A stretch of 51,001 nt of DNA from Thermoleophilaceae bacterium. Its GTDB lineage: Bacteria; Actinomycetota; Thermoleophilia; Solirubrobacterales; Thermoleophilaceae. This document shows, piece after piece, positions 1 to 51,001 of this stretch (its first letter is position 1; the number at the start of each line of letters is the position of its first letter). Position numbers and translations under genes: made by a program. The notes under the pieces were generated by a model, which saw only the letters and a list, made by a program, of their open reading frames with translations, did not search any database and was not told the DNA's origin. The stretch spans positions 1 to 51,001 of the forward strand of contig DASUWY010000056.1 of the NCBI GenBank assembly GCA_036378175.1. Direction: 5' to 3'.

Positions 1-26
1 CAGCCGCGCCCCGACAGGCCGACCGC

Positions 27-1667
27 GTGAGTTCGCGCCAGCCGCGCCTGCCCGTCGACGGACGCCCGCCGGATGGCCCGACAACACCCGGGGACGGCGG
101 CGGCGGCCGCCGGCTCGCGGTCAGCACGGCATTCTTCTCCGCCGCCACCGGCATCTCGCGGGTAGCGGGGCTCGTGCGGGAGATCATCGCCGCCAGCTAC
201 TTCGGCGTGAGCGGCGCCATGTCGGCGTTCACGATCGCCTTCCAGGTGCCGAACCTGATGCGCGCGCTGTTCGCCGACGCCGCACTGCAGGGCGCCTTCG
301 TGCCCGTGTTCACGGAGCTGCTCGAGAAGGGCAGGCGGCGCGAGGCGATCACGGTCGCCTGGAGCGTGTTCAGCCTGATGGCCGCGCTGCTCGGCGTGGT
401 CACTCTGCTGTTCTTCGCGCTCGCCGGGCCGATCATGTCCGCGGTCACGCCGGGCTTCCACAACTCGCCAGAGCTCCGTCACATGACGATCGTGATGTCG
501 CGGATCATGTTCCCGGTCGTCCTGCTGCTGGCGCTCTCGGGAATCGTCGTCGGCATGCTCAACTCGCTCGGGCACTTCAGCGTGCCCGCGCTCACGCCGG
601 TGATCTGGAACGTGATCATCATCGGCTGCCTCGTCTTCCTGCGCGGCCGCTTCATCTTCCCGCACCAGATCTACGCGTACGCGATCGGCGTTCTGCTCGG
701 CACGATCGCCCAGTTCGTCATCCCGCTGCCGGTCTTATTCAGAGCGGGGATCCCGTTCAAGCTCGTCTTCGACTGGCACAACCCCGACGTCTGGCGGGTG
801 CTCAGGCTGATGCTGCCGGTGACGATCGCGCTTGGGCTCATCAACTTCGACGCCCTCATCAACTCGATCTTCGGCACGCTCGTGTCCGATCAGGCTCCGG
901 CCGCGATCGACAAGGCCTTCCGCATCTACCAGCTGCCGCAGGGCCTGTTCAGCGTCGCGATCGCCACCGTCCTGTTTCCCACCCTCGCGCGTCTGGCGGC
1001 CCGCGGCGATCACCACAACCTGCGCTACCGGATGGCGAACGGCGTGCGCCAGACGCTGCTGTTGCTCATCCCGTCGGCGGTGCTCCTGGCGGTGCTGTCC
1101 GTGCCGATCACCCGGCTCGTGTATCAGCGTGGCGCGTTCGGCGGCGGCGCCACGCACCTCGTCTCGCTGGCACTGCTCTGCTGGTCGTTCTCGCTGCCGT
1201 TCCAGGGCGCGAGCCTGCTCTACTCACGCACCTTCTTCAGCCTCCAGAAGCCCTGGCTCAACACGTCGCTCGCGGGAATCAACCTGCTCGTGAACGCCAC
1301 CTTCTCGGCCATCTTCTACTACCCGTGGGGCATCACCGGGGTGGTGCTCGGGTCGGTGGCGGGAACCTTTGCGATGGCCGTGTCCCAAGCGCTGGTCCTG
1401 CGCAGGGACCTCCACGGAATCGACGGCTACGAGACCGTGCGCACGGTCGCCCGCATCGTCCTGGCCACCATCGCGATGGGGCTCACGAGCTACTTCGTCT
1501 GGTGGATGTTCGACGTCGGGCTCGGCCGCTCGCTGATAGCGCAGATCATCAGTCTGGGCGCCGGAATCGGCGCGGGGATCCTCGTCTACGCGGGCGCCGT
1601 TACCCGGATGAATGTGCCGGAGGCCCACCAGATCCGGCGGCTATTGCTGAACCGAGCAGGGCTCTAG
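27..1667 (+). CDS. murJ: Lipid II flippase MurJ (MviN)
   Basis: Integral membrane flippase that moves the peptidoglycan precursor lipid II across the cytoplasmic membrane. The 546-residue product has a short disordered Pro/Gly-rich N-terminus (about residues 1-28). About 14 hydrophobic helices follow, starting with the family-typical ISRVAGLVREIIAASYFG stretch and including FQVPNLMRALFADAALQGAF and YQRGAFG. The start is GTG at 27; the coding frame has no better start inside the window, but the gene could begin further left. It is followed 10 bases later by lepA on the same strand, so the two may be co-transcribed. Family assignment is firm; the exact start is less certain. Confidence 0.93.
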   Translation: MSSRQPRLPVDGRPPDGPTTPGDGGGGRRLAVSTAFFSAATGISRVAGLVREIIAASYFGVSGAMSAFTIAFQVPNLMRALFADAALQGAFVPVFTELLEKGRRREAITVAWSVFSLMAALLGVVTLLFFALAGPIMSAVTPGFHNSPELRHMTIVMSRIMFPVVLLLALSGIVVGMLNSLGHFSVPALTPVIWNVIIIGCLVFLRGRFIFPHQIYAYAIGVLLGTIAQFVIPLPVLFRAGIPFKLVFDWHNPDVWRVLRLMLPVTIALGLINFDALINSIFGTLVSDQAPAAIDKAFRIYQLPQGLFSVAIATVLFPTLARLAARGDHHNLRYRMANGVRQTLLLLIPSAVLLAVLSVPITRLVYQRGAFGGGATHLVSLALLCWSFSLPFQGASLLYSRTFFSLQKPWLNTSLAGINLLVNATFSAIFYYPWGITGVVLGSVAGTFAMAVSQALVLRRDLHGIDGYETVRTVARIVLATIAMGLTSYFVWWMFDVGLGRSLIAQIISLGAGIGAGILVYAGAVTRMNVPEAHQIRRLLLNRAGL

Positions 1668-1677
1668 CATCAGGTAA

Positions 1678-3504
1678 GTGAGCCGTCCCGCAGCAAACAT
1701 CCGCAACTTCTCGATCATCGCCCACATCGACCATGGGAAGTCGACGCTGGCCGACCGCATCCTCGAGATGACCGGGGCCGTGGACCCGCGCAAGCACCGG
1801 CCGCAGGTGCTCGACAGGATGGAGCTCGAGCGCGAGCGCGGCATCACGATCAAGGCCCAGGCGGTGCGCGTGGAGTACACGGCGCACGATGGCGAGACCT
1901 ATCGCCTGCACCTGATCGACACGCCCGGGCACGTGGACTTCACCTACGAGGTGTCGCGCTCTCTCGCGGCATGCGACGGCGCGCTGCTCGTGGTGGACGC
2001 GGCGCAGGGGGTGGAGGCGCAGACGCTCGCCAACACCTACCTCGCCGTGGACGCCGGGCTCGAGCTGATCCCCGCGCTCAACAAGATCGACCTGCCGGGC
2101 GCCGAGCCCGAGCGCGTGGCCGGCGAGATCCACGAGCTGCTGGGCGAGGATCCCGACGAGGTGATCCGCCTCTCGGCGAAGACAGGCGAGGGCGTGGAGG
2201 ACCTGCTCGAGGCAATCGTCCAGAAGATCCCGCCGCCAGACGGCGACGCCGACGCCCCCGCCCGCGCGCTCATCTTCGACTCCGAGTTCGACCAGTACCG
2301 CGGCGTGATCGCCTACGTGCGTGTGGTCGACGGCGAGCTGCGCAAGAGCGACCCGATCCTCGCGATGCAGACGGGCACGCAGGCCGACATCGACGACATC
2401 GGCTTCTTCTCACCCGAGATGCAGCCGGTGGACGGGCTTCGCGCCGGCGAGGTGGGCTACGTGATCACGGGCGTGAAGGACGTGTCGCAGCTGCGCGTGG
2501 GCGACACGCTCACCACGCGCGCGCGTCCCGCTTCCGAGCCGCTGCCGGGCTACCGCGAGGTCAAGCCGATGGTGTTCTGCGGCCTCTTCCCGGTGGACAC
2601 CGACCAGTTCGAGGACCTGCGCGACGCCCTCGAGAAGCTGGCGCTGAACGACGCCGCGCTGTCGTACGAGCCCGAGACGAGCCAGGCGCTCGGCTTCGGC
2701 TTCCGCTGCGGCTTCCTCGGCCTGCTCCACATGGACATCGTGCGCGAGCGCCTCGAGCGCGAGTACGACCTGGAGCTGCTCGCCACCACGCCGAACGTGG
2801 AGTACGAGGTGACGATGACGAACGGTGACGTGGTGGCGGTGCACTCGCCGTCGGACATGCCGGACCGCGGGCTGATCGAGGAGATCCGCGAGCCGTACAT
2901 CCGCGCGTCGATCCTCTGCCCGAAGGACGCCGTGGGTCCGGTGATGGAGCTGTGCCAGGAGCGGCGCGGAACCCACGTGGACATGAGCTTCCTCTCACCG
3001 CAGCGCGTGCAGATCCAGTACGACCTGCCGCTGGCCGAGATCGTGCTCGACTTCTTCGACCAGCTCAAGTCGCGGACCAAGGGCTACGCGTCGCTCGACT
3101 ACGACCTGATCGGCATGCGCCCGTCCGACCTCGTGAAGCTCGACATCCTGCTTGCCGGCGACATGGTGGACGCGCTCTCAATGGTGGTCCACAAGGACAA
3201 GGCCTACAACGCGGGGCGCGCGATGACCGAGCGCCTGCGCAAGCAGATCCCGCGCCAGCAGTTCGAGGTGGCGATCCAGGCGTCGATCGGCTCGAACATC
3301 ATCGCCCGCGAATCCGTGAAGGCGGTGCGCAAGGACGTGATCGCCAAGTGCTACGGCGGCGACATCACGCGTAAGCGCAAGCTGCTCGAGAAGCAGAAGG
3401 CGGGCAAGAAGCGCATGAAGCAGGTGGGCCGAATCGAGGTGCCCCAGGAGGCCTTCCTGTCCGTGCTGTCGATCGGCGACAGCGGCAGCAACGGCAAGAA
3501 CTAG
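1678..3504 (+). CDS. lepA: Elongation factor 4 (LepA), ribosomal back-translocase GTPase
   Basis: Translational GTPase that binds stalled or mis-translocated ribosomes. The 608-residue protein has the full LepA layout: G1 AHIDHGKST at residues 15-23, G3 DTPGHVDF, G4 NKID, then EF-G-like domains II, III and V. It ends in the LepA-specific C-terminal domain with a Lys-rich [17 protein letters not shown] stretch. Length fits the family (about 600). The start is GTG at 1678, 10 bases after the murJ stop. Its TAG stop lies inside a CTAG tetramer shared with the stop of the convergent P450 gene, so the two genes overlap by 4 bases tail to tail. Confidence 0.97.
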
Positions 3505-4919
3505 CGCGCTTCGAGCACGCGCACGGGCAGCCCGCGCTTCGGGCTGAGCGTGGGCATCATGCGGATGCTCAGCTCGTAGTCCGGGTCGAGCTCGAGCCGG
3601 AAGCGCTGAAGCAGCATCGCCGCCATCGTCTTGATCTCGAGCTGGCCGAAGCGCATGCCGATGCAGGTGCGCGAACCGCCGCCGAAGGGCACGTACGCGC
3701 CCTTCGGCAGCGCGGCCTTGCGCTCCGGAGTGAAGCGCTGCGGGTCGAACCGGTCAGGGTCCGGGAACACCGACGGGATGCGGTGGCTCGCCCACGAGCA
3801 GTAGTTCACGAGTGCGCCCGACGGCACGGCGGTGCCGGCGAACTCGAAGCTCTCGACAGACCGCCGCGGCCCGACCCACGCGGGCGGGTACATGCGCAAC
3901 GTCTCGTCCATGACCATCTCGAGCTCCGGCATCGCGGTGACGAGCTCCTCGGCCGTGGGATCGCGGCCGGTGAGCACGCTGTCGACCTCCGCGGTCGCCC
4001 GCGCAAGTGCCTCCGGCGCTCGGAGGAGCTCGTAGAAGAGGAAGGTGACCGTGGAGGTGGTGGTGTCGTGGCCGGCGAACAGCAGCGTGATCAGGTGGTC
4101 GCGCACCTCGCGGTCGGACAGCGGCTCGCCGGCGTCGTCGGTGGCCTCGAGCAGCACGCTCATCAGGTCCTCGCGCCGCTCACCGCTCGCGCGTCGGCGC
4201 CCGATCTCCTCGTAGATGAGGAAGTCCAGCCGCCGGCGGTGCTTCTGCATGTGGTTGAACGGCGAGAAGGGGCCGCGCATGACCTGCAGCAGGTAGTCGC
4301 GCCCCCAGAAGGCGAGCGCCTCCTCGAACTCGTCGGCGGCGTGGAGATCCTCGCCGCGGTCGGGGTCGAAGCCGAGCAGCGCGCGCATCGCGATCCGCAG
4401 GGCGAGGGCGCGGGTCCGGTGGTACAGGTCGATCGTCTGGCCCGGGCGCCACGACTCGAGGGCGTGCCCGATCTCCTCGACCATCGTGCCCGCAGTCTGC
4501 GCCACGCGCTCGCGGTGAAACGAGGGCAGCATCACCTTGCGCGACTGGCGGTGGTACGGCCCGTCGATCGTGAGCAGCCCGTCGCCGAGCAGCGGAATCA
4601 GGTCGCCCATGCTCCCGTCGCGCCAGCGGAACTTCGACGCGTTCGAGACCGTGAGGTAGTGGTTCGCCTCCGGGCCGAGCATGAACACCACCGGGCTGTG
4701 AAGGATCCGCAGCGAGAACACGGGGCCGAAGCGCTCGTAGCAGTCGAGCAGGATCGGCAGCGGGTCCTGAGAGAAGCGGCGCGTGCGCGGGAGGCTGAAA
4801 CTCATGAGCCCCGGCGGGAACGGAATCCCGGACGACCTCGCGGCGCGCTCGGTGCCGATGTCGAACGCGATCCGCCGCAGCGGATTGGTGGTGGGAGCGG
4901 GCACGAGCGAGGCCGACAT
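3501..4919 (-). CDS. Cytochrome P450 monooxygenase
   Basis: Haem-thiolate monooxygenase, soluble, 472 residues from the ATG at 4919. Visible P450 landmarks are the I-helix oxygen-activation motif AGHDTTTS, the K-helix DETLRMYPP (ExxR), and the haem loop [10 protein letters not shown] with the thiolate Cys near residue 419. The reading frame stays open upstream to 5207, but that part overlaps the TetR gene, so the start 11 bases after the TetR stop is preferred. The gene lies downstream of the TetR regulator on the same strand and is probably its co-transcribed target. No ferredoxin or reductase partner is adjacent. Substrate unknown; the neighbouring exporter suggests detoxification of a lipophilic compound (inference). 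Confidence 0.93.
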
Positions 4920-4930
4920 CTGCGGAAAGC

Positions 4931-5656
4931 CTACCCGCGGCGTTTGGCGGATCTTGCGAGCGCGGCCACGCCCTGCACGAGCACGTCGAACGCGAAGTCG
5001 AGCCGCTCGTCCCGCTCCGGCTCCGTCAGCAACTCGGCCATCGCGGCGAGGTTCGGAAAGCGGTCTGCGGGGAGCGCCGCAAAGTAGTCGTTCACCTGGC
5101 GGTAGTACGCGTCGATCTCCTCGTTGCTCGAGTCGACCGGATAGAGCGACTCCTCGTACGCGAGCGAGTTGACCCCGAGCGACACGAAGTCCATCGCGAG
5201 CGCACACACGCGGTCGGGCACTCCGCCCGCGCGGAGGATGGCCAGCATTCCCTCGCCCACGCGCAACATGTTCGGCCCGATCGGGACGCGAGCCATGCTC
5301 ACGAACGCGATGTCCCGGTGGGCCACGAGCACCTCGTAGAGCTGGCGCAGAGCGTCCCTCAGCTGCTCCTCCCAGCGCCGCTTGTCGGGTTCCGGAAGCT
5401 GGACCTCGCCGAGCACGCGGTCGTACACGAGCACCATGAGCTCGTCCTTGTTCGCGACGTGGGCGTAGAGGGAGGCCGGGCCTGTCTCGAGGCGGTCGGC
5501 CACGGCGCGCATGCTCAGACCCTCGAGCCCCTCGCCGTCCACGATCGCGAGTGCCGCGTCGACGATTGCCTCGCGATTGAGCGTGCGGCGCTTGCGCGCG
5601 TCGGACCGGCGAGTACCTGGGCGCAGCGGCGGTTCGGGCAGGGGCTCGGCGGCCAT
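4931..5656 (-). CDS. TetR/AcrR-family transcriptional regulator
   Basis: 241-residue repressor-type protein. An N-terminal basic leader (DARKRRTLNREAIVDAALAI) is followed by a TetR HTH, MRAVADRLETGPASLYAHVANKDEL written across about residues 48-72, then a TetR_C-type ligand domain ending near RDERLDFAFDVLVQGVAAL. It is transcribed away from the drug exporter at 5753 across a 96-base region full of GTTCG/CGAAC half-sites. It is followed by the P450 gene with an 11-base gap. The arrangement suggests that it autoregulates and controls both the P450 and the exporter in response to a small ligand (inference). Confidence 0.92.
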   Translation of the reverse strand: MAAEPLPEPPLRPGTRRSDARKRRTLNREAIVDAALAIVDGEGLEGLSMRAVADRLETGPASLYAHVANKDELMVLVYDRVLGEVQLPEPDKRRWEEQLRDALRQLYEVLVAHRDIAFVSMARVPIGPNMLRVGEGMLAILRAGGVPDRVCALAMDFVSLGVNSLAYEESLYPVDSSNEEIDAYYRQVNDYFAALPADRFPNLAAMAELLTEPERDERLDFAFDVLVQGVAALARSAKRRG

Positions 5657-5686
5657 GTGTGACGAGAGTCTAGTTGCAGCGATCAG

Positions 5687-5731
5687 TGTTCGTGTGATAG
5701 AACGCTGTTCGTCCTATACGAACGCTGTTCG
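5687..5731. promoter_or_regulatory. Putative operator array for the TetR regulator
   Basis: The divergent TetR/MFS intergenic region contains TGTTCG at 5687, 5706 and 5726, about two helical turns apart. The 12-mer GAACGCTGTTCG occurs twice (5700-5711, 5720-5731), and there is a perfect inverted repeat GTTCGT-N5-ACGAAC (5707-5723). The spacing and position between divergent genes are typical of TetR operators. A gene-specific binding claim is inference. Confidence 0.65.
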
Positions 5732-5752
5732 ACAAGTAAGGAAACTCGCGCA

Positions 5753-7228
5753 ATGACCTCCACCTCCTCAGCCCACCCGCGCAGGTGGCTCATCCTGTTC
5801 GTGATCCTCGCGGCCGAGTGCATGGACCTGCTCGACGCGACGATCGTGAACGTCGCCACCCCGTCCATCCGCGAGACCCTTCACACCACTGCATCGCAGC
5901 TTCAATGGATCGTGGGCGGCTACTCGCTCGCGTTCAGCGTCGGCCTCGTGACCGGCGGCCGGCTGGGTGACATCTTCGGGCGGCGCCGTCTGTTCCTGAT
6001 CGGCGCGGCCGGCTTCACGTCCGCCTCGCTGCTGTGCGCGCTGGCGAGCTCGCCCGGCATGCTGATCGCCTTCCGCCTCGTGCAGGGTGCGTTCGGCGCG
6101 CTGATGATCCCGCAGGGCCTCGGCGTGGTGAAGGAGGTGTTCCCGACGGAGGAGCTGCCAAAGGCTTTCGGCATCTGGGGTCCCGTGATGGGCCTCGCCG
6201 CGGTGTTCGGGCCGGTGGTCGGCGGCGCGCTCGTGAGCGCGGACCTGTTCAGCGACCCGTGGCGCGCGATCTTCTTCGTCAACCTGCCGCTCGGCCTGGC
6301 CGGCATCCTCGGCGCGTACCGCGTGATGCCGGAGTCACGCTCGCCGCGCAGGCTCACGCTCGACTTCGGCGGCGCGGCGATCTTCAGCGTCGCGGCGGTG
6401 CTGCTCGTGTACCCGCTGATCCAGGGACGCGAGTCAGGCTGGCCAGCGTGGGCATTCGTGTCCATGGCGGCGAGCATCGTCGCGTTCGTGCTGTTCGCCC
6501 TGTACGAGCGGCAGCGTGAGCGGCGCGGCCGCGACCCGCTCGTGGTGCCGAGCATCTTCTCGAAGCCCGGCTACGTGAGCGGCACGCTGATCATCCTCGT
6601 GTTCTTCTCGGGGATGGCGGGAGTGCTGCTCGTGCCGACCCTCTACTTCCAGATCGCGCTCGGCTACAGCCCGATCCACTCGGGGCTCACGCTCATTCCA
6701 TGGGCGCTCGGCACAGCCATCGGCGCCGGCCTCTCCGGCGGCTGGCTCGGCCCGAAGTACGGGCGGCCGGTGATACAGGGCGGCACCATCGTGCTGTTCG
6801 GAGGGCTCATGTGGATGATCGCGGCGATCCACTCGAACGGCGCTTCGCTCACGAGCTGGGATCTCGTGCCCCCCGAGCTCCTGCTCGGGATCGGCATGGG
6901 CCTGCTGATCGCGCCGCTGTTCAGCATCATCCTGGCGGCCGTGAACGACGAGGAGGTGGGCTCCGCCTCCGGCGTGCTCAACGCGATCCAGCAGCTCGGA
7001 TCGGCGGTGGGCGTGGCGGTGATCGGGACCGTGTTCTTCTCGGTGCTGTCTCACTCCGGCTTCCAGCGCGCAACCGAGCGAAGCCTGTGGGTGGTGGCCG
7101 GGATCTCGCTGCTCGTGCTGGCCCTCACGCCCATCCTGCCGCGCCACGGCCGGCCGGAGGAGGACCTGCTCGGCGCGGGTGACGACGGGCCGATTCCGCG
7201 AGAGGCGGTTCTCGCCGACCAGAGCTAG
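5753..7228 (+). CDS. DHA2-family (EmrB/QacA) MFS multidrug exporter
   Basis: 491-residue, about 14-TM proton-coupled drug exporter. Landmarks are the DHA2 motif near the first helix (CMDLLDATIVNVATPSI), motif A GGRLGDIFGRRR, motif B RLVQGAFGALMIPQGLG and motif C GPVVGGALV. The ATG at 5753 is preceded by TAAGGAAA about 9 bases upstream. It is divergent from the TetR gene across the operator array, so it is the likely repressed efflux target. Pairing with the P450 suggests modification plus export of one xenobiotic (inference). The substrate cannot be read from sequence. Confidence 0.93.
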   Translation: MTSTSSAHPRRWLILFVILAAECMDLLDATIVNVATPSIRETLHTTASQLQWIVGGYSLAFSVGLVTGGRLGDIFGRRRLFLIGAAGFTSASLLCALASSPGMLIAFRLVQGAFGALMIPQGLGVVKEVFPTEELPKAFGIWGPVMGLAAVFGPVVGGALVSADLFSDPWRAIFFVNLPLGLAGILGAYRVMPESRSPRRLTLDFGGAAIFSVAAVLLVYPLIQGRESGWPAWAFVSMAASIVAFVLFALYERQRERRGRDPLVVPSIFSKPGYVSGTLIILVFFSGMAGVLLVPTLYFQIALGYSPIHSGLTLIPWALGTAIGAGLSGGWLGPKYGRPVIQGGTIVLFGGLMWMIAAIHSNGASLTSWDLVPPELLLGIGMGLLIAPLFSIILAAVNDEEVGSASGVLNAIQQLGSAVGVAVIGTVFFSVLSHSGFQRATERSLWVVAGISLLVLALTPILPRHGRPEEDLLGAGDDGPIPREAVLADQS

Positions 7229-7243
7229 ACTCGACAGCGATTT

Positions 7244-7317
7244 CGGGGCGTGGCGCAGCCTGGTAGCGCGCACCGTTCGGGTCGGTGAGGTCCCCGGTTC
7301 AAATCCGGGCGCCCCGA
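7244..7317 (+). tRNA. tRNA-Pro (anticodon CGG)
   Basis: A complete cloverleaf can be drawn: acceptor CGGGGCG (7244-7250) with CGCCCCG (7310-7316); D stem GCGC/GCGC (7253-7256, 7266-7269); anticodon stem CACCG/CGGTG with loop TTCGGGT (7276-7282) giving anticodon CGG; T stem CCCGG/CCGGG with loop TTCAAAT; discriminator A7317. CCA is not encoded. The 3' end takes part in a larger inverted repeat described separately. Confidence 0.96.
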
Positions 7318-7432
7318 TTTCGCGGCATCTAAGCGCCGCTGGCTGTGTCGCCGTGTCGCCGGATGTGCAGAGCACTATCCGGCGGACAGCTCCTTGACAG
7401 CGACGCTTAGTTGCACGCGAAATCGGGGCGCC
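7308..7432. repeat. Long inverted repeat that includes the 3' end of tRNA-Pro
   Basis: GGCGCCCCGATTTCGCG (7308-7324) is perfectly complementary to 7416-7432. The complementarity continues inward, with few mismatches, through CTAAGCG..CGCTG (from about 7330) against its partner (7396-7410). A further nested stem follows: CGCCGGAT (7357-7364) with ATCCGGCG (7377-7384), then GTGC (7365-7368) with GCAC (7372-7375). The whole can fold as one hairpin of about 125 bases. It may be a bidirectional terminator, a tRNA-derived duplication or a decayed mobile scrap; the sequence alone does not decide. Confidence 0.75.
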
Positions 7433-7442
7433 TTCGGCGCCC
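7426..7442 (-). terminator. Hairpin downstream of corA-type gene
   Basis: GGGCGCC-TTC-GGCGCCC, a perfect 7-bp stem with a 3-base loop, begins one base after the stop of the minus-strand CorA-type gene. No T-tract is present, so it is either a weak intrinsic terminator or a 3'-end stabilising hairpin. Confidence 0.5.
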
Positions 7443-7443
7443 T

Positions 7444-8379
7444 CTACTGAGGGCTCTGGCTGCGCTCTGGCTCCACTGGGCTCCGGCGCCGTATCGCGAG
7501 CAAAGTGGCTACCACGCCCACCAGGCAGCTTCCTACTCCCAGCAGGAAGAAGGCTGCTGGGCTGTTGATGTGGCGCACCAGCCAGCCGAAGTTCATTCCG
7601 AAGAAGCCGGTGACGAATGTGAGCGGGAGGAACACGGTGGCCACGACCGTCAGCCAGTAGGTCGTCTCGTTCAGGCGCAGGTCGATCATGCGGGTGACCG
7701 AGTCCGCCGCGGCGTCGATCGCCTCCACGAGCCGGTTGATCTGGTCGCCGACGTAGTCGAAGTAGTGCTCGCTGTCAGGCTCGAGCCCCTCCACCCGCCC
7801 GATCTCGTGGCTCACGCGGGCGAACGTGCCTCGCAGCGGCGCCACCTGACGCCTGGCGCGGGTGAGGTCGGACGTGATCTGGCGCAGGGTCTCGTTGCGC
7901 ACGCCGGTGCTACGGAGGTCGACGGTGCGCCCCAGGAGCTCCTCCACCTTGTCGTCGACCTCGGTGAGCTTGTCGAAGTGGGTGATGAGCATCGCCTCGA
8001 GCACCGCATAGATCAGGTACTGCTCGCTTCGCCCCTGCGGCGACTCGATCTCGAGCACGTCCGGGAGTGACACCGGCGCGGAATGAGCGGTGAGGACGTA
8101 GTCGCCGCTCACGAGCACGTGCACTTCCACCGGCTCGTCTTCCACGAAGCAGCTGAACAGGAACACCACGTGGTCGCCGTCCACGTGGAATTTCCGCGAG
8201 CGGTGCACCTGCGGGTCGAACTCGAGCAGCGGCTGCAGCGCATGGTCGGGAAGACCGAGCACGTCCCGGAGCTCGCCGCGCGTTCGCTCGTCCGCCACGA
8301 GGTCGGCCCAGAAGAACCGACCCTCGGCCCGCAGCGCGGCCGCGCGCTCACGATTCAGCCCACGGAGGATCTCGCCCAT
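7444..8379 (-). CDS. CorA-type magnesium/cobalt channel protein
   Basis: 311-residue divalent-cation channel of the CorA/ZntB superfamily. A long cytoplasmic alpha/beta plus coiled-coil part occupies residues 1 to about 245. Two C-terminal TM helices are joined by the selectivity loop GMN, seen in FFGMNFGWLV, and a short Arg-rich tail follows. The second half of the soluble part (TRARRQVAPLRGTFARVSHEIGR written over about 178-200) is the typical stalk helix. Mg2+ is the usual substrate, but Zn2+ or Co2+ transport cannot be excluded. Divergence from CorA proper means no gene symbol is assigned. Confidence 0.9.
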   Translation of the reverse strand: MGEILRGLNRERAAALRAEGRFFWADLVADERTRGELRDVLGLPDHALQPLLEFDPQVHRSRKFHVDGDHVVFLFSCFVEDEPVEVHVLVSGDYVLTAHSAPVSLPDVLEIESPQGRSEQYLIYAVLEAMLITHFDKLTEVDDKVEELLGRTVDLRSTGVRNETLRQITSDLTRARRQVAPLRGTFARVSHEIGRVEGLEPDSEHYFDYVGDQINRLVEAIDAAADSVTRMIDLRLNETTYWLTVVATVFLPLTFVTGFFGMNFGWLVRHINSPAAFFLLGVGSCLVGVVATLLAIRRRSPVEPERSQSPQ

Positions 8380-8420
8380 CTGTGCGCCAGGCTACGGAGC
8401 GACGAGGACGGTGACGGTCG

Positions 8421-8867
8421 TCAGTTGCTCAGGTAGAGCGCCACATCGATCACTATCGCCAGGGTGATCGCGGCGATCGTCGCTCTGAGGAGTCCCGCGG
8501 TGCGCGCGGCCCGGCCCCACTCGGCCTGACGCGCCCGCAGCCGGTTCACGCGGCGGGCCTGCCTAACGCCCGCTCCCGTGGCCAGCACCAGGGCGGCGGT
8601 GAGAACGATGAGCGTGGTGAGCTCCGCGGTCCAGCGCTCACCCTCGATGAGGGCCCCGCCGGTGGCGATCGCAAGGGCGAGTGCAGCGCCACCCACCACG
8701 GCGTAGCGTCTTCCGAGCGCGCGGAAGAAGGCCACCTGCGCCGGCGGGTCGAGGACCTGGCGTGCTGTGCGGGTGACCACCGCCAGCGCTGCGAGGCTGC
8801 CGATCCACACGGCCGCCGCCAGGAGGTTGAGGATGAGCAGCGGCGCGCTCACCGCGACGGGTGCCAT
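8421..8867 (-). CDS. Four-helix membrane protein, CopD-like
   Basis: 148-residue hydrophobic protein with about four TM segments. Its first helix, NLLAAAVWIGSLAALAVV, followed by a polar loop and AVVGGAALALAIATGGALI, resembles the CopD/DUF4149 membrane fold. No metal-binding His or Cys cluster is visible, so a copper role is not supported. The chosen ATG at 8867 overlaps the TGA of the upstream 75-residue membrane gene as TGATG, indicating translational coupling. Both genes lie on the divergent side of the O1 palindrome, so they may belong to the same regulon as the ferredoxin. Confidence 0.7.
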   Translation of the reverse strand: MAPVAVSAPLLILNLLAAAVWIGSLAALAVVTRTARQVLDPPAQVAFFRALGRRYAVVGGAALALAIATGGALIEGERWTAELTTLIVLTAALVLATGAGVRQARRVNRLRARQAEWGRAARTAGLLRATIAAITLAIVIDVALYLSN

Positions 8868-9094
8868 CACGCAGTGGGTGGCTCGGACCTGTCGGCGAGC
8901 GCGCGGGCGAGACCCCAGAGCACGGCGGCAGTCATCCCCAGGTGGATGGCCATCGCGACCCCGAGCACCCACCAGCCGCCGAGCGCGCCAACCGCCCACA
9001 CCGCCACCACCACGAGAAAGGTGGCCAGCGCGAAGAGGAAGAGCAAACCGAGCCCGCCGCGTCCTTCGACCGGGGAAGAGCTGGGATCGCTCAT
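8867..9094 (-). CDS. Small two-helix membrane protein
   Basis: 75-residue protein with two predicted TM helices (about residues 14-37 and 40-64) and polar ends. No family is recognised. Its start at 9094 faces the O1 palindrome 23 bases away, with AGGAGG-like purines just upstream on the minus strand. It is coupled to the CopD-like gene by a TGATG overlap. Position and regulatory sharing link it to the nitrosative-stress cluster, but no function can be read from it. Confidence 0.65.
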   Translation of the reverse strand: MSDPSSSPVEGRGGLGLLFLFALATFLVVVAVWAVGALGGWWVLGVAMAIHLGMTAAVLWGLARALADRSEPPTA

Positions 9095-9116
9095 GGCGTG
9101 CCTCCTTGCTTCAGAT

Positions 9117-9139
9117 TTTTCACAGTGCCACTATGAAAA
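9117..9139. promoter_or_regulatory. Operator O1 of the TTTTCAYA-N7-TRTGAAAA regulon
   Basis: TTTTCACA (9117-9124), 7-base spacer GTGCCAC, TATGAAAA (9132-9139). The dyad extends two further bases on each side. It lies between the divergent small membrane gene (start 9094) and the ferredoxin gene (start 9192), so it can serve both. Confidence 0.75.
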
Positions 9140-9158
9140 ATACCAGGGCACGTGCTAC

Positions 9159-9181
9159 TTTGCCCACCAACACTGTGAAAA
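9159..9181. promoter_or_regulatory. Operator O1b, degenerate second copy before ferredoxin
   Basis: TTTGCCCA (9159-9166), spacer CCAACAC, perfect right arm TGTGAAAA (9174-9181). It starts exactly 42 bases (four helical turns) after O1. The right arm runs into the ferredoxin Shine-Dalgarno AAAAGGAG, so binding would also mask the ribosome-binding region. Confidence 0.55.
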
Positions 9182-9191
9182 GGAGCTGCCC

Positions 9192-9461
9192 ATGGCGTAC
9201 GTGATCGCGGAACCGTGCATCGGCGTGAAGGACCACTCATGCGTGGAGGTCTGTCCCGTCGATTGCATCCACCCGACCCAGGACGAGCCCGACTTCGACC
9301 AGCACGACCAGCTCTACATCGATCCGGCCGAGTGCATCGACTGCGACGCCTGTGTGGAGGCGTGCCCGGTGGACGCGATATTTGCCGAGGATCAGTTGCC
9401 CACCGAATGGGAGCGCTTCACCGAGATCAACGCCGCCTACTACCGGAACGGGGCCAGCTGA
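9192..9461 (+). CDS. fdxA: Seven-iron ferredoxin (3Fe-4S / 4Fe-4S)
   Basis: 89-residue soluble electron carrier. The first cluster motif is C-x7-C-x3-CP in CIGVKDHSCVEVCP, with an additional Cys in CPVDC. The second is the classical 4Fe-4S motif CIDCDACVEACP. The C-terminal tail EWERFTEINAAYYRNG is typical of actinobacterial FdxA. The ATG at 9192 is chosen because AAAAGGAG sits 8 bases upstream; the frame upstream of it reads through the operators and is not coding. Related ferredoxins in other actinobacteria are induced by hypoxia or NO (established for the mycobacterial DosR regulon). Here the two operators upstream suggest control by the local regulator. Confidence 0.93.
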   Translation: MAYVIAEPCIGVKDHSCVEVCPVDCIHPTQDEPDFDQHDQLYIDPAECIDCDACVEACPVDAIFAEDQLPTEWERFTEINAAYYRNGAS

Positions 9462-9471
9462 GCGGCACTGG

Positions 9472-9494
9472 TTTTCATAGTTCCACTGTGCAAA
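9472..9494. promoter_or_regulatory. Operator O2 between ferredoxin and the HTH regulator
   Basis: TTTTCATA (9472-9479), spacer GTTCCAC, TGTGCAAA (9487-9494) with one extra base in the right arm. It lies 11 bases upstream of the regulator's GTG start, the place expected for autoregulation. Confidence 0.65.
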
Positions 9495-9504
9495 ACTCAC
9501 CGTA

Positions 9505-10170
9505 GTGGACCTGCCATTTCCCGGCAGCGAGGACGAGGTGCTGGCGCAGCCCACACGGGCGCGGCTGTTCGCGCTGCTCACGGACCTCAAGCGGCCTGCA
9601 GGGACGGTGGAGCTGGCGGAGCAGCTCGGCCTGCATCCGAACGGTGTGCGTCTGCACCTCGAGCGGATGCGGGAGGCCGGGCTCGTGGAACGGTCGCGGC
9701 CCCGGCAGGCGGTGGGCCGCCCGCGCGACGCCTGGACCATTGCGGCCGGCGCGCGGCCCGGCGGCCGAGCGCCCAGCGCGTACGCCGATCTCGGCCGCTG
9801 GCTCGCGCGGGCGATCGCACCCGGCCCGCGCCGCCTGCGCGACATCGAGGCCACCGGCCGGGAGATCGGACGCGAGCTCGCGCCGGCCAGGGGAGGGTCA
9901 CTCCGCGAGACGCTCGAGACCACACTTGCGTCCCTCGGCTTCCAGCCGCACATGCAGCCCGCAGCCAACGGGGGCGTGACCTTCTGTCTCGGCAACTGCC
10001 CCTACAGGGACGCCGTGCGCGAGAACCAGGAGGTGGTGTGCACGCTCCACCGCGGTCTCACGCGCGGCCTTCTGGACGTGCTCGACCCGAGGGCGGAGCT
10101 CGCCGGCTTCGTGCCGCGCGATCCCGATGAGGCGGGCTGCCTCGTGGAGCTGAGCGGGGTGGGAGAGTAG
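9505..10170 (+). CDS. ArsR/SufR-like HTH regulator with C-terminal cysteine cluster
   Basis: 221-residue DNA-binding protein. The N-terminal winged helix (VELAEQLGLHPNGVRLHLER, about residues 35-54, then AGLVERSRPRQAVGRPRDAW) has the layout of SufR-type regulators. The C-terminal half carries Cys residues in VTFCLGNCPY, then C-x13-C (NCP..VVC) and a last Cys in EAGCLVEL. This pattern resembles Fe-S-binding regulators of the SufR group but with different spacing. An Fe-S cluster sensing NO or iron status is plausible (inference). It lies between two operator copies in a cluster of Fe-S and NO-related genes, so it is the best candidate for the protein that reads the repeated palindrome. Confidence 0.85.
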   Translation: MDLPFPGSEDEVLAQPTRARLFALLTDLKRPAGTVELAEQLGLHPNGVRLHLERMREAGLVERSRPRQAVGRPRDAWTIAAGARPGGRAPSAYADLGRWLARAIAPGPRRLRDIEATGREIGRELAPARGGSLRETLETTLASLGFQPHMQPAANGGVTFCLGNCPYRDAVRENQEVVCTLHRGLTRGLLDVLDPRAELAGFVPRDPDEAGCLVELSGVGE

Positions 10171-10179
10171 GCGGACCGC

Positions 10180-10635
10180 CTACGGGGTGCGGCCGATCCG
10201 CACCCGCCAGACCTCCGGCCCCTGCTCCAGGTACTCCCAGCTGAACTCGCCCTCGTGCTCCGCAGCGAACTGGTAGTAGAGCGGCTTGGGGTCGTGGTCG
10301 TTGACGAGGGTGAACGCCTCTCCGGCACCCAGCTCCTCGTATGTCTCGAAGATCAACTCGTGGCGCCGAGCGGGCACTTCGGCGCGGACGTCGAGCTCGA
10401 GGTCGGAAACTGACATGCGGTTCTCCTTTTCGGTCGGGCTGAGCTTCGCTATGCCGTGCATCAGCGAGTTCACGCGCTCCGCCTCGCGCGGGTGGGAGTG
10501 GCGAAGTGCCGACCATGCCTGGCCGGCAAGGCGGTTCGCCGTCTCGGGATAGCCGGCCCGCCCGAGCGCGACGAGCGCATCGGCCAGCAGGCGGCTGAGG
10601 GCGGCGACTGTGTCCTGGTCCTTTGCTGATGGCAT
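10180..10635 (-). CDS. DUF2249 protein with N-terminal helical extension
   Basis: 151 residues. The C-terminal half (from about residue 77) is a DUF2249 domain: LIFETYEELGAGEAFTLVND, HDPKPLYYQF, then FSWEYLEQGPEVWRVRIGR. DUF2249 proteins often sit beside RIC/hemerythrin and denitrification genes. The N-terminal 73 residues form a predicted helical segment of unknown family. An internal ATG at 10416 is preceded by an excellent AAAAGGAG, 6 bases away, so a 78-residue DUF2249-only form may also be made. The outer ATG at 10635 overlaps operator O3, with GGAG at a good distance. It is divergent from the MIP18-like gene. Confidence 0.82.
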   Translation of the reverse strand: MPSAKDQDTVAALSRLLADALVALGRAGYPETANRLAGQAWSALRHSHPREAERVNSLMHGIAKLSPTEKENRMSVSDLELDVRAEVPARRHELIFETYEELGAGEAFTLVNDHDPKPLYYQFAAEHEGEFSWEYLEQGPEVWRVRIGRTP

Positions 10636-10657
10636 TTTCACACTCCGGATGTAAAAA
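10635..10657. promoter_or_regulatory. Operator O3 between DUF2249 and MIP18-like genes
   Basis: TTTTCACA (10635-10642), spacer CTCCGGA, TGTAAAAA (10650-10657), same 8-7-8 geometry as the other copies. It fills the 30-base divergent intergenic region. Its left arm overlaps the first base of the minus-strand start codon, implying leader-less or very short transcripts. Confidence 0.72.
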
Positions 10658-10665
10658 TAACACCG

Positions 10666-10995
10666 ATGGACCTCACGCAGCTGCTCACCGCACCGCTCAC
10701 GCCCGAGCTGGTGAATGAGCTGCTGCTCGAGGTGATCGATCCCGAGCTCGGGGTGAACATCGTGGACCTCGGTCTGGTCTACGACGTGCGGATCGATGGC
10801 GGCGACGTTGAGGTGGTGATGACCTTGACCACCCCCGGCTGCCCGCTCGGCGGCTTCATCGAGGACGAGATCGCCGACTGCCTCGCGCACGCGCCGCAGA
10901 TCGGGCGCGTGAGGGTGACGCTCGTTTGGGAGCCGCCGTGGGATCCCGAGCAGATGACCGACGCCGCGCGCGAGCAACTCGGATGGGTGTCGTGA
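10666..10995 (+). CDS. MIP18/SufT-like metal-sulfur cluster assembly protein (DUF59)
   Basis: 109-residue small cytoplasmic protein of the MIP18 family. It shows the signature VIDPELGVNIVDLGLVYDVRI, the conserved Cys in TTPGCPLGGFIEDEI, and the C-terminal WEPPWDPEQMTDAAREQLG. Members assist Fe-S cluster assembly or delivery (SufT) or phenylacetate metabolism (PaaD). No phenylacetate genes are present, and the neighbours are Fe-S or NO related, so a cluster maintenance role is favoured. The ATG at 10666 is 8 bases from the end of operator O3. Its TGA overlaps the GTG of the next gene (GTGA), indicating coupling. Confidence 0.9.
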   Translation: MDLTQLLTAPLTPELVNELLLEVIDPELGVNIVDLGLVYDVRIDGGDVEVVMTLTTPGCPLGGFIEDEIADCLAHAPQIGRVRVTLVWEPPWDPEQMTDAAREQLGWVS

Positions 10996-12122
10996 GGCGC
11001 GCGCCGCTCGTGGCCCTGGGCGTGACGGCGCTGTTCGCCGGCCTGTGGGGCGGGCTGCTGCGTCTCGGGCTGTCGGTGCCGGGGCAGACGAGCGACCTCG
11101 CGGAGCTGCACGGACCGCTGATGACGCTCGGCTTCCTCGGCACTCTGATCAGCCTCGAGCGTGCCGTGGCGCTGGGCCGCGGGTGGGGGTTCGCGGCGCC
11201 GCTGGCGAGCGGGACGGGCTCGCTGGCGGCCGCCGCGGGCGCGCCCGGAGGTTTCGGCCCGGCGCTGCTCGCCTTCGCCGCCGCCGTGCTGCTGCTCGAG
11301 CACTTCGTCATCGATCGCCTGCAGCGGACGGCGCACAACGCGGTGATGGCGCTCGGTGCTCTCGCCTGGCTCGCGGCCGCCGTGCTGTGGCTGGCGGGAG
11401 AAGACACGGCGCGCTTCGTGCCGCTCCTCGCCGGCTTCCTCGTGCTCACGATTGTGGGCGAGCGCCTCGAGCTCTCGCGCCTGCGCGGCCTCGGCGGCGC
11501 CAGGCGCACCGCACTGCTCGCCGCCATTGCCCTGCTCGCCGGCGGTCTGGCGCTGTCGATCCCCGCAGAGGGCGCGGGCATGCGGTTGGCCGGCGCGGGC
11601 CTCCTCGCACAGGCCGTCTGGCTTGCTCGCTACGACATCGCCCGTCGCACCGTGCATGGCAGCGGGGTGACGCGCTACATGGCGGTCGCGCTTCTCGCCG
11701 GTTATGCCTGGCTCGCGGCGGCGGGAGTCCTGTGGCTGATTCATGGACTCTCGCCCGACGGCTACGCCTACGACGCCCAGCTTCACGCCCTCTTCCTCGG
11801 CTTCGTGATGTCGATGGTGTTCGCCCACGCGCCGGTGATCGTTCCCGCGGTGCTGCGGGTGCGCCTGCCGTTCCGGCCGCGCTTCTACGTCCACCTGGCG
11901 CTGCTTCACGCCTCGCTCGCGCTGCGAGTGATCGGCGGGGACTGGGCCGGCGACCTGCGTCTGTGGCAGTGGGGCGGCGTGGCCGGCGAGCTGGCCATCC
12001 TGCTGTTCCTCGCCGTGACGGCCGCCGCCGTGGCGGAGGCCCGCCGGGGGCGGGAGGCTGCGGAGGGTCAGGCGGTGAGGCGCTCGCGCACGCGGGGGAA
12101 GAGCACGTTGTTCTCCTCGTGA
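10992..12122 (+). CDS. NnrS-like polytopic membrane protein
   Basis: About 376 residues with roughly 12 hydrophobic helices. The motif ELHGPLMTLGFLGTLISLER near the N-terminus and LHALFLGFVMSMVFAHAPVI near the C-terminal third place conserved His residues inside helices, as in the NnrS family of haem/copper membrane proteins linked to NO tolerance. Similarity is by pattern only, so it is called NnrS-like. The start is taken at the GTG overlapping the previous stop; an ATG at 10983 is an alternative. Its 3' end runs 55 bases into the convergent RIC gene. Confidence 0.75.
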   Translation: MRRAPLVALGVTALFAGLWGGLLRLGLSVPGQTSDLAELHGPLMTLGFLGTLISLERAVALGRGWGFAAPLASGTGSLAAAAGAPGGFGPALLAFAAAVLLLEHFVIDRLQRTAHNAVMALGALAWLAAAVLWLAGEDTARFVPLLAGFLVLTIVGERLELSRLRGLGGARRTALLAAIALLAGGLALSIPAEGAGMRLAGAGLLAQAVWLARYDIARRTVHGSGVTRYMAVALLAGYAWLAAAGVLWLIHGLSPDGYAYDAQLHALFLGFVMSMVFAHAPVIVPAVLRVRLPFRPRFYVHLALLHASLALRVIGGDWAGDLRLWQWGGVAGELAILLFLAVTAAAVAEARRGREAAEGQAVRRSRTRGKSTLFSS

Positions 12123-12766
12123 ACGTGCTGGTGAAGCTCGAGCTCGAACCGCTCGAGCGCCTCGAGCAGCTTCCGGTGAGTCCCGCAGAATGCGTGCTCG
12201 GCCTCGTAGCCGCCTGACAGCTCCCGCATCGCCGTGAGCGCCTCGCCCGCGAACTCGTGGGAGTCCTCGCACATCGCCAGGACGGACTGGTCGAGCCCGG
12301 CCGCGGAGTCGGCGGAGTCGACCGCGCGGCACGCGGGGAACACCATCTTCTCCTCGAGCGCGAAGTGCTCTTCGAGCTCCTCCCGCAGCCCTGTGAAGAC
12401 GCGCCTCAGGTCGGCGAGCTCCGGATGCCCGCCTCCGTGCACGCGAACCACGCGCTCGAGCAGCTCGGCGATCTGAGACAGCGCCCGCCGCGCCGGCTCG
12501 TGGTGCGCCTGGACGATGTGGTCGCACAGCTCCGTGATCGAGGCGCGGCGCACGTCGTGCACGGTGGGACGCGGCTCGGGGCGCTCGCCCAGCGTCTCGA
12601 CCATCGCGATCAGGGTGGCCTCGTCGAGGCCGCGCTCAGCGCACGCGTCGGCGAGCGTGCGGCGCCCGCCGCAGCAGTAGTCGAGCCTCAGCCGCTCCAG
12701 GAGGTCGGCGGACGCGGGACGCTGAAGCACAAGCTCAGCGAGGGTCATGCCAGGGGCGAGCGGCAT
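12068..12766 (-). CDS. ric: RIC/ScdA-type di-iron protein for Fe-S cluster repair
   Basis: 232-residue cytoplasmic protein. The N-terminal ScdA_N domain (residues 1-60) has the hallmark LRLDYCCGGRRTLADAC. It is followed by a hemerythrin-like four-helix bundle with His/Glu ligands in CDHIVQAHHEPA, HGGGHPELADL, EEHFALEEKMVFP, CEDSHEFAG and HQHVHEENNVLFP. Family members (YtfE, ScdA, DnrN) repair iron-sulfur clusters damaged by NO or oxidants. The ATG at 12766 is chosen because AAAGGACC lies just upstream; the longer frame has no coding character. Operator O4 sits 28 bases upstream of the start, tying it to the same regulon. Confidence 0.93.
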   Translation of the reverse strand: MPLAPGMTLAELVLQRPASADLLERLRLDYCCGGRRTLADACAERGLDEATLIAMVETLGERPEPRPTVHDVRRASITELCDHIVQAHHEPARRALSQIAELLERVVRVHGGGHPELADLRRVFTGLREELEEHFALEEKMVFPACRAVDSADSAAGLDQSVLAMCEDSHEFAGEALTAMRELSGGYEAEHAFCGTHRKLLEALERFELELHQHVHEENNVLFPRVRERLTA

Positions 12767-12794
12767 CTGAGGTCCTTTCACGAGGTTGATCGTC

Positions 12795-12817
12795 TTTTCA
12801 CATTCTAACTGTGAAAA
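12795..12817. promoter_or_regulatory. Operator O4 upstream of RIC
   Basis: TTTTCACA (12795-12802), spacer TTCTAAC, TGTGAAAA (12810-12817). This is the best copy of the palindrome, with arms extended by one more pair (C/G). It lies upstream of the minus-strand RIC gene and directly after the stop of the next minus-strand gene. Confidence 0.78.
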
Positions 12818-12819
12818 GG

Positions 12820-13074
12820 TCAGCTCGCGTGGGCGTGCTGATGCTCGTGAGCGCTCGCCGACGTGGCCTGATAGAGGCCGTGCGACCAGACCTGAAGGTC
12901 GAGCATCGCGCTCACATAGGCGCGGTTCGAGGCGATGTCGCCGTCGGCCCGCGCCTTGAGCTCCATCACATGACGGAAGCGCTCGCGCACCTCCTCCTCC
13001 ACTCGATCCGTGAGCAGAGCCACCAGCTCGTCGCGCGAGCCGCTCTCGAGCGCGCGCTCGGCCACTGGTCTCAC
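12820..13074 (-). CDS. DUF6448-like protein, apparently 5'-truncated
   Basis: 84 residues from a GTG at 13074, ending in a His-rich tail HEHQHAHAS. The whole ORF matches my recollection of the C-terminal half of DUF6448 proteins (ALESGS..., EEEVRERFRHVMELK, LDLQVWSHGLY). The frame upstream of the GTG, back to a TGA at 13114-13116, still reads like the family (YSGLKSAGL, GPVRPVAERALE). This suggests the N-terminal half has been lost and translation, if any, restarts inside. A decayed gene is as likely as a short functional one. Start uncertain; no good Shine-Dalgarno. Confidence 0.55.
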   Translation of the reverse strand: MRPVAERALESGSRDELVALLTDRVEEEVRERFRHVMELKARADGDIASNRAYVSAMLDLQVWSHGLYQATSASAHEHQHAHAS

Positions 13075-13267
13075 GGGCCCGTGACCGAGTCCTGCCGACT
13101 TGAGACCGCTGTATCAGTGCGGAGGCAGGTCGCCACCCCTTCGTCGAAGTTTGCCGCTCCACGCTGAACCCGGACCGGGCCGTCCGTCATCGGCAGATCC
13201 CCACATTGCTCCCCGGGATTTGTCCGCGACCGCGTAAGAGAGCGAGAGCGTGGGGCGCTAACCACAC

Positions 13268-13486
13268 ATGAGCCACGACCCCGCACCAAGCTCCTCCACC
13301 GCGCTGGTGCAGTGGCGTCGCGAGCGGCTGCTCGAGGCAGGCGTCGCACCGGAGGTGGCGGCGAACCTGGCCTGGGACTGCGGGGTGGACCTGCACGCCC
13401 TCTTCGAGCTGATCGATCGCGGCTGCCCGCCGCACCTGGCCGTGCGCATCCTCGCGCCGCTCGACGATCGCCGCCGGCCCTGCTGA
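13268..13486 (+). CDS. Small hypothetical protein (LLEAG/DLHALFEL type)
   Basis: 72-residue soluble protein with an amphipathic helical pattern: WRRERLLEAGVAPEVAANLA, then DLHALFELIDRGCPPHLAVRIL. Short proteins with this WRRERLL...DLHAL..L.DRGCPP arrangement occur widely in actinobacteria without known function. The ATG at 13268 follows a G-rich leader (gtggggcgctaacc). The gene stands alone between the DUF6448 remnant and a convergent small gene. Coding is supported by codon pattern and a coherent helical sequence; the role is unknown. Confidence 0.62.
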   Translation: MSHDPAPSSSTALVQWRRERLLEAGVAPEVAANLAWDCGVDLHALFELIDRGCPPHLAVRILAPLDDRRRPC

Positions 13487-13506
13487 GCGGACCGCCGCCG
13501 GCCACG

Positions 13507-13830
13507 TCACACCACCGGCTGGAGCTCCGCATGGACTGGAGCGGTCTCCCTCGACCGCTCGTCGATGCAGACCGTGGGCCGCATGCCCAGCCTGCGAAGG
13601 TCGCGCACCAGCTGGCCGAGCAGGCTGTTCCAGTCCCGGCTCCCGTCAGAGCCGAGCAGCACGTGGATGAGCCAGACCGGGTCTCGCTGGCGCGGGCGCA
13701 GCTCGCGCACCGTTACGTCGTCCACCTGGGGCGCGAGACGGAGCACTTGAGCCCGGCGCTCGAGCCACGCGACCGCGGCAGCCGGCCCCATCGAGCGGGG
13801 CGGGATACAGGTGATGAATGCGGCTCCCAT
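13507..13830 (-). CDS. Hypothetical small alpha/beta protein
   Basis: Up to 107 residues; a second Met at residue 14 (MGPAAAVAWLERR) is an equally good start. The sequence alternates helices and strands: DDVTVRELRPRQRDPVWLIH, DWNSLLGQLVRDLRRLGMRP. No family is recognised. It is the last of a run of minus-strand genes below the two-component system, 7 bases after the 85-residue membrane gene, so probably co-transcribed with it and within reach of the GGGGAAGACCCC-type site. Confidence 0.6.
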   Translation of the reverse strand: MGAAFITCIPPRSMGPAAAVAWLERRAQVLRLAPQVDDVTVRELRPRQRDPVWLIHVLLGSDGSRDWNSLLGQLVRDLRRLGMRPTVCIDERSRETAPVHAELQPVV

Positions 13831-13837
13831 GGCAGGC

Positions 13838-14095
13838 TCACCACCCGTCGCGGTCGGTGAGCATCAGGGCGAGCACGCCCATCAGGGCGGCCACCGCGAG
13901 CATCAGCGCGATGAACGCGACGCCCACCATCCACGAGTGCCCGGTGACTGCGAGCAGGGTGATGGCAAGCACGACGAGGCTGGTGACCCCACACGTCACG
14001 TAGAGCAACGCCGGGCCGCCCCTGTGCTCGCGGCGCCGCAGCCAGCTCGTCCATCCTTGCCATGCACCCGCTGACGATGTGTCTCTTGCTCGCAT
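13838..14095 (-). CDS. Small two-helix membrane protein
   Basis: 85 residues from the ATG at 14095 (an upstream ATG at 14131 exists but would begin at the edge of a palindromic site). Two TM helices: LLYVTCGVTSLVVLAITLLA and VGVAFIALMLAVAALMGVLAL. An Arg-rich linker precedes them. Function unknown. Small membrane proteins beside universal stress proteins are common in hypoxia regulons of other actinobacteria; the site at 14131 supports a similar link here. Confidence 0.65.
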   Translation of the reverse strand: MRARDTSSAGAWQGWTSWLRRREHRGGPALLYVTCGVTSLVVLAITLLAVTGHSWMVGVAFIALMLAVAALMGVLALMLTDRDGW

Positions 14096-14130
14096 GATTC
14101 GAGTGTGCTCGCCGGCGGGCCGCGCGACCA

Positions 14131-14146
14131 TGGGGAGAAGACCCCA
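14131..14146. promoter_or_regulatory. GGGG/CCCC palindromic site A
   Basis: GGGG-AGAAGA-CCCC core (14132-14145) flanked by T and A, 36 bases upstream of the minus-strand membrane gene. It shares GAAGACCCCA with sites B and C. Probable binding site of the nearby NarL-type regulator (inference). Confidence 0.5.
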
Positions 14147-14168
14147 AAAACGGGTTGCGGGCAGGCCA

Positions 14169-14327
14169 TCATGCGTTCGCGAGGATCACGACGAGCACGG
14201 CCACCAGCGTGACGGCCGTGAGCGCCAGGATCGAGATCGCAGCGAGGCTCCGCCTCCTGCGCCCGACACTCACAAAGATCGGCGGCCGCTCGCGCGCCGT
14301 GTTGCGCTGCTCGCTTCTGGTCGACAT
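14169..14327 (-). CDS. Single-helix membrane peptide
   Basis: 52 residues. A polar basic N-terminus (STRSEQRNTARERPP) leads to one TM helix, LAAISILALTAVTLVAVLVV, at the C-terminus. The ATG at 14327 is chosen over the longer frame because AAGGAGG lies 6 bases upstream. Type II orientation (N-in) is expected from the Arg cluster. No family recognised. It is located between the response regulator and another small membrane gene. Confidence 0.65.
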   Translation of the reverse strand: MSTRSEQRNTARERPPIFVSVGRRRRSLAAISILALTAVTLVAVLVVILANA

Positions 14328-14414
14328 GGGAGCCTCCTCCTTCGTTAGCCGTACACCTGAAGGGTCGAGCAGATCGCGCGCGGTGCCCATCGGTTCGCGC
14401 GTCCATTGAGCGGC

Positions 14415-14430
14415 GGGGAAGACCCCATTG
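14415..14430. promoter_or_regulatory. GGGGAAGACCCCATTG site B
   Basis: Sixteen bases identical to site C at 16692. It lies between the 3' end of the response regulator gene and the 52-residue membrane gene, 88 bases upstream of the latter's start on the minus strand. Confidence 0.55.
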
Positions 14431-14452
14431 CGCGAGTCCGGCGCGTGCAGGT

Positions 14453-15100
14453 CTAGGCCTGGATCAGCCCACGGCGTATGGCGTACCGGGTGAGCTCCAC
14501 GCGGTCGCGCAGGCCGAGCTTGTCGAGGATGTTCTGGCGGTGGCGCTCCACCGTCTTCACGCTGATCACCAGCTCCTCGGCGATCTCCTTGCTGGTGTGC
14601 GCCTCGGCGATCAGCTTGAGCACCTCGAGCTCGCGCGGCGTGAGGATGTCCGGCTCGTCCGCGCCGCGCTCCACGTAGTCGCGGACCAGGGTGTTGATCG
14701 CGGAGGGATAGAGGAACGACTCGCCGCGCATCGTGGCGCGCGCGGCGTCAACGATGTCCTCGTCGGCGCCGGACTTGAGCACGTAACCGGACGCGCCGGC
14801 CCTCAGCGCCTGGAAGAGGTACTGCTCGCTGTCGTACATCGACAGCATGAGGACGCGGATGTCCGGGTTGCGCTTGGACAGCTCGGTGGCCGCCTGGATG
14901 CCGGTCATCCGCGGCATCGACACGTCGAGGATCGCCAGGTCGACGTCCTCGGCGAGCGCCTTCTCCACCGCCTCGGCGCCGTCCGACGCCTCGGCCACCA
15001 CGCGCAGGTCGGGTTGGGCGTCCAGCACGCGCCGGAGGCCGGAACGGACGAGCGAGTGGTCGTCTGCGATGAGGATGCGGGTGACAAGCGGGGTGGGCAC
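14453..15100 (-). CDS. NarL/DevR-type response regulator
   Basis: 215 residues: a receiver domain (acidic pair D13-D14, phospho-acceptor D59 in AILDVSMP, Lys in YVLKSG) plus a LuxR-type HTH (LTPRELEVLKLIAEAHTSKE, then VKTVERHRQNILDKLGL). It is activated by the kinase encoded one base upstream (the TGA of the kinase and this GTG are separated by a single C). The neighbourhood of universal stress proteins and nitrate reductase indicates control of hypoxic or nitrate-dependent genes, as with NarL and DosR (family knowledge). The repeated GGGGAAGACCCC sites are its most likely targets (inference). Confidence 0.93.
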   Translation of the reverse strand: MPTPLVTRILIADDHSLVRSGLRRVLDAQPDLRVVAEASDGAEAVEKALAEDVDLAILDVSMPRMTGIQAATELSKRNPDIRVLMLSMYDSEQYLFQALRAGASGYVLKSGADEDIVDAARATMRGESFLYPSAINTLVRDYVERGADEPDILTPRELEVLKLIAEAHTSKEIAEELVISVKTVERHRQNILDKLGLRDRVELTRYAIRRGLIQA

Positions 15101-15101
15101 G

Positions 15102-16082
15102 TCAGTCGCTCCTTTCGCCGGCTGCCGGCACTTCCAAACGTACCTCCACGCCGCCGCTCGCCGACGGCTTCACGGCCAGCGCTCCGTCCACGAGCAGGGC
15201 GCGCTCGCGCATGCCTCTGATGCCGCCCTGGCGATCGGGTAGCACCCCTCCTGGGAAGCCGCGGCCGTCGTCGCGGACGGTGAGCACCACGCTGCGCGGG
15301 CCGGGCTCGAGGCGCAGCAGCGCCTTGCTCGCCCCAGCGTGGCGAGCGACGTTGGTGAGGCTCTCCTGCGCCACGCGGTAGAGCGCCAACTCCGCCTCGT
15401 CCGTGAGGGGAGGCAGCGCCGGATCGAGCTCGCGCTCCACCCGCAGCCCGGTGCGGCGGCCGAACGCGCTCGAAAGCTCTGTGAGCGCGCTCACGAGCCC
15501 CAGCTCCTCGAGCATCTCGGGACGCAGCTCACGTGCGATCCGCCGCACCTCCTCGAGCGCCTGGCGCACTGCGGACTTCGTCTGCACGAGCTCGTCCTGG
15601 CGCTGCTCCGGTAGGGCCGGCGCGAGCGCGTCGAGCTCGAGCAGAACGGCGGTGAGCACCTGCCCAACCTCATCGTGCAGGCCGCGCGCGATCCTCAGCC
15701 GTTCGGCCTCCTGGGCGGCAAGGGCCCGCCTGCCGCTCTCCCGGCGCTCCGCCTCCAGCCGCTCGAGCATGTCGTTGAACGACGTGACCACCCGTCCGAT
15801 CGCGTCTCCCGGCGGCGCGGGGAGGCGCTGGCCCGGGCGCAGCAGGTCGACCGTCTCCATTCGCGCCGCGAGCTGCTCGAGGGGAGCGAAGGCGCGGCGC
15901 AGCAGCAGGTACTCACCGAGCAGAGCGGCGGAGAGTCCCACGAGCAGAACCACGGCCTCGATCAGCGCGATGTTCGCGCTCACCGTCACCGGGGTGATGA
16001 TCAGCAGAACGGTGGCGACGACGAGCACGAGCGCGCTCGCCAGGAATACGCGCCAGAAGAAGGGGAGTCGCCGAGGCAGCAT
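15102..16082 (-). CDS. Membrane sensor histidine kinase (NarX/DesK type)
   Basis: 326 residues. Two closely spaced TM helices (about 10-31 and 37-60) have almost no extracytoplasmic loop. They are followed by a HAMP segment (AFAPLEQLAARME... to about 110), a HisKA_3 dimerisation helix with phospho-accepting H136 in RIARGLHDEVGQ, and an HATPase domain with N-box YRVAQESLTNVARHA and G-box DDGRGFPGG. With no periplasmic domain, the signal is probably sensed in the membrane or cytoplasm. The gene sits in a USP-kinase-regulator operon (gaps of 18 and 1 bases). Confidence 0.94.
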   Translation of the reverse strand: MLPRRLPFFWRVFLASALVLVVATVLLIITPVTVSANIALIEAVVLLVGLSAALLGEYLLLRRAFAPLEQLAARMETVDLLRPGQRLPAPPGDAIGRVVTSFNDMLERLEAERRESGRRALAAQEAERLRIARGLHDEVGQVLTAVLLELDALAPALPEQRQDELVQTKSAVRQALEEVRRIARELRPEMLEELGLVSALTELSSAFGRRTGLRVERELDPALPPLTDEAELALYRVAQESLTNVARHAGASKALLRLEPGPRSVVLTVRDDGRGFPGGVLPDRQGGIRGMRERALLVDGALAVKPSASGGVEVRLEVPAAGERSD

Positions 16083-16100
16083 CGAACTCGCGCCGAAGTT

Positions 16101-16538
16101 CTAGCTTGCGCCGATCGCGGGCGCGCGCACCAGCCGCAGCTCGGAGCGCCGCCGCGTCTGCCGGGGCGCCACCACCACCGGGCAGGAGGTGGCGCTCTCG
16201 AGCTCGCGCTCGAGCGCGCCCCGCCGCCGAAACTTGTTGCGCCTGCCGCTGGGCGAGCCGATCACGATCAGGTCCGCGCCCTCTTCGGCGGCGATCTCGG
16301 CGAGGCCGAGCGCACGGTCGCCTATCGCCACCCGCTGATCTGGTGGCTCCCGAACGGCGGCCACTGCCGCCATCTCGCCGATCAGGTCCTCGCCCGACCG
16401 GGCCCGCACGCGATCCGGCGCTACGTGGGCCACGACGAGCCGCAGCCCGAGGCGCTCGCTGAGAGCGCCCGCCACCTGAAGGGCGTCACGCGCCCCTCTG
16501 GAGCGGCCCACGCCGCACACGATCGTTCCGCCGGTCAC
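16101..16538 (-). CDS. Universal stress protein (UspA family)
   Basis: 145 residues from the GTG at 16538, with AAGGAGG upstream. The UspA nucleotide-binding fold is shown by TIVCGVGRSRGARDAL at the N-terminus and the ATP-loop-like VIGSPSGRRNK plus SCPVVVAPRQ at the C-terminal end. The loop departs from the strict G-x2-G-x9-G-S/T pattern, so ATP binding is uncertain. It is first gene of the operon with the kinase and regulator. It is divergent from two further USP genes across a 202-base region containing site C. Confidence 0.88.
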   Translation of the reverse strand: MTGGTIVCGVGRSRGARDALQVAGALSERLGLRLVVAHVAPDRVRARSGEDLIGEMAAVAAVREPPDQRVAIGDRALGLAEIAAEEGADLIVIGSPSGRRNKFRRRGALERELESATSCPVVVAPRQTRRRSELRLVRAPAIGAS

Positions 16539-16691
16539 TCCGCCAGGCCTCCTTCGTCGTCTGCTTGCCGGTCGATCAAGGATGCGCCGGCCGGCGGCTT
16601 GCGCCCATGGGCGATTGACCGGATTCCACTCGGGTCGACACCCCATCGGCTCCGCCCGCGGCGGCGTACTGCCTGGCCCGGCCGAAGACTG

Positions 16692-16707
16692 GGGGAAGAC
16701 CCCATTG
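16692..16707. promoter_or_regulatory. GGGGAAGACCCCATTG site C in the divergent USP promoter region
   Basis: Identical over 16 bases to site B. It lies 33 bases upstream of the plus-strand USP that heads the nar transcription unit and 153 bases from the minus-strand USP that heads the kinase-regulator operon. It is therefore placed to control both. Confidence 0.6.
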
Positions 16708-16740
16708 GTGGGCACCGAGCGCACGCCTAGCGTCGAGGCC

Positions 16741-17220
16741 ATGACACAGATGGCACTCGAACAGGCGGAGCACGCGGGTGGGTTCCGCTCGGCTGCGCCC
16801 GCCGGTTGGACGGCGGTGGTGGGCCATGACGGCTCGGCTTCCGCGGCGGCCGTGCTCGAGCATGCTGCACGGCGGGTGGGGCCGCGGGGCTACCTCGTGG
16901 TGGTGCACGCGCTGGCGCTCGGCGCGGTGGCGGCCGAGGTCCATACGGGCAGGACCTACGCGCGAATGGTGCGCTCGGTGCTTCGAAGCATCGAGGCGGC
17001 GCTGCCGGATGGCGTCTCGTACGAGACACGCATCGTGTGCGGTGCGCCGTCGAGGGCATTGCTCGACGCCGCCAGCCGCTGCGAGGCGGACGAGATCGTG
17101 CTGGGCGCAGCCACCGGGCGCGCGCTGCGTGGAGCGGTCGGGCGAGTGTCCGGCGCGGTGCTGCGGCAGGCCGAGTGCCCCGTGACGATCGTCCCGCCGG
17201 CGGCCGGCCAGGGCTCGTGA
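16741..17220 (+). CDS. Universal stress protein (UspA family)
   Basis: 159 residues from the ATG at 16741. USP fold: TAVVGHDGSASAAAVLEHAA near the N-terminus and EIVLGAATGRALRGAVGRVSGAV written across the ATP-loop region (about 121-143), then AECPVTIVPP. The G-x2-G-x9-G pattern is roughly preserved. It heads the plus-strand series USP-USP-small membrane gene-narGHJI-narK, and site C lies just upstream. Related proteins are induced with anaerobic respiration genes in other actinobacteria. The open frame upstream of 16741 overlaps site C and is not used. Confidence 0.88.
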   Translation: MTQMALEQAEHAGGFRSAAPAGWTAVVGHDGSASAAAVLEHAARRVGPRGYLVVVHALALGAVAAEVHTGRTYARMVRSVLRSIEAALPDGVSYETRIVCGAPSRALLDAASRCEADEIVLGAATGRALRGAVGRVSGAVLRQAECPVTIVPPAAGQGS

Positions 17221-17702
17221 GGAAGCCGATGCTGTCGGGACGCTCAAACGGGCGGCGCAGCGGTGTGATCGTGTGCGGTGTGGACGATTCGCTCGTCGCG
17301 GGCGAGGCACTTCGGACCGCCGGCAGGCTCGGCGAACGTCTCGAGCTGCGGGTGGTCGCGGCGCACGCGGTGGCCCCTGAGCCGGTCCGGACGAGGCCGT
17401 GGGGGCCGCTCGCGGCGGCCGGTGGCGACGAGCTCGCGGCCGGCGAAGCCCTGCTCGAGCAGGCATGCGTGGATGCCGGGCTGGGCGATGTGGAGCGGCA
17501 CGTGCTGAGCGGGCGGCCGGCGGAGCGGCTGGCCGAGCTGGCCGACGAGCAAGGGGCCGAGCTGATCGTCGTGGGGTCGCGGGGGCACCGGCTCCTCCAG
17601 GCCGCCTTCATGGGAGGGGTGGCCAGCGAGCTGATCGGGCTCGCACCATGCCCGGTGCTGGTGGTTCCCGCCCTGGCGGTGGACTGGGACACGGCGGCAT
17701 GA
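17217..17702 (+). CDS. Universal stress protein (UspA family)
   Basis: 161 residues from the GTG at 17217, which overlaps the previous TGA (GTGA); an ATG at 17229 is an alternative. Motifs: VIVCGVDDSLVAGEALRTAG, then the C-terminal ATP loop VVGSRGHRLLQAAFMGGVAS and PCPVLVVPA, a good match to G-x2-G-x9-G-S. It is the second of a tandem USP pair, coupled to the first and followed by a frameshifted small membrane gene whose ATG overlaps this stop. Confidence 0.88.
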   Translation: MRKPMLSGRSNGRRSGVIVCGVDDSLVAGEALRTAGRLGERLELRVVAAHAVAPEPVRTRPWGPLAAAGGDELAAGEALLEQACVDAGLGDVERHVLSGRPAERLAELADEQGAELIVVGSRGHRLLQAAFMGGVASELIGLAPCPVLVVPALAVDWDTAA

Positions 17703-17969
17703 GCGTCTTCGTGTGGGTGATGAGGGATTGCGATCTGGCACGCGTGCATCCTCGTTCCGGACCGCTTCTATGGCGGCATTGTGGGCGCATTCCTGGCGGC
17801 CGTCGGCGGCGCTCTGGTATCGGGCTACCTGCTGCCGGCACCCGGGATACCGCTGGACAACCCGCCAGGGTTGGCCGAGGCCGTGTGGGCGATACCTGGC
17901 TCGCTGCTCGCGCTGGCGGCCGCCTACATCCACGGCGTGCGGCGCGAGCGCGGCTTTCCGAGAGGGTGA
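17699..17969 (+). pseudogene. Small membrane protein gene with an apparent frameshift
   Basis: The ATG at 17699 (overlapping the USP stop as ATGA) begins MSVFVWVM, then the frame drifts into non-coding-like Arg-rich sequence. One frame over, from about 17727, the expected protein continues as IAIWHACILVPDRFYGG, GAFLAAVGGALVSGYLLPAP and a second helix PGSLLALAAAYIHGVRRER, ending at the TGA 17967-17969. Homologous small proteins read VMMGIAIWH across the junction (recollection), so two bases seem to be missing, or one added, near 17721-17727. It could be a real frameshift, a sequencing error or an internal GTG start at 17781. Confidence 0.6.
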
Positions 17970-18018
17970 GTCACGTCCCGCCGGACCAGGCCACCGGTGC
18001 CGAATCGTCGAGCCTGAT

Positions 18019-21000
18019 ATGACACACCTGATGGCGGCCTCCTCCAGTCCGCTGCTGGAAGCGCACCGGTACCTGCGGCGCGGTCCGGTGAACGCCGAGG
18101 GCTGGAGCCAGCTCGTGGCCAAGGATCGCGACTGGGAGCGCTCCTACCGCGGCCGCTGGGCGCACGACAAGGTGGTGCGCTCCACGCACGGGGTGAACTG
18201 CACCGGCTCCTGCTCGTGGAACGTGTTCGTGAAGGACGGGCTGATCACCTGGGAGAACCAGGCGGTGGACTACCCCTCCACCGGGCCGGAGATGCCGGAG
18301 TACGAGCCGCGCGGCTGCCCGCGCGGCGCGTCGTTCTCCTGGTACGAGTACTCGCCGCTGCGGCTGAAGTACCCCTACGTGCGCGGCAGCCTGCTGCAGA
18401 TGTTCCGGGAGGCCCGCGCGCGCCTGGGCGATCCGGTGGACGCGTGGGCGGAGATCGTGGACGATCCGGAGCGCTCGCGCATCTACAGGCGCCAGCGCGG
18501 CAAGGGCGGCTTCGTGCGTGCGTCCTGGGACGAGGCGGTGGAGCTGATCGCCGCCGCCCACGTGCACACCATCAAGCGCTACGGCCCGGACCGCTGCGTC
18601 GGATTCACGCCGATTCCCGCGATGTCGATGGCCTCGTACGCCTCCGGCACGCGCTTCCTGTCGCTGATCGGCGGCGTGATCCTCTCCTTCTACGACTGGT
18701 ACGCGGACCTGCCGCCCGCCTCGCCGCAGGCGTTCGGCGACCAGACCGACGTTCCCGAGTCCGGCGACTGGTGGAACGCCGGCTATCTGATCATCTGGGG
18801 CACCAACATCCCCACCACCCGCACGCCGGACGCGCACTTCATGACCGAGGCGCGCTATCGCGGCCAGAAGGTGGTGGTGGTCTCGCCGGACTACGCCGAG
18901 CACACCAAGTTCGCGGACCACTGGCTCGCGGCGGCGCCGGGCTCCGACGGCGCGCTGGCGATGTCGATGGGCCATGTGATTCTCAAGGAGTTCTACGTGG
19001 ATCGCGAGGTGCCGTACTTCCAGGGCTACGCGCGGCGGTTCACCGATCTGCCGCTCCTCGTGACCCTGCGGGAGCACGGTGATGGCTACGTGCCCGACCG
19101 GCTGCTGCGGGCCTCGGACCTGGAGGGCTACGAGGACGAGGAGAACGCAGAGTGGAAGCCCGTGCTGGTCAACGAGCGCACGGGGGACCTCGTGGTGCCG
19201 AACGGCTCGGTTGGCCACCGCTACGGCGAGCCCGGCGGCTGGAACCTCAAGCTCGGCGAGGTGGTGCCCACGCTGACCCTCTACGGCCGCGTGACGGACA
19301 GCGTGGCCGTGGAGATGGCGCGCTTCGATGAGGGGGAGAGCGAAGGCGGCACCTCCGTGCGGCGCGGGGTGCCGGTGGCCCGGACCGGCGGCCAGCTCGT
19401 CACGACCGTCTTCGACCTCGTGCTCGCGCAGTACGGTGTGGGCCGCGAGGGACTGCCGGGCGACTGGCCGTCGAGCTACGACGATCCGCAGCCGTCAACC
19501 CCGGCGTGGCAGGAGGCGCTCACCGGCGTGAACCGCCACGCGGCGGCGCGCGTGGCGCGCGAGTTCGCGCGCAACGCCGAGCTCACGCAGGGGCGCTCGA
19601 TGATCGCGATGGGGGCGGGCACGAACCACTGGTTCCACTCCGACCAGACCTACAGGACCTTCCTCGCGCTAGTGATGCTCTGCGGCTGCGAGGGCGTGAA
19701 CGGCGGCGGCTGGGCGCACTACGTGGGGCAGGAGAAGGTGCGACCGCTCGCGGGCTGGCAGACGGTGGCGTTCGCGCTCGACTGGGTGCGGCCGCCGCGG
19801 CAGCAGTCGGGCACGCCGTTCTTCTACATGGCGAGCGACCAGTGGCGCTACGAGCGCTACCAGCCGTCCGACCTGGCCTCCCCGCTCGGCCGCGGCCTGT
19901 TCGACGGCAAGCACATCATGGACGTGAACGCCCTCGGCGCCCGGCTGGGCTGGCTGCCTTCGTTTCCGAGCTTCGACCGCAGCACGCTCGACCTCGTGGA
20001 CGAGGCGAGGTCGGCGGGCAGGGAACCGGCGGAGCACGTGGTGGACGAGCTGAAGGCAGGGCGCCTCAAGTTCGCGTGCGAGGACCCGGGTGCGCCGCAA
20101 AACCACCCCAAGGTGATGACCGTGTGGCGGGCGAACCTGCTCGGCTCCTCCGGCAAGGGGCACGAGTACTTCCTCAAGCACATGCTCGGCACCACCGAGA
20201 ACGCGGTGCGAGCGGAGGAGTCGCCGCCGGAGCTTCGCCCGGGCGACGTGGTGTGGCGCGACGAGGCCGCGGACGGAAAGCTCGAGCTGCTCACCACGAT
20301 CGACTTCCGGATGACGAGCAACGCGCTCTTCTCAGACGTGGTACTTCCGGCCGCCACCTGGTACGAGAAGTACGACCTCTCCTCCACGGACCTCCACCCG
20401 TTCGTGCACACGTTCAACGAGGCGGTGCCGCCACCCTGGGAGAACAAGACCGACTGGGAGACGTTCAAGCGGGTGACGCAGCGCTTCTCCGAGCTGGCGG
20501 AGAAGCATCTGGGCGTGCGCAGCGACGTGATCGCCGCGCCGCTCCTGCACGACACGGCCGACGAGATCGCGCAGCCCTTCGGCGAGGTGCGCGACTGGCG
20601 CACCGGCGAGTGCGAGCCCGTGCCGGGCAAGACGATGCCAAAGCTGATCGTGGTGGAGCGCGACTACCCGAACGTGGCCGCCAAGTGGGCGGCGCTCGGA
20701 CCGCTCGTGGAGCACGCGGGCACCCAGGTGAAGGGCGCGAACTGGACCGCCGACGAGGAGGTGGAGGAGCTGCGCGCGAAGAACGGCGCGGTGCGCGGCG
20801 GCGTGGCGGACGGCCGGCCGTCGCTCGAGCGGGTGGAGCAGGCGTGCGAGGCGATCCTCGCGCTGTCAGGCACCACCAACGGCCGCCTGGCCACCGAGGG
20901 CTTCCGCTCCCTGGAGCGCAGCACGGGCGTGGAGCTCGCCGATCTCTCGGCCACCCGTGAGGCGGACCGCATCACGTTTCACGACGCCCAGGTGCAGCCG

Positions 21001-21693
21001 CGCACGGTGATCACGTCGCCGGAGTGGTCCGGCATCGAGGCGCACGGCCGCCGCTATGCGCCGTTCACGATGAACGTGGAGCGGGAGAAGCCGTGGCACA
21101 CGCTGTCGGGCCGTATGCACTTCTACCTGGATCACTCGTGGATGCTGGAGCTGGGGGAGGGACTGCCCGTGTTCCGCCCGCCGCTCCACCACCGGGCCGT
21201 GTTCGGCGACCAGAGCGAGGGGGACGGCCGGTCCGAGCTCACCCTCAACTACATAACGCCGCACTCCAAGTGGTCGATCCACTCCGAGTATCAGGACAAC
21301 CTGCACATGCTCACTCTGTTCCGCGGCGGCGGGATGCTGTGGGTGAGCCGCGAGGACGCTGCCGAGCTCGACATCCATGACAACGACTGGGTGGAGGCCT
21401 ACAACCGCAACGGCGTGATCGCCTGCCGCGCGGCCGTCACGCACCGGGTGCCGAAGGGCGTGTGCCTGATGTACCACGCCAAGGACCGCCACCTGAACGT
21501 GCCGCTCACGGAGCTCGAGGGCAAGCGCGGCGGCACGGACAACTCCGTCACGCGCATCGTCATGAAGCCCACGCACTTCATCGGCGGCTATGCGCAGTTC
21601 AGCTTCGGCTTCAACTACTACGGGCCCACCGGATCGCAGCGCGATGAGATCGTGAGGCTGCGCAAGCGGGAGGCGCCGGTGGTGTTCGAATGA
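18019..21693 (+). CDS. narG: Respiratory nitrate reductase alpha subunit NarG
   Basis: 1224-residue catalytic subunit that reduces nitrate to nitrite at a Mo-bis-MGD centre. The N-terminal FS0 cluster motif HGVNCTGSCSW gives H57, C61 and C65, with the fourth Cys at C100 in EPRGCPRG. This matches the His-Cys3 set of E. coli NarG with a constant offset. The Mo-ligand region DWYADLPPASP and the segment WGTNIPTTRTPDAHF follow. No Tat signal is present, so the enzyme faces the cytoplasm. The ATG at 18019 is preferred; the frame is open to 17713 but crosses the preceding gene. It overlaps narH by 4 bases (ATGA). Confidence 0.98.
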   Translation: MTHLMAASSSPLLEAHRYLRRGPVNAEGWSQLVAKDRDWERSYRGRWAHDKVVRSTHGVNCTGSCSWNVFVKDGLITWENQAVDYPSTGPEMPEYEPRGCPRGASFSWYEYSPLRLKYPYVRGSLLQMFREARARLGDPVDAWAEIVDDPERSRIYRRQRGKGGFVRASWDEAVELIAAAHVHTIKRYGPDRCVGFTPIPAMSMASYASGTRFLSLIGGVILSFYDWYADLPPASPQAFGDQTDVPESGDWWNAGYLIIWGTNIPTTRTPDAHFMTEARYRGQKVVVVSPDYAEHTKFADHWLAAAPGSDGALAMSMGHVILKEFYVDREVPYFQGYARRFTDLPLLVTLREHGDGYVPDRLLRASDLEGYEDEENAEWKPVLVNERTGDLVVPNGSVGHRYGEPGGWNLKLGEVVPTLTLYGRVTDSVAVEMARFDEGESEGGTSVRRGVPVARTGGQLVTTVFDLVLAQYGVGREGLPGDWPSSYDDPQPSTPAWQEALTGVNRHAAARVAREFARNAELTQGRSMIAMGAGTNHWFHSDQTYRTFLALVMLCGCEGVNGGGWAHYVGQEKVRPLAGWQTVAFALDWVRPPRQQSGTPFFYMASDQWRYERYQPSDLASPLGRGLFDGKHIMDVNALGARLGWLPSFPSFDRSTLDLVDEARSAGREPAEHVVDELKAGRLKFACEDPGAPQNHPKVMTVWRANLLGSSGKGHEYFLKHMLGTTENAVRAEESPPELRPGDVVWRDEAADGKLELLTTIDFRMTSNALFSDVVLPAATWYEKYDLSSTDLHPFVHTFNEAVPPPWENKTDWETFKRVTQRFSELAEKHLGVRSDVIAAPLLHDTADEIAQPFGEVRDWRTGECEPVPGKTMPKLIVVERDYPNVAAKWAALGPLVEHAGTQVKGANWTADEEVEELRAKNGAVRGGVADGRPSLERVEQACEAILALSGTTNGRLATEGFRSLERSTGVELADLSATREADRITFHDAQVQPRTVITSPEWSGIEAHGRRYAPFTMNVEREKPWHTLSGRMHFYLDHSWMLELGEGLPVFRPPLHHRAVFGDQSEGDGRSELTLNYITPHSKWSIHSEYQDNLHMLTLFRGGGMLWVSREDAAELDIHDNDWVEAYNRNGVIACRAAVTHRVPKGVCLMYHAKDRHLNVPLTELEGKRGGTDNSVTRIVMKPTHFIGGYAQFSFGFNYYGPTGSQRDEIVRLRKREAPVVFE

Positions 21694-23276
21694 GGGTTCG
21701 CGCGCAGGTGGGGATGGTGATGGCGCTCGACAAGTGCATCGGTTGCCACACCTGCTCGGTCACGTGCAAGCAGGTGTGGACCAACCGGCCCGGCGCAGAG
21801 TACATGTGGTTCAACGACGTGGAGACCAAGCCCGGGCTCGGCTATCCCCGCCAGTGGGAGGACCAGGAGCGCTGGAACGGCGGCTGGGAGCTCGACAAGA
21901 AGGGCCGCCTGCGGCTGAAGGCGGGCGGGCGCATCAAGAAGCTGCTGACGATCTTCTCGAACCCCGACCTGCCGCAGATCGACGACTACTACGAGCCCTG
22001 GACCTACGACTACGAGAAGCTGATCACGGCGCCGCTGTCCGAGCGCGACCCGGTGGCGCGGGCACGCTCACAGCTCACCGGCAAGGAGCTGCGCGAGATC
22101 CACTGGGGGCCGAACTGGGACGACAACCTGGCGGGCGCCCCCGAGCGCATTCACGAGGACCCGCTCACGCACGGGATCCAGGAGCAGGTGAAGGCCACGT
22201 ACGAGCAGGCGTTCATGTTCTACCTGCCGCGCATCTGCGAGCACTGCCTCAACCCGTCCTGCGTGGCGTCCTGCCCGTCCGGCGCGATGTACAAGCGCGA
22301 CGAGGACGGCATCGTGCTCGTGGACCAGGCGAAGTGCCGCGGCTGGCGCTTCTGCGTGTCCGGCTGCCCGTACAAGAAGGTGTACTTCAACCACCAGACC
22401 GGCAAGGCCGAGAAGTGCACGCTCTGCTACCCGCGCATCGAGGCCGGCCTGCCCACCGTGTGCTCGGAGACGTGCGTGGGGAGGATCCGCTACCTCGGCA
22501 TCGTGCTCTATGACTCCGACCGCGTGGAGGCGGCGGCGTCCGTGCCGGACCCGAAGGACCTGCTCGACTCGCAGATGGACGTGTTCCTCGATCCGGAGGA
22601 TCCCGCGGTGCGCGAGCAGGCGCTGCGCGACGGGATCCCCGAGGACTGGCTCGACTACGCGCGCCGCTCGCCGGTGTACGCGCTGGCTCACCGCTACCGA
22701 GTGGCGCTGCCGCTCCATCCCGAGTTCCGCACGCTCCCGATGGTCTGGTACGTGCCGCCGCTCTCTCCGATCGTCAACACGCTCGAGACGGACGGCTATG
22801 AGGCGGATCCTGACCAGATCTTCCCGGCGATCGAGTCCATGCGCATCCCGGTGGACTACCTCGCCAACCTGCTCTCCGCCGGGGACGGCGATGTGATCCG
22901 CCGCGTGCTCCGCAGGCTCGCCGCGATGCGCGGCTACATGCGAAAGCGCGAGGTGCTGGGGGAGCGGGACGGCGCGATGGCCGACGCCGTGGGCATGACC
23001 GTGGAGGACATCGAGGACATGTATCGACTGCTGGCCATCGGCAAGTACGAGGAGCGCTACGTGATCCCGAAGGCGCACGCCGAGCTGGGCGAGCGGCTGA
23101 TGCAGCAGCAGGGCACGTGCGGTCTCGACTTCGAGGGCGGCCCGGGCAACTGCGGGATGGTGGTGCCCGAGTCCGAGGCGGACACCCAGGGCTTCATGCT
23201 CACCGACGGCGAGACGCCGGACTTCGACATCGTGCGGATGGCCGGAGGCCGAAGGTCGGAGGGGGAGGCGAAGTGA
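21690..23276 (+). CDS. narH: Respiratory nitrate reductase beta subunit NarH
   Basis: 528-residue Fe-S electron-transfer subunit. Four cluster motifs are visible: CIGCHTCSVTCK (residues 16-27), CEHCLNPSCVASCPSG, CRGWRFCVSGCPYKK (Trp in place of the second Cys, giving the 3Fe-4S cluster), and CTLCYPRIEAGLPTVCSETC. The opening RVRAQVGMVMALDKCIGCHT is nearly the E. coli sequence. It receives electrons from NarI haems and passes them to NarG on the cytoplasmic face. Coupled to narG and narJ by overlapping stop/start codons. Confidence 0.98.
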   Translation: MRVRAQVGMVMALDKCIGCHTCSVTCKQVWTNRPGAEYMWFNDVETKPGLGYPRQWEDQERWNGGWELDKKGRLRLKAGGRIKKLLTIFSNPDLPQIDDYYEPWTYDYEKLITAPLSERDPVARARSQLTGKELREIHWGPNWDDNLAGAPERIHEDPLTHGIQEQVKATYEQAFMFYLPRICEHCLNPSCVASCPSGAMYKRDEDGIVLVDQAKCRGWRFCVSGCPYKKVYFNHQTGKAEKCTLCYPRIEAGLPTVCSETCVGRIRYLGIVLYDSDRVEAAASVPDPKDLLDSQMDVFLDPEDPAVREQALRDGIPEDWLDYARRSPVYALAHRYRVALPLHPEFRTLPMVWYVPPLSPIVNTLETDGYEADPDQIFPAIESMRIPVDYLANLLSAGDGDVIRRVLRRLAAMRGYMRKREVLGERDGAMADAVGMTVEDIEDMYRLLAIGKYEERYVIPKAHAELGERLMQQQGTCGLDFEGGPGNCGMVVPESEADTQGFMLTDGETPDFDIVRMAGGRRSEGEAK

Positions 23277-23923
23277 TGCGACGCCGGCGGGTTGCGAGCG
23301 CACGGATCTATCAGCTCTCCTCGCTGTTTCTTTCGTATCCGGACCCGGAGCTGCGCGGCGCGCGCGGCGAGCTCGCGGGTGCCGTGCGTGAGCTGCCGCG
23401 CACGGCGGCGGCCGACGCGCTCGGGCGCTTCTGCGCTTGGTGGGAGAACGAGGACCAGCTCTCACTCGAACAGCACTACGTGGAGACCTTCGACCTGCAC
23501 AAGCGCTGCGGCCTCTACCTGACCTTCTACGGAGAGGGCGACAAGCGCGACCGCGGCCCCGCGCTGCTCAGGCTCAAGCGCCTCTACCGCGCGGCGGGGC
23601 TGCCGCTCGAGGGCGCCGGCGAGCTTCCGGACTTCCTGCCGGTGATGCTCGAGTTCGCGGCATTCGCGCCCGACGGCAAGGGAGAGATCGTGCTGCGCGA
23701 GCACCGCGCCGCGATCGAGCTGCTGCGCCACGGCCTGCACGAACGCGGCACGCCGTACGCGCATGTGATGGACGCCGTGAGCCTGGCGGTGGGGGAGGTG
23801 TCCGCGGCCGACCGCGCGCGAGCGCTCAAGCTTGCCGCCGCCGGGCCGCCGCAGGAGCTCGTGGGGCTCGAGCCCTTCACTCCGCCGGAGATCGTCCACA
23901 GCGGCGGGGAGGCGCGGCGATGA
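23276..23923 (+). CDS. narJ: Nitrate reductase assembly chaperone NarJ
   Basis: 215-residue TorD/NarJ-family chaperone that holds NarGH until the molybdenum cofactor and clusters are inserted; it is not part of the final enzyme. It shows the family pattern YQLSSLFLSYPDPELRGA at the N-terminus, EQHYVETFDLHKRCGLYLTF in the middle, and PDFLPVMLEFAA. The ATG at 23276 overlaps the narH TGA by one base (TGATG), with GGGGGAGG about 8 bases upstream; a GTG three bases earlier is possible. It overlaps narI by 4 bases. Confidence 0.95.
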   Translation: MRRRRVASARIYQLSSLFLSYPDPELRGARGELAGAVRELPRTAAADALGRFCAWWENEDQLSLEQHYVETFDLHKRCGLYLTFYGEGDKRDRGPALLRLKRLYRAAGLPLEGAGELPDFLPVMLEFAAFAPDGKGEIVLREHRAAIELLRHGLHERGTPYAHVMDAVSLAVGEVSAADRARALKLAAAGPPQELVGLEPFTPPEIVHSGGEARR

Positions 23924-24615
23924 GCGCGGGGAAGGTCCTGCTCTGGATCATCATCCCGTACGTGGCCATCGCGGTGTTCGTGGTGGGCCACTGGTGGCGC
24001 TACAGGCGCGACCAGTTCGCGTGGACGAGCCGCTCCACGCAGCTGCTCGACCGCAGCGTTCTGGGCTGGGCGAGCCCGGCGTTCCACTACGGCGCGCTGG
24101 CCGCCGTGGGCGGTCATTTCCTCGGACTGTGCGTGCCGCAGGCATGGACGGATGCGATCGGCATCACCGAGCACACCTATCGCTGGATCTCCGCGATAGC
24201 CGGCGGGGTCGCCGGCGCGGTGTCGCTGATCGGCTTCCTCGGCCTCGTCTACAGGCGGGCCACCAGCGACCGCGTGCGGCGCACCACCACGCGGATCGAC
24301 ATCTTCACCTACGGCCTGCTCACCATCCTCATCGTGCTCGGCTGCTACCTCACGTTCGTGTACAACCTGGGCACGCACGCGCCGTACAACTACCGCGACT
24401 CGATCTCGGTGTGGTGGCGCTCGATCTTCTACCTCAACCCCAAGGTCGGAGCCATCTCGGGAGCGCCGATCGTCTACCAGGTGCACGCGATCATCGCGTG
24501 GGCGTTCTGGGCCGCGTTCCCGTTCACGCGGCTCGTGCACGCGTGGAGCATCCCGCTGCAGTACATCGGCAGGCCGTACATCCTCTACCGCCGCCGCTTC
24601 CAACCCGTGCGGTGA
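23920..24615 (+). CDS. narI: Respiratory nitrate reductase gamma subunit NarI
   Basis: 231-residue membrane cytochrome b that oxidises menaquinol and feeds electrons to NarH. Five TM helices; haem-ligand His candidates are in VVGHWWRYRRDQF, FHYGALAAVGGHFLGL and the pair QVHAIIAWAFW / TRLVHAWSIP. The C-terminal QYIGRPYILYRRR is typical. The ATG at 23920 overlaps the narJ stop (ATGA). It completes a compact narGHJI operon with every junction overlapping. Confidence 0.97.
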   Translation: MSAGKVLLWIIIPYVAIAVFVVGHWWRYRRDQFAWTSRSTQLLDRSVLGWASPAFHYGALAAVGGHFLGLCVPQAWTDAIGITEHTYRWISAIAGGVAGAVSLIGFLGLVYRRATSDRVRRTTTRIDIFTYGLLTILIVLGCYLTFVYNLGTHAPYNYRDSISVWWRSIFYLNPKVGAISGAPIVYQVHAIIAWAFWAAFPFTRLVHAWSIPLQYIGRPYILYRRRFQPVR

Positions 24616-24685
24616 AGCACGGATGCCGAATGCGGCAAGACGCGGTTTCCAATCCGGCTGAGGTCGGGCACGATTCAGCGGCGAG

Positions 24686-25909
24686 ATGGACCAGGAAAGA
24701 AGCCGCTCGAATCCCGTAGCCCTCGGCCTGGCGCTGAGCGCGTTCACCGTCTGCTTCTTCGCCTGGAGCATGTTCGGGCCGCTCGGCCCCACGCTCCAGG
24801 ATCGCCTCGGGCTGTCCGACTTCCAGCTCGCGTTCGTGGTGGCCATCCCTGTCGTGCTCGGCTCTGTGATGCGGATCCCGCTCGGCATCCTCACCGACCG
24901 CTTCGGCGGACGGCTTGTGTTCACTGCGCTGATGGCCTACAGCGTGATCCCGCTCGTGCTGCTCGCGCTGCTCCACAAGTCCTTCGCGCAGGTGGTGGTG
25001 CTGGGCTTCCTGCTCGGAGTGACCGGAGCGTCGTTCGCCGTCGGTGTGCCGTTCGTCAACCGCTGGTACAGCGCGGAGCGTCAGGGGTTTGCGCTCGGGG
25101 TCTACGGGATGGGCATGGGCGGGACCGTGATCGCGGCGCTCACCGCGCCGAAGATCGCAAAGCACTGGAGCCTCGCGACGCCGTTCTGGATCGCGGCGGC
25201 GCTGATGGCAGCCATGACGGTCGTGTTCTGGCTGTTCGCGCGTGACGCTCCGCGCCCCGAAAGCGCGGGCCCGCGCGCCCGGATCTCGTTCACCGCGCCG
25301 CTCGAGGTCTTCAGGCGCAGCCCGCGCGCCTGGGCGCTCACGCTCTTCTACTTCCTCTCCTTCGGCGGCTTCGTGGCGATGTTCCTGTACCTGCCGAAGT
25401 TGCTCACCGGAGTGCACCACCTGTCGAAGACGGACGCCGGCTATCGCGCCGCGGGCTTCGCGCTGCTTGCGGTGGTGGCACGGCCGGTGGGCGGCTGGCT
25501 GTCCGACCGGATCGGCGCGGAGCGCGTGCTGCGCACCTGCTTCGTGGCCACCGCCGCGCTCGCCGTGGTCCTGGCGCTGACCTACAGGCACATGGTGCCG
25601 CTCACGATCGCGTGCCTGACCATCGCCGTGGCGCTCGGCCTGGGCACGGGCGCGGTGTTCCGGCTGGTGGCCGCCTGGTACCCGCAGGAGGTGGGGGCCG
25701 TGACCGGCGTGGTGGGCGCGGCGGGGGGCCTCGGCGGCTTCTTCCCGCCGCTCGTGATGGCACTCGTGAAGAGCATCACCGGGAGCTACGTGCTCGGGTT
25801 CATCCTGCTCGCGGCGGTGGCCGTGATCTGCCTGCTCGTGCTCGTGCGACTCGAGCCACGCCGCCCGCTGCCGCAGACGCAGCTCGCCGCGCCGGGCGCC
25901 ACGAATTAG
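24686..25909 (+). CDS. narK: NarK-type nitrate/nitrite transporter
   Basis: 407-residue, 12-TM MFS protein. The nitrate signature region FAVGVPFVNRWYSAERQGFA, then LGVYGMGMGGT, and a second glycine-rich signature AVTGVVGAAGGLGGFFPP identify the nitrate/nitrite porter group. It imports nitrate or exchanges it for nitrite produced by NarGHI. It lies 70 bases after narI on the same strand. The gap has no strong hairpin, so it may be co-transcribed with the reductase. Confidence 0.94.
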   Translation: MDQERSRSNPVALGLALSAFTVCFFAWSMFGPLGPTLQDRLGLSDFQLAFVVAIPVVLGSVMRIPLGILTDRFGGRLVFTALMAYSVIPLVLLALLHKSFAQVVVLGFLLGVTGASFAVGVPFVNRWYSAERQGFALGVYGMGMGGTVIAALTAPKIAKHWSLATPFWIAAALMAAMTVVFWLFARDAPRPESAGPRARISFTAPLEVFRRSPRAWALTLFYFLSFGGFVAMFLYLPKLLTGVHHLSKTDAGYRAAGFALLAVVARPVGGWLSDRIGAERVLRTCFVATAALAVVLALTYRHMVPLTIACLTIAVALGLGTGAVFRLVAAWYPQEVGAVTGVVGAAGGLGGFFPPLVMALVKSITGSYVLGFILLAAVAVICLLVLVRLEPRRPLPQTQLAAPGATN

Positions 25910-25991
25910 CGACTCTTTTGACGGCTCTTGTGACGCCCTTGGGCCGCCGCTCAGGTGCGCTTGAACCCTGCGCGCCAATCCGGAGCCATGA

Positions 25992-26082
25992 TGCCCGCGC
26001 TGCCACAACACCAGCACGTGGACTCGCCTGCGCGTGTCCCAGGTGTTCACGCTCTTCTTCATCCCGATCGCTCCCCGCTCGC
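25992..26082 (+). pseudogene. Fragment of a zinc-ribbon domain gene
   Basis: One frame in the gap between narK and the FG-GAP gene reads CPRCHNTSTWTRLRV, then QVFTLFFIPIAP. It matches the CxxC knuckle plus the (F/L)TLFFIP signature of small zinc-ribbon proteins. It is preceded immediately by a TGA (25989-25991), has no start codon in frame, and the second CxxC half is absent because the 3' part runs into the end of the FG-GAP gene. Best read as a truncated relic. The remainder of this 196-base gap shows only a short imperfect direct repeat (GACTCTTTTGACG / GGCTCTTGTGACG). Confidence 0.4.
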
Positions 26083-26105
26083 GCGGCCCCGCCACCCTTC
26101 GCCCG

Positions 26106-28691
26106 CTACTTGACGATCTTGAAGCTGAGCGTGCGCGACCTTGCGCTCGCCCCGGCGGAATCCCGTGCGGTCACCCTGAGCGTGTAGCTGCCCGGCTTGA
26201 GCCGCCTGCTCCGCGAGAACCTTCCCTGGAAGCGGACGCGGTTCGCGCCCACATGGCCGCTGAGCGTGAACTTGCCCGCCACGATCGTGCGCTTACAGCG
26301 CGGCCTCGTCCTGTTCTTGCCAGTGGGCTTCACGCACTTCCTGCCAACCCGCCGGCCGGGCACCCGGTGGCTGAAGGTGAAGGTGAGCCGCGCGGCTTCG
26401 TTGAGGGAGAACGAGAACGTGGTGCCGACGGGCCGCTTCTTCGCCCTGGCCTTGCTGATGCTCGGGAGCTTCGTTCCCTCGCGCCAGATCCTCGCGCTCT
26501 GCTTCAGCCCGGCAATCGCGGGCGCCGCGCGCGGCGCCACGGTGTAGCTCACGGACTGCGATGAGCTGATCCCGTCGCTGTCGCTCGAGCTGACGCTGAA
26601 CGAGTGGGCGCCCGGTGTGGCGGTGTCGATGGCGGCGCCGTTCGGCACGGTGCCGGCGCACGCGGTGATCGTCGCGCCCCCGGGCGGAGCGCAGGCGTAG
26701 GAGCCGGTCACCGCCTGGCCCTGGGTGTACGTGGCGCCGTTCGCCGGGCTCGTGATCGAGATGTCCGGCGGAACCGCAAACACGTAGGCGGCGCCGCGCT
26801 GACCGTTGCGGACGCCGGCTCCGATCACGGCCACGTTGCCGTCGATCCTCCCCTGGTTCGCGAACAGGTCGCCCGCCGCGCCGTCCGAGGAGGTCAGCTC
26901 CTGGGTCTGCGTCATGTCGGTCCACACAGCGCCGGGCCTCGCGTAGAGGTAGGCCGCGCCCTGGCTGGGGTTGGCGCCCACCTGATGAAGCGGCGAGGAG
27001 ACGATGGCGTTGCTTCCCCACACCGCCACCCAGAGGCCGAACTTGTCGTTGGTGGCTCCGTCGGACGGCGTGAGCTCCGCGGTCTGCGTCGTGGTCGGCG
27101 GCCAGCCGAACAACGGCTTCACGAACACATACGCGGCGCCGGAGTCCTGGAGCCCCACGAGGTGGTGGGGCGCGCCCACCACAACGGTGCCGCCGTCTAT
27201 TGCCACAGATGTGCCGAACAGGTCGTTTGCGGCGCCGTCCGAGGCGAGCAGCTTCGCGCTCTCGGTGCTCGCATCCCCCCAACCGGTGTCCGGTTTTTCA
27301 TACAGGTATACGGCGCCCTGACTCGAGTTTCGGCCGCTCGCACCGACCACGATCGTGTCGCCCGAGATCGCCACGGACACTCCGAGGAAATCGTTGTTTG
27401 CGGCGTCGGACGCGGTGAGCGCGGCCGTTTGCGTCATGTCCGTCCAGCCGGAAACCGGCTTGACGAACACATACGCCTCGCCCTTCCGCGAGATCTGAGT
27501 GTGCTGGCTTGGTCCGGCGACGATGGTGTCCCCCGAGATGCCGACTGCCGTGCCGAATCCCTCCGTGGCGGCGCCGTCAGAGGCCGTGAGCTTGGCGGTC
27601 TGCGTCATGCTCGTCCAGCCCGACGGTGGCTTGACGAAGACGTAAACGGCTCCCTTGGCGAGGGCGTTGCCCGGCGCGCCGGCCACGACCGCGTCGCCTG
27701 AGATGCCGAGCGAAAGGCCGAGCTGATCGTTCGCGCCGCCGTCCGACGCGGTGAGAACGGCGGTGAGGGTGGCGGCCGCCCAGCCGCCGGCCGGACGCAC
27801 GAACAGGTACACCTCGCCCTGCTGTGAGTGGCCGTTGACGGTGCGCCCCGGCGCGGAGACGGCGACGGTATCGCCCGAGATCGCAACCGCAGCACCGAAG
27901 AAATCACCCGGTGCGCCGGACGGGCCACTGAGCTCAACCTGCTGCACGAACGGGTCGACGCGGAGGGGGTACGGCGCGCCCCGGTCGTCCACCTTGATGG
28001 CGAGCCGGCCCGCGTGGAGCGTGAGCCACGAGCGCAGCAGCCGTCCCCTCGCGTCCGTGACGGTGAGCCCGCCGTAGCGCAGGCCGCCTCCCAGCAGCAG
28101 CGCCGAGCGGCCGTCGCGCTTCACCGGCTGACTCGAGGAGAGCCCCATCGCGAACGTGAGTGGACCCTGTCCACCAGACGGGCGGGCCGTTAGTTCGAAG
28201 CCCTGCTCGAGCCCGAGCGGCCCGTTCGCGTACCACTCGTCGAGACCGGGGCGCGAGTAATCGACCCGGTTGGCCACGGCGCGGGGGCCGACCCGCGCGA
28301 CCGGGCGGATAGCACCGGCGCGTCCATAGCCCACCAGGTCGAAGCGGCTGCGGCTGCGTTCGGACGAGACCGTCACGCCGGCTTTCGAGAAACGGATGCC
28401 GAGCCGCTGCTCGGGATTGTGCGCCTGCAGTTCGCGCACGCGGTAGGCAGGGCGCGCCCGTCCGAGCGCCGCGGACACGACACCCTGCGCGGCGGGCGGG
28501 ATCGGCTGACTCGACGAGCCTCCGGCGCGAGGGAGCGCGGATCGCCCCAAGCCGCCGGCGACCAACCAGGCCGCTACGCCGGCAGCCGACACCGCGAGCA
28601 TCGCGAGTACAGCAACGGCGGGCGCGAGTCGTGAACCTCGTGTCCGTCCTTGCAGCACCGTGGGCATGGGAGCCGCAAGCCGACGTGACAT
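26106..28691 (-). CDS. Exported FG-GAP beta-propeller protein with Ig-like and basic C-terminal domains
   Basis: 861 residues. An N-terminal TM/signal helix (about 22-47, LAPAVAVLAMLAVSAAGVAA) is followed by a lead-in domain to about residue 250. Seven consecutive FG-GAP repeats of 50-60 residues follow, each with (F/L)G..VAISGDT(V/I)(A/V)V.AP followed by GAVYVFVKP..GW. A cadherin/Ig-like domain (SITSPANGATYTQGQAV) comes next, and then an Arg/Lys-rich C-terminal domain ending RTLSFKIVK. Seven blades make a closed integrin-alpha-like propeller on the cell surface; ligand unknown. There is no sortase motif. Expressed on the opposite strand to narK, convergent. Confidence 0.88.
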   Translation of the reverse strand: MSRRLAAPMPTVLQGRTRGSRLAPAVAVLAMLAVSAAGVAAWLVAGGLGRSALPRAGGSSSQPIPPAAQGVVSAALGRARPAYRVRELQAHNPEQRLGIRFSKAGVTVSSERSRSRFDLVGYGRAGAIRPVARVGPRAVANRVDYSRPGLDEWYANGPLGLEQGFELTARPSGGQGPLTFAMGLSSSQPVKRDGRSALLLGGGLRYGGLTVTDARGRLLRSWLTLHAGRLAIKVDDRGAPYPLRVDPFVQQVELSGPSGAPGDFFGAAVAISGDTVAVSAPGRTVNGHSQQGEVYLFVRPAGGWAAATLTAVLTASDGGANDQLGLSLGISGDAVVAGAPGNALAKGAVYVFVKPPSGWTSMTQTAKLTASDGAATEGFGTAVGISGDTIVAGPSQHTQISRKGEAYVFVKPVSGWTDMTQTAALTASDAANNDFLGVSVAISGDTIVVGASGRNSSQGAVYLYEKPDTGWGDASTESAKLLASDGAANDLFGTSVAIDGGTVVVGAPHHLVGLQDSGAAYVFVKPLFGWPPTTTQTAELTPSDGATNDKFGLWVAVWGSNAIVSSPLHQVGANPSQGAAYLYARPGAVWTDMTQTQELTSSDGAAGDLFANQGRIDGNVAVIGAGVRNGQRGAAYVFAVPPDISITSPANGATYTQGQAVTGSYACAPPGGATITACAGTVPNGAAIDTATPGAHSFSVSSSDSDGISSSQSVSYTVAPRAAPAIAGLKQSARIWREGTKLPSISKARAKKRPVGTTFSFSLNEAARLTFTFSHRVPGRRVGRKCVKPTGKNRTRPRCKRTIVAGKFTLSGHVGANRVRFQGRFSRSRRLKPGSYTLRVTARDSAGASARSRTLSFKIVK

Positions 28692-28731
28692 TTGTTCGAG
28701 CGTAATCCCGAGCGTTTAGCGTTGCAAGTGC

Positions 28732-29529
28732 ATGGTGGCCCCGCCATTCGACCTCTCATCCCGCCACGCCCTGGTCACGGGCTGCGGCAGTTCCGAGGGG
28801 ATCGGCTTCGCGGCGGCGCGGCTGCTCGGGCGGCTCGGCGCTCGGGTGTCGATCACGTCGACCACCGAGCGGATCCACGAGCGGTGTGCCGAGCTGGGGG
28901 ACGCGGCGTTTGCGTTCGTCGCGGACCTGAGCGACCGTGAGCAGGCGCTCGCGCTCGTGGCCGCGGCGCGTGACGCGGAGGGCCCGATCGACATCGTCGT
29001 TAATGCGGCGGGGATGGTGCAGACGGGCGTGGAGCCGGCGGCCGAGGCGCCGTTCGCCGAGCTGCCGCTGCGGGTGCTCGAGCGCCAGCTCGACATCACG
29101 CTCAAGACCGCGTTTCACGTGACACAGGCGGTGCTGCCCGAGATGATCGAGCGGCGCCACGGCCGAGTGCTGATGGTGTCATCGGTCACCGGGCCGCTCG
29201 TCACGGCTCCGGGGTCGAGCGCCTACGCCACCGCAAAGGGTGCGATGGACGCGATGATGCGCGCGATCGCGATCGAGAACGGGCGCGCCGGGGTGACCGC
29301 CAACTCCGTGGCTCCGGGCTGGATCGCCACGGCCTCGTCGGAGCCTGATGAGCTCGAGGCCGGCAGGCACACGCCGGTCGGGCGGCCTGGCACTCCGGAC
29401 GAGGTGGCCGCGCTCATCGCCTTCCTCTGCTCGGACGAGGCGAGCTACGTGACGGGCCAGTCGATCGTGGTCGACGGCGGCAACGTGATCCAGGAGCCGC
29501 ACGGGATCGACCTCTACGGCGACGCGTAG
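28732..29529 (+). CDS. Short-chain dehydrogenase/reductase (SDR)
   Basis: 265-residue NAD(P)-dependent oxidoreductase of the classical SDR fold. Cofactor motif [10 protein letters not shown] (variant of TGxxxGIG), NAAGMV (NNAG-type), catalytic Ser in VSSVTGP and YATAK (YxxxK), and the C-terminal [12 protein letters not shown]. Substrate not predictable. It lies 9 bases upstream of the kinase-aminotransferase fusion on the same strand and is probably co-transcribed. It starts 40 bases from the divergent FG-GAP gene. Confidence 0.93.
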
Positions 29530-29538
29530 GATCGGCAC

Positions 29539-31776
29539 GTGAGCTCCGTCCTCGAGGCCACGCCGCCGCGCTTCAGCGCGACTGACGTGGCGCGCATCGC
29601 CGCCGAGCTCTTCGGAATCGAGGGGACGGCGACCAACCTTGGCAGCGAGCGCGACCAGACGTTCCTCGTGGAGGGCGCCGCCGATGCGGGCGTGATGAAG
29701 ATCTCCAACCTCGGCGAGGATCCCGCCACGCTCGACCTCGAGGCGGAGGCGATCCTGCACGTCGCGCGCGTGGATCCCGGCCTCCCGGTCGCGCGGCCAC
29801 GTGCCGTCTCGCAGGCGGAAGGGGCCGCGGCGTACCGCACCACCGTGGAAGGTGAAGACGGAAGGCACCTCGTGCGCCTGTTCGAGCGCCTCCAGGGACA
29901 CGACGGCGGGCCGGACCTGGCGGACGACGCCGTGCGCGACTACGGCGCGACGCACGCGCGGCTCAACCTCGCGCTCCGGAGCTTCTTCCACCCGGCCGCG
30001 GGCCGCGAGCTCCTGTGGGACCTCGCGCACGCGGCACGGCTGCGGCCGCTCACCGGCGCGATCGCCGACGGCCGGCGCCGCGGCCTCGTGGACTCGGTAC
30101 TCGACCGTTACGAAGCGCGAGTCGCGCCGCGCTGGCCACGGCTGCGCGCGCAGGTGGTGCACGGCGACCTCAACCTCGACAACCTGCTGCTCGACGGCGC
30201 CGGGCGGATCTCCGGGATCGTGGACTTCGGAGACGTCTCCCACACCGCTCAGGTGGGCGACTTCGCGATCGCGCTCGCCTCGATCATCCGCGGGCGCCCG
30301 CTCGATGACGTGTTCCGCGTGGCTCGCATCGCGATCGACGGGTACGCGTCGCGCGTGCCCTTCGAGCCGGAGGAGCTCGAGGTGCTCGGCGACCTCGTGG
30401 CCACGCGGCTCGCGGCGATCGTGGTGATCAGCGCGTGGCGTGTTGCTCGCTATCCGGAGAACGCGGAGTACATCCAGGCCTGGGACCACGACTCGTGGCG
30501 GCTACTCGAGCTGATCGGCGAGATCGGAGCAGACCGCTTCTCCCAGGAGCTGGGGGCGGCGCGCCCGCCGGTGGCGACCGACGCTCTTGCGCGGCGCCGG
30601 TGCCACGCGTCCGGCTCGCTGCTCACCCGCCTCACCTACGGCGAGCCGGTCCACGTCGCGCGCGGTGAGGGGGCGTGGCTGTTCGACGGCGATGGCCGCC
30701 GCCTGCTCGACGCGTACAACAACGTGCCCGTGGTCGGCCACTGCCATCCGCGCGTGACCGAGGCGGTGGTGCGTCAGACGCGCACGCTCAACACGCATGC
30801 GCGCTACCTCTACGAGCCGCTCGTCGAGCTGAGCGAGCGGCTGCTCGCCACGATGCCGGCCGAGGCCGGGCTCGACACCGTGATGCTCGTGAACTCCGGC
30901 AGCGAGGCGAACGAGATCGCCTGGCGCATCGCCACCGGAGTGACCGGACGCGGCGGCGCGATCGTCACGCGCCACGCCTACCACGGCGTCACGGCGGCGC
31001 TCGCCGAGCTCTCCCCGGAGGAGTGGCCGGACGGCTACGAGCCGCGGCATGTGGCGCGCATCGCGGTGGACGCTGGCGCGGGCGCGCTGGGCGACGCGGC
31101 CTCGGGGCTCGCGGACGGGTTGGCCGCAACCTTCATCGACGCCGGACTCACGAGCGACGGCATCCACCCGCCCAGCCGCGAGCGGCTCTCCGAGCTGGTG
31201 CAGGCGACGCATGACGCCGGCGGTCTCTTCGTGGCGGACGAGGTCCAGGTGGGCTACGGCCGCTCCGGCGAGCACCTCTGGGGCTTCGCGGCCCTTGGCG
31301 CGGCGCCGGACTTCGTCACCCTCGGCAAGCCGATGGGCAACGGCTACCCGGTGGCCGCGCTGATCACGAGGCGCGAGCTGGTGGACCAGTTTGCGTTCGC
31401 GCGGCGGGTGTTCAGCACGTTCGGGGGCAACCCGGTTGCAGCACAGGCGGCGCTGGCGGTGCTCGACACGGTCGAGGACGAGCGGCTCGTGGCGCACGCG
31501 GCGCGGGTGGGGGAGTTGCTCCGCACACGGCTTCAGGACCTGCGTGAGCGGCACCCGTCGATCGTGGAAGTTCGGGGGCTCGGCCTGCTCCTGGGCGTCG
31601 AGCTCGACGATCCGGACCGGGCCGGAGCCGTGGTGGATGCCATGCGCGCGGCGGGCGTTCTGATCGGGCGCACCGGCCCGCGGAACGACGTGCTGAAGAT
31701 CCGGCCGCCCCTCGTATTCGGGGATGAGCACGCGGAGATCCTCATCGGCGCGCTCGACATCGCTCTCTCCGAGTAA
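29539..31776 (+). CDS. Fusion: APH-type kinase plus class III PLP aminotransferase/phospholyase
   Basis: 745 residues. N-terminal half (about 1-330) is an aminoglycoside/hydroxylysine-kinase-like domain with catalytic loop HGDLNLDN (about 208) and DFGDV. C-terminal half (about 355-745) is a class III aminotransferase with NSGSEANE, the PLP aspartate in VADEVQVGYGR, and Schiff-base Lys597 in LGKPMGNGYP. The pairing mirrors hydroxylysine kinase plus phosphohydroxylysine or phosphoethanolamine phospho-lyase (AGXT2L group), so phosphorylation of an amino alcohol followed by phosphate elimination is likely (inference). The SDRs on both sides could process the resulting aldehyde. GTG start at 29539. 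Confidence 0.88.
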   Translation: MSSVLEATPPRFSATDVARIAAELFGIEGTATNLGSERDQTFLVEGAADAGVMKISNLGEDPATLDLEAEAILHVARVDPGLPVARPRAVSQAEGAAAYRTTVEGEDGRHLVRLFERLQGHDGGPDLADDAVRDYGATHARLNLALRSFFHPAAGRELLWDLAHAARLRPLTGAIADGRRRGLVDSVLDRYEARVAPRWPRLRAQVVHGDLNLDNLLLDGAGRISGIVDFGDVSHTAQVGDFAIALASIIRGRPLDDVFRVARIAIDGYASRVPFEPEELEVLGDLVATRLAAIVVISAWRVARYPENAEYIQAWDHDSWRLLELIGEIGADRFSQELGAARPPVATDALARRRCHASGSLLTRLTYGEPVHVARGEGAWLFDGDGRRLLDAYNNVPVVGHCHPRVTEAVVRQTRTLNTHARYLYEPLVELSERLLATMPAEAGLDTVMLVNSGSEANEIAWRIATGVTGRGGAIVTRHAYHGVTAALAELSPEEWPDGYEPRHVARIAVDAGAGALGDAASGLADGLAATFIDAGLTSDGIHPPSRERLSELVQATHDAGGLFVADEVQVGYGRSGEHLWGFAALGAAPDFVTLGKPMGNGYPVAALITRRELVDQFAFARRVFSTFGGNPVAAQAALAVLDTVEDERLVAHAARVGELLRTRLQDLRERHPSIVEVRGLGLLLGVELDDPDRAGAVVDAMRAAGVLIGRTGPRNDVLKIRPPLVFGDEHAEILIGALDIALSE

Positions 31777-31778
31777 GG

Positions 31779-31794
31779 TTGGCTGGCCAGCCAA
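31779..31794. promoter_or_regulatory. Perfect 16-bp palindrome TTGGCTGGCCAGCCAA
   Basis: Begins two bases after the aminotransferase stop and ends 17 bases before the next SDR start, just ahead of its AGGAGG. It may be an operator for the SDR gene or a small stem; there is no T-tract, so a terminator is less likely. The TTGGC...GCCAA arms resemble the operator at 40432. Confidence 0.6.
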
Positions 31795-31811
31795 GCAGGA
31801 GGATTTCTTAC

Positions 31812-32699
31812 ATGGCCAAGGAGCCGAGGTCGGTGAGTGGGAAGGTCGTCGCGATCACGGGCGGTGCCCGTGGGATCGGCAGGGCGACCGCGAAGGAGCT
31901 CGTGCGCGCCGGCGCCCGGGTGGCGATAGGCGACCTCGACGTCGAGCTCGCCCGCACGGCCGCGGAGGAGCTGGGCGGAGCCGTGAAGGCCTACGAGCTC
32001 GACGTGACGAGCCGCGACTCGTTCGCCCGCTTCCTCGACGGCGTGGAGGCCGACGTGGGGCCGCTCGACGTCCTGATCAACAACGCGGGGATCATGCCGC
32101 TCGGCGCCTTCCTCGAGGAGACCGACGCGAGCGCCCAGCGCCAGTTCGACATCAACGTGCACGGCACGATCTTCGGCATGAAGGAAGCGCTGCCGAGGAT
32201 GCTCGCGCGGCGCGGCGGGCACGTGGTGAACCTCGCATCCGTGGCCGGCAAGGGCGGCTTCCCGCATGCCGCCACCTACTGCGGCACCAAGCACGCGGTG
32301 ATCGGCATCTCGGAGGCCGTGCGCCACGAGGTGCGTGGCACGGGAATCGAGATCACCTGCATCCTGCCGGCGCTCGTGAACACGGAGCTCGGCTCCGGCG
32401 TGGAGGCCGGCCGCGCGGTGAAGAAGCTCGAGCCGGAGGAGGTGGCGGAGGCCATCGTGGACGCCTTGCGCTCGCCGCGCTTCGAGGTGTTCGTGCCGGC
32501 GTCCACCGGCACCATCAGCAAGGTGATGGCGCTCCTGCCGCGCCGCGGCCGCGAGGCGATCACGCACTGGCTGAAGGCGGACCAGATCCTCGTGCAGCGC
32601 GACGACTCCCGCCGCGCGGCTTACGAGCAGCGCGCCGCGAAGAGCGAGCCGGGGCAGGAGGCCGCCGAGGAGGAGAGCAAGCCGGAGCTCGTGTCCTAG
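31812..32699 (+). CDS. Short-chain dehydrogenase/reductase (SDR)
   Basis: 295 residues. Motifs TGGARGIG (cofactor), NNAGIMP, SVAGKGGFPHAATYCGTKHA (Ser and YxxxK) and a longer C-terminal tail rich in Glu/Lys (KSEPGQEAAEEESKPE). The ATG at 31812 is chosen because AGGAGG lies 9 bases upstream; an upstream TTG falls inside the palindrome. Classical SDR, substrate unknown. Its TAG stop is inside a CTAG shared with the stop of the convergent NhaA gene. Confidence 0.92.
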   Translation: MAKEPRSVSGKVVAITGGARGIGRATAKELVRAGARVAIGDLDVELARTAAEELGGAVKAYELDVTSRDSFARFLDGVEADVGPLDVLINNAGIMPLGAFLEETDASAQRQFDINVHGTIFGMKEALPRMLARRGGHVVNLASVAGKGGFPHAATYCGTKHAVIGISEAVRHEVRGTGIEITCILPALVNTELGSGVEAGRAVKKLEPEEVAEAIVDALRSPRFEVFVPASTGTISKVMALLPRRGREAITHWLKADQILVQRDDSRRAAYEQRAAKSEPGQEAAEEESKPELVS

Positions 32700-34630
32700 C
32701 GAGCCGCGGCGCCGGCACCGGCGCCGCGCATCGCCGCCGCCCGCGCCCGTGCGCTGCGCACGGCGGCCGTGAGCGTGCCCACGTCGTATGCGCCCCGGTG
32801 GCGCTTGCCGTTGATGAAGAAGCTGGGCGTGCCCGCCACCTCGCTCGCGTCGGCGCTCGCCACGTCGTCTGCGATCCGGTCCGCGTGCGTGTGGCGGCGG
32901 AGGTCGTCCCAGAAGCGATCCAGGTCGAGTCCGAGCTCCTCCGCGTAGCGCGCGAGATCACGCGGGGACAGGTCGTCCTGGTGAGCGAGCAGCCGGTCGT
33001 GCATGCCCCAGAACGCGCCCTGCGCGGCCGCCGCCTCCGCCGCCTCCGCTGCGAGCTGCGCGTTCGCGTGAACGTCGTTGAGGGGGAGGTGGCGCCAGAC
33101 GTAGCGCAGGTCGTCCCCGAACGAGACGAGCAGCTCGCGCACCACCTCCTCTGCCTGGCCGCAATACGGGCACTCGTAGTCGCCGTATTCCACGAGCGTG
33201 ACCGGCGCGTCCTCGGCGCCGCGGATGTGGTCGCGCTCCGGGTCCACGTCCTCGGCGAGGTCCATGATCTCGTCCTCGGTGGCGGCGATCTGCCGTGCAC
33301 GCACGCGCGCGGGCAGGTGCGCGATCACGCGGAACGCCGCCCAGGAGCCGAGCGACGCCAGCAGCGCCGCGGTGAGCACGCCGATCTTCGCCTCGTCGAG
33401 GTCGCGGCCGCTGAAGGCGAGGCTCGAGATGAGCAGCGACACGGTGAAGCCGATCCCGGCCACCACGCCGCCGCCCGCGATCACCGGCCAGCTCAGGCTG
33501 CGCCGCAGGCCGAACCGCCGCAGGCGCAGCGCCAGCGCGGATGAGCCCACGATCCCGAGCGGCTTGCCCACCACGTAGCCGATCACGATGCCGAGCGTGA
33601 TCGGCGAGCTGTAGGCGCGGCCGAGCAGGTCGCCGTTCACGTGGATGCCTGCGTTTGCGAGAGCGAAGAGCGGCACGATCACGAAGCTCGTCCACGGGTG
33701 GAGCCGGTACTGGAGGCGCTCGTTCGGCGAGATCACGGACGCCACGCCCAGCTGCGCGCTGCGTGCGAGCTCGGGAGTGGGCTGCTCGCGGAACGAGCGG
33801 GTGAGCTCCACCACCCGTTCGAGCCCGGCGCGCGGAGGCGCATATGCGCTCGTCACCAGGCCGGTGGCCAGGCCGGCGATCACGGGGTCGATGCCGGACT
33901 TCTGCAACGCCACCCACAGCGTCAGGCCCAGCACCACGGCAATGGGGCCCTTGGAGCCGTGTGGCGCCGAGCGGCAGGCGAACAAGAGCGCGAAGGCGCC
34001 GATGGCCACGAGGAGCGGAACCACCGACACGTGATCCGTGTACGCCACCGCGATCACGATCAGGGCCACGAGATCGTCGAACACAGCGAGGGTGAGCAGC
34101 CGAACGCGCAGCCGTGTGCCACCCGGCGCCACGAGGGCGAGCACGCCGAGCGCGAACGCGGTGTCGGTGGACATTGCCGCGCCCCAGCCGTCGGCGCCGC
34201 GTCCGCCCGCGTTGAAGGCGAGGAAGATCGCCACCGGAAGCGCCATGCCGCCGAGCGCCGCCACGAATGGGATCGCCACGCGCCGGCGCTCGCGCAGCTG
34301 GCCCAGCGCGAGCTCACGTTTCGCCTCCAGCCCGACCACGAGGAAGAAGAACGTCATCAGGCCCTGGTTCACCCACTCCCGCAGGTCGAGCGAGATGCCG
34401 GAGCTGCCGACCGTGATCGAGAGCCTGGTGGTCCAGACGGACTCGTACGAATGCGGTGCGACGTTCGCCCACAGGAGCGCGACGAGCGTGGCCGCGAGCA
34501 GGGCCAGCGCCCCGCCGGTCTCGGTGGTGAGGTAGTCGCGCAGCGGTGCCGCAAGGTTGCGCGCCCACGCGGTGCGCCCACTGAAGCGGCCAACCGCCGC
34601 AGTCGTTGCCTCGACAGCCATCCCATTCAT
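32696..34630 (-). CDS. nhaA: Na+/H+ antiporter NhaA fused to a DsbA/thioredoxin-like domain
   Basis: 644 residues. Residues about 20-420 are NhaA: GLMTFFFLVVGLEAKRELALG, STDTAFALGVLAL (with the paired transport Asp in helix V near AVFDDLVALIVIA) and GIGFTVSLLISSLAF. Residues about 460-640 form a DsbA-like fold with VEYGDYECPYCGQAEEVV (active CPYC) and the cis-Pro loop VAGTPSFFINGKRHRGAYD. Such NhaA-DsbA fusions are known in actinobacteria. ATGs at 34630 or 34621 are both possible; the frame further upstream overlaps the divergent gene and is not used. Confidence 0.93.
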   Translation of the reverse strand: MNGMAVEATTAAVGRFSGRTAWARNLAAPLRDYLTTETGGALALLAATLVALLWANVAPHSYESVWTTRLSITVGSSGISLDLREWVNQGLMTFFFLVVGLEAKRELALGQLRERRRVAIPFVAALGGMALPVAIFLAFNAGGRGADGWGAAMSTDTAFALGVLALVAPGGTRLRVRLLTLAVFDDLVALIVIAVAYTDHVSVVPLLVAIGAFALLFACRSAPHGSKGPIAVVLGLTLWVALQKSGIDPVIAGLATGLVTSAYAPPRAGLERVVELTRSFREQPTPELARSAQLGVASVISPNERLQYRLHPWTSFVIVPLFALANAGIHVNGDLLGRAYSSPITLGIVIGYVVGKPLGIVGSSALALRLRRFGLRRSLSWPVIAGGGVVAGIGFTVSLLISSLAFSGRDLDEAKIGVLTAALLASLGSWAAFRVIAHLPARVRARQIAATEDEIMDLAEDVDPERDHIRGAEDAPVTLVEYGDYECPYCGQAEEVVRELLVSFGDDLRYVWRHLPLNDVHANAQLAAEAAEAAAAQGAFWGMHDRLLAHQDDLSPRDLARYAEELGLDLDRFWDDLRRHTHADRIADDVASADASEVAGTPSFFINGKRHRGAYDVGTLTAAVRSARARAAAMRGAGAGAAAR

Positions 34631-34687
34631 CCTGACGCCTCGGGCCGGCGGGCAGCCGGTCGTAGCCTTCGGAGGGTGTCCGCGCCA

Positions 34688-35755
34688 GTGCGAGCGCAGC
34701 AAGGCAACACCGGTCTGCCCGACGAGGCGCAGCCGCGGCGGCTCGTACGGCGCGCGCTGGAAACGCTGGTGCTGCTGGGCGTGCTGGTGGCCGTGGTGGC
34801 GCTGGCGCCCGGACTCGGCGAGGCGCGCAAGCTGCTGGCTGACGCGAGCCCGGGCTGGCTCGCCGTTGCCGTTCTGCTCGAGGCGCTCTCCTGCTGGTCG
34901 TACGTGCTCGCCTTCCGGCCGGTGTTCTGCACCCAGATGTCGTGGCGCAGCACGATCGAGATCTCGTGGGCGGAGCTCGGAATGGGGTCCATCGTGCCCG
35001 CGAGCGGCGCGGGCGGGCTGGCGCTCGGCGCCTGGATCCTCAGCCGGAGCGGCATGCCGGCTAGCCAGATCGCGCGGCGCTCGGTCGCGTTCTTCATCTT
35101 GAAGAGCGGCGTGAACTTCGTGGCGGTCGCCGTGATCGGGCTGCTCTTCGCGTTCGGGATCGTCGGGCCGAGCCAGCCGCTCTGGCGCACCCTGCTGCCC
35201 GCATTGCTCGCGCTCGCCGCGATAGCCGCGGTGGCGGCCATCGGGGCGCTCGACGAGCCCGAGCCCGCCGACCCTGACCGCGAACGGCTCGCCCGCTGGT
35301 GGAACGCCACGCGGCGCGCGATCGTGGGCGGCGTGCGCGAGGCGGGAGGGCTGCTGAAGGCGCGGGACGCGCTGCTGCTCACCGGCGTGTTCGGCTACTG
35401 GGCCTTCGACAACTTCGTCCTGTGGGCCACCTACCACGCCGTCGGTGCGAGCCCGCCGATCTCGGTGATCCTGATCGGCTACCTCATCGGCCAGCTGGGC
35501 GGGGCGCTTCCGATCCCTGGAGGCGTGGGCGGCATCGACCTAGGCCTGGTGGGAACGCTGATCGTGTACGGCGCGTCAGCGCAGCCAACGGTGGCGGCCG
35601 TGCTGGCCTACCGGCTGATCCTGTTCTGGCTGCCGCTCCTGGGAGGGCTGCCTGCGTTCTGGTCGCTGCGGCGCTGGCTCAACCACCCAGCGCGACCCGA
35701 CCTGTGTATACCGGCCGCCGCGCCCGCGACGGCGGGCGCGGAGAACCGTTCCTGA
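34688..35755 (+). CDS. YbhN/LPG-synthase-TM-like polytopic membrane protein
   Basis: About 355 residues with eight hydrophobic helices. It has the UPF0104/lysylphosphatidylglycerol-synthetase TM pattern: SWAELGMGSIVPASGAGGLALGAW written over helix III, then LIGYLIGQLGGALPIPGGVGGIDLGLVG and a helical end. Function in the family is unsettled (lipid flipping or glycolipid transport has been proposed). The GTG at 34688 is taken because GGAGG lies 12 bases upstream; a GTG at 34676 abuts the same GGAGG with no spacer. It is divergent from nhaA across about 57 bases. Confidence 0.85.
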   Translation: MRAQQGNTGLPDEAQPRRLVRRALETLVLLGVLVAVVALAPGLGEARKLLADASPGWLAVAVLLEALSCWSYVLAFRPVFCTQMSWRSTIEISWAELGMGSIVPASGAGGLALGAWILSRSGMPASQIARRSVAFFILKSGVNFVAVAVIGLLFAFGIVGPSQPLWRTLLPALLALAAIAAVAAIGALDEPEPADPDRERLARWWNATRRAIVGGVREAGGLLKARDALLLTGVFGYWAFDNFVLWATYHAVGASPPISVILIGYLIGQLGGALPIPGGVGGIDLGLVGTLIVYGASAQPTVAAVLAYRLILFWLPLLGGLPAFWSLRRWLNHPARPDLCIPAAAPATAGAENRS

Positions 35756-35761
35756 CGGGGC

Positions 35762-35956
35762 TTAGGCCTTGTCGGCGGCGGGGGCGCCGCTCGGGCGCCA
35801 TGCGGGAGCGGGACGCGACTTCGAGGTGAGCGAGGAGAAGAGCCCGGCGAGACGACCGGTCTTCCTCTCGCGCTGAACGTCCTGGAGCGGCTCGCTCAGG
35901 CGGCGCATTTCGTGGATCCGCGCCTGGCTTGCGTGGTAGTTGAGTTGCGGGTTCAT
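35762..35956 (-). CDS. Small basic hypothetical protein
   Basis: 64 residues. The N-terminus NPQLNYHASQARIHEMRRLS is an amphipathic helix of a kind seen in many short actinobacterial proteins. A basic linker (QRERKTGRLAG) and a Pro/Ala tail follow. The ATG at 35956 has AAGGAG 6 bases upstream. It is downstream of the Crp/Fnr gene on the same strand, with a CRP-like site between them. Function unknown. Confidence 0.6.
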   Translation of the reverse strand: MNPQLNYHASQARIHEMRRLSEPLQDVQRERKTGRLAGLFSSLTSKSRPAPAWRPSGAPAADKA

Positions 35957-36040
35957 GCGGGCTCCTTGGGAGGGATTGGGTGATGGGAGCAAGCTACGCC
36001 CGCTCCAGAGCCCGATCCACGCGCTTTGGAGGCCTCGCAG

Positions 36041-36056
36041 TGTGTAAAAGGACACA
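36041..36056. promoter_or_regulatory. CRP/FNR-like site TGTGT-N6-ACACA
   Basis: TGTGTAAAAGGACACA keeps the 5-6-5 geometry of Crp-type sites (consensus TGTGA-N6-TCACA). It is 4 bases beyond the 3' end of the Crp/Fnr gene and 85 bases upstream of the 64-residue gene. Probable target of the neighbouring regulator (inference). Confidence 0.5.
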
Positions 36057-36060
36057 GTCG

Positions 36061-36699
36061 CTAGGCCACGTGGGCCTGGCGGCGGAGCTCGTCCGCGTCC
36101 GTGATCGTGACGGTGCGCCGCCCGGTGGCGATCGCGCGGATCTCGCGGAGCGTGCGCAACGCCTTCGCCGTCGCCTCGCGTGACGCGCCGCACCAGGTGG
36201 CGAGCTCCTCCTGTGACAGCGGCAGGTCCACCCGCACGCCGTCGGGGGTGGGCTGGCCGAAGCGATCGGCGAGATCGAGCAGGCGCCGCGCCACGCGCGT
36301 GACCGTGGTGAACACGGTGAACTCGAGCCGCTGAGCGTCCGCCTCGCGCAGCCGCTGCAGCAGCACGTGCACGACGTCGCCCGCGGCGCCCGGGTCCGTG
36401 GCGATCACACGACCGATCGAGCTGGCGGGCGCCACCAGCGCCACCACCTCGCCCACCGCCACGGCCGCGGCGCTGCGCGGCGCGCGATCGAGGATTGACA
36501 TCTCGCCGAGCAGCTCCCCGGGCCCGCGCAGGTTGAGGATCATCTCCTCACCCTCGGGGCTCGAGGACCGGATCGTCACCCAGCCCTCCTCCACGAGGAA
36601 GACCCGCTCGCCGATGTCGCCCTGTGAGAACAGCGCCTGGCCCCGCCGGAACGTTCGTCTCACGCCGTGCTCGCGCATGGCCGCGGCGAGTGCCTCCAC
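36061..36699 (-). CDS. Crp/Fnr-family transcriptional regulator
   Basis: 212 residues. The N-terminal cyclic-nucleotide-binding-like beta barrel has FRRGQALFSQGDIGERVFLV, GPGELLGEMSILDRAPRSAA; the phosphate-binding cassette is Crp-like. The C-terminal winged helix is LSQEELATWCGASREATAKA. No N-terminal Cys cluster of the FNR type is present, so an effector other than oxygen via 4Fe-4S is expected. GTG start at 36699, 21 bases after the stop of the MFS-MarR gene; the two may be co-transcribed. Confidence 0.92.
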   Translation of the reverse strand: MEALAAAMREHGVRRTFRRGQALFSQGDIGERVFLVEEGWVTIRSSSPEGEEMILNLRGPGELLGEMSILDRAPRSAAAVAVGEVVALVAPASSIGRVIATDPGAAGDVVHVLLQRLREADAQRLEFTVFTTVTRVARRLLDLADRFGQPTPDGVRVDLPLSQEELATWCGASREATAKALRTLREIRAIATGRRTVTITDADELRRQAHVA

Positions 36700-36720
36700 G
36701 CGGGCGACTATAACCGCGCG

Positions 36721-38703
36721 TCAGACGGGTTCCGGCTCGCGCGGCCGCTCCTCGAGGAGGTCGCGCGCGAGCCGCTGGAGCACGTGAGCGAACTCCTGCT
36801 GCTCCTCGGGTGTGCAGTCGGCCACGTGCGCCGCCAGGTGCTCGCGGCGGAGCCTGACGAGCCGCTCCACCAGCTCGTCGCCGTCAGCGGTGGTGGCGAA
36901 CCAGCCATCCGAGGACACGAGCAGGCCGCGGCGCTGGAGCTCCGCCAGCGCGGCGGACACGCGAATCGGATCCACGTCGATGCGCCGCGCGAGTGTGTCC
37001 GCCGGTCCGGGCACGCCGTCGTGAACGCGCGCAAGCGTCCACGCCTCGAGTGCGGGGAGGTCGATCCCGGCTTCCCGCGCGAGCTGCTCGTAGATGCGCT
37101 GCCGGAGGTTGCGCTGGCCGAGCACGCTGAGCGCCCGCTCGAACTCGGCCGCGCTGTCGTCGCCGCGCGGGACGGCGAAGTGCTCCTGTGGGCCCGCCGT
37201 CTGCACCGTCTCGCGCAGCCCGCGGTCGGGAAGCAGGAGCGCGAGCACGAAGCCGAGCACCGCCACCCCGGCGGCCACCTCGAACACCAAGGTCAGCGAG
37301 TTGGTGAAGGCGTGGATGTAGGCGTCGTGCGCCGCCGGCGGCAGGCTCTGGAGCTGCTGCGGGCTGAGCCGGCCCTGCTGGTGAGCAGCCGCGGGCACGG
37401 CGCCCGCCAGCTCGGTGCTCAGCTTGTTCGAGAAGATCGCGCCGAACGTGGCGGTGCCGAGCGAGCCGCCGACGAGGCGAAACAACGTCGCGCCGGAGGT
37501 GGCAACGCCGAGGTCGGCGTAGTCGACCGCGTTCTGCACGGAGAGCACCAGCACCTGCATCACGAGCCCGAGCCCGAGGCCGAGCACGAAGAGCCGGAGC
37601 GACGCGCTCACGGTCGAGGTGGTTGCTCCCATGCCCGCGAGCAGGACGAAGCCGACCACGATCAGAGCCGTGCCGGCGATCGGGAACGGCTTGTAGCGCC
37701 CGATGCGGCTGATCACCTGGCCGGAGCCCACCGAGGTACCCACCACCCCCACCATCATCGGGATCAGCCGGAGCCCGGAGCTGGTGGGGCTCGCTCCGGA
37801 CACCGTCTGGAAGAAGAGCGGCATGAACGTGACCGCGCCGAACAGCGAGAAGCCCACAATCAGCCCCGTGGCGCCCGAGATGGTGAAGACCTTGTTGCGG
37901 AACAGCCGCAGCGGCAGCACCGGCTCGGCGGCTCCCCGCTCCACCATCACGAAGAGCGCGAGCAGAACCGGCGCGGCCAGCGCGGTGATGATGAGCGGCG
38001 CCGAGTTCCACGCCCACGTGTTGCCGCCGAGGCTCGTGGCGAGCACGATGCAGCTCAGTGCCGCGGCGAGCAGCCCGGCGCCGAGATAATCGATCTGCGG
38101 CTCCCTTCGCGCGCCCTGTGCCGGCAGCACCACCGCGAGCACCGCCATCGCCACCAGCCCGAGCGGCAGGTTGATGTAGAAGATCCAGCGCCACGAGAGG
38201 TTGTCCACGAAGAAGCCGCCGAGGAGCGGCCCCGCCACGCTCGCGAACCCGAACACCGCGCCGAAGATGCCCTGGTACTTGCCCCGCTCGCGCGGGGACA
38301 CAACGTCGCCCACCACCGCCTGGGTGAGCACGATCAGCCCGCCGCCGCCGAGGCCCTGAACCGCCCGGAACGCGATCAGCTCGGTCATCGACTGCGCGGC
38401 TCCGCACAGGGCGGAGCCGGCGAGGAAGAGCACGATCGCGGTCTGGAGCACGATCTTGCGGCCGTAGAGGTCGCCGAGCTTTCCGTACAGCGGGGTAACC
38501 GCCGTCTGCGCGAGCAGGTAGGCGCTCACCACCCACGAGAGGTGCGCGAGCCCGCCGAGGTCGCCGACGATCGTGGGGAGCGCGGTGGCGACGATCGTCT
38601 GATCGAGTGCCGCCAGCAGCATCACGAGCGTGAGCCCGCCGAAGATCACGAGCACGTTGTGCCGCTGGTCCGCGCGCGGGATGGGCTCGGCTGCTGCCGT
38701 CAA
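36721..38703 (-). CDS. DHA2-family MFS exporter with C-terminal MarR-like winged helix
   Basis: 660 residues. Residues about 15-490 form a 14-TM exporter: [33 protein letters not shown] (motif A), [20 protein letters not shown] and [20 protein letters not shown]. After a soluble linker, about residues 530-655 read as a MarR/wHTH module ([40 protein letters not shown]). A TTG start at 38703 is chosen because GGAAGGAG lies 9 bases upstream; the longer frame to 38853 overlaps the divergent DUF2630 start. A transporter that carries its own DNA-binding-like domain is unusual; the domain may be cytosolic and regulatory. Confidence 0.87.
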
Positions 38704-38836
38704 GGAGAAGCGCTCCTTCCGCAAGTATGGAGTCTCCTCGTGGCCCAGCACCCGCGCGGTGCGAACGGCAGCAATCACGGGTTGGGATAGCTCGGTCGTT
38801 GTTTCGCCGTGCGTGGAGGGGAGTACGATCGGCCTC

Positions 38837-39148
38837 GTGGCGAGCGGCGGCATCGGTGACCGGATCGAGGCGCTCGTCGAGGAGGAGCAGCGCCTGTGGG
38901 CCGACTCCGCTCATCTCGACGAGGCGGGTCACGCGCGGCTGCGCGAGATCCGTGAAGAGCTCGACCAGTGCTGGAACCTGCTGCGCCGCCGGCGGGCCGA
39001 CCCAGATGCGCCCGTCCGGCCGCCGCACGTGCCGGATCCGGCGAACGATCTCGACGGGCCCGAGCCCGAGCCGCCGCACCTCGAGCATGGAGTGCACGGC
39101 GAGGACGAGCCCGCGCCGGACCCGGATGTGCCGCGCGATATCCCCTGA
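38837..39148 (+). CDS. DUF2630 family protein
   Basis: 103 residues from a GTG at 38837. The DUF2630 core [40 protein letters not shown] is an amphipathic coiled-coil-like helix pair. A Pro/Asp/Glu-rich tail follows ([20 protein letters not shown]). DUF2630 proteins are small and largely actinobacterial, of unknown function. It is divergent from the MFS-MarR exporter across a 133-base region in which no clear operator was found. Confidence 0.82.
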
Positions 39149-39154
39149 CGGACG

Positions 39155-39481
39155 CTAGGCCGTGGGCGGGGCGTACACCGCTGACTGCGTCTTCCGCAAC
39201 GCCTCGATTCCCTCCTCGACACTCATGAGCGGGATCGTCTCGATCGTGCTGAGCGCACCGCTCTGCGCGACCGTCGCGGACAGCGCCATGGCAGTGGAAT
39301 TATCGGGCGCCTCCATCAGGAAGTAGCCGTCGAATTCGCCGAACGCGTACCAGAAGCCGTGAAGCGTGCCGCCGACGGACTCGACGGCCGCGCCGGCCGC
39401 TCGCGCACGATCGTGCGGGTTCTCCACGAGCGCCTTGATCGCGTCGGGCGTGTAGCGGAAGCGACCTAGATACATCGGCAT
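39155..39481 (-). CDS. GYD domain protein
   Basis: 108 residues. GYD-domain features: YLGRFRYTPDAIKALVENPH, FWYAFGEFDGYFLMEAPDN (GYD-equivalent turn), then IETIPLMSVEEGIEALRK. It is a small ferredoxin-like alpha/beta fold of unknown activity. The ATG at 39481 has AGGAGG 7 bases upstream. It stands alone, tail to tail with DUF2630 with 6 bases between the stops. Confidence 0.83.
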   Translation of the reverse strand: MPMYLGRFRYTPDAIKALVENPHDRARAAGAAVESVGGTLHGFWYAFGEFDGYFLMEAPDNSTAMALSATVAQSGALSTIETIPLMSVEEGIEALRKTQSAVYAPPTA

Positions 39482-39581
39482 AGCCGACCTCCTACGGGTG
39501 ATGAGCCAGTTGGCGCGATCCTCCATCAGCGGCGTGCGCGATGCAAGGTCAACCCGCTGGCTGGGGTGGAAGAGCGTGACG

Positions 39582-40430
39582 CTAAGCAGCCGCCGCCTCG
39601 CGCTCCACCCCCGCGCGCCCGATGTCCGTCGCGTCGCGGCCCACCACCACGCGATGCACCTGGCGGACGAGCGGCAGCCCGAGCGCAGTGACGAGTGGCC
39701 GGGCCGCGGCGATGGCCGCTGCGTCGATCGCCGGCGAGCGATCGATCCCAGCGAGTCGCCGCAGGTCGCGCGGCACCAGGGCGAGCGCGCCGCTCGAGAG
39801 TGTCCGCATCGGGAGCTGGAACGGCAGCAGCTCGCGTGAGCCGAGCGGCGGGCGGAGCACGAAGTGGATCGCGTCACGCGCGGCGGGCGACATCCGCAGC
39901 TCGGGCCGCACGCGGGCGAAGTACTCACGTACCTCGGCAAGCGAGGCGGGCACGAGCGCGGCGGGCGTGCCGAGCAGCTCGGCCACCCGGACGTTCTCCG
40001 CGAAGTAGGCGTCGGCCTCCTCGTCGCTGATCGGTCCGGCGAACGCGCGGTACGCGGCGAGGAACGAATGCATCTCAACGGTGTGGACCCAGACCTGGGT
40101 GTGCGGGTCGTCGGCGCTGTACTCGCGGCCGGTCACCGGGTCGACGCCGCGAACGTGCTTGTGGATGCGGCGCACCCTGTCGGCTGCCTCGCGTGCCTGC
40201 GCGGTCGTGCCGAATGTCGTGGCCGCGACGTAGGCGGCGGTGCCCTGCAGCCGCTTGAGTGGCCGGCTGCGGTAATCGCTGAAGTCGGCCACGCCCGCCA
40301 TCGCCAGCGGATGGAGGGACTGGATGATCAGCGAACGCAGTCCGCCCACAAGCGAAGACTGGTGGCCAACCACCCGCCAGGTGACCGAATCCGGCCTGAA
40401 AAGACCCACTTCCCTCACCGCAGCCACCAT
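39582..40430 (-). CDS. MpaB-type (DUF2236) oxygenase
   Basis: 282 residues. The MpaB/Lcp-like domain is shown by GLRSLIIQSLHPLAMAGVAD, RRIHKHVRGVDP, WVHTVEMHSFLAAYRAF with the conserved His residues that ligate haem or iron in this superfamily, and SPAARDAIHFVLRPP. Members include fungal mycophenolate-side-chain oxygenase and latex-clearing protein. Substrate here unknown, probably a lipid or isoprenoid chain. It is divergent from the TetR-thiolase-FadB operon with the operator TTGGCACAGTGCCAA starting immediately upstream of its start, so it is likely co-regulated with beta-oxidation. Confidence 0.87.
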   Translation of the reverse strand: MVAAVREVGLFRPDSVTWRVVGHQSSLVGGLRSLIIQSLHPLAMAGVADFSDYRSRPLKRLQGTAAYVAATTFGTTAQAREAADRVRRIHKHVRGVDPVTGREYSADDPHTQVWVHTVEMHSFLAAYRAFAGPISDEEADAYFAENVRVAELLGTPAALVPASLAEVREYFARVRPELRMSPAARDAIHFVLRPPLGSRELLPFQLPMRTLSSGALALVPRDLRRLAGIDRSPAIDAAAIAAARPLVTALGLPLVRQVHRVVVGRDATDIGRAGVEREAAAA

Positions 40431-40431
40431 T

Positions 40432-40446
40432 TTGGCACAGTGCCAA
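40432..40446. promoter_or_regulatory. Operator TTGGCACAGTGCCAA between MpaB oxygenase and TetR
   Basis: Perfect 7-1-7 palindrome, one base upstream of the oxygenase ATG and 23 bases upstream of the TetR ATG. Position and symmetry are those of an autoregulated TetR operator acting on both directions. Confidence 0.65.
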
Positions 40447-40469
40447 TTTGATTGCTAGAGTCCCTGCGG

Positions 40470-41117
40470 ATGCCGACGGGGGCGCAGCAGCGGCGCACTT
40501 ACCTGGATGCAGAAGAGCGCCGCGCGCAGATCCTTCGAGTGGCGGCGAGGCTCTTCTCCGAGCGCAACTACGACGCCGTCTCCACCGTGGAGGTGGCGCG
40601 GGAGGCGGGCATCGCGCGCGGCCTCGTGAACCACTACTTCCGCACCAAGCGCGATCTCTACGTGGAGGTGGTGCGCTCGATGCTCGAGGTGCCGGATGAC
40701 CTCTTCCCGCCCGGCGCCGGCGCGGACCAGAGCGAGCGCCTGGCGGTGCTCTCCGACGCCGTGGACCGCTGGCTGCGAACCGTCAAGGCCAACCGCGGCA
40801 CATGGCTTGCGAGCATCGGCGCGCAGGGCTTCGGGCGCGACCCCGAGGTGGAGGCTGCGCTCGAGGACGCCCGCCGCCGCATCGTCGACCAGCTGATCGC
40901 CCTCGCATGGGGCCCGCCGGCCGAGGCCACTCCGCGGGTGCGCGCGCTGATGCGCGGCTATGAGGGATTCGCACAGGCGATCACCGCCGACTGGCTGCAG
41001 AACGGCCGCCTGCCGCGGCGCGATGTGCACCAGCTCCTGGTCCAGGGGCTCGTCGCGCTCGTGGACGAAGCACTTCCGAAGATCGAACAGCAAACGACAG
41101 GAGTCACAACACCATGA
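40470..41117 (+). CDS. TetR-family regulator of the beta-oxidation operon
   Basis: 215 residues from the ATG at 40470 (a TTG at 40452 is a weaker alternative). Tet[24 protein letters not shown], then [20 protein letters not shown]. The ligand domain resembles fatty-acyl-responsive TetR proteins in size. It is coupled to the thiolase gene by an ATGA overlap and faces a palindromic operator, so it probably represses its own operon until an acyl-CoA or related ligand binds (inference). Confidence 0.9.
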
Positions 41118-42330
41118 GCAGCACCGACGCCCTGATCTTCGACGCGGTCCGCACACCGCGCGGGAAGGGCAAGCACAACGGCTCGTTGCACTCCGTGAAG
41201 CCGGTCGACCTCGTGGTCGGCCTCATGCACGAGCTCCTCTCCAGGCACGTCCGGCTCGATCCGAACCGGATCGACGACGTCGTGCTCGGCTGCGTCTCGC
41301 CGGTGGGCGACCAGGGCGCGGACATCGCCAAGACCGCCGCCATCAAGGCGGGCCTGCCGGACACCGTGGCGGGCGTTCAGCTCAACCGCTTCTGCGCCTC
41401 CGGCCTCGAGGCCGTGAACATCAGCGCGCAGAAGGTCGCGTCCGGCTGGGAGGACCTCGTACTCGCCGGCGGCGTCGAATCGATGTCGCGCGTGCCGATG
41501 GGCTCGGACGGCGGCGCCTGGGCGATGGACCCCGAGACCAACTACGACACGAGCTTCGTGCCGCAGGGCATCAGCGCCGACCTCATCGCGACAGTTGAGG
41601 GCTTCAGCCGCGACGACGTTGACGAGTACGCCGCGCGCTCGCAGGAGCGGGCCGCCGCCGCGCGCGAGGAGGGCCGCTTCTCGCAGTCGGTGGTGCCGGT
41701 GCTCGACTTGAACGAGCAGGTGGTGCTCGACCACGACGAGTTCATCCGCCCGGGCACGACCGTTGAGACGCTCGCAGGGCTCAAGCCGTCGTTCGAGGCG
41801 ATGGGCGAGATGGGCGGCTTCGACGCCGTGGCGCTCCAGAAGTACCACTGGGTCGAGAAGATCAACCACGTCCACACGCCGGGCAACTCGTCCGGGGTCG
41901 TGGATGGGGCGTCGCTCGTGATCGTCGGCAACGAGAAGACGGGCGACGAGCTCGGCCTCACGCCGCGCGCGAAGATCCTCGCCACCGCGGTCTCTGGCGC
42001 CGACCCGACGATCATGCTCACCGGCCCCGCGCCGGCGTCGCGCAAGGCGCTCGACAAGGCCGGCCTCACCGTCGACGACCTCGACCTCGTGGAGATCAAC
42101 GAGGCGTTCGCCGCGGTGGTGCTCCGCTTCGTCCGCGACATGGGCCTCGACATGGAGAAGGTCAACGTGAACGGCGGCGCCATCGCCATGGGGCACCCGC
42201 TGGGCGCCACCGGCGGCATGATCCTCGGCACGCTGATCGACGAGCTGCACCGCACGGGCGGCAAGTACGGCCTCGCCACGCTCTGCATCGGCGGCGGCAT
42301 GGGAATCGCGACGGTTGTGGAGGCAGTTCG

Positions 42331-42334
<4 letters not shown>
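41114..42334 (+). CDS. Acetyl-CoA acyltransferase (thiolase, FadA-like)
   Basis: 406-residue thiolase that cleaves 3-ketoacyl-CoA in the last step of beta-oxidation. Active-site Cys94 in [12 protein letters not shown], His in GHPLGATG, and the C-terminal Cys in CIGGGMG. Also NEAFAAVV and [12 protein letters not shown]. It forms a two-gene unit with the FadB-like multifunctional enzyme (4-base overlap), so the substrate is a fatty acyl-CoA rather than acetoacetyl-CoA alone. Soluble cytoplasmic. Confidence 0.94.
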
Positions 42335-44514
<2,180 letters not shown>

Positions 44515-44530
44515 AGCACTGGTTGCGGCG

Positions 44531-44554
44531 GCCCGCGGCTTTCCCGCCGCGGGC
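44531..44554 (+). terminator. Hairpin after the beta-oxidation operon
   Basis: GCCCGCGGC-TTTCCC-GCCGCGGGC, a perfect 9-bp stem with a 6-base loop, 16 bases after the FadB-like stop. It is followed by TGCCAAAATCC without a T-tract. It ends 15 bases before the next start, separating the operon from the lgt group. Confidence 0.6.
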
Positions 44555-44569
44555 TGCCAAAATCCGGCT

Positions 44570-44752
44570 GTGCTGATCAAGCAGATCGCGCTTCTGGTCG
44601 GCGCCTTCGTGATCGCCACACTGCTGGCGCTCGCGTTCGGCGCGAAGAACCTGGGCACCGCGCTCACCTTCGGGCAGATGGCGTTCGCCGCCACCCTGCT
44701 CGCCGTGATGATGCTCGCGCGGCGGCCGCGTGCGCGCGATCCGGAGGAGTAG
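44570..44752 (+). CDS. Small two-helix membrane protein
   Basis: 60 residues from a GTG at 44570. Two TM helices: IALLVGAFVIATLLALAFGA and LTFGQMAFAATLLAVMMLA, then a basic tail RRPRARDPEE. It starts 3 bases upstream of the lgt GTG on the same strand, so is probably co-transcribed. No family recognised. The open frame upstream is inside the terminator hairpin and the FadB gene and is not used. Confidence 0.6.
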   Translation: MLIKQIALLVGAFVIATLLALAFGAKNLGTALTFGQMAFAATLLAVMMLARRPRARDPEE

Positions 44753-44755
44753 CCG

Positions 44756-45547
44756 GTGCTCGCGCACATCCACATCGGCGGCGTAACGATCCAGACGTTC
44801 GGCGTGTTCTTCGCGCTCAACTTCGTGGCGTGGGGGCTGGTGGCGGCGCGCCGTCTCGGCGAGCTCGGCAAGCCGCCCGACTGGGCATACGAGATCGTCG
44901 TCACCGCTGTGGTAGGCGGGCTGATCGGCGCGCGCGCCTACTACCTGATCCAGAACCACTCGTCGCTGCACGGCAGCCTGCTCGGCAACGTGTTCGGCGG
45001 GTCGGGGCTGATCTGGTACGGCGGGTTGCTCGGCGGTGCGATCGCCGTGTTGCTCTGGGCGCGCTGGCGCGATTTCTTCAGCCTGCAGCTCGTGGACATC
45101 GCGGCCGTGGGACTGCCGCTCGGCTACGCGATCGGCCGGATCGGCTGTCAGGTGGCCGGGGACGGCGACTACGGCAAGCCCTCGTCGCTCCCGTGGGCGA
45201 TGGGCTACCCGCATGGCACCACGCCCACCCCGCCGGGTGTGACGGTTCAGCCCACGCCGATCTACGAGACGGTGGCGATGGGCTTCGTCGCCCTGCTCCT
45301 CTGGCACTGGCGCGACCGCTTCCGGCCGGGCGTGCTGTTTGCGCTCTACCTCGTGTTCGCCGGCATCGAGCGCTTCATCGTGGAGTTCTGGCGCCGGAAC
45401 TCGCACGTGGCGGCCGGGCTCACCGCCGCGCAGCTCGAGAGCCTCGCGATACTCGTCGTGGGGCTGATCTGGCTCGCGCTGGCGGCTCGCAGCGGCGGTC
45501 TGCGCCGCCGCGCCGTGGGACAGCCCGTGGCGTCCGCGGCCGTATAG
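44756..45547 (+). CDS. lgt: Prolipoprotein diacylglyceryl transferase
   Basis: 263-residue polytopic enzyme that attaches diacylglycerol to the lipobox Cys of prelipoproteins. It shows the N-terminal IHIGGVTIQTFGVFFALNF, GLIWYGGLLGGAIAV, the Lgt signature with its Arg (YAIGRIGCQVAGDGDYG, a variant of GRIGNFINGE), QPTPIYET and a final helix FAGIERFIVEFWRRNS. Length and helix number fit the family. GTG start at 44756, 3 bases after the small membrane gene. It is followed by a cyclodeaminase-like gene. Confidence 0.93.
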   Translation: MLAHIHIGGVTIQTFGVFFALNFVAWGLVAARRLGELGKPPDWAYEIVVTAVVGGLIGARAYYLIQNHSSLHGSLLGNVFGGSGLIWYGGLLGGAIAVLLWARWRDFFSLQLVDIAAVGLPLGYAIGRIGCQVAGDGDYGKPSSLPWAMGYPHGTTPTPPGVTVQPTPIYETVAMGFVALLLWHWRDRFRPGVLFALYLVFAGIERFIVEFWRRNSHVAAGLTAAQLESLAILVVGLIWLALAARSGGLRRRAVGQPVASAAV

Positions 45548-45558
45548 TCGCTCGCGTT

Positions 45559-46062
45559 CTGAGCGACTCCAAGGCTTTCAACACGTTGCTTGACGAGGTG
45601 GCGGCGCGCACTCCGGCGCCCGGCGGTGGCAGCGCGGCGGCGTGGGCGCTGGCCCTGGCGGCGGCGCTCGTGGAGATGGCGGCGGCGTTCAGCGATCGCG
45701 AGGTGGCGGCGGACCTACGTGCGCAAGCGCTGACACTCGCAGACCGAGAGCTCAGCGCGTACGGACCCGTGCTGGAAGCGTCGCGCCTCCCAAAGGACGA
45801 CCCCGCACGGAGCGAGCGACTCGGCGCTGCGCTCTCCGCCGCGGCCGACTCACCGCTCGAGATCGCGCGGCTGGCGGCGGAGGTGGAGGGCCTCGCGCGC
45901 GACCTGGCCGCCCGCGGCAACCGGACGCTCGAGGGCGACGCCAACACCGCCGCGGAGCTGGCGGGCGCGGCCCGGCGGGCGGCCGCGCGCCTTGTGGAGA
46001 TCAACCTGTCGGCCCGGCCGGACGACCCGCGCCTTGGGGAGGCGAAGCGCCTGCGCGCTTGA
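45559..46062 (+). CDS. Formiminotransferase-cyclodeaminase-like protein (FTCD_C)
   Basis: 167 residues if translation begins at a CTG at 45559; no ATG, GTG or TTG lies in frame nearby except a TTG inside the first helix. Family pattern: FNTLLDEVAARTPAPGGGSA near the N-terminus, then long helices (LAAALVEMAAAFSDREV, RLPKDDPARSERL, GDANTAAELAGAARRAAARL). FTCD_C domains act in folate-linked deamination, with a serine-cycle or histidine role. The bacterial stand-alone form (FchA) supplies methenyl-tetrahydrofolate. Start codon uncertain. Confidence 0.82.
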   Translation: MSDSKAFNTLLDEVAARTPAPGGGSAAAWALALAAALVEMAAAFSDREVAADLRAQALTLADRELSAYGPVLEASRLPKDDPARSERLGAALSAAADSPLEIARLAAEVEGLARDLAARGNRTLEGDANTAAELAGAARRAAARLVEINLSARPDDPRLGEAKRLRA

Positions 46063-46152
46063 AGTGAGCTCCGCGTCCACGCTCGAACCTGGTCTTCGCG
46101 CGGACACTGCGGGTGCTGGCCGATGTGGCGGACCTGGGTTAGTGTCGAGCGC

Positions 46153-46896
46153 ATGTCCGGCTGGCGCCGAAACGCCCTCCTCGTAGCGGCGGCTTGCGCG
46201 GTGACAGGGGCCTCGGTGCAGGCTGAGCAGCTGCCGCCCGGCTCGGTTCGGGTGCTGCCGCCGCGGCCGGGCGCGCCTGCCACGCTCACGTGGCACGCCT
46301 CGTTCGCCCAGCCTCCGGCGGCGCAGCTTCAGGCCTACAACGTGGACATCGCCCGCGGCTACAAGTTCAACCCGCGCGCGGTCCGCAAGACCTGCACCCT
46401 GGCTGAGGCTCGGGCATCGAGTTGCCCGGCCGCCAGCAAGATCGGCGGCGGCGGCGGCCAGGTGACCGTCTTCCCGGCGTCCGGACCGCCACAGGAACTC
46501 ACGCTCGGGATCAAGTTCTTCCTGATCGCGCGCCAGCGGCCGCACGACCTCGCCGGTCTCGTGCTGGCCGCCCACGAGCCGAAGTCGGGCCTGACCTTCA
46601 ACCTCGTTGGGCGGATGGTCAGATTGCGGGCCAGGCGCTATGGCCTGGAACTGCGCTTCGCGGACACGGCCGCCGAGCTTCCCTCGAACATCACGGTGCA
46701 GCTTCACCGCGTGAACGTCCGCTTCGGCGCGCAGCGCAGCGTCACCGTGGGCGCGGGCGGCCATCGCAGGCGGGTGACCTACCACCTGCTCACCAACCCG
46801 CCCACCTGCGCGAAACGAGGCTGGCCGTTCCTGCTGACGGTGGCCTACACAACCGGCACCGAGAAATACGCGGCGTACGGCCGCTGCCACAGCTGA
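46153..46896 (+). CDS. Exported hypothetical protein
   Basis: 247 residues from the ATG at 46153. N-terminal signal (WRRNALLVAAACAVTGASVQA) is followed by a beta-rich region. Conserved Cys residues appear in KTCTLAEARASSCPAAS and PTCAKRGWPF, and a final CHS, suggesting disulfides outside the cell. No domain recognised. Such secreted proteins with a VDIARGYKFNPRAV segment recur in related genomes (recollection). Convergent with the cupin gene, 4 bases between stops. Confidence 0.72.
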   Translation: MSGWRRNALLVAAACAVTGASVQAEQLPPGSVRVLPPRPGAPATLTWHASFAQPPAAQLQAYNVDIARGYKFNPRAVRKTCTLAEARASSCPAASKIGGGGGQVTVFPASGPPQELTLGIKFFLIARQRPHDLAGLVLAAHEPKSGLTFNLVGRMVRLRARRYGLELRFADTAAELPSNITVQLHRVNVRFGAQRSVTVGAGGHRRRVTYHLLTNPPTCAKRGWPFLLTVAYTTGTEKYAAYGRCHS

Positions 46897-46900
46897 CCCT

Positions 46901-47302
46901 CTAGTCAGACCACCAGTCGCGCCTGCCCTCGACGTCCTCGCGGGGAGCCTCGCCGAGATTGGGCGCGCCGATCACGAGAATCTCGAGGCCGTCCGGCCCG
47001 GCCTCGTAGCCCCGCCACGTACCAGGCGAGACGCGCACCGCGTCCCACTCCCTGAGCTCGACGATCTCGTCGTCGAGCTTCATCCGGCCGCTCCCGCGGA
47101 GGACCACGTACACCTCCTCCTGCCGCCTGTGCGTGTGGCCGTACGGAAAGCGATAGCCGGGCGGGATGCGCTGGTAGCCGAGGCCGGATTGCTCGAGCTC
47201 GAGCGCCTGGGTGGCCAGGCGAAACTCCAGGTCCGGCGCGCCGTGGAAGTTCGAGCCGACGTCCTCCAGGTCCTCCTTGAGGTTCCTGACCGTGAACGCC
47301 AC
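46901..47302 (-). CDS. Cupin-domain protein
   Basis: 133 residues from a GTG at 47302. Single cupin barrel with motif 1 PYGHTHRRQEEVYVVLRGSG (His/His/Glu metal ligands) and motif 2 WDAVRVSPGTWRGYEAGPDG. The final part is an acidic tail EDVEGRRDWW. Function not predictable; cupins bind metal and small organic ligands. Divergent from the VOC gene with only 15 bases between start codons. Confidence 0.8.
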   Translation of the reverse strand: MAFTVRNLKEDLEDVGSNFHGAPDLEFRLATQALELEQSGLGYQRIPPGYRFPYGHTHRRQEEVYVVLRGSGRMKLDDEIVELREWDAVRVSPGTWRGYEAGPDGLEILVIGAPNLGEAPREDVEGRRDWWSD

Positions 47303-47317
47303 GGCGGCAATCCTACG

Positions 47318-48082
47318 GTGCCGGCCGGTAGCCTCGGCCACTTGTTCGACCATGTGGGCATAGCCGTCTCGGACCTCGCGGCCTCCGAGCGCTTCTACCG
47401 AACCGTCCTGGGCATCCTGGGCATCGAGCCCAGCTATGCGGGCGCCGACATGGTCGGGTGGGACGACTGGTGGATCGGTCCGACGGACGGCGAGCACCCG
47501 GTCACCCGCGGGCTCCACGTGGGCTTCCGTGCCCGCGACCGCTCGCAGGTGGACGCCTTCTGGCAGGCCGGGATCGACGCCGGCTACCGCGACGACGGCG
47601 CGCCGGGGCCGCGCGCGCAGTACGGCCCGACCTACTACGGCGGCTTCCTCCTCGACCCCGACGGCAACAGCGTGGAGGCGGTTCATGGCGACCAGGAACA
47701 CGCCGTGCCGGACGGCAGGATCGATCACCTGTGGATCCGCGTCCGTGACCCTCAGGCCTCCCGGCGCTTCTACACGACGGTTGCCCCACACGCCGGGCTC
47801 CGCCTGGCGCACGAGGAGCCTGGCCGCGTGCGCTTCTCAGGCCCCGACTACACCTTCTCGCTCGTCCAGGACGAGCGGCCCCTCACCGAGCACGTCCACC
47901 TCGCCTTTCCCGCGCGCGAGGACGCCACGGTGCGCGCGTTCCACGCCGCCGCGCTGGCGGCGGGCTACCGGGACCACGGCGCGCCGGGCGAGCGCGCCGT
48001 CTATCACCCGGGCTACTACGGCGCGTTCGTGCTCGACCCGGACGGGCACAACATCGAGGTCGTGAACCACAACGAGGGCTGA
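47318..48082 (+). CDS. VOC-family (glyoxalase/dioxygenase-fold) protein, two modules
   Basis: 254 residues from a GTG at 47318; a TTG a few codons later is possible. Two tandem beta-alpha-beta-beta-beta modules: FDHVGIAVSDLAASERFYRT with end GGFLLDPDGNSVEAV, then IDHLWIRVRDPQASRRFYTT with end YGAFVLDPDGHNIEVVNH. The H..E metal ligands are visible in each. A complete active pocket in one chain is expected; extradiol dioxygenase or lyase activity is possible. Divergent from the cupin gene. Confidence 0.85.
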   Translation: MPAGSLGHLFDHVGIAVSDLAASERFYRTVLGILGIEPSYAGADMVGWDDWWIGPTDGEHPVTRGLHVGFRARDRSQVDAFWQAGIDAGYRDDGAPGPRAQYGPTYYGGFLLDPDGNSVEAVHGDQEHAVPDGRIDHLWIRVRDPQASRRFYTTVAPHAGLRLAHEEPGRVRFSGPDYTFSLVQDERPLTEHVHLAFPAREDATVRAFHAAALAAGYRDHGAPGERAVYHPGYYGAFVLDPDGHNIEVVNHNEG

Positions 48083-48092
48083 GGAGGGCAGC

Positions 48093-48362
48093 TCAGGCGC
48101 TGGCCACCACCTCGCGAACTTCGACGTTATCGACCGTGACTCCGGTCGGCGCGGCCGAGCGCACCATTTCGCTCGCGGCGTTGGCGGCGTCCTCGGACTC
48201 CCAGATCGACATCGACAGGCCCGCGTTGTCCTTCCTCGTCCAGTAGCCGGCCACGAAACCGGGCGCTTTCGAGACGCGGGGAATGACCTGCTCCTGTAGC
48301 TCGGCCACGGTCGCTCCCGCCTCTTGGTCGCTGATCGTCACGTTGACCACGACTGCGTGCAT
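48093..48362 (-). CDS. Small dimeric alpha/beta-barrel protein (ABM/monooxygenase-like)
   Basis: 89 residues. Pattern of a ferredoxin-like barrel: AVVVNVTISDQEAGATVAEL, PGFVAGYWTRKDNAGLSMSI, then ENAANA-like helix and DNVEVREVV. Similar proteins are called antibiotic-biosynthesis monooxygenase-like or stress-responsive; catalysis is not supported by any special residue. ATG at 48362, with AAGGGAG upstream. Tail to tail with the VOC gene. Confidence 0.72.
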   Translation of the reverse strand: MHAVVVNVTISDQEAGATVAELQEQVIPRVSKAPGFVAGYWTRKDNAGLSMSIWESEDAANAASEMVRSAAPTGVTVDNVEVREVVASA

Positions 48363-48450
48363 TGCGCGGCTCCCTTCTTTTTGGATGTCGCGCCGAACCT
48401 ACCCCAGCTGCGGTACCGGCTGCAATCGGTCGTGACGACGATCCGAATGG

Positions 48451-49398
48451 TCAGTGCCGGTCCTTCCAGCGCGCCATCCGCATGAACAGCTCCGGCACGG
48501 GCGCAACGGCCCGTTCCGGATCGAACTCGCGGTAGGCGGTTTCGACGTTCACCGCGATGCGCTCGCTGTCGCTCCAGCTGGCGAACTCGCCGAGGTCGAT
48601 GTCGTCGGCGGCGCCCTCGGCGTCCATTCCGGCGTCGAACCGCACGCGCGCCTCGGCGCGCACGTACTCGAGGTAGCGCATCACGCCGCGCACGCCCTCG
48701 TCGCCAGTTGGCGGCCCATGCCCCGGCACGAGCAGGCGTGCACCGAGCGACAGGATCGTCTCGCAGGCGCCCAGCCAGTTCGCGAACGTGCCCGCCCACA
48801 GGATCGGCGTGGCCTCGATGAACAGCAGGTCGCCCGTGAACGCCACGCCCGCGTCGGGCACGTGCACGATCGAGTCGCTGCCCGTATGAGCCGGCCCGAG
48901 CTCGATGAACGTGACCTCGCGCTCGCCCACGCGCAGCTCGAGCCGCCCATCCCAGGTCTCGGACGGCAGGCGCAGTTCCACGCCCTCCCAATCGAAGGGG
49001 CCGAAGGCCTCCCTCGCAAAGCGGGTGAACACCGGATCCCCGTGATCGACCTTGAAGAGGAGGTGGACCAGATTCGGCGGAGCGGCCTGCATCTCAGCGA
49101 CCGCGGTCCGCGTCCCATAGAGGGCGACCCCGGGCGGCAGAAGCTGGTTGCCAAAGCAGTGGTCGCCGTTCGAGTGCGTGTTCATCGCCGCCTCGATCGG
49201 GTTTGCGGCGGTGACCGCTCGCATGGAGTCGAGCATCTCGCGCGTGAGCCCCAGGTCGAACAGCGTGTCGACGAGCAGCGAGCTTCCGTTCGAGGTCACG
49301 AGCCCCGCATTGCTCCAGCCCCACCCACCGTCCGGCTGGAGATAGGCGAACAGCCCGTCGCCCAATTCGTGCAGGCCCTTCGTGTACGCGACGTCCAT
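48451..49398 (-). CDS. Metallo-beta-lactamase-fold hydrolase
   Basis: 315 residues. MBL fold: NTHSNGDHCFGNQLL for motif II, in which the canonical HxHxDH reads H-S-N-G-D-H so the second His is Asn. Motif III GPAHTGSDSIVHVP, motif IV TGDLLFIEATP, motif V VPGHGPP. Loss of the second His alters one zinc site and occurs in a subgroup of these proteins. Substrate unknown. Head to head with the 160-residue gene at 49437. Confidence 0.85.
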   Translation of the reverse strand: MDVAYTKGLHELGDGLFAYLQPDGGWGWSNAGLVTSNGSSLLVDTLFDLGLTREMLDSMRAVTAANPIEAAMNTHSNGDHCFGNQLLPPGVALYGTRTAVAEMQAAPPNLVHLLFKVDHGDPVFTRFAREAFGPFDWEGVELRLPSETWDGRLELRVGEREVTFIELGPAHTGSDSIVHVPDAGVAFTGDLLFIEATPILWAGTFANWLGACETILSLGARLLVPGHGPPTGDEGVRGVMRYLEYVRAEARVRFDAGMDAEGAADDIDLGEFASWSDSERIAVNVETAYREFDPERAVAPVPELFMRMARWKDRH

Positions 49399-49436
49399 AC
49401 CCGGCGAAAACTATCTCCGCCGGTTAGCCTCCGCAC

Positions 49437-49919
49437 ATGACCACAAAGGCCGATTTCACAGAGGAGGAGTGGGCGACGCTGGTGCGCTCACCGATGGTGG
49501 CGGGCATGGCGATAACGATCGCCGATCCTGGCGGCCCGATCGAGGTGGTGAAGGAGACCTCCGCCGTGGTGAAGGTGGTGACCCACGAGCAGGCGAGTGG
49601 GCTCGTCGGCGAGATCGCAGCTGAGGTGCGTGCGCTTGCCGAGCAGCACAAGAACCCGGTTGGCGACTTCAAGCCGCGGGGCGCGATGGCCGGCAAGGAG
49701 ATCGTGGACGAGATCGGACGGGCGAGCGAGATCGTCACGAGCAAGGCCACGCCGGACGAGGCCGAGGCGTTCCGCAGCTTCATCATGGAGTGCGCCCAGC
49801 GCGCGGCGGAGGCGGCGAAGGAGGGTGGCTTCATGGGCTTCCACGCCGAGCGCGTGAGCCAGGGGGAGAAGGACATGCTCGCGCAGCTCAGCTCGGCTCT
49901 GGGCGTCAGTAGCTCCTGA
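49437..49919 (+). CDS. Hypothetical protein, soluble helical
   Basis: 160 residues. It begins TTKADFTEEEWATLVRSPMV; such a TxEEW..L..AP opening followed by a helical part is seen in a family of small actinobacterial proteins of unknown function (recollection). Central helix EQASGLVGEIAAEVRALAEQ, then EAEAFRSFIMECAQRAAEAA and FMGFHAERVSQGEKDML. No enzyme motif or membrane segment. The ATG at 49437 is 38 bases from the divergent hydrolase. Confidence 0.72.
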   Translation: MTTKADFTEEEWATLVRSPMVAGMAITIADPGGPIEVVKETSAVVKVVTHEQASGLVGEIAAEVRALAEQHKNPVGDFKPRGAMAGKEIVDEIGRASEIVTSKATPDEAEAFRSFIMECAQRAAEAAKEGGFMGFHAERVSQGEKDMLAQLSSALGVSSS

Positions 49920-49944
49920 CCCGGCCGGCGAGGATGTAGCGAAG

Positions 49945-50466
49945 TCAGCGCTCGGAGCTCGCCGCCTCGGCTGAGCTCGATCTGCCCTGCCGTAGCAGCC
50001 ACGACAGCGGCAGCGCGTACCAGAGCCCGGCGAACAGCACGAACATGCAGGTGGTGCTGATCACGGCGGTGGTGGTGCCGAAGAGGAAGTCGGAGATCAG
50101 CAGGATCACGCCCACGAGCGCGGTGGCGAGGCACGCGAGGCCGATGATCGCCATCCAGTTGCTGTTTGTGATCAGTCGCGCCTTCTCCTGCTGACGGAAG
50201 ATCAGCCGGTGGGCGTTCACCGGCGCTATGAAGAACGCGGCGGCGGCGCCGCACAGGAGCAACGTGGCGAAGTACACGTCGCGCTGGAACGGCGTCACCT
50301 CCTTGAACCGCTGCGCGAACGGCAGTGCGAGCAGGAAGGCGAAGATGATCTGCACCCCGGTCTGCGACACGCGCAGCTCCTGGAGCAGCTCGTTCATGTT
50401 GCGGTTGAGCCGTTCCTGCTCCGACTCGCCCGTGCGTTCCTCGCGCGACGCGCTGCTGTCCGCCAT
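49945..50466 (-). CDS. DUF6328 family membrane protein
   Basis: 173 residues. After a hydrophilic N-terminus (ESEQERLNRNMNELLQELRV) come four TM helices, with the family-typical QTGVQIIFAFLLALPFAQRF, DVYFATLLLCGAAAAFFIAP and APVNAHRLIFRQQEK. Function unknown; sometimes labelled a sodium:proton antiporter without evidence. ATG at 50466, 10 bases downstream of the next minus-strand gene. Confidence 0.83.
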   Translation of the reverse strand: MADSSASREERTGESEQERLNRNMNELLQELRVSQTGVQIIFAFLLALPFAQRFKEVTPFQRDVYFATLLLCGAAAAFFIAPVNAHRLIFRQQEKARLITNSNWMAIIGLACLATALVGVILLISDFLFGTTTAVISTTCMFVLFAGLWYALPLSWLLRQGRSSSAEAASSER

Positions 50467-50476
50467 CCGGGGATTG

Positions 50477-51001
50477 TTACGGCAGGCGGCCCGACACGCG
50501 CAGGGAGGCGCCGGCGGCGGCCAGCAGGAGAGCGATCCCGCCGAGCGCGAAGGCGGCCGTGATCTCGTGCTTCTTCCCCTTCGTGCCGAGCTGTGAGCCG
50601 AGCGACTTGTAGATCGACGACAGCTCGCTGTCGTCCTCGGCCGTGAACGCGCGCCCGCCGGACACCCGGGCGATCTGCCCCAGCAGCTGGGGGTCGGGCG
50701 GCACCGGCACGGGCGGGCCGAAGCCGCCGGGGTTCGGGATCAGCGCGTCCTGGGTCCCGAGGCTCACGGTGTAGATCGGAATGTGAAGCTTGCCGGCGGT
50801 GCGCGCCACGGCCACCGGATCGCGGCCGGTGGTGGTGCGGCCGTCGGACAGCAGGATGATCGAGGAGGGCGGCAGCTTGCCGCCGCCGGCGCTCGCCTGA
50901 AGCGCCTGGATCGCCACGGCCAGGGCGTCGCCGGTGTCCGTGGCGCCGCCCGGCGCCTGCGAGTCGATCACGCGGCGCGCGCCCGAATGGTCCTCACTCG
51001 G
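50477..51001 (-). CDS. von Willebrand factor A domain protein (C-terminal part, runs off the window)
   Basis: At least 174 residues; the frame is open to the window edge, beginning in mid-protein (PSEDHSGARRVID). The C-terminal half of a VWA domain shows GATDTGDALAVAIQALQ (MIDAS Thr/Asp), IILLSDGRTTTGRDPVAVAR and IYTVSLGT. It is followed by SGGRAFTAEDDSELSSIYKS and a single C-terminal TM helix (EITAAFALGGIALLLAAAGA). It resembles the Bat/YfbK class of membrane-anchored VWA proteins that assist Mg-dependent partner binding. Start lies beyond 51001. Confidence 0.88.
   Translation of the reverse strand, partial: PSEDHSGARRVIDSQAPGGATDTGDALAVAIQALQASAGGGKLPPSSIILLSDGRTTTGRDPVAVARTAGKLHIPIYTVSLGTQDALIPNPGGFGPPVPVPPDPQLLGQIARVSGGRAFTAEDDSELSSIYKSLGSQLGTKGKKHEITAAFALGGIALLLAAAGASLRVSGRLP

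What the first reader, a model, noticed from the sequence alone, without database searches (positions are those of the whole stretch)
9117..12817. One palindrome, TTTTCAYA-N7-TRTGAAAA, at every promoter of an NO/Fe-S repair cluster
Five sites share 8-7-8 geometry: 9117 (O1), 9159 (O1b, degenerate), 9472 (O2), 10635 (O3), 12795 (O4). Each lies in the promoter region of a ferredoxin, an HTH regulator, DUF2249 / MIP18 genes, or RIC. The NnrS-like gene is coupled to MIP18. The motif is not the FNR, NsrR or Crp pattern (arms are TCACA..TGTGA, reverse polarity of Crp). The target genes all bear on NO and Fe-S damage. The set, placed beside nitrate reductase, looks like a compact nitrosative-stress regulon not matching one I can name.
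Basis: partly seen in the sequence, partly recalled or inferred. Interest (0 to 1): 0.85.

Follow-up and report, generated by a model that had tools for sequence, protein, structure and literature searches.

The report
Fe-S repressor regulon for NO damage
In a little-studied order of soil actinobacteria, one DNA palindrome marks the promoters of a small gene set that probably repairs nitric-oxide damage, and a repressor encoded in the same cluster, which probably carries an iron-sulfur cluster, is very likely the protein that reads it.

Summary
Five TTTTCAYA-N7-TRTGAAAA sites lie at the stated coordinates (0.01 expected); the 4.29-Mb genome has one more, before an orphan membrane-protein gene. 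The palindrome is conserved in Solirubrobacterales: within 150 nt upstream of 52 of 68 regulator genes (0.35 expected) and within 250 nt of 22 of 25 RIC matches found by family search. The 221-aa HTH protein at 9505-10170 is its likely reader: three invariant cysteines are spaced much as in the [4Fe-4S] regulators SufR and ArnR, and where a site lies close to the gene (42 promoters) it usually overlaps a -10-like element 6-9 nt before the start codon (32 of 42), which is repressor geometry. I infer that NO hits the cluster, the repressor leaves, and ferredoxin, regulator, DUF2249, MIP18, a heme-copper-oxidase-fold protein and RIC are induced. It is not SufR, and no site precedes nar here. Against certainty: four genomes with exact sites lack a full-length regulator, two of them near-complete, and nothing is tested at the bench. 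New variant of a known kind.

The parts
9117..9139 (.). O1, distal operator of the ferredoxin promoter region (0 mismatches)
   Evidence: 33.7 bits
9159..9181 (.). O1b, second operator 42 bp from O1, overlapping the ferredoxin Shine-Dalgarno region; same spacing class (38-44 bp) as 15 of 18 site pairs upstream of orthologous regulators
   Evidence: 29.7 bits
9192..9461 (+). FdxA-like 4Fe-4S ferredoxin
   Evidence: site upstream of 45 of 53 homologues in the scanned loci
9472..9494 (.). O2, operator of the regulator gene
   Evidence: 32.7 bits; site within 150 nt upstream of 52 of 68 orthologous regulator genes
9492..9497 (+). Candidate -10 element AAAACT, overlapping O2 and 7 nt before the GTG start (leaderless layout)
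   Evidence: read; conserved layout
9505..10170 (+). Regulator: winged HTH (HTH_20) plus C-terminal domain with invariant C165, C179, C212 and H182; proposed [4Fe-4S] repressor
10180..10635 (-). 151-aa protein: N-terminal helical part (related to a C-terminal extension of RIC in genome G083) plus DUF2249
10635..10657 (.). O3, between the divergent DUF2249 protein gene (its ATG touches the site) and MIP18 (ATG 8 nt beyond)
   Evidence: 31.3 bits
10666..10995 (+). MIP18/SufT-like Fe-S assembly protein (DUF59)
10986..12122 (+). Orphan membrane protein overlapping the MIP18 gene; predicted heme-copper-oxidase fold, no Pfam match (exact start uncertain)
12068..12766 (-). RIC (ScdA_N + hemerythrin) iron-centre repair protein
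   Evidence: TIGR03652 198.6 bits, cut-off 204.7
12795..12817 (.). O4, operator of RIC (0 mismatches)
   Evidence: 36.0 bits; site upstream of 22 of 25 RIC matches in the order (window included)

Best explanation
The five sites are operators of a dimeric, autoregulating repressor encoded at 9505-10170. It belongs to the SufR/ArnR kind of winged-helix regulators that hold a [4Fe-4S] cluster through three cysteines (here C165, C179, C212, with a fourth, non-cysteine ligand). With its cluster intact the dimer grips TTTNCACA-N7-TGTGNAAA, which at its own promoter overlaps the -10 element, and blocks transcription. NO, arising from nitrate/nitrite respiration, nitrosylates the cluster; the repressor lets go, and ferredoxin, regulator, DUF2249 protein, MIP18 with the HCO-fold membrane protein, RIC and an unlinked orphan membrane protein (C81) are induced to remove NO and mend Fe-S and di-iron centres. 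Shown by computation: the sites, their conservation, their gene set, the invariant cysteines. Inferred: that this protein binds them, that it carries [4Fe-4S], that it represses, and that NO is the signal.
For: Sites real and confined to this gene set. Conserved upstream of the regulator itself in 52 of 68 orthologues (0.35 expected), 16 of 26 regulators and 17 of 20 ferredoxins in loci outside the matrix's training set, and 22 of 25 RIC matches found without reference to regulator or motif. Exact sites in 20 of 70 genomes with the regulator and 4 of 131 without. RIC-bearing genomes have the regulator in 18 of 22 cases, others in 52 of 179. Distant homologues outside the order have the same arms one base wider upstream in 7 of 27 (0.65 expected). 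Three invariant Cys spaced 14 and 33 residues apart, like ArnR 14 and 30 and Rv1460 13 and 28. Operator overlaps a -10-like element in promoters with a close site. ArnR: a [4Fe-4S] repressor of nar and hmp that loses DNA when its clusters bind NO (passages of PMC12343034).
Against: G007 (97% complete, 5 contigs) has an exact site but no regulator at E<=1e-5; G092 (100% complete) and G107 have only HTH-part matches, G115 none. 16 of 68 regulator genes lack a site with <=3 mismatches. Six of 36 exact places in the order have no clear link to the core genes. The genome comparisons treat related genomes as independent. No binding, cluster or NO data exist for this protein; NO is inferred from the target genes and from ArnR.
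Confidence: 0.62

Rival explanations
1. Same repressor and operators, but the physiological signal is Fe-S status in general (iron limitation, O2, peroxide), with NO only one of several triggers, as described for SufR.
For: The regulator's architecture is SufR-like; M. tuberculosis SufR is described as relieved by NO and ROS (passages of PMC9045647). Ferredoxin, MIP18 and RIC would also serve general Fe-S repair.
Against: The own suf operon has neither regulator nor site; the set is rich in genes tied to NO or nitrate respiration elsewhere (RIC, HCO/NOR-fold protein, DUF2249), and in relatives nar genes often lie close by.
Confidence: 0.25
2. The palindrome is read by another transcription factor encoded elsewhere, and the HTH gene is only one of its targets.
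For: Four genomes have exact sites without a full-length regulator; two RIC genes in regulator-less genomes (G115, G197) also have sites.
Against: Sites sit before the regulator gene itself in 52 of 68 cases; presence of regulator and exact site are associated (p 2.8e-7); distant homologues are preceded by similar arms. G107, G115 and G197 are 78-87% complete.
Confidence: 0.1
3. The sites are a chance or repeat-derived similarity without regulatory role.
For: None found.
Against: the arms but not the spacer are conserved; spacing 7 is preferred (68 places against 5 for spacing 6 and 4 for spacing 8 in 40 loci; spacings 5 and 9, with 20 and 15, probably re-count the same sites two bases out of register).
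Confidence: 0.01

Closest known systems
ArnR of Corynebacterium (PMC12343034, abstract and passages seen)
   Same: Winged-helix regulator, three cysteines at almost the same spacing, controls NO- and nitrate-related genes, [4Fe-4S] repressor released by NO
   Different: Its targets are narKGHJI and hmp; here no site precedes nar and the targets are ferredoxin, DUF2249, MIP18, HCO-fold protein and RIC. Its operator sequence was not in the text I could read, so operators were not compared.
SufR of cyanobacteria and actinobacteria (passages of PMC6034842, PMC9045647, PMC11995493)
   Same: HTH plus C-terminal three-cysteine domain, autoregulation, cluster-dependent repression
   Different: Controls suf; operator CAAC-N6-GTTG in S. 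avermitilis; TIGR02702 score far below cut-off here; no site near suf. I recall, but could not check, an M. tuberculosis operator ACACT-N5-TGTGA, whose ACA-N7-TGT core would have the same spacing as here.
NsrR, HcpR, DNR, NnrR and NorR regulons (PMC1274295, passages seen)
   Same: Compact regulons of NO-detoxification and repair genes including dnrN (ric) and nnrS
   Different: Other regulator families and other operators

Membership tests
SufR (TIGR02702 equivalog) | Score above the curated cut-off | tested here: not met
   23.1 bits against 178.8, HTH part only
SufR (TIGR02702 equivalog) | Linked to, or operator before, the suf operon | tested here: not met
   suf on contig C51: no homologue of the regulator on that contig, no site with <=4 mismatches in 8.5 kb
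SufR (TIGR02702 equivalog) | Operator CAAC-N6-GTTG | tested here: not met
   operator here is TTTNCACA-N7-TGTGNAAA; the SufR motif as quoted for S. avermitilis in PMC11995493
SufR/ArnR kind (three-Cys winged-helix Fe-S regulators) | HTH followed by a C-terminal domain with three conserved cysteines at spacing of about 13-14 and 28-33 | tested here: met
   C165, C179, C212 invariant in 16 orthologues; ArnR and Rv1460 positions
SufR/ArnR kind (three-Cys winged-helix Fe-S regulators) | Binds [4Fe-4S] and loses DNA on reaction with NO | not testable with these tools
   needs purified protein
ArnR | Operator before nar | tested here: not met
   best place upstream of narG scores -0.2 bits; in relatives 1 of 6 NarG, 0 of 11 NarH, 0 of 10 NarJ
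NsrR (Rrf2 family) | Rrf2 domain | tested here: not met
   Pfam gives HTH_20 and a sub-threshold HTH_5 only
Crp/Fnr regulators of NO genes (HcpR, DNR, NnrR) | Operator such as TTGAT-N4-ATCAA or TGTGA-N6-TCACA | tested here: not met
   arms of opposite polarity and spacing 7 (motifs)
NnrS (PF05940), for the 10986-12122 protein | Match to PF05940 | tested here: not met
   no Pfam match at E<=10. The genome search with PF05940 found nothing, but nothing rang in its 14 controls either, so that search alone is no evidence
Heme-copper oxidase / NO reductase superfamily, for the 10986-12122 protein | Heme-copper-oxidase fold | tested here: met
   VIA-align Z 22.6-26.4 over 328-344 residues to cbb3 and cNOR subunits at 11-15% identity; Foldseek alone had no match at E<=0.001
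Heme-copper oxidase / NO reductase superfamily, for the 10986-12122 protein | Heme and second-metal ligands, catalysis | not tested
   invariant histidines exist, but they were not mapped onto the ligands

The most novel reading that the evidence does not exclude
In Solirubrobacterales a previously undescribed lineage of SufR/ArnR-like Fe-S repressors fills the place that NsrR has in proteobacteria: a dedicated NO sensor with its own TTTNCACA-N7-TGTGNAAA operator. Its regulon includes two orphan membrane-protein families, one with a predicted heme-copper-oxidase fold, that may be unrecognised NO reductases or NO-binding heme proteins.
Probability: 0.4. Interest if true: 0.75.

Novelty: new variant of a known kind. 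Interest (0 to 1): 0.58.

Why it matters
If true, it defines the NO / Fe-S damage regulon of a large, mostly uncultured order of soil actinobacteria, with an operator specific enough to point at targets (six places in 4.3 Mb). It extends the three-cysteine Fe-S regulators from suf and nar control to a dedicated repair regulon, and gives functional context to DUF2249 proteins and to two orphan membrane families under the same control. My ten paper searches found no description of such a regulon; the library lacks most subscription journals.

Tried and rejected
Chance or repeat origin was rejected. Control of suf was tested and not found. Control of nar was tested and not found in the window (relatives). 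Pfam NnrS identity of the membrane protein was rejected, though its predicted fold fits heme-copper oxidases; the PF05940 genome search is uninformative because its controls were silent too.

Method troubles. The gene finder mis-called several frames and was replaced by homology. The table is flawed: its profiles displaced the start positions (probably through spurious N-terminal extensions) and dropped many genes; it gave for example 28 of 71 regulators and 0 of 6 ferredoxins with a site at a 15-bit cut-off. One search, anchored on reference proteins and with a 10-bit cut-off, replaces it. In one search the DUF2249 query began at an internal ATG, so its 0 of 8 does not test the true start. 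The matrix was trained on sites picked with the window's own pattern, so it is partly circular; and the second half (loci outside the training set) are fairer, and anchors on a gene family but still scores with that matrix. Loci L100-L119 were fetched nearly all because they hold exact sites, which inflates RIC and COX1; one search gives counts without them and without the window (RIC 3 of 3, COX1 4 of 4, COX2 3 of 4, MIP18 3 of 6, NarG 1 of 5). RIC matches without a site: G007 (8.1 bits; its arms look eight bases apart), G175, and one partial match in G131.

Papers. The 2021 Redox Biology paper on M. tuberculosis SufR and the 2020 AEM paper on S. avermitilis SufR are not held, so their operators are recalled or second-hand. 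Passages of PMC10848736 gave no SufR operator.
Full report
CHECK OF THE OBSERVATION. A search for TTTTCAYA-N7-TRTGAAAA with up to 3 mismatches returns exactly the five places listed (9117, 9159, 9472, 10635, 12795); 0.01 are expected and 0 of 100 dinucleotide shuffles reached five. In the whole assembly (4,287,095 bases, 89 contigs; the window is one whole contig, C56) the same search gives six places: these five and C81:15340; the reversed-pattern control gives none. A matrix trained on 63 sites from 39 orthologous loci (window and same-genus locus left out) scores the five at 29.7-36.0 bits and the C81 site at 28.3; the next best place in the window scores 3.9 and the best of 20 shuffled windows 9.1.

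GENES. Pfam and NCBIfam give an FdxA-like ferredoxin (9192-9461), an HTH_20 regulator (9505-10170, GTG start), DUF2249, a MIP18/SufT-like Fe-S assembly protein (10666-10995) and RIC (ScdA_N plus hemerythrin; TIGR03652 at 198.6 bits, just below its cut-off of 204.7). The DUF2249 domain and the 73 residues before it form one open frame, 10180-10635; the N-terminal part is related (24 of 58 identical) to the C-terminal extension of RIC in genome G083. The membrane protein that overlaps the MIP18 gene has no Pfam match even at E<=10. Its model (pLDDT 77.8) aligns with cbb3 oxidase and cNOR subunits at Z 22.6-26.4 over 328-344 residues, although Foldseek itself gave nothing at E<=0.001. The C81 site lies just upstream of a 440-aa membrane protein of a second orphan family, the only one found in the genome; members of that family occur in 12 of the 40 regulator loci.

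CONSERVATION. The regulator is found in 70 of 201 genomes of the order at E<=1e-15 and in 67 loci of a named-genome scan, titled Solirubrobacterales, Solirubrobacteraceae, Thermoleophilaceae, Thermoleophilia, Conexibacter, Paraconexibacter, Candidatus Siliceabacter or with less specific names. In 40 orthologue loci there are 65 sites with <=3 mismatches against 0.2 in shuffles. Of 68 distinct regulator genes with enough upstream sequence, 52 have a site with <=3 mismatches within 150 nt (46 with <=2), against 0.35 in mononucleotide shuffles. 15 of 18 site pairs there are 38-44 bp apart, like O1 and O1b (42 bp).

WHICH GENES. Exact TTTNCAYA-N7-TRTGNAAA occurs at 36 places in 24 of 201 genomes, with no hit for the reversed pattern. 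By my reading, 30 of the 36 lie beside a regulator (one a fragment), ferredoxin, RIC, orphan-A or COX1 gene; of the other six, one is before a cupin-like gene and five have no clear link. In all scanned loci a site of >=10 bits lies upstream of 54 of 70 regulator, 45 of 53 ferredoxin, 8 of 8 RIC, 5 of 5 COX1, 3 of 4 COX2, 4 of 9 MIP18, 6 of 24 orphan-A and 1 of 8 orphan-B genes, but of 1 of 30 HHE, 1 of 10 c10mem, 1 of 7 DUF488, 0 of 8 DUF2249 (query began inside the frame), 0 of 4 cupin, 1 of 6 NarG, 0 of 11 NarH, 0 of 10 NarJ, 0 of 6 response-regulator, 0 of 2 histidine-kinase and 0 of 2 CorA genes; random stretches of the same loci 3%. Orphan-A and HHE genes often follow the regulator gene directly, which may explain their low counts. 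Without site-selected loci and the window: regulator 53 of 68, ferredoxin 42 of 49, RIC 3 of 3; in 28 loci outside the matrix's training set: regulator 16 of 26, ferredoxin 17 of 20. A search by the RIC family alone found 25 matches in 22 of 201 genomes; 22 of the 25, window included, have a site of >=15 bits within 250 nt.

WHO READS IT. Exact sites occur in 20 of 70 genomes with the regulator and 4 of 131 without (my tally; p 2.8e-7). RIC-bearing genomes have the regulator in 18 of 22 cases, the others in 52 of 179 (p 2.3e-6). These tests treat genomes as independent, which relatives are not. Homologues from outside the order (27 examined) are preceded in 7 cases by TTTGCAC-N10-GTGCAAA with <=3 mismatches against 0.65 expected: the same arms, one base wider. 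Three of the seven (L209, L211, L219) are very alike, so the independent number is smaller; the other 20 show nothing above control. Against: G007 (97% complete, five contigs) has an exact site before an orphan-A gene but no regulator at E<=1e-5; G092 (100% complete) and G107 have only matches to the HTH part, G115 none. The G092 site lies at a contig end, those of G107 and G115 on contigs of 4.6 and 10.2 kb.

HOW IT PROBABLY WORKS. In 16 aligned orthologues C165, C179 and C212 are invariant, as are N164, P166, Y167 and H182. The spacing (14 and 33) resembles ArnR (C179, C193, C223) and Rv1460 (C203, C216, C244). The model (pLDDT 79.6) shows a winged-helix domain, linker helices and a C-terminal alpha/beta domain; solved structures match chiefly in the HTH part. 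In the 42 of 68 regulator promoters with a close site, 20 have ACT right after it, giving a -10-like AAAACT that overlaps the right arm; in 32 of 42 that position lies 6-9 nt before the first in-frame start codon, as expected of a leaderless promoter covered by its operator; a -35-like TTGG precedes the site more weakly. The window's O2 has this layout (AAAACT at 9492-9497, GTG at 9505). Such a position suits a repressor. ArnR holds [4Fe-4S], represses, and loses DNA when each of its clusters has bound NO (abstract and passages of PMC12343034); M. tuberculosis SufR is described as relieved by NO and ROS (passages of PMC9045647). By analogy I propose a [4Fe-4S] repressor released by NO. This step is inference.

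WHAT IT IS NOT. SufR: model score 23.1 against 178.8, no homologue and no site at the own suf operon, operator unlike CAAC-N6-GTTG (passage of PMC11995493). ArnR-like control of nar: no site before nar here. NsrR: no Rrf2 domain. Crp/Fnr boxes: wrong polarity and spacing (passages of PMC1274295). Passages of a review on RIC regulation name NsrR, DnrD, NorR, SrrAB, SarA, SarV and MgrA (FNR and Fur indirectly), not this kind; the word SufR does not occur in it (PMC9268430). Passages of a haloarchaeal study say that for ArsR regulators no direct relation to the nitrogen cycle was known (PMC11218638); DUF2249 proteins have been tied to nitrate respiration in Thermus (PMC6282519, abstract and passages).

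VERDICT. A real, conserved, compact regulon with a very probable reader of the SufR/ArnR kind, and a probable but untested NO signal. New variant of a known kind.

Noticed in passing
L006 176-1498, minus strand (own genome C81:14042-15325 by profile): 440-aa membrane protein behind the sixth site; orphan family without Pfam match, found in 12 of 40 regulator loci. A UBP-type zinc-finger-like frame (named by eye) lies on the other side of the site.
   Followed up: partly
L115 2886-3293, minus strand (same-genus genome G067): A gene behind an exact site starts MAYVTAEPSIRVREHSS, like the ferredoxin's MAYVIAEPCIGVKDHSC but without the cysteines, as if the ferredoxin start had been taken over.
   Followed up: no
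own genome C68:49216-49812 (L197 3702-4349, minus strand): A second, distant homologue of the regulator (E 2.5e-18) beside frames that look by eye like CcmH and thioredoxin-like cytochrome c maturation genes.
   Followed up: no
9140-9145, and upstream flanks listed: The distal member of tandem site pairs is often followed by ATACCA or ATATCA (seen by eye), a second possible promoter element.
   Followed up: no
14453-16082, minus strand: A histidine kinase and response regulator pair between RIC and the nar genes, without a site; a candidate for nar control.
   Followed up: no
12820-13074, minus strand: DUF6448 gene ending 2 nt before O4, upstream of RIC on the same strand.
   Followed up: no
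L049 167-189, L046 8781-8803, L111 4261-4283, L064 7877-7899: In relatives, cytochrome oxidase subunit I or II genes stand behind the same palindrome, suggesting that an oxidase belongs to the regulon there.
   Followed up: partly
10417-10635, minus strand; L069 2346-2606: The small helical part fused to DUF2249 here is fused to the C-terminus of RIC in genome G083 (41% over 58 residues), linking the two proteins.
   Followed up: partly

What the first reader, a model, noticed from the sequence alone, without database searches (positions are those of the whole stretch)
9505..10170. Candidate Fe-S-type NO sensor: ArsR/SufR-like HTH with C-x13-C cluster
The protein joins a SufR-like winged helix to a C-terminal Cys set (LGNCPY, C-x13-C, and a distant Cys). 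Spacing differs from SufR. It has an operator copy just before its start (O2). If the Cys set binds a cluster, NO or iron loss would relieve repression of the whole set.
Basis: partly seen in the sequence, partly recalled or inferred. Interest (0 to 1): 0.65.

Follow-up and report, generated by a model that had tools for sequence, protein, structure and literature searches.

The report
Likely nitric-oxide-sensing iron-sulfur repressor
A soil-type actinobacterium carries a DNA-binding repressor whose three invariant cysteines, protein fold and conserved target genes indicate that it senses nitric oxide through an iron-sulfur cluster, like the Corynebacterium protein ArnR but with its own DNA site and its own set of target genes.

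Summary
ORF 9505-10170 (GTG start, 221 aa) is an ArsR-type winged helix (Pfam HTH_20) fused to a TRAPP/Bet3-like C-terminal domain. In 42 orthologous sequences C165, C179, C212 and H182 are invariant; the fourth cysteine, C161, is not. The spacing C-x13-C-x32-C resembles ArnR (C-x13-C-x29-C), a proven [4Fe-4S] NO sensor, more than SufR (C-x3-C-x12-C-x27-C). A palindromic operator, TTTKCMYA-N7-TGTGNAAA, overlaps the putative promoter of the gene and is conserved across the order: 81 sites in 0.60 Mb against 0.05 expected. Its targets are the regulator itself, a FdxA-like ferredoxin, the Fe-S repair protein RIC/YtfE, DUF2249 and DUF59 genes, and in relatives cytochrome oxidase, hemerythrin and sometimes nar genes. 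All 13 sampled genomes with both regulator and RIC carry a site upstream of RIC, even on separate contigs. The suf operon has none. Best explanation: a cluster-loaded dimer represses and NO derepresses a nitrosative-stress regulon. It works like ArnR, but orthology with ArnR is not shown. Cluster, NO response and DNA binding are inferred, not measured. I call it a new variant of a known kind.

The parts
9505..10170 (+). regulator gene: ArsR-type wHTH (aa ~10-85) + TRAPP/Bet3-like C-terminal domain (aa 88-220) with C165, C179, H182, C212
9472..9494 (.). operator O2, TTTTCATAGTTCCACTGTGCAAA, overlapping the putative promoter of the regulator
   Evidence: conserved in 34 of 41 loci within 75 bp of the start
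9117..9139 (.). operator O1 upstream of ferredoxin, TTTTCACAGTGCCACTATGAAAA
9159..9181 (.). operator O1b, 42 bp from O1, TTTGCCCACCAACACTGTGAAAA
   Evidence: the paired arrangement is conserved in L046, L062 and others
9192..9461 (+). FdxA-like ferredoxin (target)
   Evidence: NCBIfam FdxA_Actino E 2e-26, below its curated cut-off; Pfam Fer4
10180..10635 (-). DUF2249 gene (target)
   Evidence: Pfam PF10006 E 1e-30
10635..10657 (.). operator O3 between the DUF2249 and DUF59 genes, TTTTCACACTCCGGATGTAAAAA
10666..10995 (+). DUF59 / SufT-like Fe-S assembly protein (target)
   Evidence: Pfam PF01883 E 1e-18; NCBIfam SUF_assoc, below cut-off
10992..12122 (+). polytopic membrane protein (NnrS-like by eye only), probably in one operon with the DUF59 gene
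   Evidence: no Pfam or NCBIfam match; conserved neighbour in L046, L056, L074, L078, L132
12068..12766 (-). RIC/YtfE/ScdA di-iron Fe-S repair protein (target)
   Evidence: NCBIfam FeS_repair_RIC E 1e-58, 198.6 bits against a cut-off of 204.7; Pfam ScdA_N + Hemerythrin
12795..12817 (.). operator O4 upstream of RIC, TTTTCACATTCTAACTGTGAAAA
18046..23276 (+). narG and narH (respiratory nitrate reductase), neighbours; no operator found upstream of narG here
   Evidence: TIGR01580 over its cut-off; scan

Best explanation
The protein is a homodimeric repressor. Each subunit probably carries a [4Fe-4S] cluster held by C165, C179 and C212, with H182 (motif C-x2-H) a candidate fourth ligand. In the cluster form it binds the palindrome TTTKCMYA-N7-TGTGNAAA, which overlaps the promoters of its own gene, a FdxA-like ferredoxin, DUF2249/DUF59 and RIC/YtfE, and keeps them low. 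NO, made for example by nitrite reduction by the nearby nitrate reductase, nitrosylates the cluster, the dimer leaves the DNA, and Fe-S repair and electron-transfer proteins are made. Shown by sequence: gene, fold prediction, invariant residues, operator, target set. Inferred: cluster, NO as the signal, repression, dimer, fourth ligand.
For: C165, C179, H182, C212 invariant in 42 sequences of the order; the three cysteines align with those of presumed ArnR orthologs and of SufR. ArnR of C. glutamicum has C179-x13-C193-x29-C223, binds [4Fe-4S] per subunit, loses DNA binding on nitrosylation, and its C-terminal domain was likened to TRAPPC3 (PMC12343034); our model's residues 88-220 match Bet3/TPC6 at Z 11.8 over 129 residues. 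L128, a homolog from a small-genome genus, has cysteines at 179/193/224, and its ortholog L127 lies downstream of narGH. The operator lies within 75 bp of the start in 34 of 41 loci; 81 sites in 601 kb against 0.05 for column-permuted matrices. All 13 genomes with both regulator and RIC have a site within ~120 bp upstream of RIC, including on contigs apart from the regulator. Co-occurrence in 133 genomes: RIC 13 of 14, p 1e-5; narG 24 of 33, p 3e-6 (not corrected for phylogeny). DUF2249 genes are induced under denitrification in Haloferax (PMC11218638); RIC (dnrN) is a core member of NO regulons (PMC1274295).
Against: No biochemistry. No fourth invariant cysteine. The window's narG has no operator and no hmp was seen among targets, unlike ArnR. 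Some targets in relatives (cytochrome oxidase subunits, rhodanese, cupin) are not NO-specific. In genome G029, with RIC but no detected ortholog, a similar palindrome with an 8-base spacer precedes RIC, so another factor may read such sites. The separate clades for ArnR and this group leave orthology open.
Confidence: 0.72

Rival explanations
1. A SufR-type sensor of Fe-S cluster status, iron or oxidative stress: it loses or oxidises its cluster when Fe-S supply is short and derepresses Fe-S repair and ferredoxin genes; NO is only one of several triggers.
For: Shared architecture and aligned cysteines with SufR; targets include the DUF59/SufT-like protein and the Fe-S repair protein RIC; SufR of M. 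tuberculosis is itself reported to respond to NO (title cited).
Against: The genome's suf operon (G000:C51) has no site and an Rrf2 gene lies upstream of it; the SufR operator is CAAC-N6-GTTG (PMC8593673), quite different; the regulator co-occurs with nar and RIC.
Confidence: 0.17
2. An oxygen or redox sensor for the aerobic/anaerobic switch: the cluster or the cysteines react with oxygen, and the regulon adjusts respiration (cytochrome oxidase, nitrate reductase, ferredoxin).
For: Sites upstream of cytochrome oxidase subunit genes in L055, L058, L073, L075, L082, L159 and near narG in L051, L167.
Against: RIC is the most constant distal target (13 of 13); ArnR, the closest studied relative, was shown not to be a direct O2 sensor (PMC12343034).
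Confidence: 0.07
3. A metal-binding (Zn) or thiol-switch ArsR-type repressor: the Cys3His set binds Zn or forms a disulfide, without a cluster.
For: Cys3His is a common Zn set; purified ArnR held about 0.5 Zn per protein (PMC12343034); TRAPPC3 has a Zn-bound form.
Against: Targets are Fe-S and NO-repair genes, not metal transport; homologs with the same cysteines bind [4Fe-4S].
Confidence: 0.04

Closest known systems
ArnR (Corynebacterium glutamicum)
   Same: N-terminal ArsR/MarR-type wHTH, TRAPP-like C-terminal domain, three conserved cysteines with C-x13-C, a conserved His near the cluster, association with nitrate reductase genes
   Different: Separate clade, about 27-30% local identity to its presumed orthologs L127 and L128; distance to the third Cys 32 instead of 29 residues; targets include ferredoxin, RIC and DUF2249 and no hmp was seen; no site before narG in this window
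SufR (cyanobacteria, Mycobacterium, Streptomyces)
   Same: Same domain order; three of its four cysteines align; autoregulated repressor with a palindromic site at its promoter
   Different: SufR has C-x3-C-x12-C-x27-C and no CxxH; operator CAAC-N6-GTTG; controls suf, which here has no site and lies next to an Rrf2 gene
NsrR (Rrf2 family)
   Same: Similar regulon logic: Fe-S repressor of NO defence genes including dnrN/ytfE and nnrS
   Different: Different protein family; no sequence match of the query to Rrf2 models

Membership tests
ArnR | three conserved cysteines with C-x13-C and a distant third Cys | tested here: met
   C165-x13-C179-x32-C212, invariant in 42; third spacing 32 against 29
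ArnR | orthology (same clade as ArnR) | tested here: inconclusive
   query clade 99/99; presumed ArnR orthologs L127/L128 elsewhere, deep forks weak (79/48)
ArnR | represses narKGHJI and hmp | tested here: inconclusive
   no operator before narG in the window; sites near narG in L051 and L167; hmp not searched for
ArnR | [4Fe-4S] cluster, DNA release on NO | not testable with these tools
   needs purified protein
ArnR | wHTH plus TRAPP-like C-terminal domain | tested here: met
   (Z 11.8, rmsd 3.3 over 129 residues to Bet3-TPC6B)
SufR | four-cysteine set C-x3-C-x12-C-x27-C | tested here: not met
   first Cys not conserved (C in 15 of 42), spacing x13 and x32
SufR | SufR equivalog score (TIGR02702) | tested here: not met
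   23.1 bits against a cut-off of 178.8; the model is cyanobacterial
SufR | linked to and controlling suf | tested here: not met
   suf is on contig C51, without a site
NsrR (Rrf2) | Rrf2 domain PF02082 | tested here: not met
   not among matches of the query up to E 0.1
ArsR/SmtB metalloregulator | NF033788 curated cut-off | tested here: not met
   32.2 bits against 55; HTH similarity only

The most novel reading that the evidence does not exclude
A phylum-wide family of Cys3His-ligated [4Fe-4S] NO repressors, of which ArnR is one lineage-specific branch, takes the part of NsrR in many Actinomycetota; in Solirubrobacterales it has its own operator and couples NO to Fe-S repair, ferredoxin and terminal oxidases. 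Homologs next to DUF2249, FdxA-like or nar genes in other actinobacterial lineages (L116-L118, L130-L133) fit this.
Probability: 0.4. Interest if true: 0.7.

Novelty: new variant of a known kind. Interest (0 to 1): 0.52.

Why it matters
In the papers held here, ArnR and SufR are the described NO-responsive regulators of this domain order, and ArnR is known from Corynebacterium. The present clade would extend that mode of sensing to another class, with a defined 23-bp operator and a short list of targets that can be tested at once. It would also tie genes of unclear role (DUF2249, the DUF59 protein, the membrane protein) to nitrosative stress, and the invariant CxxH offers a candidate for the unknown fourth ligand of the ArnR cluster.

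Tried and rejected
SufR membership: rejected on cysteine spacing, operator and absence from suf. C161 as a ligand: rejected, not conserved. Control of narG in this window: no site at the scan threshold. A direct comparison with the true C. glutamicum ArnR sequence was not possible; L127/L128 stand in for it by synteny and cysteine positions. Sequence search of the PDB found only the HTH. NnrS identity of the membrane protein (10992-12122): no Pfam or NCBIfam match, so left as a resemblance. G029 was used as a negative control for the RIC site, and the result was ambiguous.

Full report
Observation. The ORF at 9505-10170 (+) is real: GTG start, 221 aa. Pfam gives HTH_20 at residues 13-62, E 4e-10, and nothing convincing for the C-terminal half. 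NCBIfam matches are HTH-only and below cut-off, including SufR_cyano at 23.1 bits against 178.8. Cysteines lie at 161, 165, 179 and 212.

Operator. The 23-bp palindrome occurs at 9117, 9472 and 12795 with none expected by chance, and nowhere else in the 4.29 Mb genome at up to 3 mismatches. Weaker copies lie at 9159 and 10635. A looser pattern adds one perfect match on contig C81, between a zf-UBP gene and a membrane-protein gene, and one weak match on C34.

Orthologs. A class-wide search found 100 of 399 genomes with a match at E 1e-15 or better, most of the strong ones in the same order. I fetched 40 loci. In 42 sequences (window, these 40, and L005, which is the same locus as L062) C165, P166, Y167, C179, H182 and C212 are invariant, while C161 is not.

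Conserved operator. A symmetric matrix refined on the 75 bp upstream of the regulator finds a site in 34 of 41 loci, mostly 31-38 bases before the start. The consensus is TTTKCMYA-N7-TGTGNAAA. The right arm runs into an A/T-rich element about 10 bases before the start codon, which suggests a leaderless transcript with the operator over the promoter; this is inference. Scanning 601 kb gave 81 sites above 19 bits against a mean of 0.05 for column-permuted symmetric matrices. About half of these were training sites; the rest are independent.

Targets. Sites precede the regulator itself, the ferredoxin (divergent or further away), RIC, DUF2249/DUF59, and in single relatives hemerythrin, cytochrome oxidase subunits, a Pyr_redox protein, rhodanese, cupin and narG. 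RIC is the most telling: all 13 genomes of the order sample that have both regulator and RIC carry a site of 17-35 bits within about 120 bp upstream of RIC, also where RIC is on another contig. Co-occurrence over 133 genomes: RIC 13 of 14 (p 1e-5), narG 24 of 33 (p 3e-6); these tests ignore shared ancestry.

Fold. AlphaFold2 with 47 sequences: mean pLDDT 84, pTM 0.64. The second-look alignment places residues 88-220 on the Bet3/TPC6 TRAPP fold, Z 11.8, rmsd 3.3, 129 residues; BcsD and MopR are near in score, so this is a fold statement only. The same TRAPPC3 resemblance was reported for ArnR (PMC12343034).

Relation to known proteins. ArnR of C. glutamicum has C179, C193 and C223; it binds [4Fe-4S], is not a direct O2 sensor, and its dinitrosyl form no longer binds DNA. 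I could not fetch that sequence. L127, downstream of narGH, and L128, with cysteines at 179/193/224, stand in for it. SufR next to sufB (L121) and its ortholog L129 have C-x3-C-x12-C-x27-C. All three cysteines of the query align with both. The CxxH is shared with the ArnR-like proteins and lacking in SufR. The tree puts the query clade apart at 99/99; deeper forks are weak. SufR sites are CAAC-N6-GTTG (PMC8593673).

Wider pattern. Homologs elsewhere in the phylum lie next to narG (L116, L117, L118), beyond the end of the nar cluster (L130, L131), between DUF2249 and the membrane protein (L132), or with a FdxA-like ferredoxin and a DUF2249 gene (L133). This suggests a phylum-wide family for nitrogen-oxide stress, of which ArnR would be one branch; this is a hypothesis.

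Mechanism. Steps shown: gene, invariant residues, operator, target genes, co-occurrence. Steps inferred: cluster, NO as the signal, repression, dimer, fourth ligand. The suf operon of this genome has no site and lies by an Rrf2 gene, which speaks against a SufR-like role.

Verdict. SufR membership fails by test; orthology with ArnR is inconclusive; it most likely works like ArnR: a new variant of a known kind.

Noticed in passing
L192:1850-1873 (G029): Genome with RIC but no detected ortholog has a similar palindrome before RIC with an 8-base spacer, TTTACACA-N8-TGTGTAAA; unexplained.
   Followed up: partly
L125:4205-4906 and L126:5067-5675 (own genome, contigs C68 and C67): Two distant paralogs with CPC instead of NCPY and without the CxxH histidine; function unknown.
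   Followed up: partly
L153:3341 (own genome, C81:15340): Perfect operator match between a zf-UBP gene and a membrane protein without Pfam match; a protein that looks like a homolog of the membrane protein has a site in L082.
   Followed up: partly
L133:8224-8250: Streptomyces-like locus: homolog in one direction with a FdxA-like ferredoxin, divergent from a DUF2249 gene, with a palindrome-like TTTTTACGAATACTACATGTAATAATT between them.
   Followed up: partly
window 14453-16082 and 24686-25909: Two-component pair (LuxR-type regulator and kinase) upstream and a NarK-like transporter downstream of the nar operon, by eye.
   Followed up: no
L055, L058, L073, L075, L082, L159: Operator copies before cytochrome oxidase subunit I or II genes, which links the regulator to terminal oxidases.
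   Followed up: partly
L157 and L163 (G286): Some genomes hold two regulator copies, each with its own operator.
   Followed up: no
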